Shown in pieces: positions 1 through 64,000 of a DNA stretch of 64,000 nucleotides. A program made the translations under genes and the position numbers. The DNA comes from Rhodobacter sp. (GTDB lineage: Bacteria > Pseudomonadota > Alphaproteobacteria > Rhodobacterales > Rhodobacteraceae): the NCBI GenBank assembly GCA_027484145.1, contig JAIXUH010000027.1:1-64000 (forward strand), read 5' to 3'. The notes below the pieces were generated by a model. It did not search any database, was not told where the DNA came from, and worked only from the letters and a program-made list of their open reading frames with translations. Positions within the stretch are counted from its first letter, which is position 1, and each line of letters starts with the position of its first letter.

Positions 1-1
1 C

Positions 2-121
2 AACCTGAAGTTCAACGTTGAACTGATCGCCCCGATCGCCATGGAAGAAAAACTGCGCTTCGCCATCCGCGAAGGCGGCCGCACCGTCGGCGCAGGCGTG
101 GTGTCCAAGATCCTCGCCTAA
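2..121 (+). CDS. tuf: Elongation factor Tu, C-terminal end (partial)
   Basis: Only the last 39 codons and the TAA stop are inside the window. The residues [10 protein letters not shown] and the ending [11 protein letters not shown] are the closing strands of the third beta-barrel domain of EF-Tu, the GTPase that delivers aminoacyl-tRNA to the ribosome. The gene begins upstream of the window. Its position just before rpsJ is the usual str-S10 junction. The identification rests on the very conserved C-terminus. Confidence 0.95.
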
Positions 122-129
122 GGCACGCG

Positions 130-195
130 AATCGCCTTTCCAAGGCGATTGCAACAGTATAACGACACGCGGCGCGCCCTGATGGGGCGCGCCGC
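130..195 (+). promoter_or_regulatory. Two tandem hairpins in the tuf-rpsJ spacer
   Basis: Two perfect inverted repeats lie in the 142-nt gap. The first (130-150) has a 9-bp stem and a 3-nt loop. The second (169-195) has an 11-bp GC-rich stem and a TGATG loop. Neither is followed by a T-run, so they are not typical intrinsic terminators. They could slow or end transcription from tuf with Rho, stabilise mRNA ends, or act as an S10-operon leader. Confidence 0.5.
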
Positions 196-263
196 AGACC
201 ATCCACAAATGTGAACCTATGGGCCGGGCATGTTGCCCCGTCTACGTTCCGAAGGAATAAGAA

Positions 264-572
264 ATGCAAGGTCAAACCATTCGCATTCGCCTGAAGGCCT
301 TCGATTACCGCGTGCTGGACGCCAGCACCCAGGAAATCGTGAACACGGCCAAGCGCACGGGCGCTCAGGTGCGCGGGCCGATCCCGCTGCCGAACAAGAT
401 CGAGAAATTCACGGTTCTCCGTGGTCCGCACATCGACAAGAAGTCGCGTGACCAGTGGGAAATCCGCACGCATAAGCGCCTTCTCGATATCGTCGATCCG
501 ACCCCGCAGACCGTGGACGCGCTGATGAAGCTCGACCTCGCTGCTGGCGTTGACGTCGAAATCAAAGTGTAA
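264..572 (+). CDS. rpsJ: 30S ribosomal protein S10 (NusE)
   Basis: A 102-residue protein of normal length for S10, which binds the 3' domain of 16S rRNA and also acts as NusE with NusB in antitermination. The N-terminal [14 protein letters not shown] and the loop [13 protein letters not shown] are the family signatures. The start follows a GAAGGAA Shine-Dalgarno by about 7 nt. It is the first gene of the S10 cluster and is followed 14 nt later by rplC. Confidence 0.98.
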
Positions 573-586
573 GGAGGGCACCCAAG

Positions 587-1300
587 ATGCGCTCTGGCGT
601 TATTGCAAAGAAGCTGGGCATGACCCGGCTGTTCCTGGAAAACGGAACGCAGGTGCCGGTCACGGTCCTGCAACTCGACAGCCTTCAGGTCGTGGCACAG
701 CGGACCGCTGACAAGGATGGCTATACTGCCGTCCAACTCGGTGCCGGTGTGGCCAAGGCCAAGCGGACCACCGCCGCCATGCGCGGTCACTTTGCCAAGG
801 CCTCCGTTGCGCCCAAGCGCAAGGTTGCCGAATTCCGCGTGACCCCGGATTGCCTGATCGATGTGGGCGCGGAAATCACCGCGGATCACTACCTTGCTGG
901 TCAGTTCGTGGACATCGCCGGCACCTCGATCGGTAAGGGTTTTGCCGGTGCGATGAAGCGTCACAACTTCGGCGGCCTGCGTGCCTCGCACGGTGTGTCG
1001 GTCTCGCACCGTTCGCACGGTTCGACCGGCCAGTGCCAGGACCCCGGCAAAGTGTTCAAGGGCAAGAAGATGGCTGGCCATCTTGGCTCCGTCCGCGTGA
1101 CCACGCAGAACCTGCAAGTCGTTCGTACCGATGCCGACCGTGGCCTGATCATGGTCAAGGGCGCGGTGCCCGGCTCCAAGGGCGGCTGGGTCACCATCAA
1201 GGACGCGGTGAAGAAAGCGGCTCCGGCAGATCTGCCGATGCCCGCTGCGATCCGCGCCGCTGCTCCGGTGGCTGTTGCCGCTGAAGGGGGTGAAGCATGA
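587..1300 (+). CDS. rplC: 50S ribosomal protein L3
   Basis: A 237-residue L3, an early assembly protein near the peptidyl transferase centre. The diagnostic extended loop [20 protein letters not shown], followed by the motif [12 protein letters not shown], is around residues 125-165. The glutamine before DPGK corresponds to the one methylated by PrmB in E. coli. The Ala-rich tail after about residue 210 is longer than in enterobacteria. A strong AGGAGG lies just upstream, and the stop overlaps the rplD start (ATGA). Confidence 0.98.
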
Positions 1301-1917
1301 AACTCGACGTCATCTCTCTGAACGGCGCTGCCGCCGGGTCGATCGACCTGGACGAAGCCCTGTTCGGCCTCGACCCGCGCGCCGATATCCTGCACCGTGT
1401 GGTGCGTTGGCAGCGGGCCAAGGCTCAGGCTGGTACCCATTCGACGCTGACCCGCGCCGAAGTGTCCTATTCCACCAAGAAGATCTATCGCCAAAAGGGC
1501 ACCGGCGGCGCACGCCACGGCTCCCGCAAGGCGCCGATCTTCCGCAAGGGTGGTGTGGTCAAGGGCCCGACCCCGCGCAGCCACGCGCACGATCTTCCCA
1601 AGAAGTTCCGTGCTCTGGGCCTGCGTCACGCGCTGTCGGCCAAGGCCAAGGCGGGTGAACTAGTGATCGTCGATTCGCTGGCGATGGCCGAAGCCAAAAC
1701 CGCAATCCTCGCCCGTCAGGCCAAGGATCTGGGCTGGAAGCGCGTTCTGATCATCGACGGCGCGTCCGTTGACCAGAACTTCGCAGCCGCTGCCCGCAAC
1801 ATCGAAGGCATCGACGTTCTGCCGACGATTGGCGCCAACGTCTATGACATCCTGAAGCGTGACACCCTGGTGATCACCAAGGCTGGTCTTGAAGCATTGG
1901 AGGCTCGTCTGAAATGA
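1297..1917 (+). CDS. rplD: 50S ribosomal protein L4
   Basis: A 206-residue L4, which has a globular domain on 23S rRNA domain I and a long loop reaching the exit tunnel. The tunnel loop is visible as [16 protein letters not shown], then [10 protein letters not shown], around residues 60-90. Starts inside the rplC stop and ends inside the rplW start (both ATGA), so translation is probably coupled. In E. coli L4 represses its own operon through a leader; no equivalent leader is recognisable here. Confidence 0.98.
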
Positions 1918-2210
1918 GCGCGAAGCCAGAACACTACGACCTGATCAAAAAGCCGATTATCACCGAAAAGGCCACCATGGCCTCGGAAGCTGGTGCCGTG
2001 GTTTTCCAGGTCGCCATGGACGCAACCAAGCCGATGATCAAGGAAGCCGTCGAGGCTGTCTTTGGCGTCAAGGTGAAGGCGGTGAACACCACCATCACCA
2101 AAGGCAAGGTCAAGAAGTTCAAAGGCCGCACCGGTGAACGGTCGGACAAGAAGAAAGCCTACGTGACCCTCGAGGAGGGGAACACTATCGACGTGGCCAC
2201 CGGCCTCTGA
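1914..2210 (+). CDS. rplW: 50S ribosomal protein L23
   Basis: A 98-residue L23, located at the tunnel exit where it is a docking site for SRP and trigger factor. The N-terminal [15 protein letters not shown] and the basic [13 protein letters not shown] stretch identify it. The start overlaps the rplD stop. It is the last gene before a strong intrinsic terminator, so it closes the first transcriptional block. Confidence 0.98.
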
Positions 2211-2229
2211 TAGAAGGCGCCGAATCTCG

Positions 2230-2261
2230 CGGCCCCGGTTTTCCGGGGCCGTGGATTTTTT
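2230..2261 (+). terminator. Intrinsic terminator after rplW
   Basis: A perfect 9-bp GC-rich stem (2230-2238 with 2243-2251) with a TTTT loop, followed four bases later by six T residues. This is a textbook rho-independent terminator, yet it sits inside the S10 gene cluster between L23 and L2. It could be a true end or an attenuator. Confidence 0.8.
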
Positions 2262-2343
2262 GAAGAATCGGGTCGGTTTACGGGGGGTTGGCGCAAGCCA
2301 GGGCACCGGCAAAGCGGCCTAAACGCGGGGACCTTCGGGGCCC

Positions 2344-2349
2344 TATAAT
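2344..2349 (+). promoter_or_regulatory. Candidate -10 element for rplB
   Basis: An exact TATAAT lies 46 bases before the rplB start and about 80 bases after the rplW terminator, where a new promoter would be expected. The region 16-18 bases upstream shows no good TTGACA match. A promoter here would depend on an activator or on a factor such as CarD, as for other weak -35 promoters in this group. Confidence 0.4.
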
Positions 2350-2394
2350 CGGACCTGCAACGCCGGGTCCTCTAGCTGACGGAAGACAGAAAGC

Positions 2395-3234
2395 ATGGCA
2401 CTCAAGTCGTATAAACCGACGACGCCTGGCCAGCGTGGGCTGGTTCTGATCGACCGTTCGGAGCTGTGGAAAGGCCGCCCGGTCAAAGCCCTTACTGAGG
2501 GTTTGATCAAAACGGGTGGCCGGAACAACACCGGACGTATCACGATGTGGCACAAGGGCGGCGGCGCAAAGCGTCTGTACCGCATTGTGGACTTCAAGCG
2601 TCGTAAATACGATGTTCCTGCGGTCGTCGAGCGGATCGAATACGATCCGAACCGCACCGCGTTCATCGCACTTGTGAAATATCAGGATGGGGAATTGTCC
2701 TACATTCTGGCCCCGCAGCGTTTGGCCGTGGGTGACAGCGTGATCGCTGGCGCCAAGACCGACGTGAAGCCGGGCAACGCCATGCCGTTCTCGGGCATGC
2801 CGATCGGGACAATCGTTCACAACGTCGAACTGAAGCCCGGCAAGGGTGGTCAGTTGGCCCGTGCGGCTGGCACCTATGCCCAGTTCGTTGGCCGTGACGG
2901 TGGCTATGCCCAGATCCGCCTGTCCTCGGGTGAACTTCGCATGGTCCGTCAGGAATGCATGGCCACCATCGGTGCCGTGTCGAACCCTGACAACTCGAAC
3001 CAGAACCTCGGCAAAGCCGGCCGTAAGCGCCACATGGGCGTGCGTCCGACCGTTCGTGGTGTCGCCATGAACCCGATCGACCACCCGCATGGCGGTGGTG
3101 AAGGCCGCACCAGCGGTGGCCGTCACCCGGTTACTCCGTGGGGCAAGGGCACCAAGGGCAACCGGACCCGGTCGAACAAAGAGACGGACAAATACATTGT
3201 CCGCTCGCGTCACGCCAAGAAAAAAGGGCGCTAA
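2395..3234 (+). CDS. rplB: 50S ribosomal protein L2
   Basis: A 279-residue L2, needed for subunit association and peptidyl transferase activity. The C-terminal signature [17 protein letters not shown], with the conserved histidine, is at about residues 224-240 and the basic tail is normal. It lies 184 nt downstream of rplW, beyond a terminator, so it probably has its own promoter. Followed by rpsS after 3 nt. Confidence 0.98.
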
Positions 3235-3237
3235 TCC

Positions 3238-3516
3238 ATGTCTCGTTCCATTTGGAAAGGCCCATTCGTCGATGGCTACGTCCTGAAAAAGGCCGAAAAA
3301 GCGCGCGAGTCGGGCAAAAGCGAAGTGATCAAGATCTGGTCGCGCCGCTCCACCATCCTGCCGCAATTCGTTGGGCTGACCTTTGCCGTCTATAACGGCC
3401 AAAAGCACATCCCGGTTGCAGTGACCGAAGAAATGATCGGCCAGAAATTCGGTGAATACTCGCCGACCCGGACCTACTACGGTCACGCCGCCGACAAGAA
3501 AGCCAAGAGGAAGTAA
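3238..3516 (+). CDS. rpsS: 30S ribosomal protein S19
   Basis: A 92-residue S19 of the 30S head, which pairs with S13. [15 protein letters not shown] at the N-terminus and [20 protein letters not shown] in the middle are family signatures. The lysine-rich tail is typical. Packed between rplB and rplV with 3-nt gaps, so it is part of one mRNA. Confidence 0.98.
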
Positions 3517-3519
3517 GCC

Positions 3520-3900
3520 ATGGGTAAGGAAAAGAATCCGCGCCGCGTGGCGGAAAATGAAGCAATGGCGATCAGCCGTATGCTTCGCACCTCGCCGCAG
3601 AAGCTGAACCTTGTTGCCGGTCTGATCCGTGGCAAAAAGGTTGAAAAGGCTCTGGCAGACCTGACCTTCTCCAAGCGCCGCATCGCCGGTGACGTGAAGA
3701 AGTGCCTGCAGTCGGCTATCGCCAACGCCGAAAACAACCACGGCCTTGACGTCGACAGCCTGATCGTCGCCGAAGCCTGGTGTGGCAAGAACCTTGTGAT
3801 GAAGCGTGGCCGTCCGCGTGCGCGTGGCCGTTTCGGCAAGATCATGAAGCCGTTTAGCGAAATCACCATCAAGGTTCGTCAGACCGGGGAGTCGGCATAA
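3520..3900 (+). CDS. rplV: 50S ribosomal protein L22
   Basis: A 126-residue L22 whose beta-hairpin lines the polypeptide exit tunnel. The hairpin is visible as [18 protein letters not shown], residues about 93-110; changes here give macrolide resistance in other bacteria. The stop shares a base with the rpsC start (TAATG), giving tight translational coupling. Confidence 0.98.
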
Positions 3901-4616
3901 TGGGACAGAAGGTAAACCCGATCGGGATGCGCCTGCAGGTCAACCGGACCTGGGACAGCCGTTGGTTCGCCGAGTCGAAAGACTACGGCAACCTGCTGCT
4001 GGAAGACCTCAAGATGCGCGAATTCATCCATGAGGAAGCCAAGCAGGCCGGTATCAGCAAGGTCATCATCGAACGTCCGCACAAAAAGTGCCGCGTCACG
4101 ATCCATGCTGCCCGTCCCGGTGTGATCATCGGCAAAAAAGGCGCTGACATCGAAACGCTTCGCAAGAAGCTGTCAGCCTTCACCAAGTCGGAACTGCACC
4201 TGAACATCGTCGAAGTCCGCAAGCCGGAACTGGATGCTCAACTCGTCGCTGAGTCGATCGCCCAGCAGATGGAGCGCCGGGTGTCCTTCCGTCGCGCCAT
4301 GAAGCGCGGTGTGCAGAACGCCATGCGGATTGGTGCTCTGGGTATTCGTGTGAACGTGTCGGGCCGTCTTGGCGGCGCCGAAATCGCACGGACCGAATGG
4401 TATCGCGAAGGCCGTGTGCCGTTGCACACCCTGCGCGCCGACATCGACTATGCCCTGTCCGAAGCAACGACTCCCTACGGGATCATCGGTGTGAAGGTCT
4501 GGATCTTCAAAGGCGAAATCCTTGAGCATGATCCGCAGGCGCATGATCGCCGTCACGCCGAAGCCCAGGAAGGTGCTGCACCGCGCCAACCTCGCCGCGA
4601 CCGCGAACGCGCGTAA
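3900..4616 (+). CDS. rpsC: 30S ribosomal protein S3
   Basis: A 238-residue S3 at the mRNA entry channel. The type 2 KH domain is clear from [13 protein letters not shown] (about residues 75-87), and the C-terminal domain includes [30 protein letters not shown] in two adjoining motifs. The tail is Arg- and Asp-rich, as in other Rhodobacterales. Start overlaps the rplV stop by one base. Confidence 0.98.
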
Positions 4617-4630
4617 GGGAGTAAAACAAG

Positions 4631-5044
4631 ATGTTGCAACCGAAACGGACAAAGTTCCGCAAACAGCACAAAGGCCGTATCCACGGCGAAGCCAAGGGCG
4701 GCTTCCTGCTGAACTTCGGCTCTTACGCGCTGAAGGCCACGGAACCCGAGCGTGTGACGGCACGTCAGATCGAAGCGGCCCGCCGCGCGATCACCCGCCA
4801 CATGAAGCGTCAGGGCCGCGTCTGGATCCGGATTTTCCCGGATCTGCCGGTCACCGCAAAGCCGATCGAAGTGCGTATGGGTAAAGGTAAGGGCGGGGTC
4901 GACCGTTGGGTCGCCAAAGTGAAGCCCGGCCGTATCATGTTCGAAATCGACGGCGTCGCCGAAGATATCGCCCGTGAAGCCCTGCGCCTTGGCGCCATGA
5001 AACTGCCGGTCACCACCCGCGTCGTTCTGCGCGAAGACTGGTAA
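4631..5044 (+). CDS. rplP: 50S ribosomal protein L16
   Basis: A 137-residue L16, which positions the A-site t[19 protein letters not shown] opens the protein and [13 protein letters not shown] is the conserved loop. Arg82 here aligns with E. coli Arg81, which is hydroxylated by the 2OG oxygenase YcfD. The next gene downstream encodes a different 2OG-oxygenase-like protein. A strong terminator follows directly, so rplP ends the rplB-rplP block. Confidence 0.98.
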
Positions 5045-5048
5045 GCAT

Positions 5049-5071
5049 GGTGCGTTGAAAACGCACCCTAC
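5049..5071. repeat. GTAGGG-type short palindromic element, copy 1
   Basis: An imperfect inverted repeat, GGTGCGT then a 5-nt loop then ACGCACCCTAC, directly after rplP. Its right arm ends in CCCTAC. Two other intergenic elements (17151-17176 and 29352-29377) have the same CCCTAC end, and the third shows the full GTAGGG...CCCTAC symmetry, suggesting a dispersed repeat family. Confidence 0.5.
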
Positions 5072-5078
5072 ATATCAG

Positions 5079-5107
5079 GCCCCTGCTGGAAACAGCGGGG
5101 GCTTTTT
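5079..5107 (+). terminator. Intrinsic terminator after rplP
   Basis: A 10-bp stem (5079-5088 with 5093-5102, one G-T pair) with a GAAA tetraloop, followed by five T residues. It separates rplP from the next gene and breaks the ribosomal operon between L16 and L29. Confidence 0.85.
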
Positions 5108-5124
5108 CAAATCTGGAGCTTGCC

Positions 5125-5745
5125 ATGCCCACCACACCGCTGTTCGTCACCCGCCTCTACCGCGCCAAACTGAATGATCTGGCCAAGAAAAAGGTGGATT
5201 ACGAAGAACTTGCCATGTCCTGCAACGCGATTGCCGAGGATGACGAGGCCGGGCAGGAGTGGTGCGAGACCAACGGCTATCCGGGCTATACCTCCTATGC
5301 CTCGCTCGACGATCTGCCGTGGCGCTTTCCCATCTTCAAGGCGCTGGAGGCGGCACTCGACAAACACGTTGCCGCGTTTTGCGACGATCTGGCCTTTGAT
5401 CTGGACGGCAAGAAGCTGAAGCTGAATGCGCTGTGGATCAACATCCTGCCCGAAGGCGGCACCCACGCCAGCCACATCCACCCGCATTCGGTGATTTCCG
5501 GCACCACCTATGTGCAGATGCCCGAGGGCACATCCTCGCTTAAACTCGAAGATCCGCGCCTGCCGATGATGATGATGTCCCCCCTCCGCCGCAAAGACGC
5601 GCCCGAGGAGTTGCGCCAGTTCGTCTATGTGCAACCCATCGTTGGCGACGTGCTGATGTGGGAAAGCTGGCTGCGCCACGAGGTGCCGATGAACATGTCG
5701 GAAGAAGAGCGTATCTCGGTCAGCTTCAACTATGGGTGGGCTTGA
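5125..5745 (+). CDS. 2OG-Fe(II) oxygenase-like protein (TIGR02466-type)
   Basis: A 206-residue protein resembling the putative 2-oxoglutarate/iron oxygenase family of TIGR02466. The C-terminal half has the expected double-stranded beta-helix motifs: HIHPHSVISGTTYVQ (proximal His residues, about 115-130) and GDVLMWESWLRHEVPM with the distal His, then RISVSFNYGW with the Arg and Ser that usually bind 2OG. The substrate is unknown. It lies between rplP and rpmC, behind the rplP terminator, with SD CTGGAG. Closeness to L16, a known hydroxylation target in other bacteria, is suggestive only. Confidence 0.75.
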   Translation: MPTTPLFVTRLYRAKLNDLAKKKVDYEELAMSCNAIAEDDEAGQEWCETNGYPGYTSYASLDDLPWRFPIFKALEAALDKHVAAFCDDLAFDLDGKKLKLNALWINILPEGGTHASHIHPHSVISGTTYVQMPEGTSSLKLEDPRLPMMMMSPLRRKDAPEELRQFVYVQPIVGDVLMWESWLRHEVPMNMSEEERISVSFNYGWA

Positions 5746-5827
5746 GTGGGTCTGAGCCTTCCTCGGTTGTTTCAATTCAAGCCTATAGTACCTATATGTG
5801 TAGCCTACCTTGATACAGGAGCATGGG

Positions 5828-6559
5828 ATGATTTTCGATGAGATTGATTTTTCGGGTCTCCCAAAGAAGCGAGAAGAGGCCTTTACAGCCTTTGTCGCGG
5901 GCATAAGCCGCGAATACAATGACAAGGTTCAAGTTGATCGGCGGACCTATTCCGACAGAGACGGAAACTACGAGGGATCCTATGAGCCCGAGCGATCTTT
6001 CGTGACCGCCATCTTGGCATTCTTGGATGAATACGGAATCGAAGCTGACGTGTTGGATATCTCAGAACTTTCGAATGATGAGTTTGCAGGCCATTTCGGT
6101 CGTTTCAAATCTAAAGTTGAATATCTTACCACCCGCTTCAAGCTCCGCCAGCACCGAGTGGAATCTGACACGATAGGTACGCTTGTCTCTATCGACAGCG
6201 ACTACAAGACCGAGATCGGCAAGCTTCTCCTTACGATAAAGAAGATTGTCAGCCAAGAAGTGAACGACGAAAGAAAACGCGACAATATAATGACGAAGAT
6301 TGCAAGCTTGCAGTCCGAGATAGATAGAGACCAAACTACAATTGATGCGTTGTTCGGACGCATGGTTGATCTATCTGCGGCGATTGGCAAGGCCGCTGAC
6401 AATCTTGAACCCCTGATGGATAAGCTGGAGCGAGTAAAGAAACTCTTTTGGGAGGCGCCCAGAAAAGTGGAGCAGTTGCCGAAGCCAGATCGGCCAAAGT
6501 TGATCACAAAAGAAAAAGAACAAAAACCGGCTTCGATGGACGATGAAATTCCGTTCTAG
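5828..6559 (+). CDS. Unknown coiled-coil protein with SSB-like C-terminal tip
   Basis: I do not recognise the family. The ATG at 5828 follows an AGGAG by about 7 nt; a TTG at 5810 is also open. The 243-residue product has an N-terminal segment beginning MIFDEIDFSGLPKKREEAF, then a predicted long helical region (about 115-215, heptad-like, rich in Lys, Asp and Glu), a Pro-Lys-rich linker (KVEQLPKPDRPKLITKEKEQ), and the ending MDDEIPF. That ending closely matches the acidic tip of bacterial SSB proteins (E. coli DDDIPF), but no OB fold is present. The codons are visibly more AT-rich than the flanking ribosomal genes, suggesting transfer. Confidence 0.65.
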   Translation: MIFDEIDFSGLPKKREEAFTAFVAGISREYNDKVQVDRRTYSDRDGNYEGSYEPERSFVTAILAFLDEYGIEADVLDISELSNDEFAGHFGRFKSKVEYLTTRFKLRQHRVESDTIGTLVSIDSDYKTEIGKLLLTIKKIVSQEVNDERKRDNIMTKIASLQSEIDRDQTTIDALFGRMVDLSAAIGKAADNLEPLMDKLERVKKLFWEAPRKVEQLPKPDRPKLITKEKEQKPASMDDEIPF

Positions 6560-6650
6560 GGGAAAGATTTGCAGAGTTGAGGGCTAGGCGACACCTAGGT
6601 CCCCAACTTCCCCCTTGCCACCCACCCCCTTCTCCCCTATAGCAGCGCAT

Positions 6651-6680
6651 CCAGCGATTCCGGGCTCCCGGATTCGCTGG
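6651..6680 (+). promoter_or_regulatory. Large hairpin upstream of rpmC
   Basis: An inverted repeat of about 13 pairs with one mismatch (arms 6651-6663 and 6668-6680, 4-nt loop) in the 194-nt gap between the coiled-coil gene and rpmC. Only TTT follows, so it is a weak terminator candidate. It may end the inserted gene or form part of the rpmC leader. No clear promoter is visible in the gap. Confidence 0.45.
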
Positions 6681-6753
6681 TTTCACATTGATCCACCAGA
6701 TCAACGGTAACCCTTCCACGGGGCCGTCTGGTGATTGAGAAAAGGAACACGGC

Positions 6754-6954
6754 ATGAAAGCCGACGAACTGCGGGGCAAGTCCCCTGATCAGCTGCGCGA
6801 TCAGCTGGTCGCGCTGAAAAAGGAAGCCTTCAACCTGCGCTTCCAGGCCGCCACGAACCAGCTTGAGAATACCGCGCGCATGCGTGTTGTCCGCCGCGAC
6901 GCTGCGCGCGTGCTGACCATTCTCAACCAAAAAGCCGCCGAAGCGGCGAAGTAA
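6754..6954 (+). CDS. rpmC: 50S ribosomal protein L29
   Basis: A 66-residue two-helix L29 at the tunnel exit beside L23. [23 protein letters not shown] and [14 protein letters not shown] are the family helices. The SD AAAGGA precedes the ATG. It restarts the ribosomal cluster after the two inserted genes and lies 12 nt before rpsQ. Confidence 0.97.
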
Positions 6955-6966
6955 GAGGTTCTCAAA

Positions 6967-7206
6967 ATGCCCAAGCGCATCCTTCAAGGCGTCGTGACCT
7001 CGGACAAGAACGAACAGACCATCACGGTTCTGGTCGAGCGTCGCTTCAAGCACCCGCTGCTGCAAAAGACCGTCCGTAAGTCGAAGAAATATCGCGCTCA
7101 CGACGAGCATAACAAATTCAAGGTTGGCGACACTGTTCGTATCGAAGAGTGCGCGCCAATTTCGAAGACCAAGCGTTGGACCGTGGTTGTCGAGGCTGCA
7201 GCGTAA
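6967..7206 (+). CDS. rpsQ: 30S ribosomal protein S17
   Basis: A 79-residue OB-fold S17, a primary 16S rRNA binder. [31 protein letters not shown] and the ending [19 protein letters not shown] are family signatures. It follows rpmC by 12 nt and is separated from rplN by an 83-nt gap with no obvious terminator. Confidence 0.97.
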
Positions 7207-7289
7207 GCTGCACCTGACCACGTTCTGACGGCAATCGAAACCCTGGGGCGTCACCTGCACGACTGTCCCCAAAGGTCGGGAGAAACCAA

Positions 7290-7658
7290 ATGATCCAGAT
7301 GCAGACTAATCTGGATGTTGCTGATAACTCTGGCGCTCGCCGGGTTCAGTGCATCAAGGTTCTGGGCGGTTCGCACCGCCGCTATGCATCCGTGGGCGAC
7401 ATCATCGTGGTGTCGGTCAAGGAAGCAATTCCAAAAGGCCGTGTGAAAAAGGGCGACGTGCGTAAAGCCGTTGTTGTTCGCACTGCCAAGGAAGTTCGTC
7501 GCGAAGACGGCACCTCCATCCGTTTTGACCGCAATGCTGCCGTCATCCTGAACAACCAGGGTGAACCGGTGGGCACGCGTATCTTCGGGCCGGTTGTGCG
7601 TGAACTGCGCGCCAAGAACTTCATGAAGATCATCTCGCTGGCTCCGGAGGTGCTCTGA
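7290..7658 (+). CDS. rplN: 50S ribosomal protein L14
   Basis: A 122-residue L14, an intersubunit bridge protein. [17 protein letters not shown] at the start and [13 protein letters not shown] near residue 100 are the family signatures. A GGGAG SD precedes it, and the stop overlaps the rplX start (TGATG), indicating coupled translation. Confidence 0.98.
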
Positions 7659-7963
7659 TGGCTGCGAAACTCAAAAAAGGTGACACCGTTCTGGTGCTGA
7701 CAGGCAAGGACAAGGGCAAGAAGGGCGAAATCACCGCCGTCATGCCAAAGGACAATCAGGCCATCGTTGATGGCGTGAACGTCTCGGTCCGCCACACCAA
7801 GCAGTCCGCAGCCTCGCAAGGCGGCCGTCTGCCGAAAGCGATGCCGATCGATCTGTCGAACCTGTCGTTGATCGACAAGAACGGCAAGGCCACCCGCGTC
7901 GGCTTCCGCGTTGAAGGCGACAAGAAAGTGCGCTTTGCCAAGACAACCGGGGAGGCGATCTGA
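7658..7963 (+). CDS. rplX: 50S ribosomal protein L24
   Basis: A 101-residue L24, an assembly initiator of the 50S subunit. The N-terminal KOW motif [20 protein letters not shown] is clear. Start overlaps the rplN stop, and its stop overlaps the rplE start (TGATG). Confidence 0.98.
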
Positions 7964-8523
7964 TGTTGGACGCTGCTCAATACACACCGCGGTTCAAGGC
8001 GCAGTATGCCGAGACGATCCGCGCTGCGATGAAAACCGAATTCGGTTACAAGAACGACATGCAGATCCCCAAGCTTGAGAAAATCGTTCTCAACATGGGC
8101 GTCGGCGAAGCGGTCAAAGACACCAAAAAGGTGAAACAGGCCGCCGAGGAACTGTCGCTGATCGCAGGCCAGAAAGCCGTCATCACCCACGCCAAAAAGT
8201 CCATCGCGGGCTTTCGTGTGCGCGAACTGATGCCGCTGGGCTGCAAGGTCACGCTGCGTGGCGACCGGATGTATGAATTCTTTGATCGTCTGATCACGGT
8301 TGCTCTGCCCCGCGTCCGCGACTTCCGTGGCGTGAAGCCCACCTCCTTTGACGGCCGCGGCAACTATGCCATGGGCCTTAAGGAACACATCGTGTTCCCC
8401 GAAATCAACTTCGACAAAGTCGACGAAGTGCTCGGGATGGACATCATCATCTGCACCACCGCGAAGACCGACGCCGAAGCCAAGGCGCTGTTGAAGCACT
8501 TCAACATGCCCTTCACGGCCTAA
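7963..8523 (+). CDS. rplE: 50S ribosomal protein L5
   Basis: A 186-residue L5, part of the 5S RNP of the central protuberance. [16 protein letters not shown], the loop [20 protein letters not shown] and [15 protein letters not shown] are family signatures. Overlaps rplX and is followed by rpsN after 18 nt. Confidence 0.98.
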
Positions 8524-8541
8524 AAGCGAGGAACCAGAGAT

Positions 8542-8847
8542 ATGGCAAAAAAATCCATGGTGAACCGCGAAGTGAAACGCGCCAAGCTTGTGAAGCAGTA
8601 TGCTTCCAAACGCGCTTCGCTGAAGTCGGTGATCGACGACAAAACCAAGCCCGTGGAAGAGCGCTTCAAGGCGACTCTGAAACTGGCTGCAATGCCCCGT
8701 AACTCGTCGGCGACGCGGATCCACAACCGCTGCCAGCTGACGGGTCGTCCCCACGCTTACTACCGTAAGCTCAAGCTGTCGCGGATCATGCTGCGTGAAC
8801 TGGCCTCGTTTGGTCAGATCCCGGGCATGGTGAAGTCGAGCTGGTAA
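8542..8847 (+). CDS. rpsN: 30S ribosomal protein S14
   Basis: A 101-residue S14 of the long, zinc-free (C-minus) type, as no CxxC pairs are present. Signatures are [19 protein letters not shown] and [16 protein letters not shown] near the C-terminus. It sits between L5 and S8 as in most spc operons. Confidence 0.98.
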
Positions 8848-8859
8848 GGAGGAACAGGA

Positions 8860-9258
8860 ATGTCTGTGAACGATCCTCTCGGCGATATGCTGACCCGCAT
8901 CCGCAACGCCCAGATGCGTGGCAAATCCACCGTGAATACGCCAGCGTCCACGCTGCGCGGCCGCGTGCTGGATGTGCTGCAATCCGAAGGCTACATCCGC
9001 GGCTATGAAAAGGCCCCGACCGAAAATGGTCAGGGTGAATTCACCATCTCGCTCAAGTACTACGAAGGTGAGCCTGTGATCCGCGAATTGAAGCGCGTGT
9101 CCAAGCCCGGCCGCCGTGTGTACATGGGCGTCAAGGAAATCCCGACGGTCCGCAATGGCCTTGGCGTTTCCATCGTGTCGACCCCGAAAGGTGTCATGTC
9201 CGATGCAGCAGCACGGTCCGCCAACGTTGGCGGCGAAGTGCTCTGCACCGTGTTCTGA
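8860..9258 (+). CDS. rpsH: 30S ribosomal protein S8
   Basis: A 132-residue S8, which binds the central domain of 16S rRNA and represses the spc operon in E. coli. [14 protein letters not shown] and the ending [16 protein letters not shown] are family signatures. A strong GGAGGA precedes the start and the next gene begins 10 nt later. Confidence 0.98.
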
Positions 9259-9268
9259 GGAGGGTGCA

Positions 9269-9802
9269 ATGTCTCGTATCGGCAAGAAACCCGTTTCGCT
9301 GGTCAAAGGCGTTTCCGCCTCGATCAGCGGCCAGACCATCGAAGTGAAGGGGCCGAAAGGCACCCGTGCGTTCACCGCAACCGACGACGTCACGCTGACC
9401 ATCGAAAACGATACGGTCAAAGTTACGCCGCGCGGCACTTCGAAGCGTGCACGCCAGCAGTGGGGCATGGCCCGGTCCATGGTGGAGAACCTGGTTCAGG
9501 GTGTGACCACCGGCTTCAAGAAAGAGCTTGAGATTCAAGGCGTGGGTTACCGCGCCGCGATGGCAGGCAATGTCCTGAAGCTGTCCTTGGGCTACAGCCA
9601 CGAAGTCAACTTCGCCGTTCCGGCAGGGGTCACCGTGACCTCGCCGAAACAGACCGAAATCATTGTGGAAGGCATTGATCAGCAGCTTGTTGGTCAGGTC
9701 GCCGCGAACATCCGCGACTGGAAGCGGCCCGAGCCCTACAAGGGCAAAGGTATCCGCTACAAGGGCGAGTTCGTGTTCCGCAAGGAAGGCAAGAAGAAGT
9801 AA
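9269..9802 (+). CDS. rplF: 50S ribosomal protein L6
   Basis: A 177-residue L6 near the sarcin-ricin loop. I chose the ATG at 9269 ([11 protein letters not shown]) because it follows GAGGAGGG; an upstream in-frame extension overlaps rpsH and is not credible. Signatures include [11 protein letters not shown] and the C-terminal [16 protein letters not shown]-type stretch (here [16 protein letters not shown]). Confidence 0.98.
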
Positions 9803-9813
9803 GGGCGAGAGAA

Positions 9814-10173
9814 ATGGCGAACAACAAAAGAGAGCTGTTCCTCAAGCGCCGTCTGCGCGTCCGGAACAAGATCAAGGCAATGTCGAACGGGCGCCTGCGC
9901 CTGTCCGTGCATCGCTCCTCCAAGAACATCAGCGCTCAGTTGATCGACGATGTGAAAGGCGTGACCGTTGCGGCCGCCTCTACGTTGGAGAAAGACTTCG
10001 GTCTGGTGGGCAAGAACAACGTCGAGGCTGCGGCCAAGATCGGCGCTGCCATTGCAGAACGGGCGAAAAAAGCCGGTGTCGAAGAATGCTACTTCGATCG
10101 CGGCGGCTTCCTTTTCCACGGCAAGATCAAGGCTTTGGCCGATGCTGCCCGTGAAGGTGGCCTGAAGTTCTGA
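9814..10173 (+). CDS. rplR: 50S ribosomal protein L18
   Basis: A 119-residue L18, a 5S rRNA binding protein. [16 protein letters not shown] and the C-terminal [25 protein letters not shown] region are family signatures, with the usual basic N-terminus. Starts 12 nt after rplF. Confidence 0.98.
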
Positions 10174-10179
10174 TTAAGT

Positions 10180-10199
10180 GGGTGGCGTTCGCGCCACCC
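10180..10199 (+). promoter_or_regulatory. Hairpin with TTCG loop between rplR and rpsE
   Basis: A perfect 8-bp stem (10180-10187 with 10192-10199) with a TTCG tetraloop, 6 nt after the rplR stop. No T-run follows, so termination is unlikely. It may stabilise the mRNA or adjust the L18/S5 ratio. Confidence 0.45.
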
Positions 10200-10286
10200 C
10201 GATGATCCGGGGGCCATGCCAGCCATGCGCCCACCAGGATTGGCCAAATCGGCGCACCATGCGCGCCACCATGCGAGGAATGCCTT

Positions 10287-10865
10287 ATGGCAGAACGTGA
10301 AAATCGCCGGGACAACCGTGGCGGCAATGACCGTCGCGACAACCGGCCGGAAGAAACACCGGAATTTGCTGACCGTCTGGTCGCCATCAACCGCGTGTCC
10401 AAAACTGTAAAAGGCGGCAAGCGCTTTGGCTTTGCAGCTCTCGTCGTGGTCGGTGACCAGCGTGGTCGCGTCGGCTTTGGCAAGGGCAAGGCCAAGGAAG
10501 TGCCGGAAGCGATCCGCAAGGCAACGGAACAGGCCAAGCGCCAGATGATCCGCGTGCCGCTGAAGGACGCCCGCACCCTGCACCACGATATGGAAGGCCG
10601 TCATGGCGCCGGTAAAGTGGTGATGCGGACGGCCGTGGCCGGTACCGGCATCATCGCCGGTGGTCCGATGCGCGCCGTGTTCGAAATGCTTGGTATTCAG
10701 GACGTTGTGGCAAAGTCGATCGGTTCGACCAACCCCTACAACATGATCCGCGCCACGATCGATGGTCTGAAATCGGAAACCTCGCCCCGCCAGGTTGCTG
10801 CACGTCGCGGCAAAAAGGTGGCCGAGATTCTGAAAAAGCCCGAAGCTGAAGTAGTGGAGGCTTGA
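10287..10865 (+). CDS. rpsE: 30S ribosomal protein S5
   Basis: A 192-residue S5, important for translational accuracy. The dsRBD-like part [20 protein letters not shown] and the loop [19 protein letters not shown] are clear, and the C-terminal domain has [18 protein letters not shown]. The long N-terminal extension and 192-residue length are usual in Rhodobacterales. SD AGGAA lies upstream. Confidence 0.98.
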
Positions 10866-10867
10866 TC

Positions 10868-11062
10868 ATGGCTGACAAGAAAACCATCGTCGTGCAGCAG
10901 GTGGCGTCCGCCGCCCGCCGCCCGGCCATCCAGACCGCCACCCTCAAGGGCCTTGGCCTGAACAAGGTGCGCCGCACCCGCGAGTTGGAAGATACCCCTT
11001 CCATCCGTGGCATGGTCAACAAGATCTCGCATCTTGTGAAGATCATCGAAGAGCGCGGCTAA
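10868..11062 (+). CDS. rpmD: 50S ribosomal protein L30
   Basis: A 64-residue L30. The ATG at 10868 begins [11 protein letters not shown]; a TTG six bases earlier is possible but less likely. [20 protein letters not shown] is the family signature. Located 2 nt after the rpsE stop. It is the end of a transcriptional block because a strong terminator follows. Confidence 0.97.
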
Positions 11063-11100
11063 GGCGCGGCGGGGCACAACCCCGCCCATCAGCAGATCAG

Positions 11101-11131
11101 AAACGCCCTCGCGTCCTCGCGGGGGCGTTTT
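11101..11131 (+). terminator. Intrinsic terminator after rpmD
   Basis: A 13-bp stem (11101-11113 with 11118-11130, one G-T pair) with a TCCT loop. The stem itself ends in AAA/TTT and runs into TTTT. It separates L30 from two non-ribosomal genes and from L15. Confidence 0.8.
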
Positions 11132-11212
11132 GCGTTGTGCGCGCCCTGTTAAATCATCCCTAAACCGCATCCTTCACAGTCTTTCGCACTTTTTTCGCGA
11201 TGAGGTTTACAG

Positions 11213-11746
11213 ATGCGGGCCTACAGGCTGGATGCGGCAAATGTTGTGCAGGCTGTTCAGGGGGAATGGGACAGTTTCGCGCGGGAAAACGGCGGATATG
11301 CCGCGCAGGACTCGGCTGTCAGGGGGCGGCTGTTGTGGGATATGATCCATGGGGCCGCGACGACCTGTTTTCTGGACCGGATGTTCTATGATTGCCGCGC
11401 CACGCAAACCGCATTGGGCCTGCTTTATCGCTGTGATAGCCCGGCGGTCGAACGCTTGTTCTTGATGCGTGTGGAACCGGCGGACCGTGGCGGCCTGCTG
11501 GTCAGCCACCGGCTCATCCGCTCGCGCGGTCTGCTCATCGCGCCCTTGCGTGAACTTGGCCACATCCAATACCGCAAATGCAGCCAATGCCTTGCCTGCA
11601 ACTTTGGCGGCCCGTGGGTCGAGGCGGGCCGATTTCACCTGCCCGTGGGCGCGGTGGCAGTGGATGCCGTCTGCCCCGTCTGTCGGGCGGCGGCCTATCT
11701 GACAAAACCGCAAGACGCCGCAGAACGCCCCCGGCTGAGCGGCTGA
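11213..11746 (+). CDS. Small PAS-like protein with C-terminal zinc ribbon
   Basis: A 177-residue protein of unknown role. The first 110 residues (EWDSFARENGG, then GRLLWDMIHG, then LLYRCDSPAVERLFLMRVEP) match the pattern of small alphaproteobacterial PAS-like sensory proteins as I recall it. The C-terminal part has two cysteine pairs, KCSQCLAC (about 123-130) and VCPVC (about 156-160), suitable for one zinc site. No helix-turn-helix or output domain is visible. It lies between the rpmD terminator and a solitary ectoine-synthase-like gene. A GAGG SD is 8 nt upstream. Confidence 0.6.
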   Translation: MRAYRLDAANVVQAVQGEWDSFARENGGYAAQDSAVRGRLLWDMIHGAATTCFLDRMFYDCRATQTALGLLYRCDSPAVERLFLMRVEPADRGGLLVSHRLIRSRGLLIAPLRELGHIQYRKCSQCLACNFGGPWVEAGRFHLPVGAVAVDAVCPVCRAAAYLTKPQDAAERPRLSG

Positions 11747-11833
11747 GGCGCGGGCTAGGCGGGCCGGGGCAGGGGTGCTAGGATCCGTTCGTGGTCTGTC
11801 TCAGGGGCCAAAGGTGCAAGGATGGGGGTTGGC

Positions 11834-12229
11834 ATGATCGTTCGCACGCTTGCGCAGGTTCTGAACACGGCCGCGCATGTAAAGGGCGAGTCGTTTGAAA
11901 GCCGCCGCATACTGCTGGCCGCCGATGGCTTGGGCTATTCCTTGCACGACACCATCTGCAAGGCGGGGTCCGAGCAGCTTTTGCACTACAAGAACCATGT
12001 CGAGACGAACTACGTCATCGAAGGCGCGGGCGAGGTGCAGAATGTCGCAACGGGCGAGGTTTTTGCCCTGACCCCCGGCAGCGTCTATGTGCTGGACCAA
12101 CATGAGGCGCATATCCTGCGTGCCTTTGCCGACATGCGGATCATCTGCGTGTTCACCCCCGCGCTGACGGGCCGGGAAACCCATGATGCCTCGGGCAGCT
12201 ATCCCGCCCCATCTGGGTCCGAGTCTTAA
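11834..12229 (+). CDS. ectC: Solitary ectoine-synthase-type cupin (EctC-like)
   Basis: A 131-residue cupin related to L-ectoine synthase, which cyclises N-gamma-acetyl-diaminobutyrate. I chose the ATG at 11834 (MIVRTL), preceded by a G-rich SD; an ATG at 11822 is also open. With this start the known iron ligands fall at E57, Y85 and H93, and R25, T40, Y52, F107, E115 and H117 are kept. Two substrate-site positions differ from typical EctC (F21 for Trp, H38 for Asn). No ectA or ectB is in the window, so it may be an orphan enzyme that hydrolyses or cyclises a related compound. Confidence 0.8.
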   Translation: MIVRTLAQVLNTAAHVKGESFESRRILLAADGLGYSLHDTICKAGSEQLLHYKNHVETNYVIEGAGEVQNVATGEVFALTPGSVYVLDQHEAHILRAFADMRIICVFTPALTGRETHDASGSYPAPSGSES

Positions 12230-12280
12230 CGAATTGTAAACAGCGCAACCTAAGCCATTGAAAAGACGTGGGCCGGCAAC

Positions 12281-12297
12281 TGTCCCACGCTGGGACA
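12281..12297. promoter_or_regulatory. Palindrome TGTCCCA-N3-TGGGACA upstream of rplO
   Basis: A perfect 7-bp inverted repeat with a CGC spacer. Its centre is 23 bases before a candidate -35, a usual place for an activator site. The left arm can also pair with CGTGGG at 12267-12272, so an RNA switch is an alternative if the region is transcribed from upstream. Confidence 0.4.
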
Positions 12298-12308
12298 TTC
12301 CAACTGTC

Positions 12309-12337
12309 TTGCTATATCTTTGGGGGTCGTCTATAGG
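12309..12337 (+). promoter_or_regulatory. Candidate sigma-70 promoter for rplO-secY
   Basis: TTGCTA (12309-12314), a 17-base spacer and TATAGG (12332-12337). Each hexamer has four matches to the consensus. It lies about 95 bases before the rplO start and downstream of the TGTCCCA palindrome, where a new promoter is needed because of the upstream terminator and inserted genes. Confidence 0.45.
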
Positions 12338-12432
12338 CCCACGGTGGTCTTGCTGGCCACAGAATCAACAAGAAACGCCGTGTTTGCCCCCGCCGTCGCA
12401 GCAGGGGCAGTTCCGGCATAGGAGAATGCGAC

Positions 12433-12906
12433 ATGAAACTGAATGAATTGCGTGACAACGACGGCGCCGCGAAAAAGCAAAAGCGTGTGGCGCGCGGCCC
12501 CGGTTCGGGCAAGGGCAAGACCGCTGGCCGTGGTATCAAGGGCCAGAAATCGCGTTCGGGCGTCGCCTTGGGTGGCTACGAAGGCGGCCAGATGCCGCTC
12601 TATCGCCGCCTGCCAAAGCGCGGCTTCACCAAGCCGAACCGTTTGGAATACTCGGTCGTGAACCTGGGCCTGATCCAGAAGTTCATCGCTGCTGGCAAGC
12701 TCGACATCTCGGCTGACATCACCGAAGACGTTCTGGTTGCCGCCGGCCTCACCGCCTACAAGCGTGACGGTATCCGCATCCTGAACAAGGGCGAGATCAC
12801 TTCGAAAGTATCGCTGGTCGTGACGGGTGCTTCGGGCGCGGCGATCGAAGCGGTCAAGGCGGCAGGCGGCTCGCTGACCGTGAAAGCAGACGCAACGGCT
12901 GAATAA
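12433..12906 (+). CDS. rplO: 50S ribosomal protein L15
   Basis: A 157-residue L15. The N-terminal [21 protein letters not shown] and the glycine-rich [20 protein letters not shown] are the family signatures, followed by [17 protein letters not shown]-like residues ([17 protein letters not shown]). Separated from L30 by two inserted genes; an AGGAGA SD precedes the ATG. Confidence 0.98.
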
Positions 12907-12913
12907 ACGGCGG

Positions 12914-13017
12914 GCGCTGCCTCTGGCAGCGCAATAAGGGATTGTGAGCGGTCGCAGGACCGCTTACATCACATCAAGTTTTCCCGCGCCGCCGACCGGA
13001 AAACGGTTTGGCGGCGC
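12914..13017 (+). promoter_or_regulatory. Three successive hairpins in the rplO-secY gap
   Basis: Three inverted repeats fill the 132-nt gap: an 8-bp stem at 12914-12932, a 7-bp stem at 12947-12964, and an 8-bp stem with an inner 4-bp stem at 12986-13017. None has a T-run. The last ends 22 nt before the secY ATG and may affect its translation or mRNA processing. Confidence 0.45.
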
Positions 13018-13038
13018 TGTCCATGAAAGAGACCGGAC

Positions 13039-14397
13039 ATGGCATCAGCTGCAGAGCAAATGGCCGCCAACCTGAGTTGGTCCGCCCTCGGCAAGGCGAC
13101 CGACTTGCGCCAACGCATCTTCTTTACCATCGGCTTGCTGATCGTCTATCGGCTTGGCACCTATATCCCGGTGCCCGGCATTGATGGCGCCCAGTTGCGC
13201 GCGTTCATGGATGATGCAGGGGCCGGTCTGGGTGGCATCCTGAACATGTTCACCGGCGGCGCGATCAGCCGCATGGGTATCTTTGCCCTTGGCATCATGC
13301 CCTACATCTCGGCCTCGATCATCGTGCAGCTGTTGTCGGCCATGGTGCCCGCGATGGAGCAGATGAAGAAAGAGGGCGAGCAGGGTCGCAAGAAGCTGAA
13401 CCAATACACCCGGTATGGCACGGTATTTCTGGCCACGTTCCAGGCATGGGGCATTGCTGTGTCGATCGAGGCGGGGGGGCTGGCGCATGATCCGGGCCTG
13501 TTCTTCAAGGCGGCCTGCGTGATCACGCTTGTGGGCGGCACTATGTTCCTGATGTGGGTGGGTGAACAGATCACCGCGCGCGGCATCGGCAACGGCATCT
13601 CCCTGATAATCTTTACCGGCATCGTCGCCGAAATCCCGGCGGCGTTGGCGCAGTTCTTCAGCCAAGGCCGGTCGGGCGCCATCTCGACCCCGGTGATCCT
13701 TGGCGTGATCGTGATGGTCGTCGTCGTGATTGCCTTTGTGGTGTTCATGGAACGCGCGCTGCGCAAGATCCACATCCAGTATCCCCGCCGTCAGGTGGGC
13801 ATGAAGATCTACGACGGCGGTTCGTCGAACCTGCCCGTCAAGGTCAACCCGGCCGGCGTTATCCCGGCTATCTTTGCCTCGTCGTTGCTGCTGTTGCCGG
13901 TCACGATTTCCACCTTTTCGGGCGCGCAGACCGGCCCGATCATGTCGACGATCCTGGCCTATTTTGGTCCCGGTCAGCCGCTGTATCTGCTGTTCTTTAC
14001 TGGCATGATCGTGTTCTTCAGCTACTTCTACACCTATAACGTCGCCTTCAAGGTGGAAGACGTGGCCGAAAACCTGAAGAACCAGAACGGGTTCATTCCG
14101 GGCATCCGGCCGGGCAAGAAGACCGAAGAATACCTTGAATACGTGGTGACGCGTGTCCTTGTGCTGGGTTCGGCCTACCTTGCGGCCGTGTGCCTTTTGC
14201 CGGAAATCCTGCGCAATCAGTTTGCTGTGCCGTTCTATTTCGGCGGAACCTCGGTGCTGATCGTGGTGTCGGTGACCATGGACACCATCAATCAGGTGCA
14301 GTCGCATCTTCTGGCCCACCAATACGAAGGTCTGATCGAAAAATCGCAACTGCGCGGCAAGAAACGCACCGCGCCCAAGGCCCCGGCACGGCGCTGA
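13039..14397 (+). CDS. secY: Protein translocase subunit SecY
   Basis: A 452-residue, ten-helix channel subunit of the Sec translocon in the inner membrane. Signatures include RLGTYIPVPGIDG after the first helix, GIMPYISASIIVQLL (helix 2), GIGNGISLIIFTGI (helix 4-5 region) and the cytoplasmic loop KNQNGFIPGIRPGK. The basic C-terminal tail is normal. Followed directly by adk, as in most bacteria. Confidence 0.98.
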   Translation: MASAAEQMAANLSWSALGKATDLRQRIFFTIGLLIVYRLGTYIPVPGIDGAQLRAFMDDAGAGLGGILNMFTGGAISRMGIFALGIMPYISASIIVQLLSAMVPAMEQMKKEGEQGRKKLNQYTRYGTVFLATFQAWGIAVSIEAGGLAHDPGLFFKAACVITLVGGTMFLMWVGEQITARGIGNGISLIIFTGIVAEIPAALAQFFSQGRSGAISTPVILGVIVMVVVVIAFVVFMERALRKIHIQYPRRQVGMKIYDGGSSNLPVKVNPAGVIPAIFASSLLLLPVTISTFSGAQTGPIMSTILAYFGPGQPLYLLFFTGMIVFFSYFYTYNVAFKVEDVAENLKNQNGFIPGIRPGKKTEEYLEYVVTRVLVLGSAYLAAVCLLPEILRNQFAVPFYFGGTSVLIVVSVTMDTINQVQSHLLAHQYEGLIEKSQLRGKKRTAPKAPARR

Positions 14398-14400
14398 TCC

Positions 14401-15051
14401 ATGGTGAACATCATTCTTCTGGGGCCGCCGGGTGCCGGCAAGGGCACGCAGGCCAAACGTCTGGTGGACGAGCGTGCCATGGTGCAACTCTCGACCGGTG
14501 ACATGCTGCGCGAGGCAAAGAGCAGCGGCACCGAAATGGGCCGCCGCGTGGCCGATGTGATGGCCCGTGGCCAACTGGTCACCGATGACATCGTGATTGG
14601 CCTGATCGAAGAGAAGATCGGGCAGGGTGCAGGCGGCGGCTTCATCTTTGATGGCTTTCCCCGAACCCTGAAACAGGCCGACGCGCTTGCCGCGCTGTTG
14701 CAAAAGACCGGGCAAACACTGGATGCCGTGGTCGAGATGCAGGTCGACGATGCCGCCTTGGTGGCCCGGATCACCGGCCGTTTCACCTGCGGCAAGTGTG
14801 GTGAGGTCTATCACGACAAAACGCGCCCGACGAAAGTGTCCGGCACCTGCGATGTCTGCGGCAGCCATGATCTGAAGCGCCGCGCGGATGACAACGAAGA
14901 CGCACTCAAAACCCGGCTGATGGAATACTATAAAAAGACATCGCCGCTGATCGGCTACTACTATGCCAAGAACCAGCTTTCCACGGTGGATGGTTTGGCC
15001 GAGATGGACAGCGTTGCTGCCGCAATCTCGAAAATTCTTGACAAAACCTGA
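14401..15051 (+). CDS. adk: Adenylate kinase (zinc-lid type)
   Basis: A 216-residue long-form adenylate kinase (ATP + AMP to 2 ADP). The P-loop [14 protein letters not shown] is at residues 7-20 and [14 protein letters not shown] gives the AMP site. The LID has two cysteine pairs, CGKC and CDVC, the four-Cys zinc site found in many alphaproteobacteria but absent in E. coli. Starts 3 nt after secY. Confidence 0.97.
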
Positions 15052-15068
15052 ATTCATTGCGCGTGCCC

Positions 15069-15096
15069 TTGACGGGCGCGGCAATTGCCCATAAAG
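15069..15096 (+). promoter_or_regulatory. Candidate sigma-70 promoter for rpsM
   Basis: TTGACG (15069-15074), 16 bases, then ATAAAG (15091-15096); CATAAA with a 15-base spacer is the other reading. It lies about 130 bases before the rpsM start in the 177-nt gap after adk and could drive the S13-S11-RpoA-L17 block. Confidence 0.4.
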
Positions 15097-15228
15097 CACA
15101 GCGTCCCGAAGCGGAATCGCTGTGCGGGATTCCCGTATTTGGGAAACGGACCGTCGGGCCCCGGCCAAGGCGGAGTTGTGAAAAAAGGTTCTGGCACGAC
15201 GGAACCGCAACCATGAAGAGGACTACGC

Positions 15229-15597
15229 GTGGCACGTATTGCTGGCGTCAACATTCCTACCCAGAAACGGGTTCCGATTGCTTTGACCTATATCACCGGA
15301 ATTGGCCCCCACAACGCCGAGACCATTTGCGCATCGCTGAACATTGACCGCGCCCGCCGCGTCAATGACCTGTCGGATGCCGAAGTTCTGGCCATCCGCG
15401 AATTCATCGACGCCAACTTCACCGTTGAGGGCGACCTGCGCCGTGAAGTGTCGATGAACATCAAGCGTTTGATGGACCTTGGCTGCTATCGCGGCCTGCG
15501 TCACCGCAAGGGCCTGCCGGTCCGCGGTCAGCGCACGCACACCAACGCTCGTACCCGCAAGGGCCCCGCAAAAGCCATCGCTGGCAAGAAGAAATAA
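15229..15597 (+). CDS. rpsM: 30S ribosomal protein S13
   Basis: A 122-residue S13 of the 30S head, contacting P-site tRNA. It starts with GTG ([14 protein letters not shown]), preceded by [27 protein letters not shown] near the C-terminus is the family signature. It opens the alpha block; rpsD (S4), which follows rpsK in many enterobacteria, is not here. Confidence 0.98.
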
Positions 15598-15612
15598 GGG
15601 GAGCGCAGAGAT

Positions 15613-16008
15613 ATGGCACGCGATACCAAAGCATCCCGCACCAAGAAAAAAGAACGCAAGAACATTGCCGCTGGCGTGGCACATGTGAATTCGTCGTTCA
15701 ACAACACCAAAATCCTGATCTCTGACGTGCAGGGCAACGCGATCTCTTGGTCGTCCGCCGGCACGATGGGCTTCAAGGGTTCGCGTAAATCGACGCCCTA
15801 TGCCGCGCAGATGGCTGCAGAAGATGCAGGCCGCAAGGCGCAGGAACATGGCGTCAAGACGCTGGAAGTCGAAGTGCAGGGCCCCGGTTCGGGCCGTGAA
15901 TCGGCTTTGCGCGCGTTGGCGGCTGTCGGCTTCAACATCACCTCGATCCGTGATGTGACCCCGCTGGCGCACAATGGTTGCCGCCCGCCCAAGCGTCGCC
16001 GCGTCTGA
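15613..16008 (+). CDS. rpsK: 30S ribosomal protein S11
   Basis: A 131-residue S11 of the 30S platform. [19 protein letters not shown] and the conserved C-terminus [21 protein letters not shown] identify it. Starts 15 nt after rpsM with a GGGGAG SD and is followed by a terminator-like hairpin before rpoA. Confidence 0.98.
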
Positions 16009-16023
16009 TTTCGAACATACAGG

Positions 16024-16056
16024 TCGGGCCGCGCCAATCGTTGCGCGGCCCGATTT
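16024..16056 (+). terminator. Terminator-like hairpin between rpsK and rpoA
   Basis: An 11-bp perfect stem (16024-16034 with 16043-16053), 8-nt loop, then only TTT. Probably an attenuator that lowers rpoA relative to S13 and S11, or a site of mRNA processing. Confidence 0.5.
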
Positions 16057-16129
16057 ACGCATTACAGGACCCTCGGGCGTTCTTCCGCTTGCTGGACATG
16101 GGGGGAAGAACAAGGATGGAGGCGACAGC

Positions 16130-17146
16130 ATGATCCATAAGAACTGGCAAGAACTCATCAAACCGACGCAACTGGTTGTGAAGGCGGGGGCTGATGCAGC
16201 CCGCGTGGCCACGGTCATTGCAGAGCCGCTAGAGCGTGGCTTCGGCCTGACGCTGGGCAACGCCCTGCGCCGTATCCTGATGAGCTCGCTGCAAGGTGCA
16301 GCCATCACCAGCGTTCAGATCGACAACGTTCTGCACGAATTCTCGTCGGTTGCCGGTGTGCGCGAAGACGTGACCGACATCGTTCTGAACCTGAAGGGCG
16401 TCAGCCTGAAGATGGAAGTCGAAGGGCCGAAGCGCCTGTCGATTTCGGCCAAGGGTCCGGGCGTTGTGACGGCGGGCGATATCTCGGAGTCGAACGGGAT
16501 CGAGGTTCTGAACAAGGATCACGTGATCTGCCACCTGGACGATGGCGCCGACGTGTTCATGGAGCTGACGGTCAACACCGGCAAGGGCTATGTTTCGGCT
16601 GACAAGAACCGTCCGGAAGATGCGCCGATTGGCCTGATCCCGATCGACGCGATCTATTCGCCGGTCAAAAAGGTCAGCTACGAAGTGCAGCCCACCCGTG
16701 AGGGCCAGGTGCTGGACTATGACCGTCTGACGATGAAGATCGAAACCGACGGCAGCCTGACGCCGGATGACGCCGTGGCCTATGCCGCGCGCATCTTGCA
16801 GGACCAACTGTCGATTTTCGTGAACTTCGACGAGCCGGAGCAGGCTGGCAAAGGCGAAGTGGATGCCGGGCTGGAATTCAACCCGCTGCTGCTGAAGAAG
16901 GTGGACGAGCTGGAGCTTTCCGTGCGTTCGGCCAACTGCCTGAAGAACGACAACATCGTCTACATCGGCGATCTGATCCAGAAAACCGAAGCCGAGATGC
17001 TGCGCACGCCGAACTTTGGCCGCAAATCCTTGAACGAAATCAAGGAAGTGCTGTCGGGCATGGGCCTGCATCTGGGCATGGAAGTCGAAGACTGGCCGCC
17101 AGAGAACATCGAAGATCTGGCCAAGCGTTTCGAAGACCAGTTCTAA
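16130..17146 (+). CDS. rpoA: RNA polymerase subunit alpha
   Basis: A 338-residue alpha subunit. I chose the ATG at 16130 ([12 protein letters not shown]), which follows a GGAGG; an upstream in-frame extension overlaps rpsK. The N-terminal dimerisation domain has [13 protein letters not shown]-type residues ([16 protein letters not shown]), and the C-terminal domain, which contacts UP elements and activators, has [15 protein letters not shown] and [14 protein letters not shown]. Length and domains are normal. Confidence 0.98.
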
Positions 17147-17150
17147 GAAC

Positions 17151-17176
17151 AAAGGGTGCGCACAAGCGCGCCCTAC
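17151..17176. repeat. GTAGGG-type short palindromic element, copy 2
   Basis: GGGTGCGC and GCGCGCCC arms (8 bp with one G-T pair) around a 4-nt loop, with the right arm running into CCCTAC. It is 4 nt after the rpoA stop and resembles the elements at 5049 and 29352. Confidence 0.5.
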
Positions 17177-17184
17177 GACAAATG

Positions 17185-17247
17185 CCCGCACGTGCGGGGA
17201 ACAACTGGCGCAAGCCCAAGGTGAGCGGGGCCAATCGTAGGCCCCGC
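17185..17247 (+). promoter_or_regulatory. Two hairpins in the rpoA-rplQ leader
   Basis: A perfect 14-base palindrome CCCGCACGTGCGGG (17185-17198) and an 8-bp stem with a 7-nt loop (17225-17247) lie in the 134-nt gap before rplQ. Neither has a T-run. Confidence 0.4.
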
Positions 17248-17280
17248 CGGACAAAGCAAAACACGCGTTAGGAGAGAAAA

Positions 17281-17691
17281 ATGCGTCACGCAAGCGGCTA
17301 CCGCAAGCTGAACCGGACACACGAGCACCGCAAGGCGATGTTCGCTAACATGGCTGGTTCGCTGATTGAACACGAACAGATCAAGACCACGCTGCCCAAG
17401 GCCAAGGAACTGCGCCCGATCATCGAAAAGCTGATCACGCTGGCCAAGCGCGGTGATCTGCATGCGCGCCGTCAGGCCCATGCCCAGCTGAAGCAGGACA
17501 TCCACACCGAGCGTCTGTTTGCCATTCTTGGCCCGCGCTACAAAGAGCGTCAGGGCGGCTATGTGCGCGTTCTGAAGGCTGGCTTTCGCTATGGTGACAT
17601 GGCCCCGATGGCCATCATCGAATTCGTGGACCGCGACCCGAATGCCAAAGGCGCGGCTGACCACGCCCGCACCGAAGCTGCCGAAGCGTAA
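17281..17691 (+). CDS. rplQ: 50S ribosomal protein L17
   Basis: A 136-residue L17. [20 protein letters not shown] and [20 protein letters not shown] are the family signatures. The start follows TTAGGAGAG. It is the last gene of the ribosomal superoperon and is closed by a long hairpin. Confidence 0.98.
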
Positions 17692-17708
17692 GCCCAAATT
17701 TATCGCAC

Positions 17709-17745
17709 AACACGGCCCGCCTTGGAACCCAAGGCGGGCCGTGTT
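17709..17745. terminator. Long hairpin after rplQ
   Basis: A perfect 15-bp stem (17709-17723 with 17731-17745) with a 7-nt loop. The stem ends AA/TT and is followed by CATTCA. This is the end of the ribosomal superoperon and separates it from luxR. Confidence 0.7.
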
Positions 17746-17857
17746 CATTCAATCTCCAAGCTAAGCCACGGAACTATACGAAATAATCAAGTGGCATCTG
17801 GAAGTTGAGCCTGTGTCAATCTAAGGTAGATATAACCGCTGGAAGGCGTGACGCAAA

Positions 17858-18469
17858 ATGTCAGAGCGAAAGTCGGTATTGGTGTTGTTGAAAGACCTCG
17901 ATCAGCTTGCCCCCATGGGCTATACAGTCGGGCTTCACATCCGGTTTGCGACTCCGCTTGTCTACAAAAGCTCTTATCCCTCGGACTGGGTGGAGCACTA
18001 TAATTCCCATTCCTATTACCTGCGTGATCCGCTTGTGTTTTGGGGCGTTGGCGTGGAAGGCACGACCCGGTGGAGTGCCATCCCCTTGCCCGACCCGTTT
18101 GGAGTCATGAAGAAGGCCGCCGCCCATGGCCTGAATTTTGGTGCCGTTTCATCATACGGGCCCATCACGTCGCGATCCATTGTGGGTGTCGCGCGCGGTG
18201 ACCGCGAGTTTGAGGATGCCGAACTCGACAGGCTCAAGGAAATCACGATCCAGCTTCATATTGAGGCAAAGCCACCCTCGGACCTGACCAAGGCACAGAT
18301 CGAGGCGTTGGAATGCGTTGCAAATGGGGATCGGCACGTGGCGGCAGCGGCGAAGCTTGGTATTTCGGAAAGCGCCTTCAAGGCGCGTCTGCAGTCGGCG
18401 CGCTTGCGGCTTGAGGCCCGCACGACATCCGAAGCCATTCGGAAAGCGCGCGAGTATCGGCTGCTCTGA
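17858..18469 (+). CDS. luxR: LuxR-family autoinducer-binding regulator
   Basis: A 203-residue quorum-sensing regulator. The N-terminal domain keeps the ligand-pocket residues of the LuxR/TraR family: W44 and Y48 (WVEHY), D57-P58 and W72. The C-terminal part (about 140-203) is a LuxR helix-turn-helix beginning DLTKAQIEALECVANGD. It is somewhat shorter than typical (about 235). A GGAAGG SD is 11 nt upstream. A weak TTGAGC-N18-GATATA promoter is at 17805-17834. The adjacent luxI gene is its likely partner. Confidence 0.88.
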   Translation: MSERKSVLVLLKDLDQLAPMGYTVGLHIRFATPLVYKSSYPSDWVEHYNSHSYYLRDPLVFWGVGVEGTTRWSAIPLPDPFGVMKKAAAHGLNFGAVSSYGPITSRSIVGVARGDREFEDAELDRLKEITIQLHIEAKPPSDLTKAQIEALECVANGDRHVAAAAKLGISESAFKARLQSARLRLEARTTSEAIRKAREYRLL

Positions 18470-18521
18470 GCGTCAGGTGCCGGCCCCTTCAAGGTTTATC
18501 ACCCCAGAAGGAGCCACCACC

Positions 18522-19106
18522 ATGGAAGTTACCACGCTGTCTTTCGACAATCTGCATGCCCACGGACCGCTGTTTGCCAATCTGTTCCGGGCGCGGCACA
18601 AGACCTTCATCCAGAATGCCCGCTGGGACCTGCCCGAAGCCGACGGGATGGAGTTTGACCAGTATGATACCCCTGCCAGCCGCTGGGTGGCCGTGCATTC
18701 GGGGGGCACGGTGCTGGCGGGCGTGCGCCTGACGCCGACGATGCACCGCTGTGGCATTTATTCCTACATGATCCGTGATGCGCAACGCGGCCTGCTGGAT
18801 TCGATCCCGACCAACCTCTTGAATTTTGAGGCCCCGGTTGATTCCAACATCTGGGAATCCAGCCGCGTGTTCGTGTCAGATGACGTGCCCGCCACCGACA
18901 GGCTGCGCGTGCAGATGCAGTTGATACACGAAATGGTTGTTTCCGCCCGCGCCCTTGGCGCCGTCAGCGTGCTGGGTATCATCCCGGAACACTCACCCCG
19001 TCTGGCGCGGCGTGTGGGCCTTGATTGCATTGCCGCCGGGCCCGTGCTGGACATCGGCGGCAGCAAATCAGTCTGCGTGAGCATTTCGATGCAGACACGC
19101 CACTAG
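18522..19106 (+). CDS. luxI: Acyl-homoserine-lactone synthase
   Basis: A 194-residue LuxI-family enzyme that makes an acyl-homoserine lactone from SAM and an acyl-carrier. The ATG at 18522 follows AGAAGGAG; a longer upstream frame overlaps luxR. Conserved residues are present: R25 and F29 (RHKTF), W35, D46 and D49 (EFDQYD), R69, and E112 with R115 (WESSRVFV). It is 52 nt after luxR in the same direction, so the two are probably co-transcribed. The acyl chain cannot be told from sequence. Confidence 0.92.
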   Translation: MEVTTLSFDNLHAHGPLFANLFRARHKTFIQNARWDLPEADGMEFDQYDTPASRWVAVHSGGTVLAGVRLTPTMHRCGIYSYMIRDAQRGLLDSIPTNLLNFEAPVDSNIWESSRVFVSDDVPATDRLRVQMQLIHEMVVSARALGAVSVLGIIPEHSPRLARRVGLDCIAAGPVLDIGGSKSVCVSISMQTRH

Positions 19107-19153
19107 GTCCTGTTCCGGTTTGGCCCTGTCGTCAGGGGTGGTGGCAGGGCTGT

Positions 19154-20812
19154 CTAATCTGCGGTCGCGTCATAGGTGATGCGGCCGCCACAGACCGTCA
19201 GCGCGATCGGTGTTGCGCCAAAAGCCGTGGGTTCGGTCTGTTCCAGATCGGCGCTGATCATCACGAGGTCGGCCGCAAGGCCGGGGACCAGCCGTCCCGT
19301 CAGTTGGTCGCGATGCGCCGCCCATGCTCCGCCTGCGGTATAGGCGCGCAGGCTGTCCATCAGCCCCACGCGTTCATCGCGGCAGCCGTCATAGGGTGTG
19401 CGCGTGAGGGCGGCCTGAAGGTTGCGCATGACCGAAACATCCGTCACCGGCCAATCCGAGGCAAAGGCCAGCGGGGCACCGGCATCCACCAGCGTTTTCC
19501 ACAGATAGGCGTTTGCCCAACGGTCTCGGGCGATCTTGTCCATCGAAGGATACAGCGGAAAGTCCATCGCCCCCGGCGGATGCGACGGTTGCAGGCTGGC
19601 CGTGATGCCAAGCGAACCAAGGCGCGGCACATCTGCGGGGTCAATCATCTCGATATGTTCGATCCGGTGACGGCTGTCGCGGCGACCATTGGCAATCTGC
19701 GCGGCCTCATACCCGTTGATCGTGGTGCGCACGGCAGCATCGCCGATGGCATGCACCGCGATTTGCAGGCCCCTGCGGTCAATCTCGGTGGCGATCTGCT
19801 TGAACACGTCGGGCGCAAACAGAGGTTCTGACCGATGCCCCGGAATCTCGGGGTAGTCGTGCAGCATGAAGGCGGTGCGGCTGTCCAGCACGCCATCCAT
19901 GAACATCTTCACAAAGCCGCTTTGCAGCCAGTCATCGTTGAATTCGGCCGTCATCGCATCGGCGCGGGACAGTTCGGACAGGTCCATATGCGGCTTGAAG
20001 TGGAAGGGCACCTTGACGCGGGCCAGAAGGTTGCCCTCGGCCTGCATCTCGCGCAGCAGGGCCAGCGTGAAGTGGTTGCCATCCATGTTGACCATGCTGG
20101 TGATGCCGTGGGCGGCGCAGTGCTTCAAACCCATCAGCACCTTGGCCTTATCGATGGCGCGTTCGGCATCAGACGGCCATTCGGGTTCGCCACCTGTGGC
20201 AATGCCCAGATTCAGCCGCGCCTCGCCGCCGAGAGCGATGACCGGGGCAAAAGCCTCGAACTCGCGCAACTCGCCCGTGGCGGTGCCGTCGGGGCCCATA
20301 ACCACTTCGTGCCCGTGCGGGGTATTCAGGCCGTGCAGGATGCCCGCTGCCTTGAGCGCCGCCGTATTGGCCCAGACCGTGTGATGGTCATAGGCCGTCA
20401 TCGCAATGGGGCGGTCGGGCAGGATCGCGTCCAGATCATGCCGGGTGACCGGGTGATCCAGCATTGCGTAATCCGCCCCTTGGGCCATCAACAGCGTCCG
20501 GTCGGGGTTGCGCTGCCCATAGGTGCGAAAGGCGTCGCGCAGCGCTTCGAGTCCATGCAGGCCGGTGACGTGCAGGTGGGACAGTTCCGCCCCACCCAGC
20601 ACAAGGTGCAGGTGGCTTTCGACAAACCCCGGCAGCACCGTGCGACCGCGCCCGTCGATCACACGTGTGTCGGGGCCGGCCATACCCTCAACTTCGGCCC
20701 GCCCGCCGACTGCCATAATCACGCCGCCGCCCAAGGCAACGGCTTCGGCACGCGGGCGCGCGGTGTCCATGGTCAGGACGCGGGCATTGGTCACGATCAG
20801 TTCGGGGTGCAT
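19154..20812 (-). CDS. Amidohydrolase family 3 (YtcJ-like)
   Basis: A metal-dependent amidohydrolase of about 552 residues, like YtcJ and NfdA. VLPGFVESHLHLVLGG near the N-terminus gives the HxH metal pair, AVHAIGDAA and RIEHIEMID give later His ligands, and FASDWPV the catalytic Asp. I chose the ATG at 20812 (MHPEL) with a weak GAAAG upstream; an ATG at 20827 and further ones are open. It is the last gene of the transporter operon and probably hydrolyses an imported amide, but the substrate is unknown. Confidence 0.8.
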   Translation of the reverse strand: MHPELIVTNARVLTMDTARPRAEAVALGGGVIMAVGGRAEVEGMAGPDTRVIDGRGRTVLPGFVESHLHLVLGGAELSHLHVTGLHGLEALRDAFRTYGQRNPDRTLLMAQGADYAMLDHPVTRHDLDAILPDRPIAMTAYDHHTVWANTAALKAAGILHGLNTPHGHEVVMGPDGTATGELREFEAFAPVIALGGEARLNLGIATGGEPEWPSDAERAIDKAKVLMGLKHCAAHGITSMVNMDGNHFTLALLREMQAEGNLLARVKVPFHFKPHMDLSELSRADAMTAEFNDDWLQSGFVKMFMDGVLDSRTAFMLHDYPEIPGHRSEPLFAPDVFKQIATEIDRRGLQIAVHAIGDAAVRTTINGYEAAQIANGRRDSRHRIEHIEMIDPADVPRLGSLGITASLQPSHPPGAMDFPLYPSMDKIARDRWANAYLWKTLVDAGAPLAFASDWPVTDVSVMRNLQAALTRTPYDGCRDERVGLMDSLRAYTAGGAWAAHRDQLTGRLVPGLAADLVMISADLEQTEPTAFGATPIALTVCGGRITYDATAD

Positions 20813-20875
20813 GATGGGCTTTCGCATGGCCGGAATGGAAAAGGGGCGGCCCTGCACGGACCGCCCCCAAGGGTC

Positions 20876-21901
20876 TTACTTCTGCAGTTCGGTCCAGATG
20901 GCCGTCATGTATTCCTGCGCCTTGGGCGAGCAGGTGGGCAGGAACTTGCCCGATGCCTTGAAGGCTTCTGGCGTGACCACTTCTGGCGCGGTCTTCATGT
21001 CTTCGGGCATGAAGGCATCAGACCCGGCGATCCCGTTGGCATAGCGCGCAAAGGACGAGATCATGGCCGCATTTTCCGGAACCATGATAAAGTCGATGAA
21101 CTTGTAAGCCTCTTCAACGTTCTGCGCATCGGCCAACAGGGCGACCGAGTCCATGAAGATTGGGTAGCCTTCCTTGGGGTAGCCATACTGGACAGTCGGG
21201 TTGGCCAGACGCGCGCGCATGGTGGACCCGTTCCAGTTGACCGATGCCGCCCAATCGTTGTTCGACAGTTTTTCAGTGGCGCCATAGTCCATCGAAATCC
21301 AGTCCGGTTTGGCTGCCATCAGCGCATCGCGGGCCTTCTTCAGCACTTCGGTGTCTTCGGTGCAGGGTTCGCCGCCGACATACATGATGGCAAGGTTCAC
21401 CACATCGTTCATTTCCGGCACGACGTTGATCTTGCCCTTCAACTCTTCGGGCACCTGCAGGAACACGGCCGAGGTGTTGATGTCACCCGAATAGACGGCG
21501 GTGTTGACCGCAATCCCGGTGGACCCCCACTGCCACGGAACCGTATGGGTGCGACCCGGATCCCACGGCACATCTTTCCACTCGGGCGCGATGTTGGCGT
21601 GGTTCGGCAGCTTGGCCAGATCCAGCGGCACGATCAGGCCCTTGTCGCGGAAGATCGGCACATAGTTGGCAGACGGCACCACAAGGTCAAAGCCGTGGCC
21701 GCCAGCTTCGATCTTGGCCAAAGCCGCATCGTTGCTGTCATAGTCGGTGACGGTCACCTTGATGCCCGTCTCGGCCTCGAACTTGGTCAGCAGTTCGGGG
21801 CTGGTATAGTTGCCCCAGTTGAACAGGTTCAGCGTGCCTTCGGCTTGCGCCAGTCCGGTGGTTGCCAAAAGCACGGCAAGGGCGGTCAGTGTTCGTTTCA
21901 T
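20876..21901 (-). CDS. potD: Polyamine-type ABC transporter, periplasmic binding protein
   Basis: A 341-residue solute-binding protein with a signal peptide (MKRTLTALAVLLATTGLAQA). GTLNLFNWGNYTSPELLTKFE and DLVVPSANYVPIF match PotD/PotF proteins for spermidine or putrescine. It is the fourth gene of the operon after the ATPase and two permeases. The exact ligand cannot be decided. Confidence 0.88.
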   Translation of the reverse strand: MKRTLTALAVLLATTGLAQAEGTLNLFNWGNYTSPELLTKFEAETGIKVTVTDYDSNDAALAKIEAGGHGFDLVVPSANYVPIFRDKGLIVPLDLAKLPNHANIAPEWKDVPWDPGRTHTVPWQWGSTGIAVNTAVYSGDINTSAVFLQVPEELKGKINVVPEMNDVVNLAIMYVGGEPCTEDTEVLKKARDALMAAKPDWISMDYGATEKLSNNDWAASVNWNGSTMRARLANPTVQYGYPKEGYPIFMDSVALLADAQNVEEAYKFIDFIMVPENAAMISSFARYANGIAGSDAFMPEDMKTAPEVVTPEAFKASGKFLPTCSPKAQEYMTAIWTELQK

Positions 21902-21921
21902 TGGTGTCTCCCGGTTGGTTG

Positions 21922-22728
21922 TTATTGGTTGCGTTTGCGCGTCAGCAGGAAAAAGCAGGTCAGCAGCACGACCGTCAGCACCAGCAGCGCGGTGGAAATG
22001 GCGTTCACCTCGGGCGTGATGGCGCGGCGCATCTGGCCGAGCATATAGGTGGGCAAGGTATCCTGCCCGCCGGATTTGACGAATTCGGTGATGACGACAT
22101 CATCAAGGCTGATGACAAAGGCCAGCATCGCCCCTGCCGCGATGCCGGGGGCCAGAATGGGCAGGGTGACATAGCGGAATGTCTGCCATGGGCTGGCGTA
22201 AAGGTCGGCGGCGGCGGTTTCGAGCGATAGGTCCATCCCTTCCAGCCGCGCCCGGATGGGCAGATAGGCAAAGGGGATGCAGAACGCCGCGTGGGCAAGG
22301 ATCAGGTAGCCAAGGCCCTGATATCCGGTGAACACCTTGATCTGTGCAAAAAAGATCAAAAGCGCAACGGCGGTCACAATCTCAGGCACCATCAGCGGCT
22401 GGTTGATCATCACATAGATGAAGGTCTGCCCCTTGAAGGCCTTGCGCCGCGTGGTGCCAAGGGCGGCCATCGTGGCCGCTGTGGTGGCAATCAGCGAGGC
22501 AAAGGTGGCAATGTAAAGCGACCGCAAGGTGGCCGTCTTGACGGCGTCATTCTCCCACGCGCTGAGGTACCATTTCAGCGAAAAGCCATCCCAGACCGCG
22601 ATCGAATTGCCTGCGTTGAACGAATAGACGACCAGCGTGAAGATCGGCAGATACAGCGCAAGGAACACGCCAAGGGCCACAGGCCGGAACGCCGGCAGTT
22701 TGCTGACGGAAAAGCCACGCTCAGCCAT
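21922..22728 (-). CDS. potC: Polyamine-type ABC transporter permease (PotC/PotI)
   Basis: A 268-residue inner-membrane permease with about six helices. The cytoplasmic EAA-type loop is LETAAADLYASPWQTFRYVTLPIL, read as two adjoining motifs, and SLDDVVITEF is typical of PotC/PotI. The start overlaps the end of the preceding permease gene by 8 nt, so translation is coupled. Confidence 0.9.
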   Translation of the reverse strand: MAERGFSVSKLPAFRPVALGVFLALYLPIFTLVVYSFNAGNSIAVWDGFSLKWYLSAWENDAVKTATLRSLYIATFASLIATTAATMAALGTTRRKAFKGQTFIYVMINQPLMVPEIVTAVALLIFFAQIKVFTGYQGLGYLILAHAAFCIPFAYLPIRARLEGMDLSLETAAADLYASPWQTFRYVTLPILAPGIAAGAMLAFVISLDDVVITEFVKSGGQDTLPTYMLGQMRRAITPEVNAISTALLVLTVVLLTCFFLLTRKRNQ

Positions 22729-23632
22729 TGGTGTTGCTTCCCCGGTTGGCGGCGCGCACGTAGAAAAGCAGCGCCACCATGACCACCACCAGAAGGGTCA
22801 TCGACAGCGCCGCGCCAAGGGGCCAGTTGCGGCCCTGTCCGAACTGCAGTTCGATGAAGTTGCCGATCATCATGTTCTTGCCGCCCCCCAGAACGCGGGG
22901 CGTGACGTAAGCCCCCAGCGACGGCACGAACACAAGGATCGACCCGGCCACGATGCCCGGCTTGACAATGGGCAGGATCACATGGCGCAACACCTGCATT
23001 CGGCTGGCATAAAGGTCATACGCCGCCTCCAGCAACCGCATGTCGAACCTTTCGATCGCGGCATAGAGCGGCAACACCATTAGCGGAAGGTAGACGTAGG
23101 CCATGCCGATCAGCACGGCGCGGTCCGTATACATGATCTGCAAGGGCGCATCGATCAGGCCAAGGCTGATCAGCACTGTGTTCAAAAGCCCCTCGCTGCG
23201 CAGTACTTCGTTGATGGCAAAGGTGCGGATCAACAGGTTGGTCCAGAACGGGATGGTGATCAGGAACAGCCACATGCCCCGTTCTGCGGCGGGCCGGGTG
23301 GCGATGAACCACGCCGTCGGAAAGCCAAGCGCAAAGGTGATGGCCGTTGTCATCAGCGACAGCTTGACCGACCGCCAGAAGATCGTCAGATGCGCATCGG
23401 CCAGCCCCAAAGTGCCGTCAAAGATGTCACGGGTGAACAGGATGCCAACCCAGCCATCCCAGCTGAAGGCCCATTCGACATTGCCATACTGGCCCTTTTC
23501 CAGAAAGGAATAGACCAGCACGATCAACAGCGGCCCTGCGGCGGCAAGGGTCAGCAGGATCAGCGCCGGGGTGGACAAGAGCCAGCCATTGCGGGTGGCG
23601 GTGCGGGTCATCGCGTCTTCGGCCCGGCTCAT
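22721..23632 (-). CDS. potB: Polyamine-type ABC transporter permease (PotB/PotH)
   Basis: A 303-residue permease with an N-terminal helix (STPALILLTLAAAGPLLIVL) and the EAA-type loop LLEAAYDLYASRMQVLRHV. FPTAWFIATRP and IPFWTNLLIRTFA are typical of PotB/PotH. It follows the ATPase gene by 4 nt and overlaps the next permease gene. Confidence 0.9.
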   Translation of the reverse strand: MSRAEDAMTRTATRNGWLLSTPALILLTLAAAGPLLIVLVYSFLEKGQYGNVEWAFSWDGWVGILFTRDIFDGTLGLADAHLTIFWRSVKLSLMTTAITFALGFPTAWFIATRPAAERGMWLFLITIPFWTNLLIRTFAINEVLRSEGLLNTVLISLGLIDAPLQIMYTDRAVLIGMAYVYLPLMVLPLYAAIERFDMRLLEAAYDLYASRMQVLRHVILPIVKPGIVAGSILVFVPSLGAYVTPRVLGGGKNMMIGNFIELQFGQGRNWPLGAALSMTLLVVVMVALLFYVRAANRGSNTNG

Positions 23633-23636
23633 GGCG

Positions 23637-24692
23637 CTACTCCCGGATCAGCCGCGCGGCGTGGGGCGCAAAGACCAGACCCACCCTTTGCCCGATGCCA
23701 ACCCCGGTTTCCCCCATGGCGGGCGACGGGATGCGGGCGGTGACGCGCTCTCCATCGGACAGTCGCAGGTGGCAATGCGTATCGGTCCCGAAATAGACCT
23801 GTGCATCGACCGTGGCGGGAATGGCCCCCACTGCATCAACCGGGGTGACGGTGATTTGCTCCGGGCGGATCGTCAGCACCGGCCCTTCGCCCGCAGCGGC
23901 CACCACGGCACCGCAGCCAAGGCGGGCACCGCCTTGCGTCGGTGTCACGGGCAGGAAATTCGTCTCGCCGATAAAGCTGGCCACAAAACGGTTCACCGGC
24001 GCGGTGTAAATCTCGCGCGGGGTGGCCACCTGTTGCAGTTTGCCCGCACTCATCACGCCGATGCGGTCACTCATGGTCAGGGCTTCCTCCTGATCATGCG
24101 TCACGAACACAAAGGTGATGCCGGTTTCCTTTTGCAGGCGCTTCAATTCAACCTGCATTTCCTTGCGCAGTTTCAGATCAAGCGCCGACAATGGCTCGTC
24201 CAGCAGCAGCACCTTTGGCTGCGGGGCAAGGGCACGCGCAAGGGCGACGCGCTGTTGCTGCCCGCCGGAAAGCTGCGCCGTCTTGCGGGTGGCAAAGGTT
24301 TCCATCTTTACCAAGGCCAGCATCCGCGCGACGGTGTCATCCACCTCGGGCTTCTTGCGGCCCTGCATCTTCAGCGCAAAGCCCACATTCTCGGCCACGG
24401 TCAGGTGCGGGAACAAAGCATAGGATTGAAACACCGTATTCACCGGCCTGCGGTTGGGCGGAAGCTCGGTTACATCGGCCCCGTCCAGCAGAATGCGCCC
24501 TGACGTGGGGGCTTCGAACCCGGCAATCAGGCGCAACAGCGTTGTCTTGCCACACCCGGACGGACCCAACAGCGTAAAGAACTCGCCGCTTTGGATTTCG
24601 AGCGAGACATCATCCAAAGCCCGGACCGAGGCTTTGCCCTGCCCAAAGCTCTTGACCGTGTGTTCCGCAGCGACCGCAATCTTCTGGGTCAA
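23637..24692 (-). CDS. potA: Polyamine-type ABC transporter ATPase
   Basis: A 351-residue ATPase. Walker [10 protein letters not shown], signature [16 protein letters not shown], Walker [13 protein letters not shown] and the switch His (FVTHDQEEA) are all intact, and the C-terminal TOBE domain is present. I chose a TTG start at 24692 because it follows AAGGGGGG by 9 nt; a further TTG at 24744-24746 has a poorer SD. First transporter gene after the amidase. Confidence 0.9.
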
Positions 24693-24761
24693 GGTGAATC
24701 GCCCCCCTTTTTGATCATATTGACCGTCGGCTGCGATGGCTTGCAATCAAAACCTGACCCT

Positions 24762-26207
24762 TCAGGCAATTTGGGCACGGCGCGCAACCCACGGCTGCGC
24801 CTGCTCAATCTCTGCACATAGCGCGATCAACTCTTCATCACGGCCAAAACGAGCGGCCAGATGCACCCCGATGGGTAGCCCCAATGCCGACATGCCAAGC
24901 GGCAGGGACGCCGCAGGCTGGCCACTGGCATTGAACACCGCGCAGAACGGGGAATAGGCGAAAATCCCGTTCGGACCCATGCGGTAGCTGACATAATCCT
25001 CGGTCTGGTGGTTGAAGCGCCCGATTTTGGCCGGGGGTTCTGCCATGGTGGCGGTCAGCAGGATATCGGGGCCATTGCCTTCGTCCGGGTCAAAGAAGGC
25101 GGCCATTTCGCGGCCAAAGGCATGGATTTCGCCAACCGCCTGCAGATAGCGGGTGGGATGCAGGGTTTCGGCATGGGCACAGGCCCCGCGGCCCACCCCT
25201 TCGACCAGATCCGCCGACAGGGGCCGTCCCTTCAATGCGGTGTGGATCGAAAGCGCCGTTCCAACGGCCACGATATCGGTCCACGCCCGCATCATGCCCG
25301 CCACATCCGCCTTGGGGCGCATCGGCTCGACATGGTGCCCCAGATCGGCCAGCAGAGCAGCGGTTGCCAGAACGGCGGCGCGCACCTCGGCGTCAATCGC
25401 ACCGCCCGTCAGGGTCGTGTCGCACAGGGCCACGCGCAAGCGGCGGGGCGGGCGGCTGATGGCGGCGGCGTGACCTTGGGCCAGGGGCGGTGCCCAGTAG
25501 GGCGCGCCCAGATCGGCGCCTTCGCAGGCATCCAGCATCACCGCTGTGTCGCGCACCGAATGCGTCAGAAAGCCGTCAATCGCCATGCCAGCCCAGCCTT
25601 CGCCCGCATAGGGGCCATCGGGCAGCCGCGCGCGTGTCGGCTTGAACCCGAACAACCCGCAGTTCGAGGCAGGGATGCGCACCGACCCGCCGCCATCCGA
25701 CCCGTGGGCAAAGGGCACGATCCCCGCCGCAACCGCCGCCCCCGACCCGCCCGATGAACCGCCGGGGGTGTGGTCAAGGTTCCACGGGTTGCGCGTGGGG
25801 CCGCCATAGACAGCGGCCTCAGTCGCGGCACCGACCCCGCCTTCGGGGCTGGTGGTCCGGGCAAAGGGCACGACGCCCGTGGCAACGATCCGGTCATAGA
25901 TGGCCGAGTTCCGCCGATACCGCGTGTTGGCAAACAGGCGCGAGCCATTGTGCGTCGGAAATTCCACCGCCTCGCAGCCCAGATCCTTCAGCAAAAACGG
26001 CAACCCGCGAAACGGCCCGCGCGGCAGGCCTTCGGCGATCATCCGGCGAGCGACGCCTTCCTGCGGCAAAACCACGGCGTTCAGGGCGGGGTTCAGCCGA
26101 TCCACCGCCGCCAGGGCATGGTCCAGCAGTTCCGTCGCCGAAACCTCTCTCGCTGCCACGCGGGCCGCCAAATCAGTAGCATCGACGCAATCATAGTGTT
26201 TCAGCAT
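24762..26207 (-). CDS. Amidase signature family enzyme
   Basis: A 481-residue amidase. The Ser-cis-Ser-Lys triad is visible: K74 (LLKDLG), the Gly/Ser-rich [17 protein letters not shown] (cis-Ser about 152) and S175 in [13 protein letters not shown]. It could release ammonia or an amine from an amide substrate; family members include indole-acetamide and allophanate hydrolases. Its place ahead of the polyamine-type importer suggests a related substrate. Confidence 0.85.
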
Positions 26208-26337
26208 CTGTCATTCCCCAACGAACCGCGTTCAGGCTAGCCGCGCCAGCAAGCCGGGCGCAAGCCCGCGTCAGGTCTTGGCTGATATGCCCAAACAGCG
26301 ACATGAAGGTCTGTTCCCCTGCCGTGCCGCACGCCGA

Positions 26338-27300
26338 TCAGCAGCAGGGCCGTTTCATCGTGGCCATCAGGCTGGCCTGATCCGCTGTCAGCGGGGCCAG
26401 AAGACGGCGCAAAAGGCCGGGCCGTACAGGCGCAGGTTCCGGTCGCTGTGGTTGTGCCTGCATCACTGGATCAGCGGATCCGGGCAGGGCAGAGCGGCCC
26501 CCGCTGCGGCGGCGCAGCGTGATTTCGGCAAGGATCGACAGCGCGATCTCTTCGGGTGTGATGGCCTGAATATCAAGGCCGGCTGGGGCCTTGACCGCCT
26601 GAAGCGCCGCCTCACTGACACCCGCCGCACGCAGACGTTCGGCCAAAGCCGCGAACTTGCGGCGTGACCCGACAAAGGCCACATAATCGGCGCCCGATGA
26701 CAGGGCCGCGCGCAGACCCGGCTCGTCGCCCTTGCCTTGGGTCGCGACCACGATAAACCGTTGCGGCGCGCATTCGGCATCCAGACCGAACCCGTCCTGC
26801 ACCTGTTCCACCGGGGCCTCGGTCAGCCCCGGTGCGGCCATGGTGCGGTGCAGATCGAACCGCCCCGCCAGATCGGCAAGGGCCTGTGCAACCGGGCCTG
26901 CGCCAAAGATCACAAGGCGGGGTTGAGGCAAAACGGGCTCTACGAAAATGTCCATCGACCCCTTTGAAGGGCAACCGTTGCGGGCAAAGCGGATGCCATC
27001 GCGTTCATCGCCGGGTGCCACGCCTTCGGCTTCCAGCAGTTCTTCGGGGCGCAACGAGATGAACTGTGGCGTGCCAGCCGCCATGGCTGCCATGGCGGCC
27101 TTGCCAACAGCGGTGCGGGCACAGCCGCCGCCGATCCAACCCTCGGCAATCGTGCCATCGGCAAGGATCAGCGCCTTTGCCCCCGGCTTGGCCGAGGTGG
27201 CATCGACCGTACGCACCACGGTTGCCACGGCAAAGGGTTGGCCCGCCGCCCGCAGGCGACGCAGTTCATGGTCGAAACGGTCGGCGCGCGCGTGGGTCAT
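26338..27300 (-). CDS. coxF: XdhC/CoxF-family molybdenum cofactor maturation protein
   Basis: A 320-residue protein of the XdhC/CoxI family, which inserts or sulfurates the molybdenum cofactor of hydroxylases. The N-terminal part has AVATVVRTVDATSAKPGAKA and GWIGGGCARTAV; the C-terminal Rossmann part has RLVIFGAGPVAQALADL. It ends in an Arg-Pro-Cys-Cys tail. Its start overlaps the coxE stop (ATGA), the order of the Oligotropha cox cluster. Confidence 0.85.
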   Translation of the reverse strand: MTHARADRFDHELRRLRAAGQPFAVATVVRTVDATSAKPGAKALILADGTIAEGWIGGGCARTAVGKAAMAAMAAGTPQFISLRPEELLEAEGVAPGDERDGIRFARNGCPSKGSMDIFVEPVLPQPRLVIFGAGPVAQALADLAGRFDLHRTMAAPGLTEAPVEQVQDGFGLDAECAPQRFIVVATQGKGDEPGLRAALSSGADYVAFVGSRRKFAALAERLRAAGVSEAALQAVKAPAGLDIQAITPEEIALSILAEITLRRRSGGRSALPGSADPVMQAQPQRPEPAPVRPGLLRRLLAPLTADQASLMATMKRPCC

Positions 27301-28466
27301 AGGCGGGCAAACTCCGGTTCAAGGGCGGCAAGGTCATCCAGCGTGGCGGCAGAGGCGAACAGCGACAGATGCGGCAGAGCGGCGGCCATTCCGGCGGCAA
27401 CCGGGGCATAATCGCGCCAGCCCTTCAACGGGTTCAGCCAGATGATCCGGCACCCCCGCCGCGCCAGCCGCGCAATGGAAGCGCCAAGGGCTTCGGCGGG
27501 CTCGGTGTCATAGCCGTCTGACAGGATCAGCACCACGGTGCGCCCGTTGACAAAGCGCCGGGCGTAAGTGGCCGCAAACTGCGAAAGGGCGGCCCCGATG
27601 CGGCTGCCGCCGCCAAAGCCGTCAGCCAGCAGGGTGATGCGGTTCAGCGCGCGAAACAGGTCATCATCACGCAGGGCCTCGGTGATCCTCACCAGACGCG
27701 TGTGAAACAGATAGGCTCCAGACTGCCCGTCGGCCCGCATCAGCCCTGCCAGAAAGGCAAGAAATGGGCGGGCATAAAGTGTCATGGACCCCGAAACATC
27801 CACCAAGGCCGCAATCCGTACCGGACGGTCTGGCCTTCGCTTACGGGCAAGGCGCAAAGGTTCGCCCCCGGTGGAAAGACTCGCGCGCAGGGTGCGACGA
27901 AGGTCAATCTTTGCACCGCGCCGTGCTGCCTTGGCGCGGCGCGACCGGCGGTCACGCAACGCGGCTCCTAGCTTATGTGCGACACGTTCTGCGGCGGCGA
28001 TGTCCTCGGCGGATACGACATCGCGCAGATCTTTCTTCATCAGGCTGCGGATGGTGCTGGCGATCAGGCGCCCGTCGCTGCCAGACTCGGCTTCGCCGCC
28101 GTCACCATCGGGGGTGTCGGGGCGTCCGCGTCCCCCTCCGGACGCCCCTTCGGCCCCGCGCGCAGCGGGGCTTGCGGCGGCATGGGGGGCCTGCGGCACG
28201 GCCTTGGCTCGCACCCGCCCGCCGTTGCGCCAATAGGCATCAAACAATCCGTCAAACCGCGCCCAATCTTCGGCGGAGCCGCAGGAAACGGTTTTCAACG
28301 CGGCGCGCACGCTTTCCACCTCGGGTCGGGTCACGGCAAGGGCGCGCAGGGCCAGATCGGCCTCGCCCACCCCCAGCCGGAACCCGTGCAGGCGCAGATG
28401 TGCCATGAACCCGGCCACACGGGCCACCGGGCCATCATCGCGCGCGGCAAAGCGGGTGGGTTTCAT
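27297..28466 (-). CDS. coxE: CoxE-like VWA-domain protein
   Basis: A 389-residue protein with a C-terminal von Willebrand A domain. The MIDAS motif is DVSGSM (about residue 227), with VVLILSDGYDT further on. In O. carboxidovorans CoxE works with the AAA+ ATPase CoxD to build the Cu-S-Mo site of CO dehydrogenase. Start overlaps the coxD stop and its stop overlaps coxF, so the three are translated together. Confidence 0.88.
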   Translation of the reverse strand: MKPTRFAARDDGPVARVAGFMAHLRLHGFRLGVGEADLALRALAVTRPEVESVRAALKTVSCGSAEDWARFDGLFDAYWRNGGRVRAKAVPQAPHAAASPAARGAEGASGGGRGRPDTPDGDGGEAESGSDGRLIASTIRSLMKKDLRDVVSAEDIAAAERVAHKLGAALRDRRSRRAKAARRGAKIDLRRTLRASLSTGGEPLRLARKRRPDRPVRIAALVDVSGSMTLYARPFLAFLAGLMRADGQSGAYLFHTRLVRITEALRDDDLFRALNRITLLADGFGGGSRIGAALSQFAATYARRFVNGRTVVLILSDGYDTEPAEALGASIARLARRGCRIIWLNPLKGWRDYAPVAAGMAAALPHLSLFASAATLDDLAALEPEFARL

Positions 28467-29329
28467 GCGGCCTTCCCCGCCAGACGCTGCGCCACTTCGG
28501 TGGTGATGCTGGCGCGGTCGGATTGGGTTTTCAGCAAGGTCGCAAGCGCCGCCTGCAGCACAACGGGGTCCGACGACAGGTCTGCAATCCCCAGACCGGC
28601 CAGTGCGGCGGCAAAATCCAGCATCTCTGCCACGCCGGGCTTTTTCTCCAGATCCTCATGCCGCAAGGATTGCACAAAGGCCACGATCTGCCCGCCAAGC
28701 GCCGCGGATACGCCGGGGCATCGGGCCTGCAGAATGGCCAGTTCCGTGGCGCGGTCGGGGTAGTCGACATGGGCGTAAAGGCAGCGGCGGCGCAACGCAT
28801 CCGACAGATCGCGCGTGCCATTGGCGGTCAGGATGACCATGGGCCGCGTGACCGCTGTGATTGTGCCCATCTCGGGGATCGTAATCTGAAAATCAGACAG
28901 GATTTCAAGCAGATAGGCCTCAAACTCCTCATCCGCGCGGTCAATCTCATCAATCAACAGCACAGGGGCCACGGGCTGGCGGATGGCGCGCAGCAGGGGG
29001 CGTTCCAGCAGATAGGGTTCGGAAAAGAGCTGCGCCTCATCGGTATGACCGTCGCCTGCGGCACGAATGGCCAGCAACTGCCGCTGATAATTCCATTCGT
29101 AAATTGCCTGCGCGGCATCCAGCCCTTCATAGCATTGCAAGCGGATCAGATCGCACCCCTTGGCCATGGCAAGGGCGCGCGCCACTTCGGTCTTGCCCAC
29201 GCCGGCTGCACCCTCCAGCAAAAGGGGCCGCCCCAGCACCAAGGACAGGTGCAAAGCCATGGCCAGATCGGGCGGGGCAACATAGCCCTGCGACGCCAAA
29301 TCGGCCTGAATATCCGTCCATTGGGTCAT
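28463..29329 (-). CDS. coxD: CoxD-like MoxR AAA+ ATPase
   Basis: A 288-residue AAA+ ATPase of the MoxR group. Walker A LEGAAGVGKTEVARAL is at about residues 38-53 and Walker B is VLLIDEIDRADEEFE. In the O. carboxidovorans system CoxD is needed to assemble the CuSMoO2 centre. It lies 56 nt downstream of coxL, with a GTAGGG palindrome in the gap. Confidence 0.88.
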   Translation of the reverse strand: MTQWTDIQADLASQGYVAPPDLAMALHLSLVLGRPLLLEGAAGVGKTEVARALAMAKGCDLIRLQCYEGLDAAQAIYEWNYQRQLLAIRAAGDGHTDEAQLFSEPYLLERPLLRAIRQPVAPVLLIDEIDRADEEFEAYLLEILSDFQITIPEMGTITAVTRPMVILTANGTRDLSDALRRRCLYAHVDYPDRATELAILQARCPGVSAALGGQIVAFVQSLRHEDLEKKPGVAEMLDFAAALAGLGIADLSSDPVVLQAALATLLKTQSDRASITTEVAQRLAGKAA

Positions 29330-29351
29330 TGGTGTTCCGGTTGGTCATGGG

Positions 29352-29377
29352 GTAGGGCGGGGTTAACCCCGCCCTAC
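29352..29377. repeat. GTAGGG-type perfect palindrome, copy 3
   Basis: A perfect 26-base palindrome whose arms begin GTAGGGCGGGGTT. It lies between coxL and coxD, where it may form a stable hairpin in the mRNA and protect the coxMSL part or reduce coxDEF expression. It is the best copy of the family seen at 5049 and 17151. Confidence 0.65.
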
Positions 29378-29385
29378 AACAAGCA

Positions 29386-31806
29386 TCAGCCGTGCAGACC
29401 CAGATCATTGGCGATCTTCCAGATGCGCCAATGGTCATGCGGCATATGGGCCTGCTTCAGACCAAAGGGCCGGAAAGCATCATGCACCGCGTTCGAAAAC
29501 GCCGGAACCGACCCCACGTTCGGGCTTTCGCCCACGCCCTTGGCCCCAATCGGGTGGTGCGGCGACGGGGTTTCGGTGTGGTCGGTGGTGTAGTGCGGCG
29601 TCTCCCATGCCGTCGGCAGGAAGAAATCCATCAGCGTTCCGGTCTTGCAGTTGCCGATCTCGTCATAGGCAATCTCTTGCCCCATCGCGATGGCATAGCC
29701 TTCGGTCGCACCGCCGTGCACCTGTCCGTCAATGATCATCGGGTTGATCCGGGTGCCGCAATCATCCAGCGCATAGAACTGCCGCACCTCATGCTCGCCG
29801 GTGTCCACGTCAATTTCCATGACGGCGATATAGGCGCCAAAAGGATAGGTCATGTTCGGCGGGTCGTAATAGCTGACCGCCTCCAACCCCGGCTCGATGC
29901 CCGGAATCGCCTGATTATAAGCGGCATAGGCCAGTTCCTTCATGGTCTTGAACCGTTCTGGCGCACCCTTCACCTGGAAACGGTCCACGTCCCATTCCAG
30001 ATCGCCATCATGTACCTCTAGCAGGTAGGCCGCGATCATCTGGGCCTTGGCCCGGATTTTCCGCCCGCACAGCGCCGTGGCCGCACCTGCGACGGGGGTT
30101 GAGCGTGAGCCATAGGTGCCAAGGCCATAAGGCGCGGTATCTGTATCGCCTTCCTCAACCGTGATGGAGTCGGCCGAAAGGCCGATTTCCGAGGCGATGA
30201 TCTGCGCGAACGTCGTGGCGTGGCCTTGGCCCTGGGAAATGGTCCCCAGCCGTGCGATGGCCGAACCGGTGGGATGGATGCGGATTTCGCAGGAGTCAAA
30301 CATGCCCATCCCGAGGATATCGCAGTTCTTGACCGGTCCCGCACCGACGATCTCGGTGAAATGCGTCAGCCCGATCCCGATCAGTTTGCGTGTCTTGCCG
30401 GCCTTGAAATCCTCCAGCCGCTGCGCCTGTTCGGCGCGCAAGCCGTCATAGTTCACGGCCTTCAGCGCCTTGTCCCATGCCGTGTGGTAATCGCCCGAGT
30501 CATATTCCCAGCCAAGCGCCGACTGATAGGGGAACTGGTCCTTGCGGATAAAGTTGATGCGCCGCAACTCGGCCGCATCCATGTTCAACTCGATCGCCAG
30601 CACCTCGATCATCCGTTCGATGAAATAGGCGGCCTCGGTTACCCGGAACGAACAGCGATAAGCCACGCCGCCCGGTGCCTTGTTCGTGTAGACGCCGTCC
30701 ACGCCAAGATAAGCCACGGGAATGTCATAAGACCCGGTGCAGATGGAAAAGAACCCGGCGGGGAATTTGGTCGGGTCGGCGCAGGCGTCAAAGGCGCCAT
30801 GGTCAGCGGTGACATGGCAATGCAGGCCGGTGATCTTGCCCTCTTTGGTGGCGCTGATCTTGCCCTTCATCCAGTAATCCCGGGCAAAGGCGGTGGCCAT
30901 CAGGTTGTCCATCCGGTCTTCGATCCACTTCACCGGCTTGCCGGTGACGATGGAGGCGACGATGGCGCAGACATAGCCGGGATAGACGCCAACCTTGTTG
31001 CCAAAACCACCGCCGATATCGGGCGACACCACGCGGATGTTGTGCTCTTCGATCCCCGACAGAAGGCTGGCCACGGTGCGCACCACATGCGGGGCCTGAA
31101 ACGTGCCCCAGACGGTCAGCTTGCCGTTGACCTTGTCCATGCTGGCCACGCAGCCGCAGGTTTCCAACGGGCAGGGGTGGGTGCGGTGGTAATAGACCAT
31201 TTCTTCGGCCACGACATCTGCCGCGCCGATCACCTGCTCGGTTGCCTCCTTGTCACCCACTTCCCACAGGAAGATGTGATTGTGGTGGCGGCGGGGGCCA
31301 TGCGCGCCCGACATGATGCCGTTCAGATCTTCACGCAGCACGGGCGCGTCATCGGCAAGCGCCTTGAACGGGTCCACGACAACGGGCAGTTCCTCGTAAT
31401 CCACCTCGACCAGTTCGATGGCGTCGGCGGCGATGAAGCGGTCTTTGGCCACGACAAAGGCCACTTCCTGCCCCTGAAAGAGCACCTTACCATCGGCCAG
31501 AACCATCTGCTTGTCGCCGGCCAGCGTCGGCATCCAGTGCAGGTTCAAGGGCGCAAGGTCCGCCGCTGTCAGCACGGCAATCACGCCGGGCAGGGCGCGG
31601 GCGGCATCGGCATTGATGCTTTTCACCCGCGCATGGGCATAGGGGCTGCGGACGAAATCGCCGAACAGCATGCCTGCCATCTTGATGTCGTCAACGTAGT
31701 TGCCCTTGCCTTGGGTAAAGCGTACGTCCTCGACCCGCTTGCGCGAGGAACCCAGACCCTTCAGCTTTTCAACGCGTTCTTCACGCGACGGGGTAAGGTC
31801 GTTCAT
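29386..31806 (-). CDS. coxL: Aerobic CO dehydrogenase large subunit (form I)
   Basis: An 806-residue molybdenum hydroxylase large subunit, close to the 809 of O. carboxidovorans CoxL. The active-site loop is AYRCSFR at residues 382-388, the form I signature; C385 corresponds to the copper-binding Cys388. The catalytic Glu lies in GAKGVGES near the C-terminus. It oxidises CO to CO2 and passes electrons through CoxS and CoxM. The ATG at 31806 overlaps the coxS stop (ATGA); the longer frame upstream is a read-through into coxS. Confidence 0.97.
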
Positions 31807-32294
31807 TCTGCCGCCTCCTTCGCGTTCATCTCGGCTGCCGCCGCAAGAATGGCTTTGACGATGTTCTGATACCCGGTGCAGCGGCACAGGTTGCCCGCGA
31901 TGCCAAAGCGCACCTCTTCTTCGGTCGGGCTCGGGTTTTCGATCAGCAGGCCATGTGCACGGGTGATCATGCCCGGGGTGCAATAGCCGCACTGCAACCC
32001 GTGATGTTCGCGGAACGTGCGCTGCAGAACATGCAGGGCATCGGGCGAGCCCAAGCCCTCGATGGTGGTGATCTGGGCACCTTGGGCCTGAACGGCCAGA
32101 ATGGTGCAGGCCTTGACCGACTTGCCGTTCATATCAACGGTGCAGGCACCGCAATGGCTGGTTTCGCAGCCGATGTGCGGCCCGGTCAGGTTCAACCGCT
32201 CGCGTAGCACATGGATCAGCAGTTCGCGCGGTTCCGCCAGAATGTCATGCTCCTCACCATTCACGGTCAGGCTGACTTGCATCTTTGTTGCCAT
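31803..32294 (-). CDS. coxS: Aerobic CO dehydrogenase small iron-sulfur subunit
   Basis: A 163-residue subunit with two [2Fe-2S] clusters. The plant-type cluster has [10 protein letters not shown] plus a later Cys, and the second has CGYCTPG and [10 protein letters not shown]. The ATG at 32294 follows GGGAGGAAATC; an upstream in-frame start overlaps coxM. The gene is 11 nt after coxM and overlaps coxL by 4 nt. Confidence 0.97.
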
Positions 32295-32305
32295 GATTTC
32301 CTCCC

Positions 32306-33160
32306 TCAGGCCCGCGACCATGCGCGCGCAATCGCGCGGGCAAGGATCACCCCTGCCACGTGGCGCTTGAATTCCACCGGGCCGCGGTTGTCGGCCGAAG
32401 GGTCGATATCACCCAACATGGCGCTGACCGCCGCCGCGACCGCATCCTTGCCGCAATCGCTGCCCACAAGGGCGGCTGCCGCGCCGGCTGACCAAACCGG
32501 CGTATCCTTCAGGTTCGTCATCGCCACGCTGGCCGACGCGACCTTGCCGCCGGATTTGGCCACAACAACCGCCGCCGCGGCCGTGGCATAGTCACCGATC
32601 TTGCGCTTTTGCTTTTCATAGGCGTAGCCGCCGCCGGGTGCTGCAAAGCTGATCGTGGTCAGAATCTCATCATCGGCCCGTTCCGTGACATAGGCCGAAT
32701 GGTAAAAGTCACGCGCCGCCACGTCGCGGCTGCCTGCAGGGCCGACAAGGGTAAAGGTCGCGTCAAGACACTGCATCAACCCCGGCATATCGTTGCCCGG
32801 ATCGCCGTTGGCGACATTGCCGCCGACAGTGCCCATGTTGCGCACCTGCGGGTCGGCAATCTGCAGCGCGGCTTCGCGCAGAAGGGGCACGGCTTGGGTC
32901 AGGGCGGGGTGGCCGATCAGTTCGGCCTGCGTCACCATAGCGCCAAGGGTCACGCGCCCCTCGCCGACCGTGATGCCGCGCAGTTCGCTGACGCCCTGCA
33001 GATCGACCAGATGCGCGATGTCGGTCATCCGCAGCTTCATCATGGGCAACAGGCTATGCCCGCCGGCGATCACACGCGCCTCTTCCCCATGTCTGGTCAA
33101 AAGTCCGATGGCCGACACAAGGTCGTCCGGCCGATGATACTCGAAGGCCGCTGGTATCAT
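32306..33160 (-). CDS. coxM: Aerobic CO dehydrogenase medium FAD subunit
   Basis: A 284-residue flavoprotein subunit. The two FAD pyrophosphate motifs are [13 protein letters not shown] (about residues 32-44) and [14 protein letters not shown] (about 111-124). The start follows GGGAGGAACAC. It is the first structural gene of the coxMSL set, and the spacer upstream holds three direct repeats. Confidence 0.96.
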
Positions 33161-33240
33161 GTGTTCCTCCCTTGGTGCGCTTTTTCGAGTGGCGCGCTTG
33201 GCTGAACGCTATGCGGGGGGGGCCGATTCCAGAGGCCGCG

Positions 33241-33289
33241 CAAACGAATGCGGCAGCGATTTGCACGAACGGCGATTGGTGTGCACGAA
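33241..33289 (-). promoter_or_regulatory. Three direct repeats upstream of coxM, candidate LytTR site
   Basis: Read on the minus strand, TTCGTGCA occurs at 33289-33282 and again at 33269-33262, 20 bases apart, with a poorer copy TTCGTTTG at 33248-33241, 21 bases further on. LytTR-domain regulators usually bind direct repeats about two helical turns apart. The gene just upstream encodes an MHYT-LytTR protein. The repeats lie 80-130 bases before the coxM start. Confidence 0.55.
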
Positions 33290-33308
33290 GTGCGAAAGGA
33301 CTATTGAC

Positions 33309-34436
33309 CTATACGCCCAAAACCTCGCGCAGTTCGGCAAGGCGCGTTCTGCTGACGGGCACGCGCAGCCCCTTTTCATCACCGATGACGCAAAAGCCCG
33401 AGTCCTTGTTCCGCTCAAACCGGGTCACGCGCGCGGGGTTCAGAAGGTAACTGCGGTGCACGCGGATAAAGCCCAAAGGGGCCAGCTTTTCCTCGGCTTC
33501 CGAGATGGACCATGGGCAAAACATCGTCTCGGCATCGCGGTGCAAGACCGTGTAATGCCCTTCGGCGCGCACGGCGGCAATGCTGGATGGGTCCACAAAA
33601 AAGGTGCGCCCTTCCCGTTCGTGCGGGATGCGCACAGAACCGGGGGCCGGGCGGGTGGGCGCGGGAACGGCTGCGGCCTGCGGTTCGGCGGCGGGCAACG
33701 GGGGGTCTGCGGCAACATCCGGGGCGGCCGCATCTGGCGCAAAGGTGACGCCGGTCAGCAGAAAGGCGGATGAGATCAGAAAGGCCGACAGTGTGACGAT
33801 GATGGCCAAAGCCTCATTGCTGATCTGCGTGCCGATTGGCGCAACCTCGCCCGTCGGAACAAAGGCAGTGCCTGCCATGGCAAGGTAATGCACGCAAACC
33901 ACGGCCAGCCCGAAACAGACCGTGCCAAGGATGATATTGCGCCGCCCCCGGTCGCCATAGGCGATGCGCATGGCGACCATCGACAGCACGATCGACGCCA
34001 GCACCGCCCCTGCCACGCCGGTGGGGGTATAGACCGGGCGGCACAATTCGATGCCGGACATGCCGGTGTAGTGCATCAGTGGAATGCCAAGGCCGATAAT
34101 GGCCCCGGCAAGCGAGATGCTGCCCACCGTGCGCGGCCGGAAATGCAGGATCAAGAGCGCCACACCCGCCACCAGAATGGCGACAAGCGCCGAGATCAGC
34201 GTCGTCAGCGCATCGTAATAGAACAAGAGCGGCATCTGCAGGCCCAGCATGGCCACAAAATGCATCGACCAGATGCCACCCCCAAGGGCAACCGATGCCA
34301 TCGACACCACCGTCTTGCGCCGCTGCGTGGGCAGGCGCGACGCGCCCCGTGTCAACGACAGGCCTGTAAACCCCGCCATCAATGCAATGGCAAGCGAGGC
34401 TATGACCAGCCGCCAGTCATGGGTGTAGTCAAGCAC
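33309..34436 (-). CDS. coxC: CoxC-like MHYT-LytTR membrane regulator
   Basis: A 375-residue protein with an N-terminal MHYT sensor domain of about seven helices and a C-terminal LytTR DNA-binding domain (about residues 270-375). The MHYT copper- or gas-ligand motifs are MHFVAM, MHYTGM and HYLAM. The LytTR part shows FVDPSSIAAVRAEGHYTVLH and FIRVHRSYLLN. CoxC and CoxH of O. carboxidovorans have this architecture. GTG start after GGGGAGGAG. Likely a CO- or O2-responsive regulator of coxMSL. Confidence 0.88.
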   Translation of the reverse strand: MLDYTHDWRLVIASLAIALMAGFTGLSLTRGASRLPTQRRKTVVSMASVALGGGIWSMHFVAMLGLQMPLLFYYDALTTLISALVAILVAGVALLILHFRPRTVGSISLAGAIIGLGIPLMHYTGMSGIELCRPVYTPTGVAGAVLASIVLSMVAMRIAYGDRGRRNIILGTVCFGLAVVCVHYLAMAGTAFVPTGEVAPIGTQISNEALAIIVTLSAFLISSAFLLTGVTFAPDAAAPDVAADPPLPAAEPQAAAVPAPTRPAPGSVRIPHEREGRTFFVDPSSIAAVRAEGHYTVLHRDAETMFCPWSISEAEEKLAPLGFIRVHRSYLLNPARVTRFERNKDSGFCVIGDEKGLRVPVSRTRLAELREVLGV

Positions 34437-34735
34437 GCCTGACTCCTCCCCGGATCGCGCCTGTCTTCACCCTAACAGATCATTGGCGCGAACAGGAAGA
34501 TGGCAGCCAAAAGTATGCCCGCCCAGGTTCATCCGCCACCGTGGTATACCAAAGCCGTTTGATGCGCTTCCAATGGGCTGATTTCGCGGGTTTTGCAGGG
34601 CTTTACCCTTGGTTTCGGTCCAAAGGCACTACTCTTGCCGGTTAAACCTTTGCCGGACAGCGCCGTTCCTAGCCTCTGACAGGCCCCTCGCAGTTGAGTG
34701 AGCCTGATCTGTGCGATTGAGGGTGGCAAACGGGA
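34437..34735. other. Intergenic region between divergent cox and chemotaxis operons
   Basis: This 299-base gap has no credible gene. It must hold promoters for coxC (minus) and the chemotaxis operon (plus). A candidate flagellar-type promoter is described separately. I see no clear promoter for coxC. Confidence 0.6.
34643..34669 (+). promoter_or_regulatory. Candidate sigma-28 (FliA) promoter for the chemotaxis operon
   Basis: TAAA (34643-34646), exactly 15 bases, then GCCGTTCC (34662-34669). The sigma-28 consensus is TAAA-N15-GCCGATAA; the spacing and the GCCG core match. It is 66 bases before the first chemotaxis gene. Confidence 0.45.
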
Positions 34736-35056
34736 ATGACCAATCAGACAGCTAGGCTTCGAATGACGGGCAGTTTGAAACTGCCACAGGCAGAGCGTCT
34801 TGCCGACCAGCTTTGCCGGGCGCTGGACGACCGCGATATCGAAATTGACGCAACAGCAGTGGACGAGGTGGATGCCTCGATCCTTCAGGTTCTGGTCGCG
34901 GCGCGGCGCGAGGCAAGCGCCAAGGGGCGCAGCTTTGAGGTCAGCTTTGACCCGGAAGGTGCGCCGCAGCAACTGGCAGCACAGCTTTATCTGACCGCGG
35001 CCTTGGGCATGACGGCCCGTGCCGGTTCCTCCAACTTTCAAGGCGATGAACAGTAA
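34736..35056 (+). CDS. STAS-domain protein
   Basis: A 106-residue single STAS domain, similar to anti-sigma-factor antagonists and to STAS proteins often found in chemotaxis operons. The core is IEIDATAVDEVDASILQVLV at about residues 35-55, where S48 lies at the position phosphorylated in SpoIIAA-like proteins. It is followed directly by cheY with no gap. The partner is not identified; it may bind the CheA or receptor complex. Confidence 0.75.
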   Translation: MTNQTARLRMTGSLKLPQAERLADQLCRALDDRDIEIDATAVDEVDASILQVLVAARREASAKGRSFEVSFDPEGAPQQLAAQLYLTAALGMTARAGSSNFQGDEQ

Positions 35057-35422
35057 ATGGCAAAGACCGTACTTACCGTAGACGACTCCCCTTCGGTGCG
35101 GCGCATGGTGTCCATGACGCTGACGGAAGCGGGCTATACCGTGATCGAGGCCGTCGATGGCCGTGACGGGCTGTCCAAGGCCACCACACAGACCGTTGAT
35201 GCGGTGATCACCGACCAGAACATGCCGAACATGGACGGGCTGTCGTTCATCCGTGAGTTCCGCAAGCACCCGGCTGGGCGCGGCGTGCCGGTGATCGTGC
35301 TGTCAACCGAGTCGAATGACGGGCTGAAGCAGGTCGCACGCGACGCGGGCGCCTCGGGCTGGATGGTGAAGCCGTTCAGCCAGGACAAGTTGATCGCTGT
35401 GGTAAAAAAGGTGATCGGATGA
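35057..35422 (+). CDS. cheY: CheY-type response regulator
   Basis: A 121-residue stand-alone receiver domain. D9-D10, phosphoacceptor D53, T84 and K105 are all present. It should be phosphorylated by the CheA encoded next, whose start overlaps its stop (ATGA). It has no output domain, so it acts by binding a target such as a motor. Confidence 0.93.
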   Translation: MAKTVLTVDDSPSVRRMVSMTLTEAGYTVIEAVDGRDGLSKATTQTVDAVITDQNMPNMDGLSFIREFRKHPAGRGVPVIVLSTESNDGLKQVARDAGASGWMVKPFSQDKLIAVVKKVIG

Positions 35423-37455
35423 TTTCGGACGATCTTGTTCAGCTGTTTCAGGATGAACTGCGCGAGTTGCTCGACAGTCTTGACCGGGGCCTGCTTGACC
35501 TTCGGATGAACCCCGAGGATGCAGGGCTGATTGATCAGGTCTTTCGCGATCTGCACACGATCAAGGGCAATGGCGCCATGTTCGGCTTTGCCGAGCTTTC
35601 GGCCTTTGTGCACAAGTTCGAGACCGCTTTTGACGACATTCGCAGTGGCCGTGCCCGCGTGACGCCCGAGGTGATCCGCCTTGCACTGGCCGCGCGCGAT
35701 GAAATTCCCGGTCTGGTCGAGGGCACGCCCGATGAAACCGGGCGTCGGTCCGGTATTCTGGCCGCGCTGTCGGCCGTGCTGTCCACCGACATCCCAGCTA
35801 CACAGCCTGATGCCGCGCCGGTTGACCTGCCGCCGCCGGCCGAGGCCAGAACCGAAGCCGCACAGCTGGCCTTTCGGCTGACGGGCCCCGCCTTTGAACT
35901 GGGCCAACGCCCCGATCTGTTGCTGGCCGAACTGGCCGGCCTTGGCGCGACCGATTTCAAGGCGGATGTGACCGGACTGCCCTGCCTTGAAATGCTGGAA
36001 CCATCGCGCTGCGATCTCGCGTGGACCTGCACGATCCCAGCCACTGTGACCGATGACGATGTTGCCGAGGTGTTTATGTTTGTTGATGCCAAATGGGATA
36101 TTGTGCGGGCCCCCGCCGCCGAGGCTGGCAGCGCGCCTGTTGTCGCTGCACCTGCCAGCCCCGAGGAAGTTGTCCCGGTGGCTGCCGCGGTTGCTGCCCC
36201 TGTCGTGCGCGCCGTGCCGTCCCGTGCTGCTCCTGAGGCAGAGCCGCCAAAGGCCGCATCGTCGCGGGGGGGAAGCGGTGCCACCGTGCGCGTTCCGGCA
36301 GACCGGCTGGATGCGTTGATGGACGCCGTGGGAGAGTTGGTGATCGTCGAGGCGCGCCTGACTGAACTGGCCCGCAACAGCCGCGATTCCGCGCTGATGG
36401 CGACTGCCGAGCAGATCACCCGCCTTGCCGCCGGGTTGCGCGACGCCACCATGACCATGCGCATGGTGCCGATGCGGACCCTTGTGGGCCGGTTCCGCCG
36501 CCTTGTGTCCGAGGTGGCCGACAAGCTGGAAAAGCAGGTCTCCTTTGTTGTGGTCGGCGAGGAAACCGAACTTGACAAGACGCTGATCGAAAAGCTGGCA
36601 GACCCGCTTGTGCATATCCTGCGCAACTCGCTGGACCACGGGATCGAAACCGCCGCCGAGCGTGAAAAATCGGGCAAGCCGGTCGAGGCGGTGGTGGAAC
36701 TGACCGCCCAGCATGCCGGAACCGAAGTGCTGGTGCGCATCCGCGACGATGGCCGCGGGATGGACCCGGAAAAGCTACGGGCCAAGGCCGTGTCGCAGGG
36801 CCTGATCGCCCCTGATGCCGTGCTGAGCGAACAGCAACTGTTCGGCCTGATCTTCGAACCCGGCTTTTCAACCGCCGCCACCGTGACTGAGCTTTCGGGC
36901 CGGGGTGTAGGCATGGATGTGGTGCGCCGGACCATCGAAGGGCTGCGCGGCTCTATCGAGATCGACTCGGTTTTTGGGGTTGGCACCACGGTCACGCTGC
37001 GGATGCCGCTGACCCTTGCCATCATCGAAGGGCTTTTGGTCGAGGTCGAGGGCGAACGCTACACTCTGCCGATGACATCGGTGCAAGAGATCGTGGCGCT
37101 GCCCGCTGACAAGTTCACCAGTGGCCGTGCCGGTGATTTTCTGGATGTGCGGGGCCATTTCGTGCCGTTCCTGCGCCTTCGCAACGCCTTTGACTGCGGG
37201 GGCAACCCGCCAGATGCGCAGAACGTGGTCATCGTCACTTCGGGCGATACGCGCATTGGCGTGGTGGTCGACCGGATCATCGGCACCAATCAGGTCGTCA
37301 TCAAGCAGATGTCCAAGCTGCATGTTGGCCTGCGCACCATCTCGGGTGCGACGATCCTGGGTGACGGCTCTGTCGCCCTTATCCTTGACGTGCCCCATCT
37401 CGTCGCCCTTGGCCGCCAAAAGGGCAACATCCCCAACCGGAGCCTTGCCGCATGA
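35419..37455 (+). CDS. cheA: Chemotaxis histidine kinase CheA
   Basis: A 678-residue CheA with all domains. The N-terminal Hpt has the phospho-site H46 (LHTIKGNG). A P2-like regulatory domain follows (about 150-235), then a Pro/Ala-rich linker. The dimerisation helices and the ATPase domain follow, with N box HILRNSLDHG (about 398), DDGRGMD (about 443) and GRGVGMDVV (about 493). A C-terminal CheW-like domain (about 540-670) joins it to receptors. Overlaps cheY and cheW by 4 nt. Confidence 0.95.
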   Translation: MISDDLVQLFQDELRELLDSLDRGLLDLRMNPEDAGLIDQVFRDLHTIKGNGAMFGFAELSAFVHKFETAFDDIRSGRARVTPEVIRLALAARDEIPGLVEGTPDETGRRSGILAALSAVLSTDIPATQPDAAPVDLPPPAEARTEAAQLAFRLTGPAFELGQRPDLLLAELAGLGATDFKADVTGLPCLEMLEPSRCDLAWTCTIPATVTDDDVAEVFMFVDAKWDIVRAPAAEAGSAPVVAAPASPEEVVPVAAAVAAPVVRAVPSRAAPEAEPPKAASSRGGSGATVRVPADRLDALMDAVGELVIVEARLTELARNSRDSALMATAEQITRLAAGLRDATMTMRMVPMRTLVGRFRRLVSEVADKLEKQVSFVVVGEETELDKTLIEKLADPLVHILRNSLDHGIETAAEREKSGKPVEAVVELTAQHAGTEVLVRIRDDGRGMDPEKLRAKAVSQGLIAPDAVLSEQQLFGLIFEPGFSTAATVTELSGRGVGMDVVRRTIEGLRGSIEIDSVFGVGTTVTLRMPLTLAIIEGLLVEVEGERYTLPMTSVQEIVALPADKFTSGRAGDFLDVRGHFVPFLRLRNAFDCGGNPPDAQNVVIVTSGDTRIGVVVDRIIGTNQVVIKQMSKLHVGLRTISGATILGDGSVALILDVPHLVALGRQKGNIPNRSLAA

Positions 37456-37955
37456 ACGCCATGGTTACATCCCTGTTAAAAGACAGCAGCGAACAGCGCC
37501 TGACGCTGGTCACCCTGTCCATCGGTGCGCAGATGCTCGCCATCCCGGCAGACGTTCTTTACGAAGTGCTGGACCCCTTGCCCACGACACGGGTGCCCGG
37601 TGCGGGTGACTTTGCCCGCAACGTGCTGAACGTGCGTGGTTCCGTGGTGCCGCTGGCCGATCTGGCCTTTGCCATGGGTCTGACCCGCGCGCCGCAATCA
37701 GACCGCCGCCGGATCATGGTGCTGGACGTCGCCATTGATGGCGAGCCGTCCACCGTCGTGATCGAGGCGGATGAAGTGCACGAGGTGGTCAGCATCTCGC
37801 GCGCAGACATTCTGCCAGTTCCCGCCACCATGGCCACATGGCCACCGGATTATCTGCTGGGTCTTTACAACGGCCCGCAAGGTTTTGTGCTGCTGCCCGA
37901 CCTTGGCCAGATCTTCTCGACCCTTGCCACCAAATCCACCGCTATGACCCTCTGA
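37452..37955 (+). CDS. cheW: CheW-like coupling protein 1
   Basis: A 167-residue CheW domain. It shows LVTLSIGAQMLAIPADVLYEVLD, then NVRGSVVPLADLAFAMGL and the later LLPDLGQIF. It links CheA to receptors. It follows cheA with a 4-nt overlap and lies 12 nt before the receptor gene. It is more divergent than the second CheW downstream. Confidence 0.9.
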   Translation: MNAMVTSLLKDSSEQRLTLVTLSIGAQMLAIPADVLYEVLDPLPTTRVPGAGDFARNVLNVRGSVVPLADLAFAMGLTRAPQSDRRRIMVLDVAIDGEPSTVVIEADEVHEVVSISRADILPVPATMATWPPDYLLGLYNGPQGFVLLPDLGQIFSTLATKSTAMTL

Positions 37956-37967
37956 GGAAGCAAAAAA

Positions 37968-39680
37968 ATGAGACTGACGATCAAGGCAAAACTTGCCGCC
38001 ACCTTTACCTTCATTTTCGCCCTGTCAGCGCTTTCCATGGTTCTGGCCCTGTCGGACCTGAAATCCGCGAACGAGCGTTATGACTATACCGTCAACCATG
38101 AAATGAAGCAGATCCAGCGCCTTGACGACCTCACGATCCTCAAGGGGCGCGTGCGCAGCACGGTCGGCGAAATTCTCGTCGGCCTGCCAAACGCCCCGGC
38201 TGACCACCTTCCAGGACTGAAGAAAGAGTTGGATAGCTTCAAGGCTGAGATTGACCGCCTGATCGTTGACATCAAGGCGACGGCAAGCCCGGAAGTCTTT
38301 GCTGCCATGACTGAGTTTGAAGAAATTCACGAGCGCGCATGGCAAACCAACCAGCAGGTTGTGCGGCTTGATTTGGCCGGAAACGGCGATGCCGCCAACA
38401 CGATGTTCCACGAAGAGGCGGACGAAGTTGCCGGCGAAGTGCGTGCTTCGTTGACCGCCACGGTAAAGATTATCAGGGACCGTCTGGCAGCGGCTGTTGT
38501 AACCGTGCACGACGAATACTTGGCAGCACAGCGCAATCTTCTTGCGGTTCTGGCCGGTTCGATCGCCATTGGTGGCATTGCTGCCATCTACATCACCGTG
38601 TCCATTTCCAAGGGCCTGTCGCGTTCGGTTGCCTTGGCCCGTGCGGTTTCGGAAGGTGATCTGCGCCAGACCGCCGAAGTGCGCGGCAACGACGAAGTGA
38701 CTGATCTGCAAAATGCCCAGAACGAGATGGTGATGCGCCTGCGCGAAATCGTGGCCAACGTCGCCGTCGCAGTGCGCAACGTGGCATCGGGGTCGTCGCA
38801 GATGGCCTCCACCTCGGAAGAACTGTCGCAGGGCGCGACCGAGCAGGCTTCTGCTACGGAAGAAGTCTCGTCCTCGGTTGAAGAGATGTCGGCCAATATC
38901 AAGCAAAGCTCGGACAACGCCGCCATCACCGAACAGATCGCGACGAAATCGGCCAACGATGCCCGCGCTTCGGGCAAGGCCGTGTCGGATGCCGTGCAGG
39001 CCATGCAGACCATCGCAGACCGCATCATGATCGTGCAGGAAATTGCCCGTCAGACCGACCTTCTGGCCCTGAACGCCGCCGTCGAAGCGGCGCGCGCCGG
39101 GGAACATGGCCGTGGCTTTGCCGTGGTTGCCGCCGAAGTGCGCAAACTGGCCGAACGCAGCCAGACCGCTGCTACGGAAATCTCGGCGCTGTCTGCCTCG
39201 ACCGTCCGCACCGCGGCTTCGGCTGGGGAAATGCTGTCGGCGCTGGTGCCCGATATCGAACGCACCTCGTCGCTTGTGACCGAAATCACGGTTGCCTCGC
39301 GTGAACTTGCAACCGGGTCGTCGCAGATCAGCATGTCGATCCAGCAACTGGACAAGGTTACGCAGGAAAACACCTCGGCTTCGGAAGAAATGTCGTCCGC
39401 GGCCACCGAACTGGCCAGCCAGGCCGAACAGCTGACCGATGCGATTTCGTTCTTCCAGACCGAAGAAACCGGCACCCGGCGCGCAGCGGCCCCGGCGACG
39501 GCGCGTCCGGCGGCCCTGCCTGCCCCGGCCCGCGCTGCCGCCGCACGCAAGCCATCGGTCGCCTTCGCGTCTGGCCGCACCCGCAAGGCTGCAGCCGTCA
39601 ACGATGGTGGCTTTGACTTTGATCTGGGGGGCGAGGCCGATGACATCGACACCCGTTTCAAACGTCGCGATGCGGCCTGA
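37968..39680 (+). CDS. Methyl-accepting chemotaxis protein
   Basis: A 570-residue receptor. A transmembrane helix (about 8-28), a four-helix-bundle-type periplasmic sensor (about 30-185), a second membrane helix (about 187-208), a HAMP domain and the signalling hairpin follow in order. The hairpin tip is intact: [20 protein letters not shown], then [18 protein letters not shown]. An Ala/Pro-rich tail ends the protein without a CheR-binding xWxxF pentapeptide. The ligand is unknown. Confidence 0.95.
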
Positions 39681-39692
39681 GGACATCAGCAG

Positions 39693-40175
39693 ATGAACAG
39701 TCCTGATGTTGTAACCTTTGTGGCGGACGGCGCGCTTTACGCCGTCCCCGTCTCGCGGGTGCAGGAAATCCTTGATCTTCAGCCGGTGGCGGCCATGCCC
39801 AATGCGCCCGCCCACCTGCTGGGGATCACCGATCTGCGCGGCGAGAATATTCCGGTGGTCGACCTGCGTATCCTTTTGGGTCGCCCCGCCGGAGAAGACA
39901 CGCCACAGACGCGCATCCTTGTGGTCTGGATCGAAAGCCGTGGTCAGAAAGCCATCATCGGTGTGCGCACCGACCGGGTGATCGAAGTGACACAGCTGGA
40001 TGACGATGCCATGCGCCCGGTGGCCGAGGCCGAATTGCTGCGATGGTCCGGTCAGGCCATCGCGGGGATCGGCCGCTGCAAGGGCGCGGTGGTCAGCGTC
40101 GTCGATCTGGATAACCTGTTCAAGTCGCTGCCACTTTCTGCGGCGCTTGAACCCCTTCCCGCCCTTGCATCCTGA
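39693..40175 (+). CDS. cheW: CheW-like coupling protein 2
   Basis: A 160-residue CheW of standard form. TFVADGALYAVPVSRVQEIL and GITDLRGENIPVVDLRILLG are the family motifs. With the CheW encoded at 37452, this operon carries two coupling proteins, which may couple different receptors, the membrane one and the soluble receptor-like protein, to CheA. Confidence 0.93.
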   Translation: MNSPDVVTFVADGALYAVPVSRVQEILDLQPVAAMPNAPAHLLGITDLRGENIPVVDLRILLGRPAGEDTPQTRILVVWIESRGQKAIIGVRTDRVIEVTQLDDDAMRPVAEAELLRWSGQAIAGIGRCKGAVVSVVDLDNLFKSLPLSAALEPLPALAS

Positions 40176-40188
40176 AGGACGCACCCGA

Positions 40189-41022
40189 GTGTATGATGAA
40201 GCACGTACCCGCAATGTCATGGATGTTTTCCGTGACAAAGTTCTTAAGGCGACAGGGATTTCCCTGCCGCCCACCAAAGCGCCCATGGTGGATCAACGCC
40301 TGAAACGCCTTGTCATTGCGGGTGGCTTCGACACGACAGAACAGTTCCTGCAGGCTGTTCTGGCGGATCCGCGACGCGCAGAGGACCTTGAGGCGGCGAT
40401 TGATCTGATCACCACCAACACCACCAGCTTCTTTCGCGAAGCGCAGCACTTTACCTATCTCACCGAGCATATTCTGCCCCAGCTTCTGGCGAAAAAGGGC
40501 CGTCCGCGCCTGAAGTTCTGGAGCGCGGCCAGTTCCGAAGGGGCCGAGGCCTATACCATTGCGATGGTTCTGGCCGAGGCACAGCGGAACGGGGCAGTGT
40601 TCGATTTTGCCATTCTGGGCACCGATATCTCGACCCGGATGATCGACAAGGCAAACCGCGCCATCTTTGGCCGTGAGCAGACGTCGGGCATACCCAAGCA
40701 TCTGTTGCAGCGCTATTTCCTGACGGCGCGCGACGCCCACCATGCCGGGCAATCGCGGGCCGTGCCGGAGTTGCGCGCCCGCGTGCGGTTCCGCCTGATG
40801 AACCTGATGGATGACACCTATCCGCTGGATCAGGACATCTCGGTCGCCTTTCTGCGCAACGTTCTGATCTATTTCAGTTCCGAAGATCAGCGGCAGGTCG
40901 TGAACCGTGTGGCGCGTCACCTTGCGCCGGGTGGTTATCTGATTGTCGGCCATGCTGAATCCATGGCCGTGCAGTCTGCGTCCCTTCAACAGGTCGTCCC
41001 GACGATCTTTCGCAAAGTGTGA
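40189..41022 (+). CDS. cheR: Chemotaxis protein methyltransferase CheR
   Basis: A 277-residue SAM-dependent methyltransferase that methylates receptor glutamates. I chose the GTG at 40189, which follows GAAGGA at a normal distance; the ATG at 40219 has no SD. TTNTTSFFREAQHF and the SAM-binding WSAASSEGAEAYTIAM motif are intact, and RNVLIYFSSEDQ closes the fold. Confidence 0.93.
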   Translation: MYDEARTRNVMDVFRDKVLKATGISLPPTKAPMVDQRLKRLVIAGGFDTTEQFLQAVLADPRRAEDLEAAIDLITTNTTSFFREAQHFTYLTEHILPQLLAKKGRPRLKFWSAASSEGAEAYTIAMVLAEAQRNGAVFDFAILGTDISTRMIDKANRAIFGREQTSGIPKHLLQRYFLTARDAHHAGQSRAVPELRARVRFRLMNLMDDTYPLDQDISVAFLRNVLIYFSSEDQRQVVNRVARHLAPGGYLIVGHAESMAVQSASLQQVVPTIFRKV

Positions 41023-41028
41023 TTGCAG

Positions 41029-42135
41029 ATGGCTCCACCCTATGCCGACCCCTATTCCGTTCTGATCGTTGATGACAGCACAGCAGCCCGCGCCCTGCTG
41101 CGCAAAATCGTGGAAAGTGACCCCGCGCTCAGCGTGCTGGGCACAGCGCCCGATGCGGAATCTGCCGTGCGGCAAATGCGCAAGCAATTGCCTGATGTCA
41201 TGCTGCTTGATCTGGAAATGCCGGGGCTCGATGGCCTGACGTTTCTGAAAAAGATCATGGCGCAGCACCCGATTCCGGTGGTTGTCTGTTCCAACCATGT
41301 TGCCGAAGGGTCTGACCTGCGCGCTGCCGCGCTGAAGGCAGGCGCGTCCGATGCCATTGAAAAGCCGGATGTGAGCGACCAGCAGGCCTATCGCCTGACA
41401 GTGCGCAAGCTGTGCGATGCGCTGCGGGCCGGGGCCATTTCGCGCTATGCCCCGGCGTCAGACGGGCGGGGCCGCCCCTCTGGCCCCAAGATCTCGCCCG
41501 ATGTGATCATGCCGCTTCCGGCCAACCGCCGCCCCATCCCGGTGACCGAGCCGATTGTCTGTATCGGCGCGTCCACAGGCGGGACCGAGGCCCTGCGGGC
41601 CGTGCTGACGGCGTTGCCGCCGGATGCGCCGGCGATTGCCATCGTGCAGCACATGCCGCAGGGCTTTACCGCCGCCTTTGCCCGCCGGATGGACATGCTG
41701 AGCCAGATCCGCGTGGCCGAGGCGTCGTCCAACACTGCGATGGTACGCGGCACGGCGCTGATTGCGCCGGGCGATCAGCACATGACCCTGCGTCGCCTGA
41801 CCGCAGGTTACCGGGTGGAGGTTGTGGACGGGCCGCACATTACCCGGCACCGTCCTTCGGTTGATCTTCTGTTCCGCTCGGCAGCCATTTGCGCCGGGCA
41901 GAACGCGCTTGGCATCATCATGACGGGCATGGGCGATGACGGCGCACGCTGTTTGGGCGAGTTGCGGCAGGCAGGTGGCACGACGATTGCTCAGGACGAG
42001 GCAACGTCGGTCGTTTTCGGTATGCCGCGCGAAGCCCTTGAAATGGGCAGTGCCATGAAGGCCCTGCCTTTGGACAAGATCGCGCCGTTCATCATGACCT
42101 TCGCACACCGTCACCGGCAAGGAGCCACGGCATGA
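41029..42135 (+). CDS. cheB: Chemotaxis methylesterase CheB
   Basis: A 368-residue CheB with a receiver domain (D61 the phosphoacceptor) and a C-terminal methylesterase domain. The catalytic residues S182 (GASTGGT), H208 (QHMP) and the Asp of MGDDGA (about 303) are present. It demethylates receptors in adaptation. The ATG at 41029 is preferred to a TTG at 41023. Its stop overlaps the next gene (ATGA). Confidence 0.94.
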   Translation: MAPPYADPYSVLIVDDSTAARALLRKIVESDPALSVLGTAPDAESAVRQMRKQLPDVMLLDLEMPGLDGLTFLKKIMAQHPIPVVVCSNHVAEGSDLRAAALKAGASDAIEKPDVSDQQAYRLTVRKLCDALRAGAISRYAPASDGRGRPSGPKISPDVIMPLPANRRPIPVTEPIVCIGASTGGTEALRAVLTALPPDAPAIAIVQHMPQGFTAAFARRMDMLSQIRVAEASSNTAMVRGTALIAPGDQHMTLRRLTAGYRVEVVDGPHITRHRPSVDLLFRSAAICAGQNALGIIMTGMGDDGARCLGELRQAGGTTIAQDEATSVVFGMPREALEMGSAMKALPLDKIAPFIMTFAHRHRQGATA

Positions 42136-43847
42136 CCCTGATCACGCAAGATTTCGCCGTCACGCCACGGGGTGTCGACATTGATCTGCGCCCGCTGGAC
42201 ACGATCATTGCCGCAACCGAGACAACCTTTGTGGCGGCGGGTGATCATCTGGACCGGGCCGTCGCCATTCTGCGCGGGTTGCAGGGGTTGTTCATGCGCC
42301 TTGAATCCGGGCTTGGCCCAGATTCCGGGCGCGCCTTGGCCGGCACTGCCGATGCCCTGCAGGCCGATGCCGAAAATCTTGCGGCCAGCGTGACCACCTT
42401 TGTCGGCCGTACGGATGGTCTGGGCGTGGCGATCCTGCGGATGAACCGCGACATCACCGATCTTGACCGAGTTGTGCGCACCATCGTGACCTTGTCGATC
42501 ACCGCGCGGGTGATCGGCCATGCCATGTCGCCCCCGCAGGCCAAGGTGGCCTCGTTCGTCGAAAACCTGTCGCGCATGGCGGTCGAGGCCGAAGATGTGC
42601 TGACAGGCGTCAAGCAGGCCACCGCCGATATCCGGGCCGACATGACGGAACTGACCGAAACCGTCGAGCGGCTGCATGGCACACTGACGCGCGATGTGTT
42701 CGCGGCGCTGCGCCGCATCCATCAGGCCGGACAAAGCATTCAGGACAACCGCGAGGCGCTGCTTGCCGCAAACCTTGTGTTTGCCGGGCAGATGGACCGC
42801 ACCTTTGCCGAAGTGTCGCGGCTGATCATGGCCTTGCAGGTTGGCGATTCCGTCCGGCAGCGCTTTGGCCGCATTCGTGTGACCATGGACCGCTGCCGCA
42901 ACATGCCCGATGCACCGTCGCTGGCGCTGGGTCTGGAGTTGTCGCTGGCACTGACTGATGGCGCGCGCGCCGAAGTGACCAGCGAGATGACCAGTGCCGT
43001 GTCCGCACTCAGCGACATCAGCGTGTCGTCGGGGCAGGCCCTGCATACGGCGCGCGAGTTTTATGTGGGTGGCAACCGTGGCCCTGCGGGCGTGGACATC
43101 GCCACCGAAGCAACGGCCCTGACCGCCCACCTGAAAGAGGTCGAGGTTCTGTTGGCCGCTTTGCGCCTGCGGACCGAACATGTGGTCGAACGGTTGCAGC
43201 ATATCCTTGGTCAGGAACGCACGCTGCGCCAGATTGCACAAAAGGTGCGGTTGGCCGGCGTCAATGCAGTGGTGATCTGCACCCATCTCGGCCGTCAGGG
43301 AAACGCCCTGCGTGAGGTGGCCCAGTGGCTGCGCGGCCTGACCGATGAGGCGGATGAGATCACCGGGCAGTTGCAGGGATCGCTGGATGAATCACGCGCC
43401 CTAATCGCCGAGGTGGGCACGGCCAGCGTCGAAGAACTGTCCGGAGGCACGCAGCGTGTTGTGCAAAGCGGGTCAGACATGAAGCAGCGGATTCAGGATA
43501 TCCGCAGCCTTGTGGCCGAAGCAGGGGCCGAGATCAGCCGCATCTCCGTCAGCCTGCCCGGCCAAATCGACCCGGCGCGCCGGGGCCTGTCAGATTACGT
43601 CGGCCGCCTGTCCTCGCTTGACGGAACCCTGCGGACGATCCGGCTGCAGCGCACCATGTTGCCGCCACCCGATCTGCCGCTTTACGTCGGCTCGGACATC
43701 GAGGCGATCATGGCCGAGTTGCGCCGGGGTTATACGATGGAAGCCGAGCGTCGCATTCATGATGCGCTGATCGGCAACGAGGTGGCACCCGTAGCGGTCG
43801 AAGCGCCCGCGGCGGCATCGGCGGACCTTGACGATATCCTGTTCTAG
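42132..43847 (+). CDS. Soluble receptor-like protein with decayed signalling tip
   Basis: A 571-residue, mainly helical protein with no membrane segment. Residues about 367-406 (KVRLAGVNAVVICTHLGRQG, then ALREVAQWLRGL) align without gaps with the MCP tip, keeping the N-A, G-x-Q-G, V-A, R and L positions, but the usual E-A-A-R-A-G-E is lost. It may not activate CheA normally. The C-terminus ADLDDILF resembles the acidic-hydrophobic CheY-binding peptide of CheZ. It overlaps cheB by 4 nt, so it belongs to this pathway. Confidence 0.7.
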   Translation: MTLITQDFAVTPRGVDIDLRPLDTIIAATETTFVAAGDHLDRAVAILRGLQGLFMRLESGLGPDSGRALAGTADALQADAENLAASVTTFVGRTDGLGVAILRMNRDITDLDRVVRTIVTLSITARVIGHAMSPPQAKVASFVENLSRMAVEAEDVLTGVKQATADIRADMTELTETVERLHGTLTRDVFAALRRIHQAGQSIQDNREALLAANLVFAGQMDRTFAEVSRLIMALQVGDSVRQRFGRIRVTMDRCRNMPDAPSLALGLELSLALTDGARAEVTSEMTSAVSALSDISVSSGQALHTAREFYVGGNRGPAGVDIATEATALTAHLKEVEVLLAALRLRTEHVVERLQHILGQERTLRQIAQKVRLAGVNAVVICTHLGRQGNALREVAQWLRGLTDEADEITGQLQGSLDESRALIAEVGTASVEELSGGTQRVVQSGSDMKQRIQDIRSLVAEAGAEISRISVSLPGQIDPARRGLSDYVGRLSSLDGTLRTIRLQRTMLPPPDLPLYVGSDIEAIMAELRRGYTMEAERRIHDALIGNEVAPVAVEAPAAASADLDDILF

Positions 43848-43920
43848 GGTGCTGCCGGGACATTGAAAATGATGGCCCCCTGATGCCATATCCCGACGGG
43901 AACGGGCATCGGAGGCAGAT

Positions 43921-45303
43921 ATGCAAAACCCCTTTATGGCGGGCATTCTGGCAGCCGCGCTGTGCGTGGCGCCACTTTGGGCTGAAACCCGCGTGCCAGA
44001 GTCGGCGCAAGACATCACCTTGAGCTTTGCGCCGGTGGTCAAGGCCGCGGCACCGGCCGTCGTTAACATCTATGCCACGCGTGTGGTGGAAGAACGGGTA
44101 AGCCAGTTTGCTTCGGACCCGTTTTTCGAGCAGTTTTTTCAAGAGTTTGGTCAGATGCAGCCCCGGGTGCAGAACTCGCTCGGTTCGGGCGTGATCGTGT
44201 CGCCGGACGGGTTCGTGGTGTCGAATTACCATGTGGTCGGGCAGGCAACCGAGATTCGCGTGGTGTTGAACGACCGTCGCGAATTCGCAGCATCGGTTGT
44301 GCTGGGCGATGAGGAAAGTGATCTGGCGATCCTCAGGCTGGACAATGTTTCTGATCTGCCGGCCTTGGCCTTTCGCAATTCGGACGAGGTCGAGGTGGGC
44401 GATCTGGTGCTGGCCATCGGCAACCCGTTCGGCGTGGGCCAAACCGTATCATCCGGCATTGTATCGGGCCTTGCGCGCAGTTCGGTGGGGCAGGGGCGGG
44501 GTTATTTCATCCAGACTGATGCGGCGATCAACCCCGGCAATTCGGGCGGGGCGCTGGTGGACATGCAGGGGCGGCTGGTCGGGATCAACACGGCCATTCT
44601 GACGCGTGATGGCGGGTCGAACGGCATCGGCTTTGCCATTCCGGCAAACCTTGTCCAGACGGTTGTGGCGCAGGCGCGCGACGGGGCCGACCGATTTGCC
44701 CGGCCTTGGGCAGGCGTGACCGGGCAGGCGATGGATGCCGCCATGGCCGATGCAATGGGGCTTGCCCGCCCGGGTGGCGTGCTGCTGAGCGAGATTCACC
44801 CCGAAAGCCCCTTTGCCAAGGCCGGGATGGAGCCGGGCGATGTGGTGCTGTCGCTGGGCAATGCGCCGACAAATACCCCGCAAGAAATGATCTTTCGTCT
44901 GGCCGCGCTGGGCATCGGCGCAACGGTGCCCGTGAACTATCTAAACGTGGATGGCGAAAAGACGGCTATGGTCACCCTTGGGGCTGCCCCGGATGTTCCG
45001 CCACGCGACCCCGCCACCGTAACGGACAATGTCGCGCTGCAAGGCCTGACCGTGGAACGCATCAACCCGGTGGTGGTGTCGGAACAGAACCTGCCCATGG
45101 GATCGACCGGCGTGATTGTGGCCGATGCGCAGGGGTTGGCCGCCCAAGTGGGCCTGCGCGCGGGTGATATTCTGCTGGCGATCAATGGCACACCCATCAC
45201 GGCGCCGGATGAGGTGATCCGCGCCGCAAACGAACCAACCCGCCGCTGGGCGATTGATCTGGTTCGGCAGGGCCAGCAAATGCGCCTGCGCTTTCGCCTC
45301 TGA
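43921..45303 (+). CDS. degQ: Do-type periplasmic serine protease (DegP/DegQ-like)
   Basis: A 460-residue HtrA-family protease with a signal peptide (MQNPFMAGILAAALCVAPLWA). The catalytic triad is H104 (SNYHVV), D134 (ESDLAIL) and S208 (NPGNSGGAL). Two PDZ domains follow (about 240-345 and 365-460). It degrades or refolds misfolded envelope proteins. GGAGG lies a few bases before the ATG. It stands 73 nt after the chemotaxis operon and could be read through from it. Confidence 0.92.
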   Translation: MQNPFMAGILAAALCVAPLWAETRVPESAQDITLSFAPVVKAAAPAVVNIYATRVVEERVSQFASDPFFEQFFQEFGQMQPRVQNSLGSGVIVSPDGFVVSNYHVVGQATEIRVVLNDRREFAASVVLGDEESDLAILRLDNVSDLPALAFRNSDEVEVGDLVLAIGNPFGVGQTVSSGIVSGLARSSVGQGRGYFIQTDAAINPGNSGGALVDMQGRLVGINTAILTRDGGSNGIGFAIPANLVQTVVAQARDGADRFARPWAGVTGQAMDAAMADAMGLARPGGVLLSEIHPESPFAKAGMEPGDVVLSLGNAPTNTPQEMIFRLAALGIGATVPVNYLNVDGEKTAMVTLGAAPDVPPRDPATVTDNVALQGLTVERINPVVVSEQNLPMGSTGVIVADAQGLAAQVGLRAGDILLAINGTPITAPDEVIRAANEPTRRWAIDLVRQGQQMRLRFRL

Positions 45304-45342
45304 CGGCTTTCCCCCGGCACGCCGGGGGCGTATCGTGCGCGG

Positions 45343-46653
45343 ATGGACCTGTTCGATACCGTCACACCCACGCCGAAAGCCGAAGGCCCGCGCCCCTTGG
45401 CCGACCGTCTGCGCCCGCGCGCGCTGTCCGAGGTGATTGGGCAGGCGCATGTGCTGTCGCCCGAGGGGCCCTTGGGGGCCATGTTGGGCGCACGCAGCCT
45501 GTCGTCGCTGATCCTGTGGGGGCCGCCGGGGGTGGGCAAGACCACCATTGCGCGGCTTCTGGCGGCGCAGACCGACCTTGCCTTTGTGCAGATCAGCGCG
45601 ATCTTTACCGGTGTGCCCGACCTGAAGAAGGTGTTCGAAGCAGCGAAAATCCGGCGCCAGAATGGGCAAGGCACGCTGCTTTTCGTCGACGAAATCCACC
45701 GCTTCAACAAGGCGCAGCAGGACGGGTTCTTGCCCTATATGGAGGACGGGACGATCCTGCTGGTGGGCGCCACCACCGAGAACCCGAGTTTCGAGTTGAA
45801 CGCGGCCCTGTTGTCGCGCGCGCAGGTCATCGTGCTGGAACGGCTGTCGCTGGCCGATCTGGAACGTCTGGCCCAGCGGGCTGAACAGGATCTGGGCCGC
45901 ACCCTGCCGCTGACGGGCGAGGCGCGCGAGGCGATCATGGAGATGGCCGATGGCGATGGCCGCGCCTTGCTGAACCTGATCGAGCAGGTGGCGGCATGGC
46001 GGGTGGACCGCCCGCTGGGCCGTGATCAACTGGCCACCCGCCTGATGCGCCGCGCCGCGAAATACGACAAATCGGGCGAAGAGCATTACAACCTGATTTC
46101 CGCCCTGCACAAATCGGTGCGCGGGTCTGACCCGGACGCCGCCCTTTACTGGTTCGCGCGCATGCTGGAAGGGGGCGAGGACCCCCGCTTTCTGGCCCGG
46201 CGGCTGACGCGGATGGCGGTCGAGGATATCTGCCTTGCCGACCCGCAGGCGCAAAGCGTGTGTCTGGATGCGTGGAACACCTATGAACGCCTTGGCAGCC
46301 CCGAGGGGGAATTGGCTCTGGCCAATGCTGTGGTTTATCTTGCACTCGCGCCGAAATCGAACGCCGTCTATGTGGCCTACAAGGCCGCGCGCGCATCGGC
46401 GCGCGAAACGGGCAGCCAGATGCCGCCCCGCCACATCCTGAACGCCCCGACCAAGTTGATGAAGGAGATCGGCTATGGTGCGGGTTACGCTTACGACCAC
46501 GAGGCGGAGGATGGCTTTTCGGGGCAGGACTACTTCCCCGAAGGCATGAAACGCCCGGTGTTCTATGTGCCGCCCGAGCGCGGCTTTGAGCGCGAGTTGA
46601 AAAAGCGGGTCGAGTATTTCGCAAAGCTGCGCGCAAGGCGGCAGGGGGGGTGA
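45343..46653 (+). CDS. rarA: Replication-associated AAA+ ATPase RarA (MgsA)
   Basis: A 436-residue clamp-loader-related ATPase acting at stalled replication forks. Walker A WGPPGVGKTTIARLLA begins at residue 59, Walker B is LLFVDEIHRFNKAQQD, and VGATTENPSFELNAALLSRA gives the sensor region. The C-terminal part contains DPDAALYWFARMLEGGEDP and the MPPRHILNAP motif. E. coli RarA binds the SSB C-terminal tip, of interest given the SSB-like tip at 6539-6559. Confidence 0.95.
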   Translation: MDLFDTVTPTPKAEGPRPLADRLRPRALSEVIGQAHVLSPEGPLGAMLGARSLSSLILWGPPGVGKTTIARLLAAQTDLAFVQISAIFTGVPDLKKVFEAAKIRRQNGQGTLLFVDEIHRFNKAQQDGFLPYMEDGTILLVGATTENPSFELNAALLSRAQVIVLERLSLADLERLAQRAEQDLGRTLPLTGEAREAIMEMADGDGRALLNLIEQVAAWRVDRPLGRDQLATRLMRRAAKYDKSGEEHYNLISALHKSVRGSDPDAALYWFARMLEGGEDPRFLARRLTRMAVEDICLADPQAQSVCLDAWNTYERLGSPEGELALANAVVYLALAPKSNAVYVAYKAARASARETGSQMPPRHILNAPTKLMKEIGYGAGYAYDHEAEDGFSGQDYFPEGMKRPVFYVPPERGFERELKKRVEYFAKLRARRQGG

Positions 46654-46665
46654 GAGCGATCACCC

Positions 46666-46702
46666 CCGGGGGCTTTCTGCCCCCGGACCCCCGAGGATTT
46701 TT
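46666..46702 (+). terminator. Hairpin and T-run after rarA
   Basis: A perfect 8-bp GC stem (46666-46673 with 46679-46686) with a TTTCT loop, followed 11 nt later by five T residues. The distance makes it a weak intrinsic terminator. The segment from the stem to GAAAATGA looks like a dispersed Rhodobacterales intergenic repeat. Confidence 0.5.
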
Positions 46703-46715
46703 GAAGACAGAAAAT
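46688..46715. repeat. CCCCCGAGGATTTTTG intergenic repeat, copy 1
   Basis: CCCCCGAGGATTTTTGAAGA follows the stem after rarA. A related sequence, ACCCCGTGGGATTTTTGGCGA, occurs at 53821-53841 after aapP. Both lie directly behind a hairpin and at an operon end. Confidence 0.4.
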
Positions 46716-46793
46716 GACCGGACGTGACGTTGCGCCCCACGTGCCGGGCCTGTGGCGGTTGACAAACGGATCAACGGGGCACACAGAACGGCA

Positions 46794-47174
46794 ATGGTCT
46801 GGACCTTGTTGCAGATAGCCCTTGGCGGGGCGCTTGGCTCTGTGCTGCGCTACCTTTCGGTCAGCGGGGCCGCGCGGCTGTGGGGAGGCACCTTTCCCAT
46901 AGGCACGCTTTTGGTGAATGTACTGGGCTGTTTCGTGATGGGTGTGTTGGCGGTATGGCTGTTGGGCCCCAAGGGGCCGGCACCGGTGGCGCCGTTGCTG
47001 ATCGCCGGGTTTCTGGGTGGGTTCACGACGTTTTCGGCGTTTTCCCTTGATGCGCTGAAGCTGTGGCAAAATGGTCTGCCGGTGCAGGCGCTGGTCTATG
47101 TCGGGGCTTCGGTCCTTTTTTCTCTTGCCGCCGTTGCCCTTGGTGCGGCGCTTGCCAAAGGAGCCCTTGGATGA
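46794..47174 (+). CDS. crcB: Fluoride channel CrcB/Fluc
   Basis: A 126-residue, four-helix protein that exports fluoride as a dual-topology dimer. GGALGSVLRYL, GTLLVNVLGCFVMG and the central FLGGFTTFSAFSLDAL are the family motifs; the last contains the Phe box and sodium-site residues. I chose the ATG at 46794 (MVWTLL); a GTG at 46752 is open but too far upstream. I see no fluoride riboswitch in front of it. The stop overlaps the next gene (ATGA). Confidence 0.93.
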   Translation: MVWTLLQIALGGALGSVLRYLSVSGAARLWGGTFPIGTLLVNVLGCFVMGVLAVWLLGPKGPAPVAPLLIAGFLGGFTTFSAFSLDALKLWQNGLPVQALVYVGASVLFSLAAVALGAALAKGALG

Positions 47175-48217
47175 GCGGCGTGAAACTTCTGACCGTGTCC
47201 GAGGATGAGGGCGAGCAGCGGCTGGACAAGTGGTTCAAGCGACGCTTTCCGCAACTGACCCAAGGACATGTCGAAAAGATGTGCCGCACCGGGCAGATCC
47301 GGGTGGATGGCGCGCGGGTCAAGGCCGCCGACCGCGTGGCACCGGGGCAAAGCATCCGTGTGCCGCCATTGCCCGACACCGAGGCGCCAAGCCGCCCCTT
47401 GGAAGGCCGGGTCAATGCGGCGGATGCCAAGATGATCCAGAATGCCGTGCTGTGGAAGGATGAGCACATTATCATCCTGAACAAGCCGGCGGGTCTGCCG
47501 AGCCAAGGCGGGTCGGGGCAGGGCGAGCGGCATGTGGACGGGCTGACGGAAGCGTTGAAGTTCGGCTACAAGGACCGGCCCAAGCTGGTGCACCGGCTGG
47601 ACAAGGATACCTCGGGTGTTCTGATGCTGGCCCGGACCGACCGCGTGGCGCGCGCGCTGTCAGAGGCGTTGCGCCACCGCAATACCCGCAAGATCTATTG
47701 GGCGCTGGTCGCCGGGGTGCCGCACCCGCGGCAAGGGTCGATCAAGTATGGCCTGATGAAGGCCCCCGGACATGGCCGCGGCGGCGAAGGCGAGAAGATG
47801 ATCTGCGTGCATCCGGCCAAGATGGCCGATTTCCCCGATGCCAAGCGCGCGCATACCGACTATTTCACCCTGTGGTTTCTGGGCACGCGCATGTCGTGGA
47901 TGGCGCTGGAGCCTGTCACGGGCCGTACGCACCAATTGCGTGCCCATATGGCCGAACTGGGCCACCCAATCATTGGCGACGGAAAATATGGCGGGTCGGC
48001 GCAGGAAAACGCGGGCGATGGCTGGGGCGCGCAGGCAGGGGGCGAGATGTCCAAGAAGATGCATCTGCATGCGCGTAGTCTTTCTGTCGAACATCCCATC
48101 ACCAAAGAGCTGATGACGTTTACCGCGCCTTTGCCCGAGCATATGGAACGGACGTGGAAGCTGTTGGACTGGAAGGAAAAAGATGTTCCTGCCGACCCGT
48201 TCGAGTCGCTGAGGTAG
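47171..48217 (+). CDS. rluC: 23S rRNA pseudouridine synthase, RluC type
   Basis: A 348-residue RluA-family enzyme. An N-terminal S4 domain (about 15-75: RLDKWFKRRFPQLTQG) precedes the catalytic domain with D144 in HRLDKDTSG and the later GRTHQLRAHMAELGHPI. RluC modifies 23S rRNA at three sites in E. coli; RluD is a related possibility. The start overlaps crcB. Confidence 0.9.
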   Translation: MSGVKLLTVSEDEGEQRLDKWFKRRFPQLTQGHVEKMCRTGQIRVDGARVKAADRVAPGQSIRVPPLPDTEAPSRPLEGRVNAADAKMIQNAVLWKDEHIIILNKPAGLPSQGGSGQGERHVDGLTEALKFGYKDRPKLVHRLDKDTSGVLMLARTDRVARALSEALRHRNTRKIYWALVAGVPHPRQGSIKYGLMKAPGHGRGGEGEKMICVHPAKMADFPDAKRAHTDYFTLWFLGTRMSWMALEPVTGRTHQLRAHMAELGHPIIGDGKYGGSAQENAGDGWGAQAGGEMSKKMHLHARSLSVEHPITKELMTFTAPLPEHMERTWKLLDWKEKDVPADPFESLR

Positions 48218-48226
48218 CGGATTTCC

Positions 48227-48934
48227 ATGTCTGGCTGGACGGCAAAACGGTTCTGGAAAACGGCCACGGTCGAAGCAGCCGAGGGCGGCTTTACCGTCAG
48301 GCTGGATGCGCGCCCGGTGAAAACGCCGGCAAAGCGCCTGCTGGTCGTGCCGACCGAGGGGATGGCAGCGGTCATTGCGGCCGAGTGGGATGCGCAACAG
48401 GGCATTATCCGGCCCGACACGATGCCGCATACCCGTGGGGCGAATTCGGCGATCGACAAGGTAACGCCCTTGTTCGACGCGGTCGTTGACGAGATCGCGG
48501 GCTATGGCGGGTCAGACCTGCTGTGCTATCGCGCCACCGACCCGGAACCGTTGATTGCGCGTCAGGCGGCTGTCTGGGACCCGCTTGTCGACTGGGCAGC
48601 ACAAGATCTGAACGCGCCGCTTGCCGTGACCGCAGGGATCATTCCCGTGGCGCAGCCGCCAGCGGTTCTGGCACGTCTGCGCGGGGTGGTGGCAGGCCAT
48701 TCGCCATTCCAGCTGGTGGCGCTGCATGACCTGGTCGCCATCTCGGGGTCGCTTGTTCTGGGCCTTGCCGTGGCGCGCGGCAGACTGTCCGCCGATGATG
48801 CCTTTGCCGTCAGTCGAATCGACGAATCGTGGCAGATCGAGCAATGGGGCGCCGACGAAGAGGCCGCCGAAACCGAGGCTTTGCGTCGCGACGCCTTTCT
48901 GCACGCCAGCCGATTCTTTGGATTGTGCGGGTAA
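48227..48934 (+). CDS. ATP12-family ATP synthase assembly chaperone
   Basis: A 235-residue homologue of mitochondrial Atp12, which binds free F1 alpha subunit. RFWKTATVEAAEGGFTVRLD, RPVKTPAKR, AAEWDAQ and YRATDPEPLIARQAAVWDPL are the conserved pieces. The gene is found in alphaproteobacteria and mitochondria and is often next to the RluC-type gene, as here (9-nt gap). Confidence 0.92.
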   Translation: MSGWTAKRFWKTATVEAAEGGFTVRLDARPVKTPAKRLLVVPTEGMAAVIAAEWDAQQGIIRPDTMPHTRGANSAIDKVTPLFDAVVDEIAGYGGSDLLCYRATDPEPLIARQAAVWDPLVDWAAQDLNAPLAVTAGIIPVAQPPAVLARLRGVVAGHSPFQLVALHDLVAISGSLVLGLAVARGRLSADDAFAVSRIDESWQIEQWGADEEAAETEALRRDAFLHASRFFGLCG

Positions 48935-48940
48935 CAATCC

Positions 48941-49019
48941 TGCATAATTCTGAGGCATTCTGTCCGGAACTTGCGCGGAAATGCCTGTAACCTGCCGCTT
49001 TGCATAGTTTTTCGGCATT
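48941..49019 (+). promoter_or_regulatory. Pair of 19-base direct repeats upstream of aapJ
   Basis: TGCATAATTCTGAGGCATT (48941-48959) and TGCATAGTTTTTCGGCATT (49001-49019) match at 15 of 19 positions and start exactly 60 bases apart. The second runs into GG-N10-GC (TCGGCATTATCCCCGCAG), a possible sigma-54 -24/-12 element. An inverted repeat TGCAG-N11-CTGCA is at 49097-49117. Nitrogen control is plausible for this transporter but unproven. Confidence 0.4.
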
Positions 49020-49167
49020 ATCCCCGCAGCGGCTTGACCTTTCAAACCGCTTCGGACGAAAATGACGGATACTGGGAGAGGCTAACCTCCACTAGTTGCA
49101 GCTCTGTAACCACTGCAGGGCACCAAAAAACGCCGGTCCAAGATCGGCAACTCAGGAAGAGGTAAGA

Positions 49168-50193
49168 ATGAAAAAATCCGTATTCCTCGGCACCCTCGCG
49201 GCCACCACGATGTTGGCCGGGATTGCTGCCGCGCAGGATGGTTCGACCTTGGCAGCCATCAAGGCTCGGGGCGAACTGATCTGCGGCACGAACACCGGTC
49301 TGACCGGTTTCGGCGCTCCGGATGCAAACGGCAACTACCAAGGCTTTGACGTCGCATTGTGCAAAGCCGTGGCTGCTGCAGTTCTGGGCGACGCGACCAA
49401 GGTCAAGTATGTGCCCACGACGGGTGAAACCCGCTTTACCGCATTGGCTTCGGGCGAAGTTGACCTGCTGGTCCGCAACTCGACCTGGACCTATTCGCGC
49501 GATACGTCGCTGGCGTTTGATTTCGTGGCCGTGAACTACTACGACGGTCAGGGCTTCATGGTGAAGAAAGATCTTGGCGTGTCGTCTGCCAAGGAACTTG
49601 ATGGCGCCACGGTCTGCATCCAGACCGGCACCACCACCGAACTGAACCTTGCCGACTATTTCAAAGCCAACAACATGACCTATACCCCGGTCACCGTTGC
49701 TGACGACTCGGAAGGTCAGCGCCAGTATCTGGCCGGCGCCTGCGACGCCTATACCACGGACGCGTCCGGTCTTGCTGCCAGCCGCGCCACGATGGCGGAT
49801 GCGGAAAACCACATCATCCTGCCGGAAATCATCTCGAAAGAGCCGCTCGGCCCGGTCGTTCGCCATGGCGACAACAACTGGGGCGACATCGTGCGCTGGT
49901 CGTTCTATTCGCTGTTGGTCGCTGAAGAAAAAGGCATCACCGCTGCGAACATCGGTGAAGTTGCTACCACCTCGACCGACCCGGAAGTCAAGCGCCTGCT
50001 TGGCCTTGAAGGCGACATGGGCCCGATGATGGGCCTTGATAACGAGTGGGCCAAGCGCGCCATTGCCGCTTCGGGCAACTATGGCGAAATCTTCGAAGCC
50101 AACATCGGTTCGGCAACCCCGATCGGTCTGGCTCGTGGCCTGAACGCACTTTGGACTCAGGGCGGCCTGCAGTACGCCCCGCCGGTCCGCTAA
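49168..50193 (+). CDS. aapJ: General L-amino acid ABC transporter, binding protein
   Basis: A 341-residue periplasmic binding protein with a signal peptide (MKKSVFLGTLAATTMLAG). GELICGTNTGLTGFGAPD and the FDFVAVNYYDGQGFMV stretch match AapJ of rhizobia, which binds a broad range of amino acids. The ATG follows GAAGAGG. A hairpin separates it from the permease genes, as usual when the binding protein is made in excess. Confidence 0.95.
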   Translation: MKKSVFLGTLAATTMLAGIAAAQDGSTLAAIKARGELICGTNTGLTGFGAPDANGNYQGFDVALCKAVAAAVLGDATKVKYVPTTGETRFTALASGEVDLLVRNSTWTYSRDTSLAFDFVAVNYYDGQGFMVKKDLGVSSAKELDGATVCIQTGTTTELNLADYFKANNMTYTPVTVADDSEGQRQYLAGACDAYTTDASGLAASRATMADAENHIILPEIISKEPLGPVVRHGDNNWGDIVRWSFYSLLVAEEKGITAANIGEVATTSTDPEVKRLLGLEGDMGPMMGLDNEWAKRAIAASGNYGEIFEANIGSATPIGLARGLNALWTQGGLQYAPPVR

Positions 50194-50203
50194 GGACGCA
50201 AGA

Positions 50204-50232
50204 GAAAGGGCGCGCCAATGGTGCGCCCTTTC
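50204..50232 (+). terminator. Attenuator hairpin between aapJ and aapQ
   Basis: A 10-bp perfect stem (50204-50213 with 50223-50232) extended by three inner pairs. It is 10 nt after the aapJ stop and has no T-run, so it probably protects the aapJ mRNA end or partly stops transcription. Confidence 0.6.
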
Positions 50233-50336
50233 CGCTTCTTGTCCGACTTTTTCGAACAGCGACACGTCCGCCGCGGGGCAACAAGACCCCAAGTTAAATG
50301 GCCACAGGCCAGATGCGGACAGTCCAGGGGGATCAC

Positions 50337-51614
50337 ATGGCACTTGCGACGGACGCACCGAAAGAATCCTTTCGGCTTGGAATGCTTATCTACGACACAA
50401 GGTTCCGCTCGATCACCATTCAGGTGATTGTGCTGGCACTGTTCCTTGCCGCACTGTCGTGGCTGGTGAACAATACGGTGCAGAACCTTGAGGCCAAGGG
50501 CCGCAGCTTTGACTTCGGCTTCTTGTGGCAACGCGCCGGATACGACATCGGCCAGCAACTGATTCCTTACACCAACGACAGCAGCCATGGCCGCGCCATG
50601 TTCGTGGGGCTGATCAACACGATCGTGCTGGCGTTCTTCGGCTGTATCTTTGCCACCGTGCTTGGCGTGATGGTGGGGGTGCTGCGCCTGTCGAAGAACT
50701 GGCTGGTGGGCCGGTTGATGACGGTTTACGTCGAAGTGTTCCGCAATATCCCGCTGTTGCTGTGGATTTTGCTGTCTTACGTCATCTTGTCCGAGACGAT
50801 GCCCGCCCCGAAAGATTTCAGGGTGACCGACGAAATGACCGCTGCGGGTGAGTTGCCCGCCGCAAGCATGATGCTGTTTGACTCGGTGGCCATCACGAAC
50901 CGGGGCCTTGATATGCCTGCGCCCCTGCTGACGCGGTCTTTGGGCAGCGTTGAAGTGTTCGGCGTGCCGTTCAACCTGTCGGCCATAGTGTTCCTGCTGA
51001 TCGTGGCCGCCGGGCTTTACGCAAACCACGTCATCCGCTCGCGCGCGCAGAAGATTCAGGAAGATACCGGCATCCGGCCCGTGACATGGTGGAAAAGCAT
51101 CGCTGTCATTGCGGGGCCGGCCCTCGTGTTTCTGCTGGCCTCGGGCTTTTATCTTGAGTTCCCGCAGTTGAAGGGCTTCAACTTTACCGGGGGCATCCAG
51201 GTTGCCCATTCCTTTACGGCACTGCTGATTGCGCTGGTGCTCTACACAGCGGCTTTCATCGCCGAGGTGGTGCGCGCCGGCATCCTTGCCATCTCGAAGG
51301 GGCAGTCGGAAGCGGCCTTTGCCCTTGGCCTGCGCCCGAACCGCACGATGAGCCTGATCATTCTGCCGCAAGCACTGCGCGTCATCATCCCGCCGCTGAT
51401 CAGCCAGTATCTGAACCTGACCAAGAACACATCGCTTGGCATCGCGGTCAGCTATCTGGACCTGCGCGGCACCCTTGGCGGCATCACGCTGAACCAGACG
51501 GGCAAAGAGCTGGAGTGCATGTTGCTGATGATGCTGATTTATCTGACGATCAGCCTGATCATCTCATCGCTGATGAACGTCTACAACAATTCTGTCCAGC
51601 TGAAGGCGAGGTAA
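50337..51614 (+). CDS. aapQ: General L-amino acid ABC transporter permease AapQ
   Basis: A 425-residue permease with an N-terminal hydrophobic extension compared with small His/Glu permeases. It contains VEVFRNIPLLLWI and the EAA loop VVRAGILAISKGQSEAAFALGL. The ATG at 50337 follows CAGGGG; a frame beginning at 50298 is open but has no SD. The stop lies one base before the aapM start. Confidence 0.95.
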   Translation: MALATDAPKESFRLGMLIYDTRFRSITIQVIVLALFLAALSWLVNNTVQNLEAKGRSFDFGFLWQRAGYDIGQQLIPYTNDSSHGRAMFVGLINTIVLAFFGCIFATVLGVMVGVLRLSKNWLVGRLMTVYVEVFRNIPLLLWILLSYVILSETMPAPKDFRVTDEMTAAGELPAASMMLFDSVAITNRGLDMPAPLLTRSLGSVEVFGVPFNLSAIVFLLIVAAGLYANHVIRSRAQKIQEDTGIRPVTWWKSIAVIAGPALVFLLASGFYLEFPQLKGFNFTGGIQVAHSFTALLIALVLYTAAFIAEVVRAGILAISKGQSEAAFALGLRPNRTMSLIILPQALRVIIPPLISQYLNLTKNTSLGIAVSYLDLRGTLGGITLNQTGKELECMLLMMLIYLTISLIISSLMNVYNNSVQLKAR

Positions 51615-51615
51615 C

Positions 51616-52926
51616 ATGGCCGTATCTGCCAAATCCTTTGTGCGGGCCGATATGTTGGCCCCGAAAGCCCCCCCGGTTGCCCAGTCGGGCGCGGTCAAGT
51701 GGATGCGTGAGAACCTGTTCTCGTCGCCCTTCAACACCATCCTGACGGTACTGGGCGCGCTGGTGATCTACTGGCTGGTCGCTTCGGCCCTGCCATGGTG
51801 GATGAATTCGGTCTGGAATGCCAATTCACTGACCGAATGCCGCGATATCGTGACTGCGGCAGCGGGAGAGGGCGCCACGGGGGCCTGCTGGGCCATGGTG
51901 CGCGAACGCTGGCACCAGTTCATCTTTGGCTTTTACCCTTCTCACCTGTACTGGCGTCCGACAGTGGCCTTTGGGCTGTTGTTCGTGGCCCTTGCGCCGG
52001 TGCTTTTTCCTGCCGCGCCCCGCGCGCTGCTGTGGGTGACCGGGCTTTACCCCTTTGTCGCATTTTGGCTGCTCTGGGGCGGATCGCTCTGGACGCCGAT
52101 CCTTGGGTTGTTCGGTTTTGTCGTGCTGGCGGCGGTCTATCGCGCGCTGAACGGCAGGCTGGGCGTTCCCCTCGCCACCGGCTGCGGCATTGTGGCGGCG
52201 GTCCTGTTCTGGATGTTTCTGGACGTGCCGCTGCTGAATGTCCTGTCGTCGATCCTGTCCTTGGCCATCGAACAGGTGGACAGCGACCAGTTCGGCGGTT
52301 TCCTTCTGGCCATAGTGATCGGTGTCACCGCAATTTCGATGTCACTGCCGCTTGGCATCCTGCTGGCACTGGGCCGTCAATCCGACATGTTGATCGTCAA
52401 GACGCTGTCTGTGGGCTTCATCGAATTCATCCGTGGCGTTCCGCTGATTACCCTGCTGTTCACCGCGTCGCTGTTGCTGCAATACTTCCTGCCGCCCAAC
52501 ACGACCTTTGACCTGATCCTGCGGGTGATCATCCTTGTGACGCTGTTTGCCGCCGCCTACATCGCCGAAGTGATCCGTGGGGGCCTTGCCGCGTTGCCGC
52601 GCGGGCAATACGAGGCCGCAGATGGCCTTGGTCTGGATTACTGGCAGGCGCAGCGGCACATTATCCTGCCGCAGGCCCTGAAGATCGCCATTCCGGGCAT
52701 CGTCTCGACCTTTATCGGGCTGTTCAAGGACACCACGCTGGTGGCCTTTGTCGGCCTGATGGACCCGCTGAAAGGCATCACCCAGGTTGTCCGTGCCGAC
52801 ATAAACTGGAAGGGCATCTACTGGGAGCCCTACATCTTTGTCGGCGCCATTTTCTTCCTCTTCTGCTTCGGCATGTCGCGCTATTCGATGTATCTCGAGC
52901 GCCGCCTGAAGACCGATCATCGCTAA
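51616..52926 (+). CDS. aapM: General L-amino acid ABC transporter permease AapM
   Basis: A 436-residue second permease. [17 protein letters not shown] and the EAA loop [20 protein letters not shown] are the family signatures, and a Cys pair (CRDIV and GACWAM) lies in a periplasmic loop at about residues 75-95. It begins directly after aapQ. Confidence 0.95.
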
Positions 52927-52940
52927 GGAGACCCCTGAAC

Positions 52941-53729
52941 ATGTCCGAAGCCACCGCACACCAGATCGACACCAGCGCGATGAAGGTCAGCGACGAGGTC
53001 GCGATCCAAATTTCGCAGATGAACAAGTGGTACGGCACGTTCCACGTGCTGCGCGACATCAACATGACCGTGAACCGGGGCGAGCGGATCGTGATCTGCG
53101 GGCCGTCGGGTTCAGGCAAATCGACCCTGATCCGCTGCATCAACCGGCTGGAAGAACACCAGCAGGGCCAGATCATCGTGGATGGCACCGAACTGACCTC
53201 TGACCTGAAGAACATCGACAAGGTCCGGTCCGAGGTCGGGATGGTGTTCCAGCACTTCAACCTGTTCCCGCACCTGACCATTCTGGAAAACTGCACCCTT
53301 GCGCCAATCTGGGTTCGCAAGACCCCCAAGCGTGAGGCCGAGGAAGTGGCGATGCATTTCCTGCGCAAGGTGAAGATCCCGGAGCAGGCCAACAAGTATC
53401 CCGGCCAGTTGTCAGGCGGCCAACAGCAGCGCGTCGCTATCGCCCGGTCCTTGTGCATGAAACCGCGGATCATGCTGTTTGACGAACCGACCAGCGCCCT
53501 TGACCCCGAAATGATCAAGGAAGTTCTGGATACCATGATTGAACTGGCGCAAGAGGGCATGACGATGCTGTGCGTGACCCATGAAATGGGCTTTGCACAG
53601 GCGGTGGCCAACCGCGTGATTTTTATGGATCAGGGCCAGATCGTCGAGCAAAACGAGCCGCGCGAGTTCTTCAACAACCCGCAGTCAGACCGGACCAAGC
53701 TGTTCCTGAGCCAGATTCTGGGTCACTGA
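52941..53729 (+). CDS. aapP: General L-amino acid ABC transporter ATPase
   Basis: A 262-residue ATPase of the polar amino acid type. Walker [14 protein letters not shown], signature [16 protein letters not shown], Walker [16 protein letters not shown] and the switch His in VTHEMGFA are intact. The ATG follows AAGGAG. It closes the aap operon and is followed by a hairpin. Confidence 0.96.
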
Positions 53730-53781
53730 CCTGCCGTCGCGCGGGCTTCAGGCGCAGGCCTGGGGGTTTCACACGCCGCAT

Positions 53782-53836
53782 GCCGCCGGTTCCTTGAACC
53801 GGTGGCGGAACCTGCGGCATACCCCGTGGGATTTTT
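53782..53836 (+). terminator. Terminator region after aapP, with repeat copy 2
   Basis: An 11-bp stem (53782-53792 with 53796-53806, one G-T pair) and a CTT loop. The T-run (53832-53836) is 25 nt downstream, in ACCCCGTGGGATTTTTGGCGA, the second copy of the element seen after rarA. It separates aapP from the convergent gene. Confidence 0.5.
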
Positions 53837-53858
53837 GGCGAAGGGGAAGCTGGCAGGA

Positions 53859-54302
53859 TCAGCCTGCCCATCCTAAAGTGATGGCGGCAAGCACGGCATA
53901 GCGACCGGCCTTGGCGATGGTCACAATGGCAACGAAAATCCAGAGCGGTTCGCGCAGCACGCCTGCGACAACCGTTATGGCGTCTCCCACGACAGGTAGC
54001 CAGCTTGCCAGAAGTGACCATTTGCCCCAGCGGCGATACCAGGCCTCGGCGCGTTCAAGCGCCGTATCGGAGACGGGAAACCAGCGGTGGTGCCGATAGC
54101 GGCGGATGCCGCGACCCAGCCCCCAGTTGACCACCGACCCCAGCACATTGCCAAGACTTGCCACGGCGAGGAGCCAGAACACGGATTGCCCACCGGCGAG
54201 AAGTAATCCCACCAGAATGGCCTCGGACTGCATGGGCAAGATCGTTGCCGCCGCGAATGCGGCCGCAAACAGCCCGACATAGACCATCACATCGCCGATC
54301 AT
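53859..54302 (-). CDS. YqaA/DedA-like membrane protein
   Basis: A 147-residue inner-membrane protein with about four helices. ATILPMQSEAILVGLLLAGG and GNVLGSVVNWGLGRG resemble the YqaA branch of the DedA/VTT family, and SWLPVVGDAITVVAGVLRE is the conserved segment. Members are linked to membrane homeostasis, but the substrate here is unknown. Confidence 0.85.
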   Translation of the reverse strand: MIGDVMVYVGLFAAAFAAATILPMQSEAILVGLLLAGGQSVFWLLAVASLGNVLGSVVNWGLGRGIRRYRHHRWFPVSDTALERAEAWYRRWGKWSLLASWLPVVGDAITVVAGVLREPLWIFVAIVTIAKAGRYAVLAAITLGWAG

Positions 54303-54349
54303 CGGCTTCTGGGTCTGTTCTGCGGCGGCATCTGTGGGTCAGGCACCGT

Positions 54350-54853
54350 TCAGAGGACGATTTCCCTTGGCACCATGAAGTCGTCGACCACGCCTTGGCC
54401 GAAGCTGACATCTTCCCACGCGTCGACCACGAAATCGACCACCAGCGTGGCCCCGGTCGGATAGCGCATGAACTCGGGGTTGATAGGGGCATGGGCGACG
54501 AGACGCGCGGCAAACTCGGCGATGCCAGGGTTGTGGCCGATCATCATGGCGGTGTCGCCCTTGGCATGCCGCAGAACGGCAAGCATCACGTCAGGCCCGG
54601 CATGGTAGAGCGCAGGCTTGAGTTCCAGAACCGGCGTGCCGGGCAGGGCCGGGGCGATGCCGGACCACGTTTTCCGGGTGCGCAGGGCATCCGAGCAAAG
54701 CACCACATCGGGGATATAGCCGCGGCTGAACAGCCACTGGCCCAGATCTGCCGCGGCAGCCTTGCCGCGTTCGTTCAGCGGGCGGTCGTGGTCGGGGGTC
54801 AGAGGATCGTCCCAGCTGGACTTGGCGTGGCGGGTCAGGATCAGACGCTTCAT
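54350..54853 (-). CDS. sixA: SixA-type histidine phosphatase
   Basis: A 167-residue histidine phosphatase superfamily protein. The N-terminal motif LILTRHAKSSWDD holds the catalytic His at residue 9, and the second His is in MIGHNPGIAEFA. SixA removes phosphate from phospho-His domains in E. coli; the target here is unknown. The start at 54853 overlaps the stop of the preceding ferredoxin-like gene (ATGA); an upstream extension is not credible. Confidence 0.87.
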   Translation of the reverse strand: MKRLILTRHAKSSWDDPLTPDHDRPLNERGKAAAADLGQWLFSRGYIPDVVLCSDALRTRKTWSGIAPALPGTPVLELKPALYHAGPDVMLAVLRHAKGDTAMMIGHNPGIAEFAARLVAHAPINPEFMRYPTGATLVVDFVVDAWEDVSFGQGVVDDFMVPREIVL

Positions 54854-55536
54854 GGATGGAACTGCCTCATGTGATAGGCGGAGTGTTCGGCCATCCTTGC
54901 ATAGCCGGTGGACACCGGGCAAGTGCTGCGCACAAGGCACCCGCCCGACATGCAGGCCTCGCCCGCCGCCGACAAATGGGCATGGCAGGCCGGAACGTCA
55001 TAGCCTGCTGGGGTAAGGGCGGCCACGGGGCAGGCGGAAAGGCAGGGCTTTGAGCAGGTGTCGCAGGGGCGGGCCGGGGGGGCGGGCAGTGCCAGAACCT
55101 CTTTCAGGGCCAATGCGCCGCGAAAGCTGACCAAGAGACCCTGATCGTGGTGCACCAGCAGGCGCACCGGGCTTTCCCATATCTGCCCTGTGCGCAGAGC
55201 CCATTGGTAAAACGGCTGATAGGGCGGCCCGCCAAAGGGGAACAGCGCCTTTGCCCCCAGATCGCAGGCCATGCCGCCGATGACCCGGCGCGACCAGCGA
55301 TCCACGGGGTCTGGCCCGCCCCATTCCGGCGATGTCTTGAGCGCGGGCCAGAAACCGGGTTCGCGCGGGCCCAGCAAAAGCACCGTCCGCGTGCCCGGTG
55401 GCAAGGCAGGATCGTCTTGGGCGAGAAAACCGCCCAGAATATCCAGATGGCGGTTGGCGGCCTGTTCGGCAACCGTGTTCAGCGAAAGGGCAGCCAAAGG
55501 CTCCACCCCAGTCTTGCCGGGCGTTCGTCCTGCCAT
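54850..55536 (-). CDS. Ferredoxin-like protein with C-terminal cysteine cluster
   Basis: A protein of up to 228 residues. The C-terminal part has CDTCSKPCLSACP followed by further cysteines (ACHAHL, ACMSGGC, STCP), suitable for two Fe-S clusters, resembling the ferredoxin part of QueG-like proteins. The N-terminal part (RTVLLLGPREPGFWPAL) is unlike ferredoxins. The start is unsure: this reading overlaps the upstream gene by 58 nt, and a GTG at 55506 would shorten it by ten residues. Confidence 0.7.
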   Translation of the reverse strand: MAGRTPGKTGVEPLAALSLNTVAEQAANRHLDILGGFLAQDDPALPPGTRTVLLLGPREPGFWPALKTSPEWGGPDPVDRWSRRVIGGMACDLGAKALFPFGGPPYQPFYQWALRTGQIWESPVRLLVHHDQGLLVSFRGALALKEVLALPAPPARPCDTCSKPCLSACPVAALTPAGYDVPACHAHLSAAGEACMSGGCLVRSTCPVSTGYARMAEHSAYHMRQFHP

Positions 55537-56267
55537 TGCAGACCCACCTCCATTGCCTGATGTCCGCCCTCGGGTTGGGCGCGATAGGTTTGAAACAGAC
55601 GGTCCCAGACGGACAGCGCAAAGCCGTAGTTGCTGTCATGCTCGTGCCGCTGGCTTGAATGGTGCACCCGGTGCATGTCGGGCGTCACCAGCAGCAACCG
55701 CAGGGCATGGTCAACCCCCTGTGGCAACCGCAGATTTGAATGATTGAACAAGGCCGTGCCGTTCAGGATGATCTCGAACAGCACCACGGCCAGGGCCGAG
55801 GGGCCGAGAAGGTAAACCAGTGCTATCTTGACCCCCATTGAGGCCAGAATTTCGACTGGGTGAAAGCGGACGGCTGTTGTCACATCGAAATCGCGGTCGG
55901 CGTGATGAACCCGGTGAAAGCGCCAGAGCAAAGGCACCTTGTGGGTGACCAGATGCTGCGCCCAGATCGCAAGGTCAAGGACGGCGATGGCCAGCATAAC
56001 CTCGGCCCAGACGGGCCAATCCAGCCAGTTCAGGAGCCCCCATCCCTGCGCGGTGGCATCCATCGCCGCCCCCACAGCCAAAAGCGGCAGGGCAAGCGCC
56101 ATGGCCCGCAGTGCCAGCGTGTCAAGCACGGTCATGGCAATGTTGGTGGTCCAGCGGCCGCTGCGGGGCAGGGCACGCGCACGGCGGGGAGCTTGCGCCT
56201 CCAGCACCGCAAAGAGAACAAAAAGGCCCAGAAAAATGGCAAGGCGGATTAGCGTCTCATCTGCCAT
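55479..56267 (-). CDS. Sterol desaturase / fatty acid hydroxylase family protein
   Basis: A 262-residue, four-helix membrane protein with the di-iron histidine boxes HLVTHKVPLLWRFHRVHH (about 105-122), FNHSN and DMHRVHHSSQRHEHD. The family hydroxylates or desaturates lipids, and a bacterial lipid or carotenoid is the likely substrate. Ends inside the start of the ferredoxin-like gene, which could supply electrons. Confidence 0.88.
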   Translation of the reverse strand: MADETLIRLAIFLGLFVLFAVLEAQAPRRARALPRSGRWTTNIAMTVLDTLALRAMALALPLLAVGAAMDATAQGWGLLNWLDWPVWAEVMLAIAVLDLAIWAQHLVTHKVPLLWRFHRVHHADRDFDVTTAVRFHPVEILASMGVKIALVYLLGPSALAVVLFEIILNGTALFNHSNLRLPQGVDHALRLLLVTPDMHRVHHSSQRHEHDSNYGFALSVWDRLFQTYRAQPEGGHQAMEVGLQWQDERPARLGWSLWLPFR

Positions 56268-56363
56268 CGCCGGTACCCTTTACGTTGCCGCCCGCGTCGC
56301 AGCCGGACAGATGACGACAGACTGACGGGTATCAGCGTTCAGGACAAGGCCCGCATCCGGGCA

Positions 56364-57263
56364 CTATCGTTTGACGCGCGGCTTGACGCGCGGGGTGGTG
56401 CTGCGGATCTGGCTGCCTGCGCCGTGGTCGGTGAACAGTTCCAGCAGGCAAGCATTGGGAATGCGCCCGTCGAGGATTGTCACGGCGCGGGTCCCCGCCT
56501 CGATCGCCATCAGCGCGGTTTCGGTTTTCGGAATCATGCCGCCCGAAATCACGCCTTCGGCCGTCATCTGCCGGATTTCGTCGGGGGTGATCTGGGTCAT
56601 GACCTCTCCGGCCGCGTTCTTAACGCCGGGAACGTCCGTCAGCAGCAGCAGACGGTCGGCCTGCAGCGCCCCGGCGATGGCACCCGCTGCCGTATCGCCG
56701 TTCACGTTGAATGTCTCATTGTCGGCCATGCCCGTCGCCACGGGGGCCACCACCGGGATGATCCCGGCGTTGTAAAGGTCGCGCAGCACCTGCACGTTCA
56801 TCTCGACCGGGCGGCCCACATAGCCAAGTTCGGGATCATCCGCCTCGCAGACCATCAGGTCGTCGTCCTTGCCCGAGATCCCCACCGCGCGGCCGCCAGC
56901 ATCCATGATGGCCTGCACGATGCGCTTGTTCACAAGGCCGGACAGGATCATTTCCACGACCTGCACGGTGGCTTTGTCGGTCACCCGTTTGCCACGCACG
57001 AATTCAGATTTGATGCCCAGTTTGGTCAGCATCTCGTTGATCATCGGCCCGCCGCCATGCACCACCACCGGGTGTACGCCAACCTGTTTCATCAGCACGA
57101 TATCGCGGGCGAATTCGGCCATCGCGGCATCATCGCCCATGGCGTTGCCGCCGAATTTGACCACCACCACCGCATTTTCAAACCGCTGAAGGTAGGGCAG
57201 GGCTTCGGACAGCATCTTTGCGGTGTTGAGGGCATCTTGCATGGTCAGGGTCTGCTGTTTCAT
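56364..57263 (-). CDS. argB: Acetylglutamate kinase
   Basis: A 299-residue ArgB, which phosphorylates N-acetyl-glutamate in arginine synthesis. [32 protein letters not shown] and the later [18 protein letters not shown] are the family signatures. The length and N-terminal helix are those of the arginine-inhibited hexameric type. It is the first gene of the minus-strand group and diverges from the SDR gene. Confidence 0.97.
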
Positions 57264-57372
57264 CGGGGCCTCCGGGGTTGGGGGTTGGTAACGCCTTTGG
57301 CGCGGTCTGCCAAGCCGGGGATTGCCTTTCCCGCTTCAGGGCGTAGGGTCTGGCGGATGAATGGAGGCAGCC

Positions 57373-58104
57373 ATGACCGAGCAGAAAACCCTTGTCCTGA
57401 CAGGTGCATCGCGCGGAATCGGGCACGCGACCGTCAAGCGGTTTTCGGCCGAAGGCTGGCGCGTTCTGACCTGTTCGCGCCAACCCTTTGATGTGCGTTG
57501 TCCGTGGCCGGGCGGCGAGGATAACCATATTCAGATTGACCTTGCCGACCCCAACAAGACAATTGCGGCCATCGAGACGATCAAGGCAAAGGTCAATGGC
57601 CGCGTGCATGCGCTGGTGAACAACGCCGGGATCAGTCCCAAGGGCGAAGGCGGCAAGCGGCTGAGCACGCTGGACACCGATCTGCGCACATGGGGGCAGG
57701 TGTTCCACGTCAATTTCTTCTCCAGCGTGATTCTGGCGCGCGGGCTGAAGGATGAACTGGCGGCAACCAAAGGGTCCATCGTCAACGTCACCTCGATTGC
57801 CGGAGTGCGCGTGCATCCCTTTGCCGGGGCGGCCTATGCCACGTCAAAGGCGGCACTGGCCGCGCTGACCCGCGAAATGGCGCATGATTTCGGCCCGCTG
57901 GGTGTTCGCGTCAATGCGATTGCGCCGGGTGAGGTGGAAACGGCGATCCTGTCGCCGGGCACCGACAAAATCGTCGAAAAACTGCCCATGCAGCGCCTTG
58001 GGCAACCGCGCGAAGTGGCGGATGTGATCTGGTTTTTGTGTTCCGACCAATCCAGCTATATCTCGGGCGCGGAAATCGAAGTGAATGGCGCGCAGCACGT
58101 CTGA
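57373..58104 (+). CDS. Short-chain dehydrogenase/reductase
   Basis: A 243-residue SDR. The NAD(P) motif [10 protein letters not shown] is at residues 10-19, [10 protein letters not shown] is the NNAG motif, and AYATSKAAL holds the catalytic Tyr and Lys. Start chosen at 57373, 5 nt after GGAGG. The substrate is unknown; FabG-like folds are common. The next gene starts 59 nt downstream. Confidence 0.85.
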
Positions 58105-58163
58105 CGCTTGACCCCAAGGGCGGCGCACCGCATACGCCCGCCATTCCCCGTGCGGAGGCCCTG

Positions 58164-59033
58164 ATGCTGGACGAAGCAGACGAGATTCACCCCCTGTTTC
58201 ACGGCGCCCCAAAGACGCTGGAGTTTCGCAAGCTGCGCAAACGGCTTTTGCAGGACGTGCGCGAGGCGATTGAAACCTATGGCATGGCGCGCAAGGGCGA
58301 CCGTTGGCTGGTGTGTCTCTCTGGGGGCAAGGACAGCTATACGCTGCTGGCCATTCTGACCGAGTTGAAATGGCGTGGTCTGCTGCCGGTTGACCTTCTG
58401 GCCTGCAATCTGGATCAGGGGCAGCCGAATTTTCCCGCGACGGTGCTGCCTGATTTCCTGACGCGGATGGGGGTTCCCCACCGGATCGAGTATCAGGACA
58501 CCTATTCTATCGTGCTGGAAAAGACTAAGCCGGGGGGCACGATGTGTGCCGTCTGTTCGCGCCTGCGGCGCGGCAACCTCTATCGCATCGCGCGTGAGGA
58601 AGGGTGTTCAACGGTGGTGCTGGGGCATCACCGCGATGATATCCTTGAGACATTCTTCATGAACCTGTTCCACGGCGGGCGGCTGGCCACCATGCCACCG
58701 CGCTTGCTGAACGAAGACGGCGATCTGTTTTTGGCCCGGCCTCTGGCCTTTGTGGCCGAGGCGGACTGCGATGCCTTTGCCAAGGCGCTGCACTATCCGA
58801 TCATTCCCTGTGATCTGTGCGGCTCGCAAGAGGGGTTGCAACGCGCGCAGGTCAAGAAACTGCTGGATGAGTGGGAGGCGCGAACCCCTGGCCGCCGTCA
58901 GGTGATGTTCCGGTCGCTTTTGAACGTGCGTCCTTCACACCTTGCGGACCCGAACCTGTTCGATTTTGCGGGGCTGATGCAGCAGACAGGAACATTTCGT
59001 GAAAATCCGCCGCAACTGAAGGATCAGGATTAA
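58164..59033 (+). CDS. ttcA: tRNA 2-thiocytidine biosynthesis protein TtcA
   Basis: A 289-residue PP-loop ATPase that thiolates C32 of tRNA. The PP-loop SGGKDS is at residues 53-58, followed by the iron-sulfur cysteines CAVC and later CDLCGSQ. The ATG at 58164 follows GGAGG; a frame extending upstream overlaps the SDR gene. Confidence 0.95.
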
Positions 59034-59104
59034 GGCTTCAGTCAGCAACTGCGCCTAGCGTCTGGGTCACGGAAGCGGTGGCTTCCCTGACGCGGGAGGC
59101 GAAG

Positions 59105-60640
59105 ATGTCGGGCAAAGACGTGGTCGGCGCGGTGCTGAAGGCGGCGTCAGGGCGGCTTTCGGGGGCGGAATGGCTGGTGCTGCTGCCGGGATTGACCCTT
59201 TTGGCCTATTGGGTGGGGGGGGAACCGCCCATGATTGCGCTTGCCATTGGTGCGCCTGTGCTGCTGGCGCTGTCCTCGCTGATGCAGCGCAAACCTGCCC
59301 AAACCGGCGAGCAACCCCTGACCGGTTTTGCAACCGAACCCATCCTGCTTGACCGGCTGGATCGCATTCTTGCCGATGGCACCCTATCGGGCCGCACAAC
59401 GGCCTGCTTTGTCGTGCTGTTTGACGAAGCCGATGCGCTGCTTGACCGGCATGGGCGCGCCGCGCGCGATATCATCCTGCGCCAGACAGCCGAACGCCTT
59501 AGCTTGACCACGCGGGAAGGGGATATCGTGGCGCGGCTGCAACCGGGCGGCTTTTCGCTGGTTCTGGCCCCCGTCCTGCGGTTTGATCTGGAAACCGCGA
59601 TACAACTGGCCGTTCGTCTGCAGGCCGCAGCCACGGCCCCCTTGGCGTTGGACGGGCTGACCCTGCACCCCTCGGTTTCAGTCGGGTTCTGCCTCGCTCA
59701 GCGGTCACCGGGCCCCACGGCCAAGGCCATGCTTGAGGCTGCCCTGATCGCCGCGGATGAAGCGTTGCGTAACGGTCCGGGCGCCATTCGGGCCTTCCTG
59801 CCCGAAATGACAGCACGTCGGGCTGACCGGGCAACGCTGCGGACAGGGCTGGAACAGGCGCTGGACGAAGGCCAGATTCGCCCGTGGTTTCAGCCGCAGG
59901 TGTCTACCGATACGGGCGAAATCACCGGATGCGAGGCGCTTGCCCGTTGGCACCATCCGGACCGCGGCATTCTATCTCCGACGGAATTTCTGCCGCTTGT
60001 CGAAGATGCGGGCCTTTCGGCCCGTTTGGGTGAGGTTATCTTGTTCGGCGCTTTGTCGGCGCTCTCGCGGTGGGATAAGGCCGGGTTTGGCATTGCCCGC
60101 GTGGCGGTCAATTTTTCGGCGTCAGAACTGCGCAACCCCCGGCTTGCCGAAAAGCTGAAGTGGGAGTTGGACCGCTTTTCCCTGCCGCCGAACCGATTGA
60201 CCATCGAGGTGCTGGAAACGGTTGCCGCGCGTTTTGACGATGACATCATCCTGTCGAACCTTGCGCAGCTTTCGGCGCTTGGCTGCGGCATTGATCTGGA
60301 TGATTTCGGCACCGGACAGGCGTCTATCGCCAACATCCGCCGCTTCGCCGTGACGCGCATCAAGATCGACCGCAGCTTTGTGGCGCGTGCCGATACGGAC
60401 CCGGCGCAAAAGCGCATGGTGGCGGCGATCCTGTCGATGGCCGAACGCCTTGGCCTTGAAACCGTGGCCGAGGGCGTCGAGACGCCGGGGGAACACGCGA
60501 CCATTGCGCAACTGGGCTGCACCCATGCACAGGGATTCGGAATCGCGCGCCCGATGACCGTGGAAGAAAGCTTTGGCTGGATCGAGCGGCACCGCAGCGG
60601 CCTTGCACGCGTGGCACAGGTGGGTCGGGTCCGGCGTTGA
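59105..60640 (+). CDS. Cyclic-di-GMP phosphodiesterase (EAL) with degenerate GGDEF
   Basis: A 511-residue protein with two N-terminal membrane helices (about 20-65), a degenerate GGDEF domain (about 90-225) and an EAL domain (about 245-495). The GGDEF motif is replaced by PGGFS, so cyclase activity is unlikely. The EAL domain keeps CEALARW, VNFSASEL, DDFGTG, IKIDRSF and AEGVET, so c-di-GMP hydrolysis is likely. Start 59105 follows GGGAGG. It may lower c-di-GMP and favour motility. Confidence 0.9.
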   Translation: MSGKDVVGAVLKAASGRLSGAEWLVLLPGLTLLAYWVGGEPPMIALAIGAPVLLALSSLMQRKPAQTGEQPLTGFATEPILLDRLDRILADGTLSGRTTACFVVLFDEADALLDRHGRAARDIILRQTAERLSLTTREGDIVARLQPGGFSLVLAPVLRFDLETAIQLAVRLQAAATAPLALDGLTLHPSVSVGFCLAQRSPGPTAKAMLEAALIAADEALRNGPGAIRAFLPEMTARRADRATLRTGLEQALDEGQIRPWFQPQVSTDTGEITGCEALARWHHPDRGILSPTEFLPLVEDAGLSARLGEVILFGALSALSRWDKAGFGIARVAVNFSASELRNPRLAEKLKWELDRFSLPPNRLTIEVLETVAARFDDDIILSNLAQLSALGCGIDLDDFGTGQASIANIRRFAVTRIKIDRSFVARADTDPAQKRMVAAILSMAERLGLETVAEGVETPGEHATIAQLGCTHAQGFGIARPMTVEESFGWIERHRSGLARVAQVGRVRR

Positions 60641-60778
60641 TGGGCAAACGCAGGCCCCGCGCCGGTCTGTCACGTCTTGCGGGGGCTCTGAAATTGCTGA
60701 TCACGGGAAAACCGCTTGACCTTTGTCGCCCCCTTCTGTTGAACGACCGCTGACCTGAACAATGGTGGCGTGGTCCCG

Positions 60779-62647
60779 ATGGACGATCAGAACAAGAACC
60801 TAATCCTTGCAACCGTGCTTTCCTTTTTGGTGATCATGGTGTGGTTCGTGCTGTTTCCACCGCCTGAGGCTGTGGTCGATCCGAACGCACCGGCCGTGAC
60901 TGCGGTCGAAGGGACAAACCCCGCCGCAACGCTCCCTGTGGCCGAAGGTGCTGCGCCGACCGAAGGGGCCGCTCCGGCGGCTGAGGCACCGCGCGTCACC
61001 ATCGACACACCGTCGCTGAAAGGCTCGGTGTCGTTGCTGGGGGGACGGATCGATGACCTTGAACTGAAGCGGTATACGCAGACCCTTGAAAAAGGGTCGG
61101 ATGTGGTGCGCCTGCTAGCCCCCGTGGGGCAGGAAAACGCCTATTACGCGTTGTTCGGCTGGGGTCCCGCCGGCAGCCTTGATCAGGCGGATGTGCCCGG
61201 CGCCAACACCGAATGGAAACCGGTTGGCGGGGGCACTCTGGCCCCGGGCAACCCCATCACGATGATGTGGCAGAACACCAAGGGCCTGACCTTCACGCGC
61301 ATTCTGTCGGTCGACGAAAACTATATGTTCACGGTGACCGATACTGTCGCCAACACCGGCACCGAAGAGGCGCGGCTGTTTCCCTATGGTGTGGTGGCGC
61401 GCCATGGTAAACCGACCAACCTTGAGAACTTTTTCGTCAGCTTCGAAGGCGTTGTCGCACGGGCCGACGGGCAGCTGAGCGAAACCAAATATGACGCTGT
61501 TGCGGAATTGCCCGTGGTCGAGCGCGAGGCCGCGCAGGCCGAAGTGGTCGAAGCGACGACCGATGGCTGGATCGGCTTTACCGACAAATACTGGATGACC
61601 GTTCTGGTGCCCGAACAGGGCAAGCCCTTTACCTCGGTCACCAAATTCGTGCCGTCGGCCAATATCTACCAGACCGAGACCCGCCAGCCTGTGATGTCGG
61701 TCGCACCGGGGGCCACCATCACCTCGTCCTCGCGCGTGTTCGCCGGGGCGAAGGAATGGGCCACGATCCGCGACTACCAGACCGGGGCCGCCGCGATCAC
61801 GCCTATTCCTGGCTTTATCGATGCAATCGATTGGGGTTGGTTCTACTTCCTGACCAAACCGATGTTCGCGGTGCTGCACTGGCTGAATGCCACCATCGGC
61901 AACATGGGTCTTGCGATCATCGGCCTGACCTTTGTGCTGAAACTTCTGGTGCTGCCGCTGGCCTATAAATCCTATGTCAGTATGGCGCGCATGAAAGAAC
62001 TGCAGCCCGAGATGGAGGCGCTGAAAGAGCGCGCGGGCGAAGACAAGCAGATGCTTCAGCGCGAAATGATGAAGCTTTACAAGGACAAAAAGGTGAATCC
62101 GGCGGCCGGGTGTTTGCCTGTGCTGATCCAGATCCCGATCTTTTTCAGCCTCTACAAGGTGATTTTCGTCACCATCGAATTGCGCCACGCGCCGTTCTTT
62201 GGCTGGCTGAATGACCTGTCTGCCCCCGATTCGTCGTCGTTGTTCAACCTGTTCGGCCTGTTGCCGTGGGCCGCGCCCGCGCCTGGCAGCATCCTTGCGC
62301 TTGTGTTCATCGGCATTCTGCCGATCCTTTTGGGCATCACCATGTGGCTGCAGCAAAAGCTGAACCCGGCGCCTACTGATGCCACTCAGGCGGCCGTCTT
62401 TGCATGGATGCCGTGGATTTTCATGTTCATGCTGGGTGGTTTTGCCAGCGGTCTGGTGGTCTACTGGATCACCAACAACATCATCACGTTCGGCCAGCAG
62501 TATGCCATCATGCGAAGCCATGGACACAGCCCGGATATCTTTGGCAACATCAGGTCAAGCTTCCAGAAAAAGACCGTCGCCACACCGCCCGAGCCAAAGA
62601 CACCCGTCAAGGGGTCAGGCGGGCCGGGCAAGACAGGGAAGAAATGA
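60779..62647 (+). CDS. yidC: Membrane protein insertase YidC
   Basis: A 622-residue Gram-negative YidC. One N-terminal helix (about 7-27), a large periplasmic domain (to about 350) and a C-terminal five-helix domain, with LVLPLAYKSYVSMARMKEL and NPAAGCLPVLIQIPIFFSLY. It inserts proteins with or without SecYEG. The ATG at 60779 is preferred to a GTG at 60770. A weak TTGACC is at 60716-60721. rnpA and rpmH, often next to yidC, are not adjacent here. Confidence 0.97.
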   Translation: MDDQNKNLILATVLSFLVIMVWFVLFPPPEAVVDPNAPAVTAVEGTNPAATLPVAEGAAPTEGAAPAAEAPRVTIDTPSLKGSVSLLGGRIDDLELKRYTQTLEKGSDVVRLLAPVGQENAYYALFGWGPAGSLDQADVPGANTEWKPVGGGTLAPGNPITMMWQNTKGLTFTRILSVDENYMFTVTDTVANTGTEEARLFPYGVVARHGKPTNLENFFVSFEGVVARADGQLSETKYDAVAELPVVEREAAQAEVVEATTDGWIGFTDKYWMTVLVPEQGKPFTSVTKFVPSANIYQTETRQPVMSVAPGATITSSSRVFAGAKEWATIRDYQTGAAAITPIPGFIDAIDWGWFYFLTKPMFAVLHWLNATIGNMGLAIIGLTFVLKLLVLPLAYKSYVSMARMKELQPEMEALKERAGEDKQMLQREMMKLYKDKKVNPAAGCLPVLIQIPIFFSLYKVIFVTIELRHAPFFGWLNDLSAPDSSSLFNLFGLLPWAAPAPGSILALVFIGILPILLGITMWLQQKLNPAPTDATQAAVFAWMPWIFMFMLGGFASGLVVYWITNNIITFGQQYAIMRSHGHSPDIFGNIRSSFQKKTVATPPEPKTPVKGSGGPGKTGKK

Positions 62648-63387
62648 ACGCACTGACCCGGATCACCCGACATCCGATCAAGGGCCACGGACGCGAAGAC
62701 CTCGCGTCCGTTTGGCTTTCGGCGGGGGCCTGCCTGCCCTGGGATCGTCACTGGGCCGTCGCCCATGATGCGGCACGGCTTGTTGATGGCTGGAACCCTT
62801 GCGTGAACTTTGCCCGTGGCGCAAAGGCCGCATCGTTGATGGCCATCACGGCGCAGCTGGACGAGGCAACGGCCACGGTCCGGCTGGACCACCCGACCCA
62901 AGGCAGCCTCACCTTTCGCCCTGATGATCCGGACGACCTTGCCGCCTTTCTGGCATGGGTCGCCCCGTTGAACCCGCCCGATCGCGCACAGCCTGCGCGC
63001 ATCGTGACGGCGGGGCGGGGCATGACCGACAGTGATTTTCCATCTGTGGCCATCCTGTCCGAGACGTCGCAGGCAGACCTTTCTGCGCGGATGGGCGTCG
63101 CACTGGACCACAACCGCTGGCGTGGCAACCTGTGGCTGTCAGGGGCCGAACCCTTTGCCGAATTTGGCTGGGTTGGCCAGCATGTCAGGATTGGCGAGGC
63201 GGTGCTGAAGATCGAAGAGCGGATCACGCGTTGCAAAGCCACTACCGTCAACCCCGCGACGGGCGTGTCGGACGCCAATACCCTTGCCGCGCTTGAGGCC
63301 GCCTATGGCCATCAGGATTTCGGCGTTTATGCGACGGTCGTCACGGGGGCGAACATCGCCCTTGGCGCGGAATGGAGCGTTCTATGA
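62644..63387 (+). CDS. MOSC-domain protein
   Basis: A 247-residue protein with a MOSC fold (about 110-245), a domain that binds a molybdenum cofactor or carries sulfur. The conserved Cys is in ITRCKATTVNPATG. The start overlaps the yidC stop (ATGA) and the stop overlaps engB (ATGA), so the three genes are translated together, an arrangement often seen in Rhodobacterales. The reaction is unknown. Confidence 0.88.
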   Translation: MNALTRITRHPIKGHGREDLASVWLSAGACLPWDRHWAVAHDAARLVDGWNPCVNFARGAKAASLMAITAQLDEATATVRLDHPTQGSLTFRPDDPDDLAAFLAWVAPLNPPDRAQPARIVTAGRGMTDSDFPSVAILSETSQADLSARMGVALDHNRWRGNLWLSGAEPFAEFGWVGQHVRIGEAVLKIEERITRCKATTVNPATGVSDANTLAALEAAYGHQDFGVYATVVTGANIALGAEWSVL

Positions 63388-64000
63388 GCCTGTCTTTCAC
63401 CCTCGCCCCCGAGCCAGAGGATGAGGCCCGTGAAACCGGGCGGCTGCTGTTTGCAGGGCCAGTGACCTTTGTGAAGGGCGTGGTGGCCATGCCCGGCCTA
63501 CCGCCGGCCGACCGCGTCGAGGTGTGTTTTGCCGGGCGGTCGAATGTGGGAAAATCAAGCCTGATCAACGGGCTCACGGGCCGCAAGACCCTTGCCCGTG
63601 CCTCTAACACGCCCGGACGGACCCAAGAGATCAACTTCTTCGCCTTGGGCGAAAGCCGCTACATGGTGGACCTTCCCGGCTACGGCTATGCCGAGGCGCC
63701 GGTGGCCGTAGTCGCTAAATGGCAGGCGCTGCTGCGGGCGTACCTGTCGGGGCGGCAGACGCTGAGGCGGGCCTTTGTGCTGGTGGACATGCGCCATGGT
63801 ATCAAGGCCGTTGATCAGGAGATCCTGACGCTGCTGGACCGCTCAGCCGTGACCTTTCAGGTGGTTCTGACCAAGGCCGACAAGGTGAATGATGCCACGC
63901 GGGCCGAAACGATTGCACAGGTGCAGGCCGCACTTGGCAAACATGCGGCGGCCTATCCCGAAATCGTGGTGACCAGTTCGGAAAAGGGCGAGGGGCTGGA
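63384..64000 (+). CDS. engB: Ribosome biogenesis GTPase EngB/YihA (partial)
   Basis: The first 205 residues of EngB, cut by the window end. G1 is GRSNVGKSS (residues 51-59), G3 is DLPGYG, G4 is TKADK and the G5 region is VVTSS. EngB acts in 50S assembly. It begins inside the MOSC gene stop codon. Confidence 0.96.
   Translation, partial: MSLSFTLAPEPEDEARETGRLLFAGPVTFVKGVVAMPGLPPADRVEVCFAGRSNVGKSSLINGLTGRKTLARASNTPGRTQEINFFALGESRYMVDLPGYGYAEAPVAVVAKWQALLRAYLSGRQTLRRAFVLVDMRHGIKAVDQEILTLLDRSAVTFQVVLTKADKVNDATRAETIAQVQAALGKHAAAYPEIVVTSSEKGEGL

Follow-up and report, generated by a model that had tools for sequence, protein, structure and literature searches.

A predicted helical protein with an SSB-like C-terminal tip encoded between rplP and rpmC in Rhodobacter sp.

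The gene at 5828-6559 of the stretch of Rhodobacter sp. DNA analysed here (64,000 nucleotides, referred to as the window) encodes a protein that ends in the last seven residues of the host's chromosomal SSB and carries this tip on a body predicted to be helical. The tip likely docks on the pockets of SSB partners, a judgement drawn from sequence, because the protein has each feature that these pockets read on a predicted flexible tail, and since this tail copies the SSB docking tip the product probably joins the machinery by which the cell repairs and replicates its DNA. None of the libraries searched describes the family; its docking motif, in contrast, is a familiar one. With the chances about evenly balanced, the gene is best explained as a horizontally acquired single-gene accessory element, whose OB-less helical product would occupy SSB-partner pockets by means of a flexible SSB-Ct tail.

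The gene and the rplP-rpmC seam

The open reading frame at 5828-6559 is real, and runs intact from an ATG at 5828 to a stop codon at 6557-6559, its sequence giving the protein end PASMDDEIPF. The features of the gene, its product and its surroundings are listed below.

5077-5104, + strand: rplP terminator hairpin of 12 pairs with a U-run, left edge of the seam (folding, -24.1 kcal/mol, z -5.8)
5125-5745: 2OG-Fe(II) oxygenase gene (TIGR02466, by NCBIfam), between rplP and the gene at 5828-6559
5817-5821, + strand: ribosome-binding site AGGAG, 6 nt 5' of the ATG (sequence)
5828-6559, + strand: coding sequence, 243 aa, predicted all-helical, SSB-Ct-like C-terminal tip (sequence and homologues)
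5870-6451, + strand: helical body, residues 15-208 (AlphaFold2 model, mean pLDDT 75, pTM 0.49), with predicted helices at residues 15-41, 53-68, 83-113, 124-144, 148-165, 172-188 and 194-208
6476-6535, + strand: LPKP segment (residues 217-220), then a variable, predicted-disordered Lys/Pro linker (residues 221-236; pLDDT and alignment)
6536-6556, + strand: C-terminal tip MDDEIPF, in which the chromosomal SSB ends as well (genome pattern search, SSB comparison and alignment)
6615-6643, + strand: promoter-like TTGCCA-17-TATAGC 5' of rpmC, right edge of the seam (read by eye)
6754-6954: rpmC, 3' of the gene at 5828-6559

The GC content of the gene is 47.5 % (55 % at third positions) against 61.7 % for the window and 55-62 % for six neighbouring genes (66-79 % at third positions), all of which lie above it, in agreement with the earlier observation that it is AT-richer than its neighbours. 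The original prediction also placed the gene in the ribosomal operon, behind the rplP terminator. The terminator is real and the neighbourhood is one of ribosomal genes; however, the oxygenase gene intervenes, and the gene seems from the sequence to lie in a seam between transcription units, with the rplP terminator to its left and the promoter-like element to its right, and not inside one unit. A sequence similar to the promoter-like element was also seen by eye 5' of rpmC in genomes of the same genus. A consensus promoter and terminator scan of 5000-6800 gave nothing better than chance, TTGCCA-17-TATAGC included, a silence that carries little weight because the rplP hairpin, shown by folding, was missed too. 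No direct repeats that could be the footprint of an insertion flanked the gene within 5700-6760.

The rpmC locus was obtained from 13 of 16 genomes of the genus, the host's own included, and rpmC was placed by script in 10 of these 13, namely the window, one locus with only 0.4 kb upstream (L079) and eight others (L072-L076, L078, L080, L081). The gene was absent from the 1.5 kb 5' of rpmC in all eight, and the oxygenase gene ended 157-201 nt 5' of rpmC in three of them (L074, L076, L078). The stretch from rplP to rpmC (window 5045-6753) is variable in the genus, the oxygenase gene being present or absent and the gene at 5828-6559 having been seen only here.

The tip, the linker and the body

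The pattern [DE][DE]IPF-stop was found at four places in the 4.97 Mb genome of the host and at none in the backward control. Three of the four places are the ends of SSB genes and the fourth is the window gene; the genome has four SSB genes by Pfam, one of which lacks the pattern. The chromosomal SSB ends in ARPDMDDEIPF, therefore the exact match of the window protein spans seven residues, and the two other pattern-bearing SSBs end in VDRDDEIPF. The tip has the form [D/E]-[D/E]-[D/E]-I-P-F used as a criterion of the SSB family, and it closes only one of the 62 largely non-overlapping window ORFs of at least 100 aa. The same pattern was found at 55 places in 41 genomes (own included) against 3 for the control. 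The SSB-like acidic tip MDDEIPF that had been read from the sequence is thus confirmed as the end of the chromosomal SSB, far above chance, and a chance end was rejected on the genome-wide count of 4 against 0 together with the conservation of the tip in homologues.

The features that such a tip offers to a partner have been described for SSB. In E. coli the SSB tail is a hub that recruits at least 17 partners (excerpt of PMC10018359), and according to excerpts of PMC10164576 the terminal Phe is buried in a hydrophobic pocket of the partner with its carboxylate on a basic lip, the Asp residues contact a basic ridge, and loss of the Phe, or a change of Pro to Ser, weakens or abolishes binding.

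The body of the protein has no significant match among the families of the libraries searched. Pfam, NCBIfam, PHROGs and PADLOC gave no significant family for the window protein (weak matches, best E 0.0097), SSB (PF00436) was not matched in Pfam, NCBIfam or PHROGs, and a sequence search of solved structures returned nothing below E 0.08. PADLOC gave no match for the window protein and, across 30 members, only scattered weak ones (at most two members per model, best E 1.6e-4); a known defence, phage or plasmid family was accordingly set aside, none being significant for the window protein and nothing being consistent over the 30 members. One of the 30 matched phrog_9300, a family of unknown function, at E 2.8e-5, and the window protein did so at E 0.017. 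This weak link is confined to the coiled region and was seen in two of seven genomes or records (9.9e-8 for the record of L095, 0.029 for the host genome) and in one of 14 control genomes.

Both the window protein and a distant member (L097) were modelled as all-helical, with a mean pLDDT of 75 for both and pTM of 0.49 and 0.50, respectively. The fold is provisional because the alignments behind the models are shallow (10 and 9 rows). When the window model, which is of moderate confidence, was submitted to Foldseek, none of 51 PDB and none of 100 viral matches reached E 0.001. A divergent SSB was rejected, with no OB fold in the family libraries, the model or Foldseek, and the helical body without an OB fold that had been expected from the sequence agrees with the all-helical models and the lack of an OB-fold match in Foldseek. 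Predicted disorder (pLDDT below 50) covers residues 221-243 of the window protein, its last 23, and residues 227-250 and 254-256 of L097, so that a flexible tail is predicted for two divergent members and, in the window protein, presentation of the tip after a Lys/Pro linker, as in SSB. The flexible tail and the lack of an OB fold are safer structural points than the fold itself, and the helical family is possibly a new-fold class, lacking the OB fold and built around an SSB tail. Compared with bacterial SSB, the window protein shares the last seven residues and a poorly conserved, predicted flexible linker before them, whereas its predicted helical body is unrelated and no ssDNA-binding domain was found in it.

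Relatives and other carriers of the tip

A single-protein search at E 0.01 gave matches in 12 of 394 genomes of the same family, own included; profile A1 at E 1e-4 raised this to 16 of 394 in the family, and found 11 of 385 in the class, again with the host's own. The broader profile A8 at E 1e-6 matched four of 378 genomes in a phylum sample (own included), all four of the same class, and in the order of G743 only G743 itself among 17 genomes. Named relatives include Emcibacter, Marivita, Denitrobaculum, Aestuariivita and Pseudohalocynthiibacter (8 loci), plasmid relatives were found in Methylosinus, Methylobacterium oryzae, Methylobacterium currus, Methylorubrum and Ensifer, and further ones in four IMG/VR contigs, one of them 67 % identical. 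Phage records gave no match with two query proteins; single-protein scans of viral contigs gave no relative, and one further scan returned only L095 again. The gene was not matched at E 0.01 in the 15 other genomes of the genus, nine of which are at least 90 % complete with low contamination, and this, with the relatives on plasmids and predicted phage contigs, speaks for the horizontal gain that had been proposed. In open-licence PMC full text, titles and the beginnings of abstracts among the matches listed mentioned no such protein.

The tip stands at the end of 17 of 32 assembled rows. L091 and G738, L092 and G029, and L094 and G248 are one record each and enter the count a single time. Outside the 32 rows stand the frame-broken copies G248 (L003/L013, also L094), L089 and L093 and the weak matches L011, L012, L014, L025, L026, L039, L040 and L041. 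Among the 17 tip rows the final six columns have a mean pairwise identity of 79 %, the 25 before them (the linker) 17 % and the core 28 %, which bears out, for rows chosen by their ends, the expectation that the tip would be conserved and the linker not; Pro and Phe in 17 of 17 rows are partly a product of this choice, because the rows were picked by their ends. Most tip rows retain the SSB consensus D-D-[DE]-I-P-F in full. Besides MDDEIPF of the window, the ends are DLDDEIPF (Emcibacter and Marivita), LDDKIPF (Denitrobaculum), YDLDDDIPF (M. oryzae), VEDEDIPF (Ensifer), SDDIPF (Methylosinus), DIDGDIPF (L090), SDDEENPF (L055) and PDDEVPF (L056). Three members were found later, two of full length ending in DLDDDIPF and PDDDIPF and a 73-aa piece that lacks the tip. 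The frame-broken copies G248, L089 and L093 may owe their breaks to assembly error, and in all three the final open piece has the end DDEIPF; among the excluded weak matches, L040 and L041 lack the tip and L026 (re-found as L256) is a tip-less piece.

A tree was built from 31 rows with the last 22 residues removed and the truncated row L096 excluded; five rows are long-branched. All tips fall in one clade of 23 rows (98/98 support), of which 16 carry the tip, the other eight rows have none, and seven tip changes are needed in all. Homologues without the tip had been named as evidence against an SSB-like function of the end, and they do make up 15 of the 32 rows; yet eight of these 15 are the separate clade and the tip clade keeps 16 of 23, so the pattern is one of a tip kept with several losses and not of a chance end. 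The end of the Methylorubrum copy is apparently frameshifted, that of Aestuariivita reads DDIPVDEGS, and L092 has DDIPV followed by extra residues. Since 15 of the 32 rows are tip-less, the body can work, or persist, without the tip.

The same end is carried by proteins of other families. Among 479 neighbourhood ORFs outside the family (483 minus four tip-bearing members or pieces, L089, L093, L257 and L258) it was found in two, an XRE-type HTH regulator and an OLD-family nuclease. The regulator (P0004, L015:4986-5747, - strand) ends in GIDDDIPF and adjoins the Methylosinus copy; relatives of it on Rhizobium and Sphingobium plasmids (P0005 and P0006), 33 % and 31.5 % identical, end in VDDIPF and DEDIPF. 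These regulators resemble the window protein in being non-SSB proteins with a conserved DDDIPF, VDDIPF or DEDIPF end, and differ from it in their HTH DNA-binding domain and body. The nuclease (L257:2555-4279, - strand) ends in SGLDDDVPF, a tip of this kind, and lies within 4 kb of a family member; unlike the window protein it consists of ATPase and TOPRIM domains and is unrelated.

When 29 loci among the 55 pattern places of the 41 genomes were inspected by eye, 23 were SSBs or SSB ends and six were not, the latter being three UvrD/PcrA-type proteins, one protein with DUF736, an unknown one in a frame of 227 codons and a possibly fortuitous frame of 91 aa. The UvrD/PcrA-type helicases of three related genomes (L111 by Pfam, L112 and L126 by likeness) end in ADDIPF or VDDIPF, and the DUF736 protein (L108:1120-1518, + strand) in AVDDEIPF.

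In IMG/VR, at least 81 ORFs end in D-x-D-D-[DE]-I-P-F (80 of 120 stretches). Among the 81 listed, a home-made SSB profile matched 37, six of them by a short stretch only, and left 44 unmatched, two of which belong to the family of the window protein. Pfam, applied to 32 of the 44, gave helicase domains in two, DUF669 in two, UPF0547 in two and single ribbon-helix-helix/HicB and NTPase matches, and no match for at least 16 of the 32; many tip-bearing phage proteins may be unrecognised ssDNA-binding proteins. Two viral-contig proteins look like helicases (L189:11283-13040, - strand, ending in DFDDDIPF; L197:2676-4619, - strand, ending in DLDDDIPF), and a third (L148:3919-4569, - strand) has an Arc/ribbon-helix-helix-like start and the end DLDDEIPF. 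Because it is carried by varied non-SSB proteins in plasmids and phage contigs, the tip appears to be a portable module in mobile elements, and a DDIPF end alone does not mark an SSB.

Genomic settings and possible roles

Several members are found among housekeeping genes. The frame-broken Pseudohalocynthiibacter copy lies between an rplW-like and an rplB-like gene, so named for their likeness to those of the window, the L087 copy follows the ribonucleotide reductase small subunit gene, the L255 copy stands 66 nt after a gyrase/topoisomerase IV A-subunit gene, and the L055 copy adjoins selB. Tip-less members occur 12 and 27 nt after a gyrB/parE-type gene (L067 and L061), between ruvA and ruvB (L070), and between 2-oxoacid dehydrogenase E2 and dihydrolipoamide-dehydrogenase-type genes (L066). 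Members of the wider family are repeatedly lone genes after or between housekeeping genes (L061, L067, L070, L066, L255), and the tip-bearing copies of the window, L055, L063, L087 and L255 lie in housekeeping regions with no recognised defence neighbour.

Other copies have defence-type neighbours. The Ensifer copy is overlapped by an AbiJ_NTD4/PDC-S32 ORF, if the first start codon of that ORF is used; RT-Toprim_I-C lies 0.4 kb from the Denitrobaculum copy; and a PD-T4-5/AbiD-like gene lies 0.2 kb from the Marivita copy (L088) and 0.9 kb from L097. The M. oryzae and M. currus copies are near type IIG restriction and phospholipase-D-family genes, such a pair adjoins the Methylorubrum copy by annotation, and AbiJ is 2.5 kb from the M. 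oryzae copy. A PIN nuclease gene (PIN_12) lies 13 nt downstream of the L257 copy, with the OLD-family nuclease about 3.3 kb away, and an EcoRV-like ORF and a resolvase are near L052. Defence-type genes are common on plasmids and prophages in any case, and these neighbours are listed without a background frequency.

The favoured explanation, in which our confidence is middling, is that the protein competes or tethers where mobile elements and their host are in conflict. The free carboxylate of the Phe, the Pro and the Asp residues would enter the pocket used for SSB by RecO, PriA, RecG, RecQ, HolC or others, and the protein would then compete with SSB for such a partner, or tether the partner to its helical body. 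The net effect, a weaker part of the explanation, may be on how a competing phage or plasmid replicates, restarts or recombines, and a role of this kind in defence or exclusion is suggested because several relatives stand beside abortive-infection, restriction, reverse-transcriptase, OLD-nuclease or PIN genes, on plasmids or on predicted phage contigs.

The tip could also dock on SSB partners to the benefit of its carrier, recruiting restart or recombination factors to phage or plasmid DNA, with the chromosomal copies as remnants, which we consider rather unlikely. The plasmid-like Marivita copy directly follows an RPA-type replication initiator and has a T4SS coupling protein on its contig, and the copies on viral contigs lie about 0.2 kb 3' of a GpA terminase gene at the contig end (L095) and about 1.35 kb 5' of a lambda-type portal, where a capsid gene is also present (L096). 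Excerpts of PMC5928155 describe a phage precedent, the SSB of HK620, which recruits Sak4 by an SSB-like tail, and DUF669 as a phage SSB family. These are mobile-element proteins with a partner-recruiting SSB-like tail, as the window protein may be, but they bind ssDNA, of which the window protein gives no sign in sequence or model; no DNA-binding domain or OB fold was found, many copies are alone among host genes, and no constant replication or recombination partner adjoins them. DdrB of Deinococcus was likewise named among the closest known systems.

It is improbable that the tip is a decoy or sensor, luring invader proteins whose target for binding or attack is the host SSB tail, with the helical body signalling or blocking in response. 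Several defence systems respond to phage SSB (excerpt of PMC10732053), and the defence-type neighbours would fit, but no toxic or enzymatic domain is recognised in the body and no constant effector partner occurs among the loci examined. Less probable again is a C-terminal signal of a different kind (protease, PDZ or stability tag) that resembles SSB by accident; the seven changes on the tree make tip losses common, as such a signal might, but retention of the whole consensus in most tip rows goes beyond a mere hydrophobic end, and in the host genome the pattern is otherwise confined to SSBs. A fortuitous end on a gene that is cryptic or in decay, for which the frame-broken relatives might be cited, is dismissed as very improbable, being contradicted by the genome count with its control of 0, the tree, the intact frame, the ribosome-binding site and the conservation of the tip at 79 % against 28 % in the core.

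More broadly, unrelated bodies may each have acquired the same SSB tail as a portable docking code of alphaproteobacterial mobile and defence genes and phages, by which all of them would address one set of SSB-partner pockets, a proposal made only tentatively. Its bodies would be the helical family, the HTH regulator, the OLD nuclease, DUF736, the phage helicases and the ribbon-helix-helix-like protein, and mobile elements and defence systems would compete with SSB for control of the fork. A mobile family with an SSB tail on a non-SSB body would, under the favoured explanation, be a natural competitor for the SSB hub and, if this is true, would offer a direct route to ask whether phages, plasmids or defence genes use the SSB-partner pocket to control replication and recombination.
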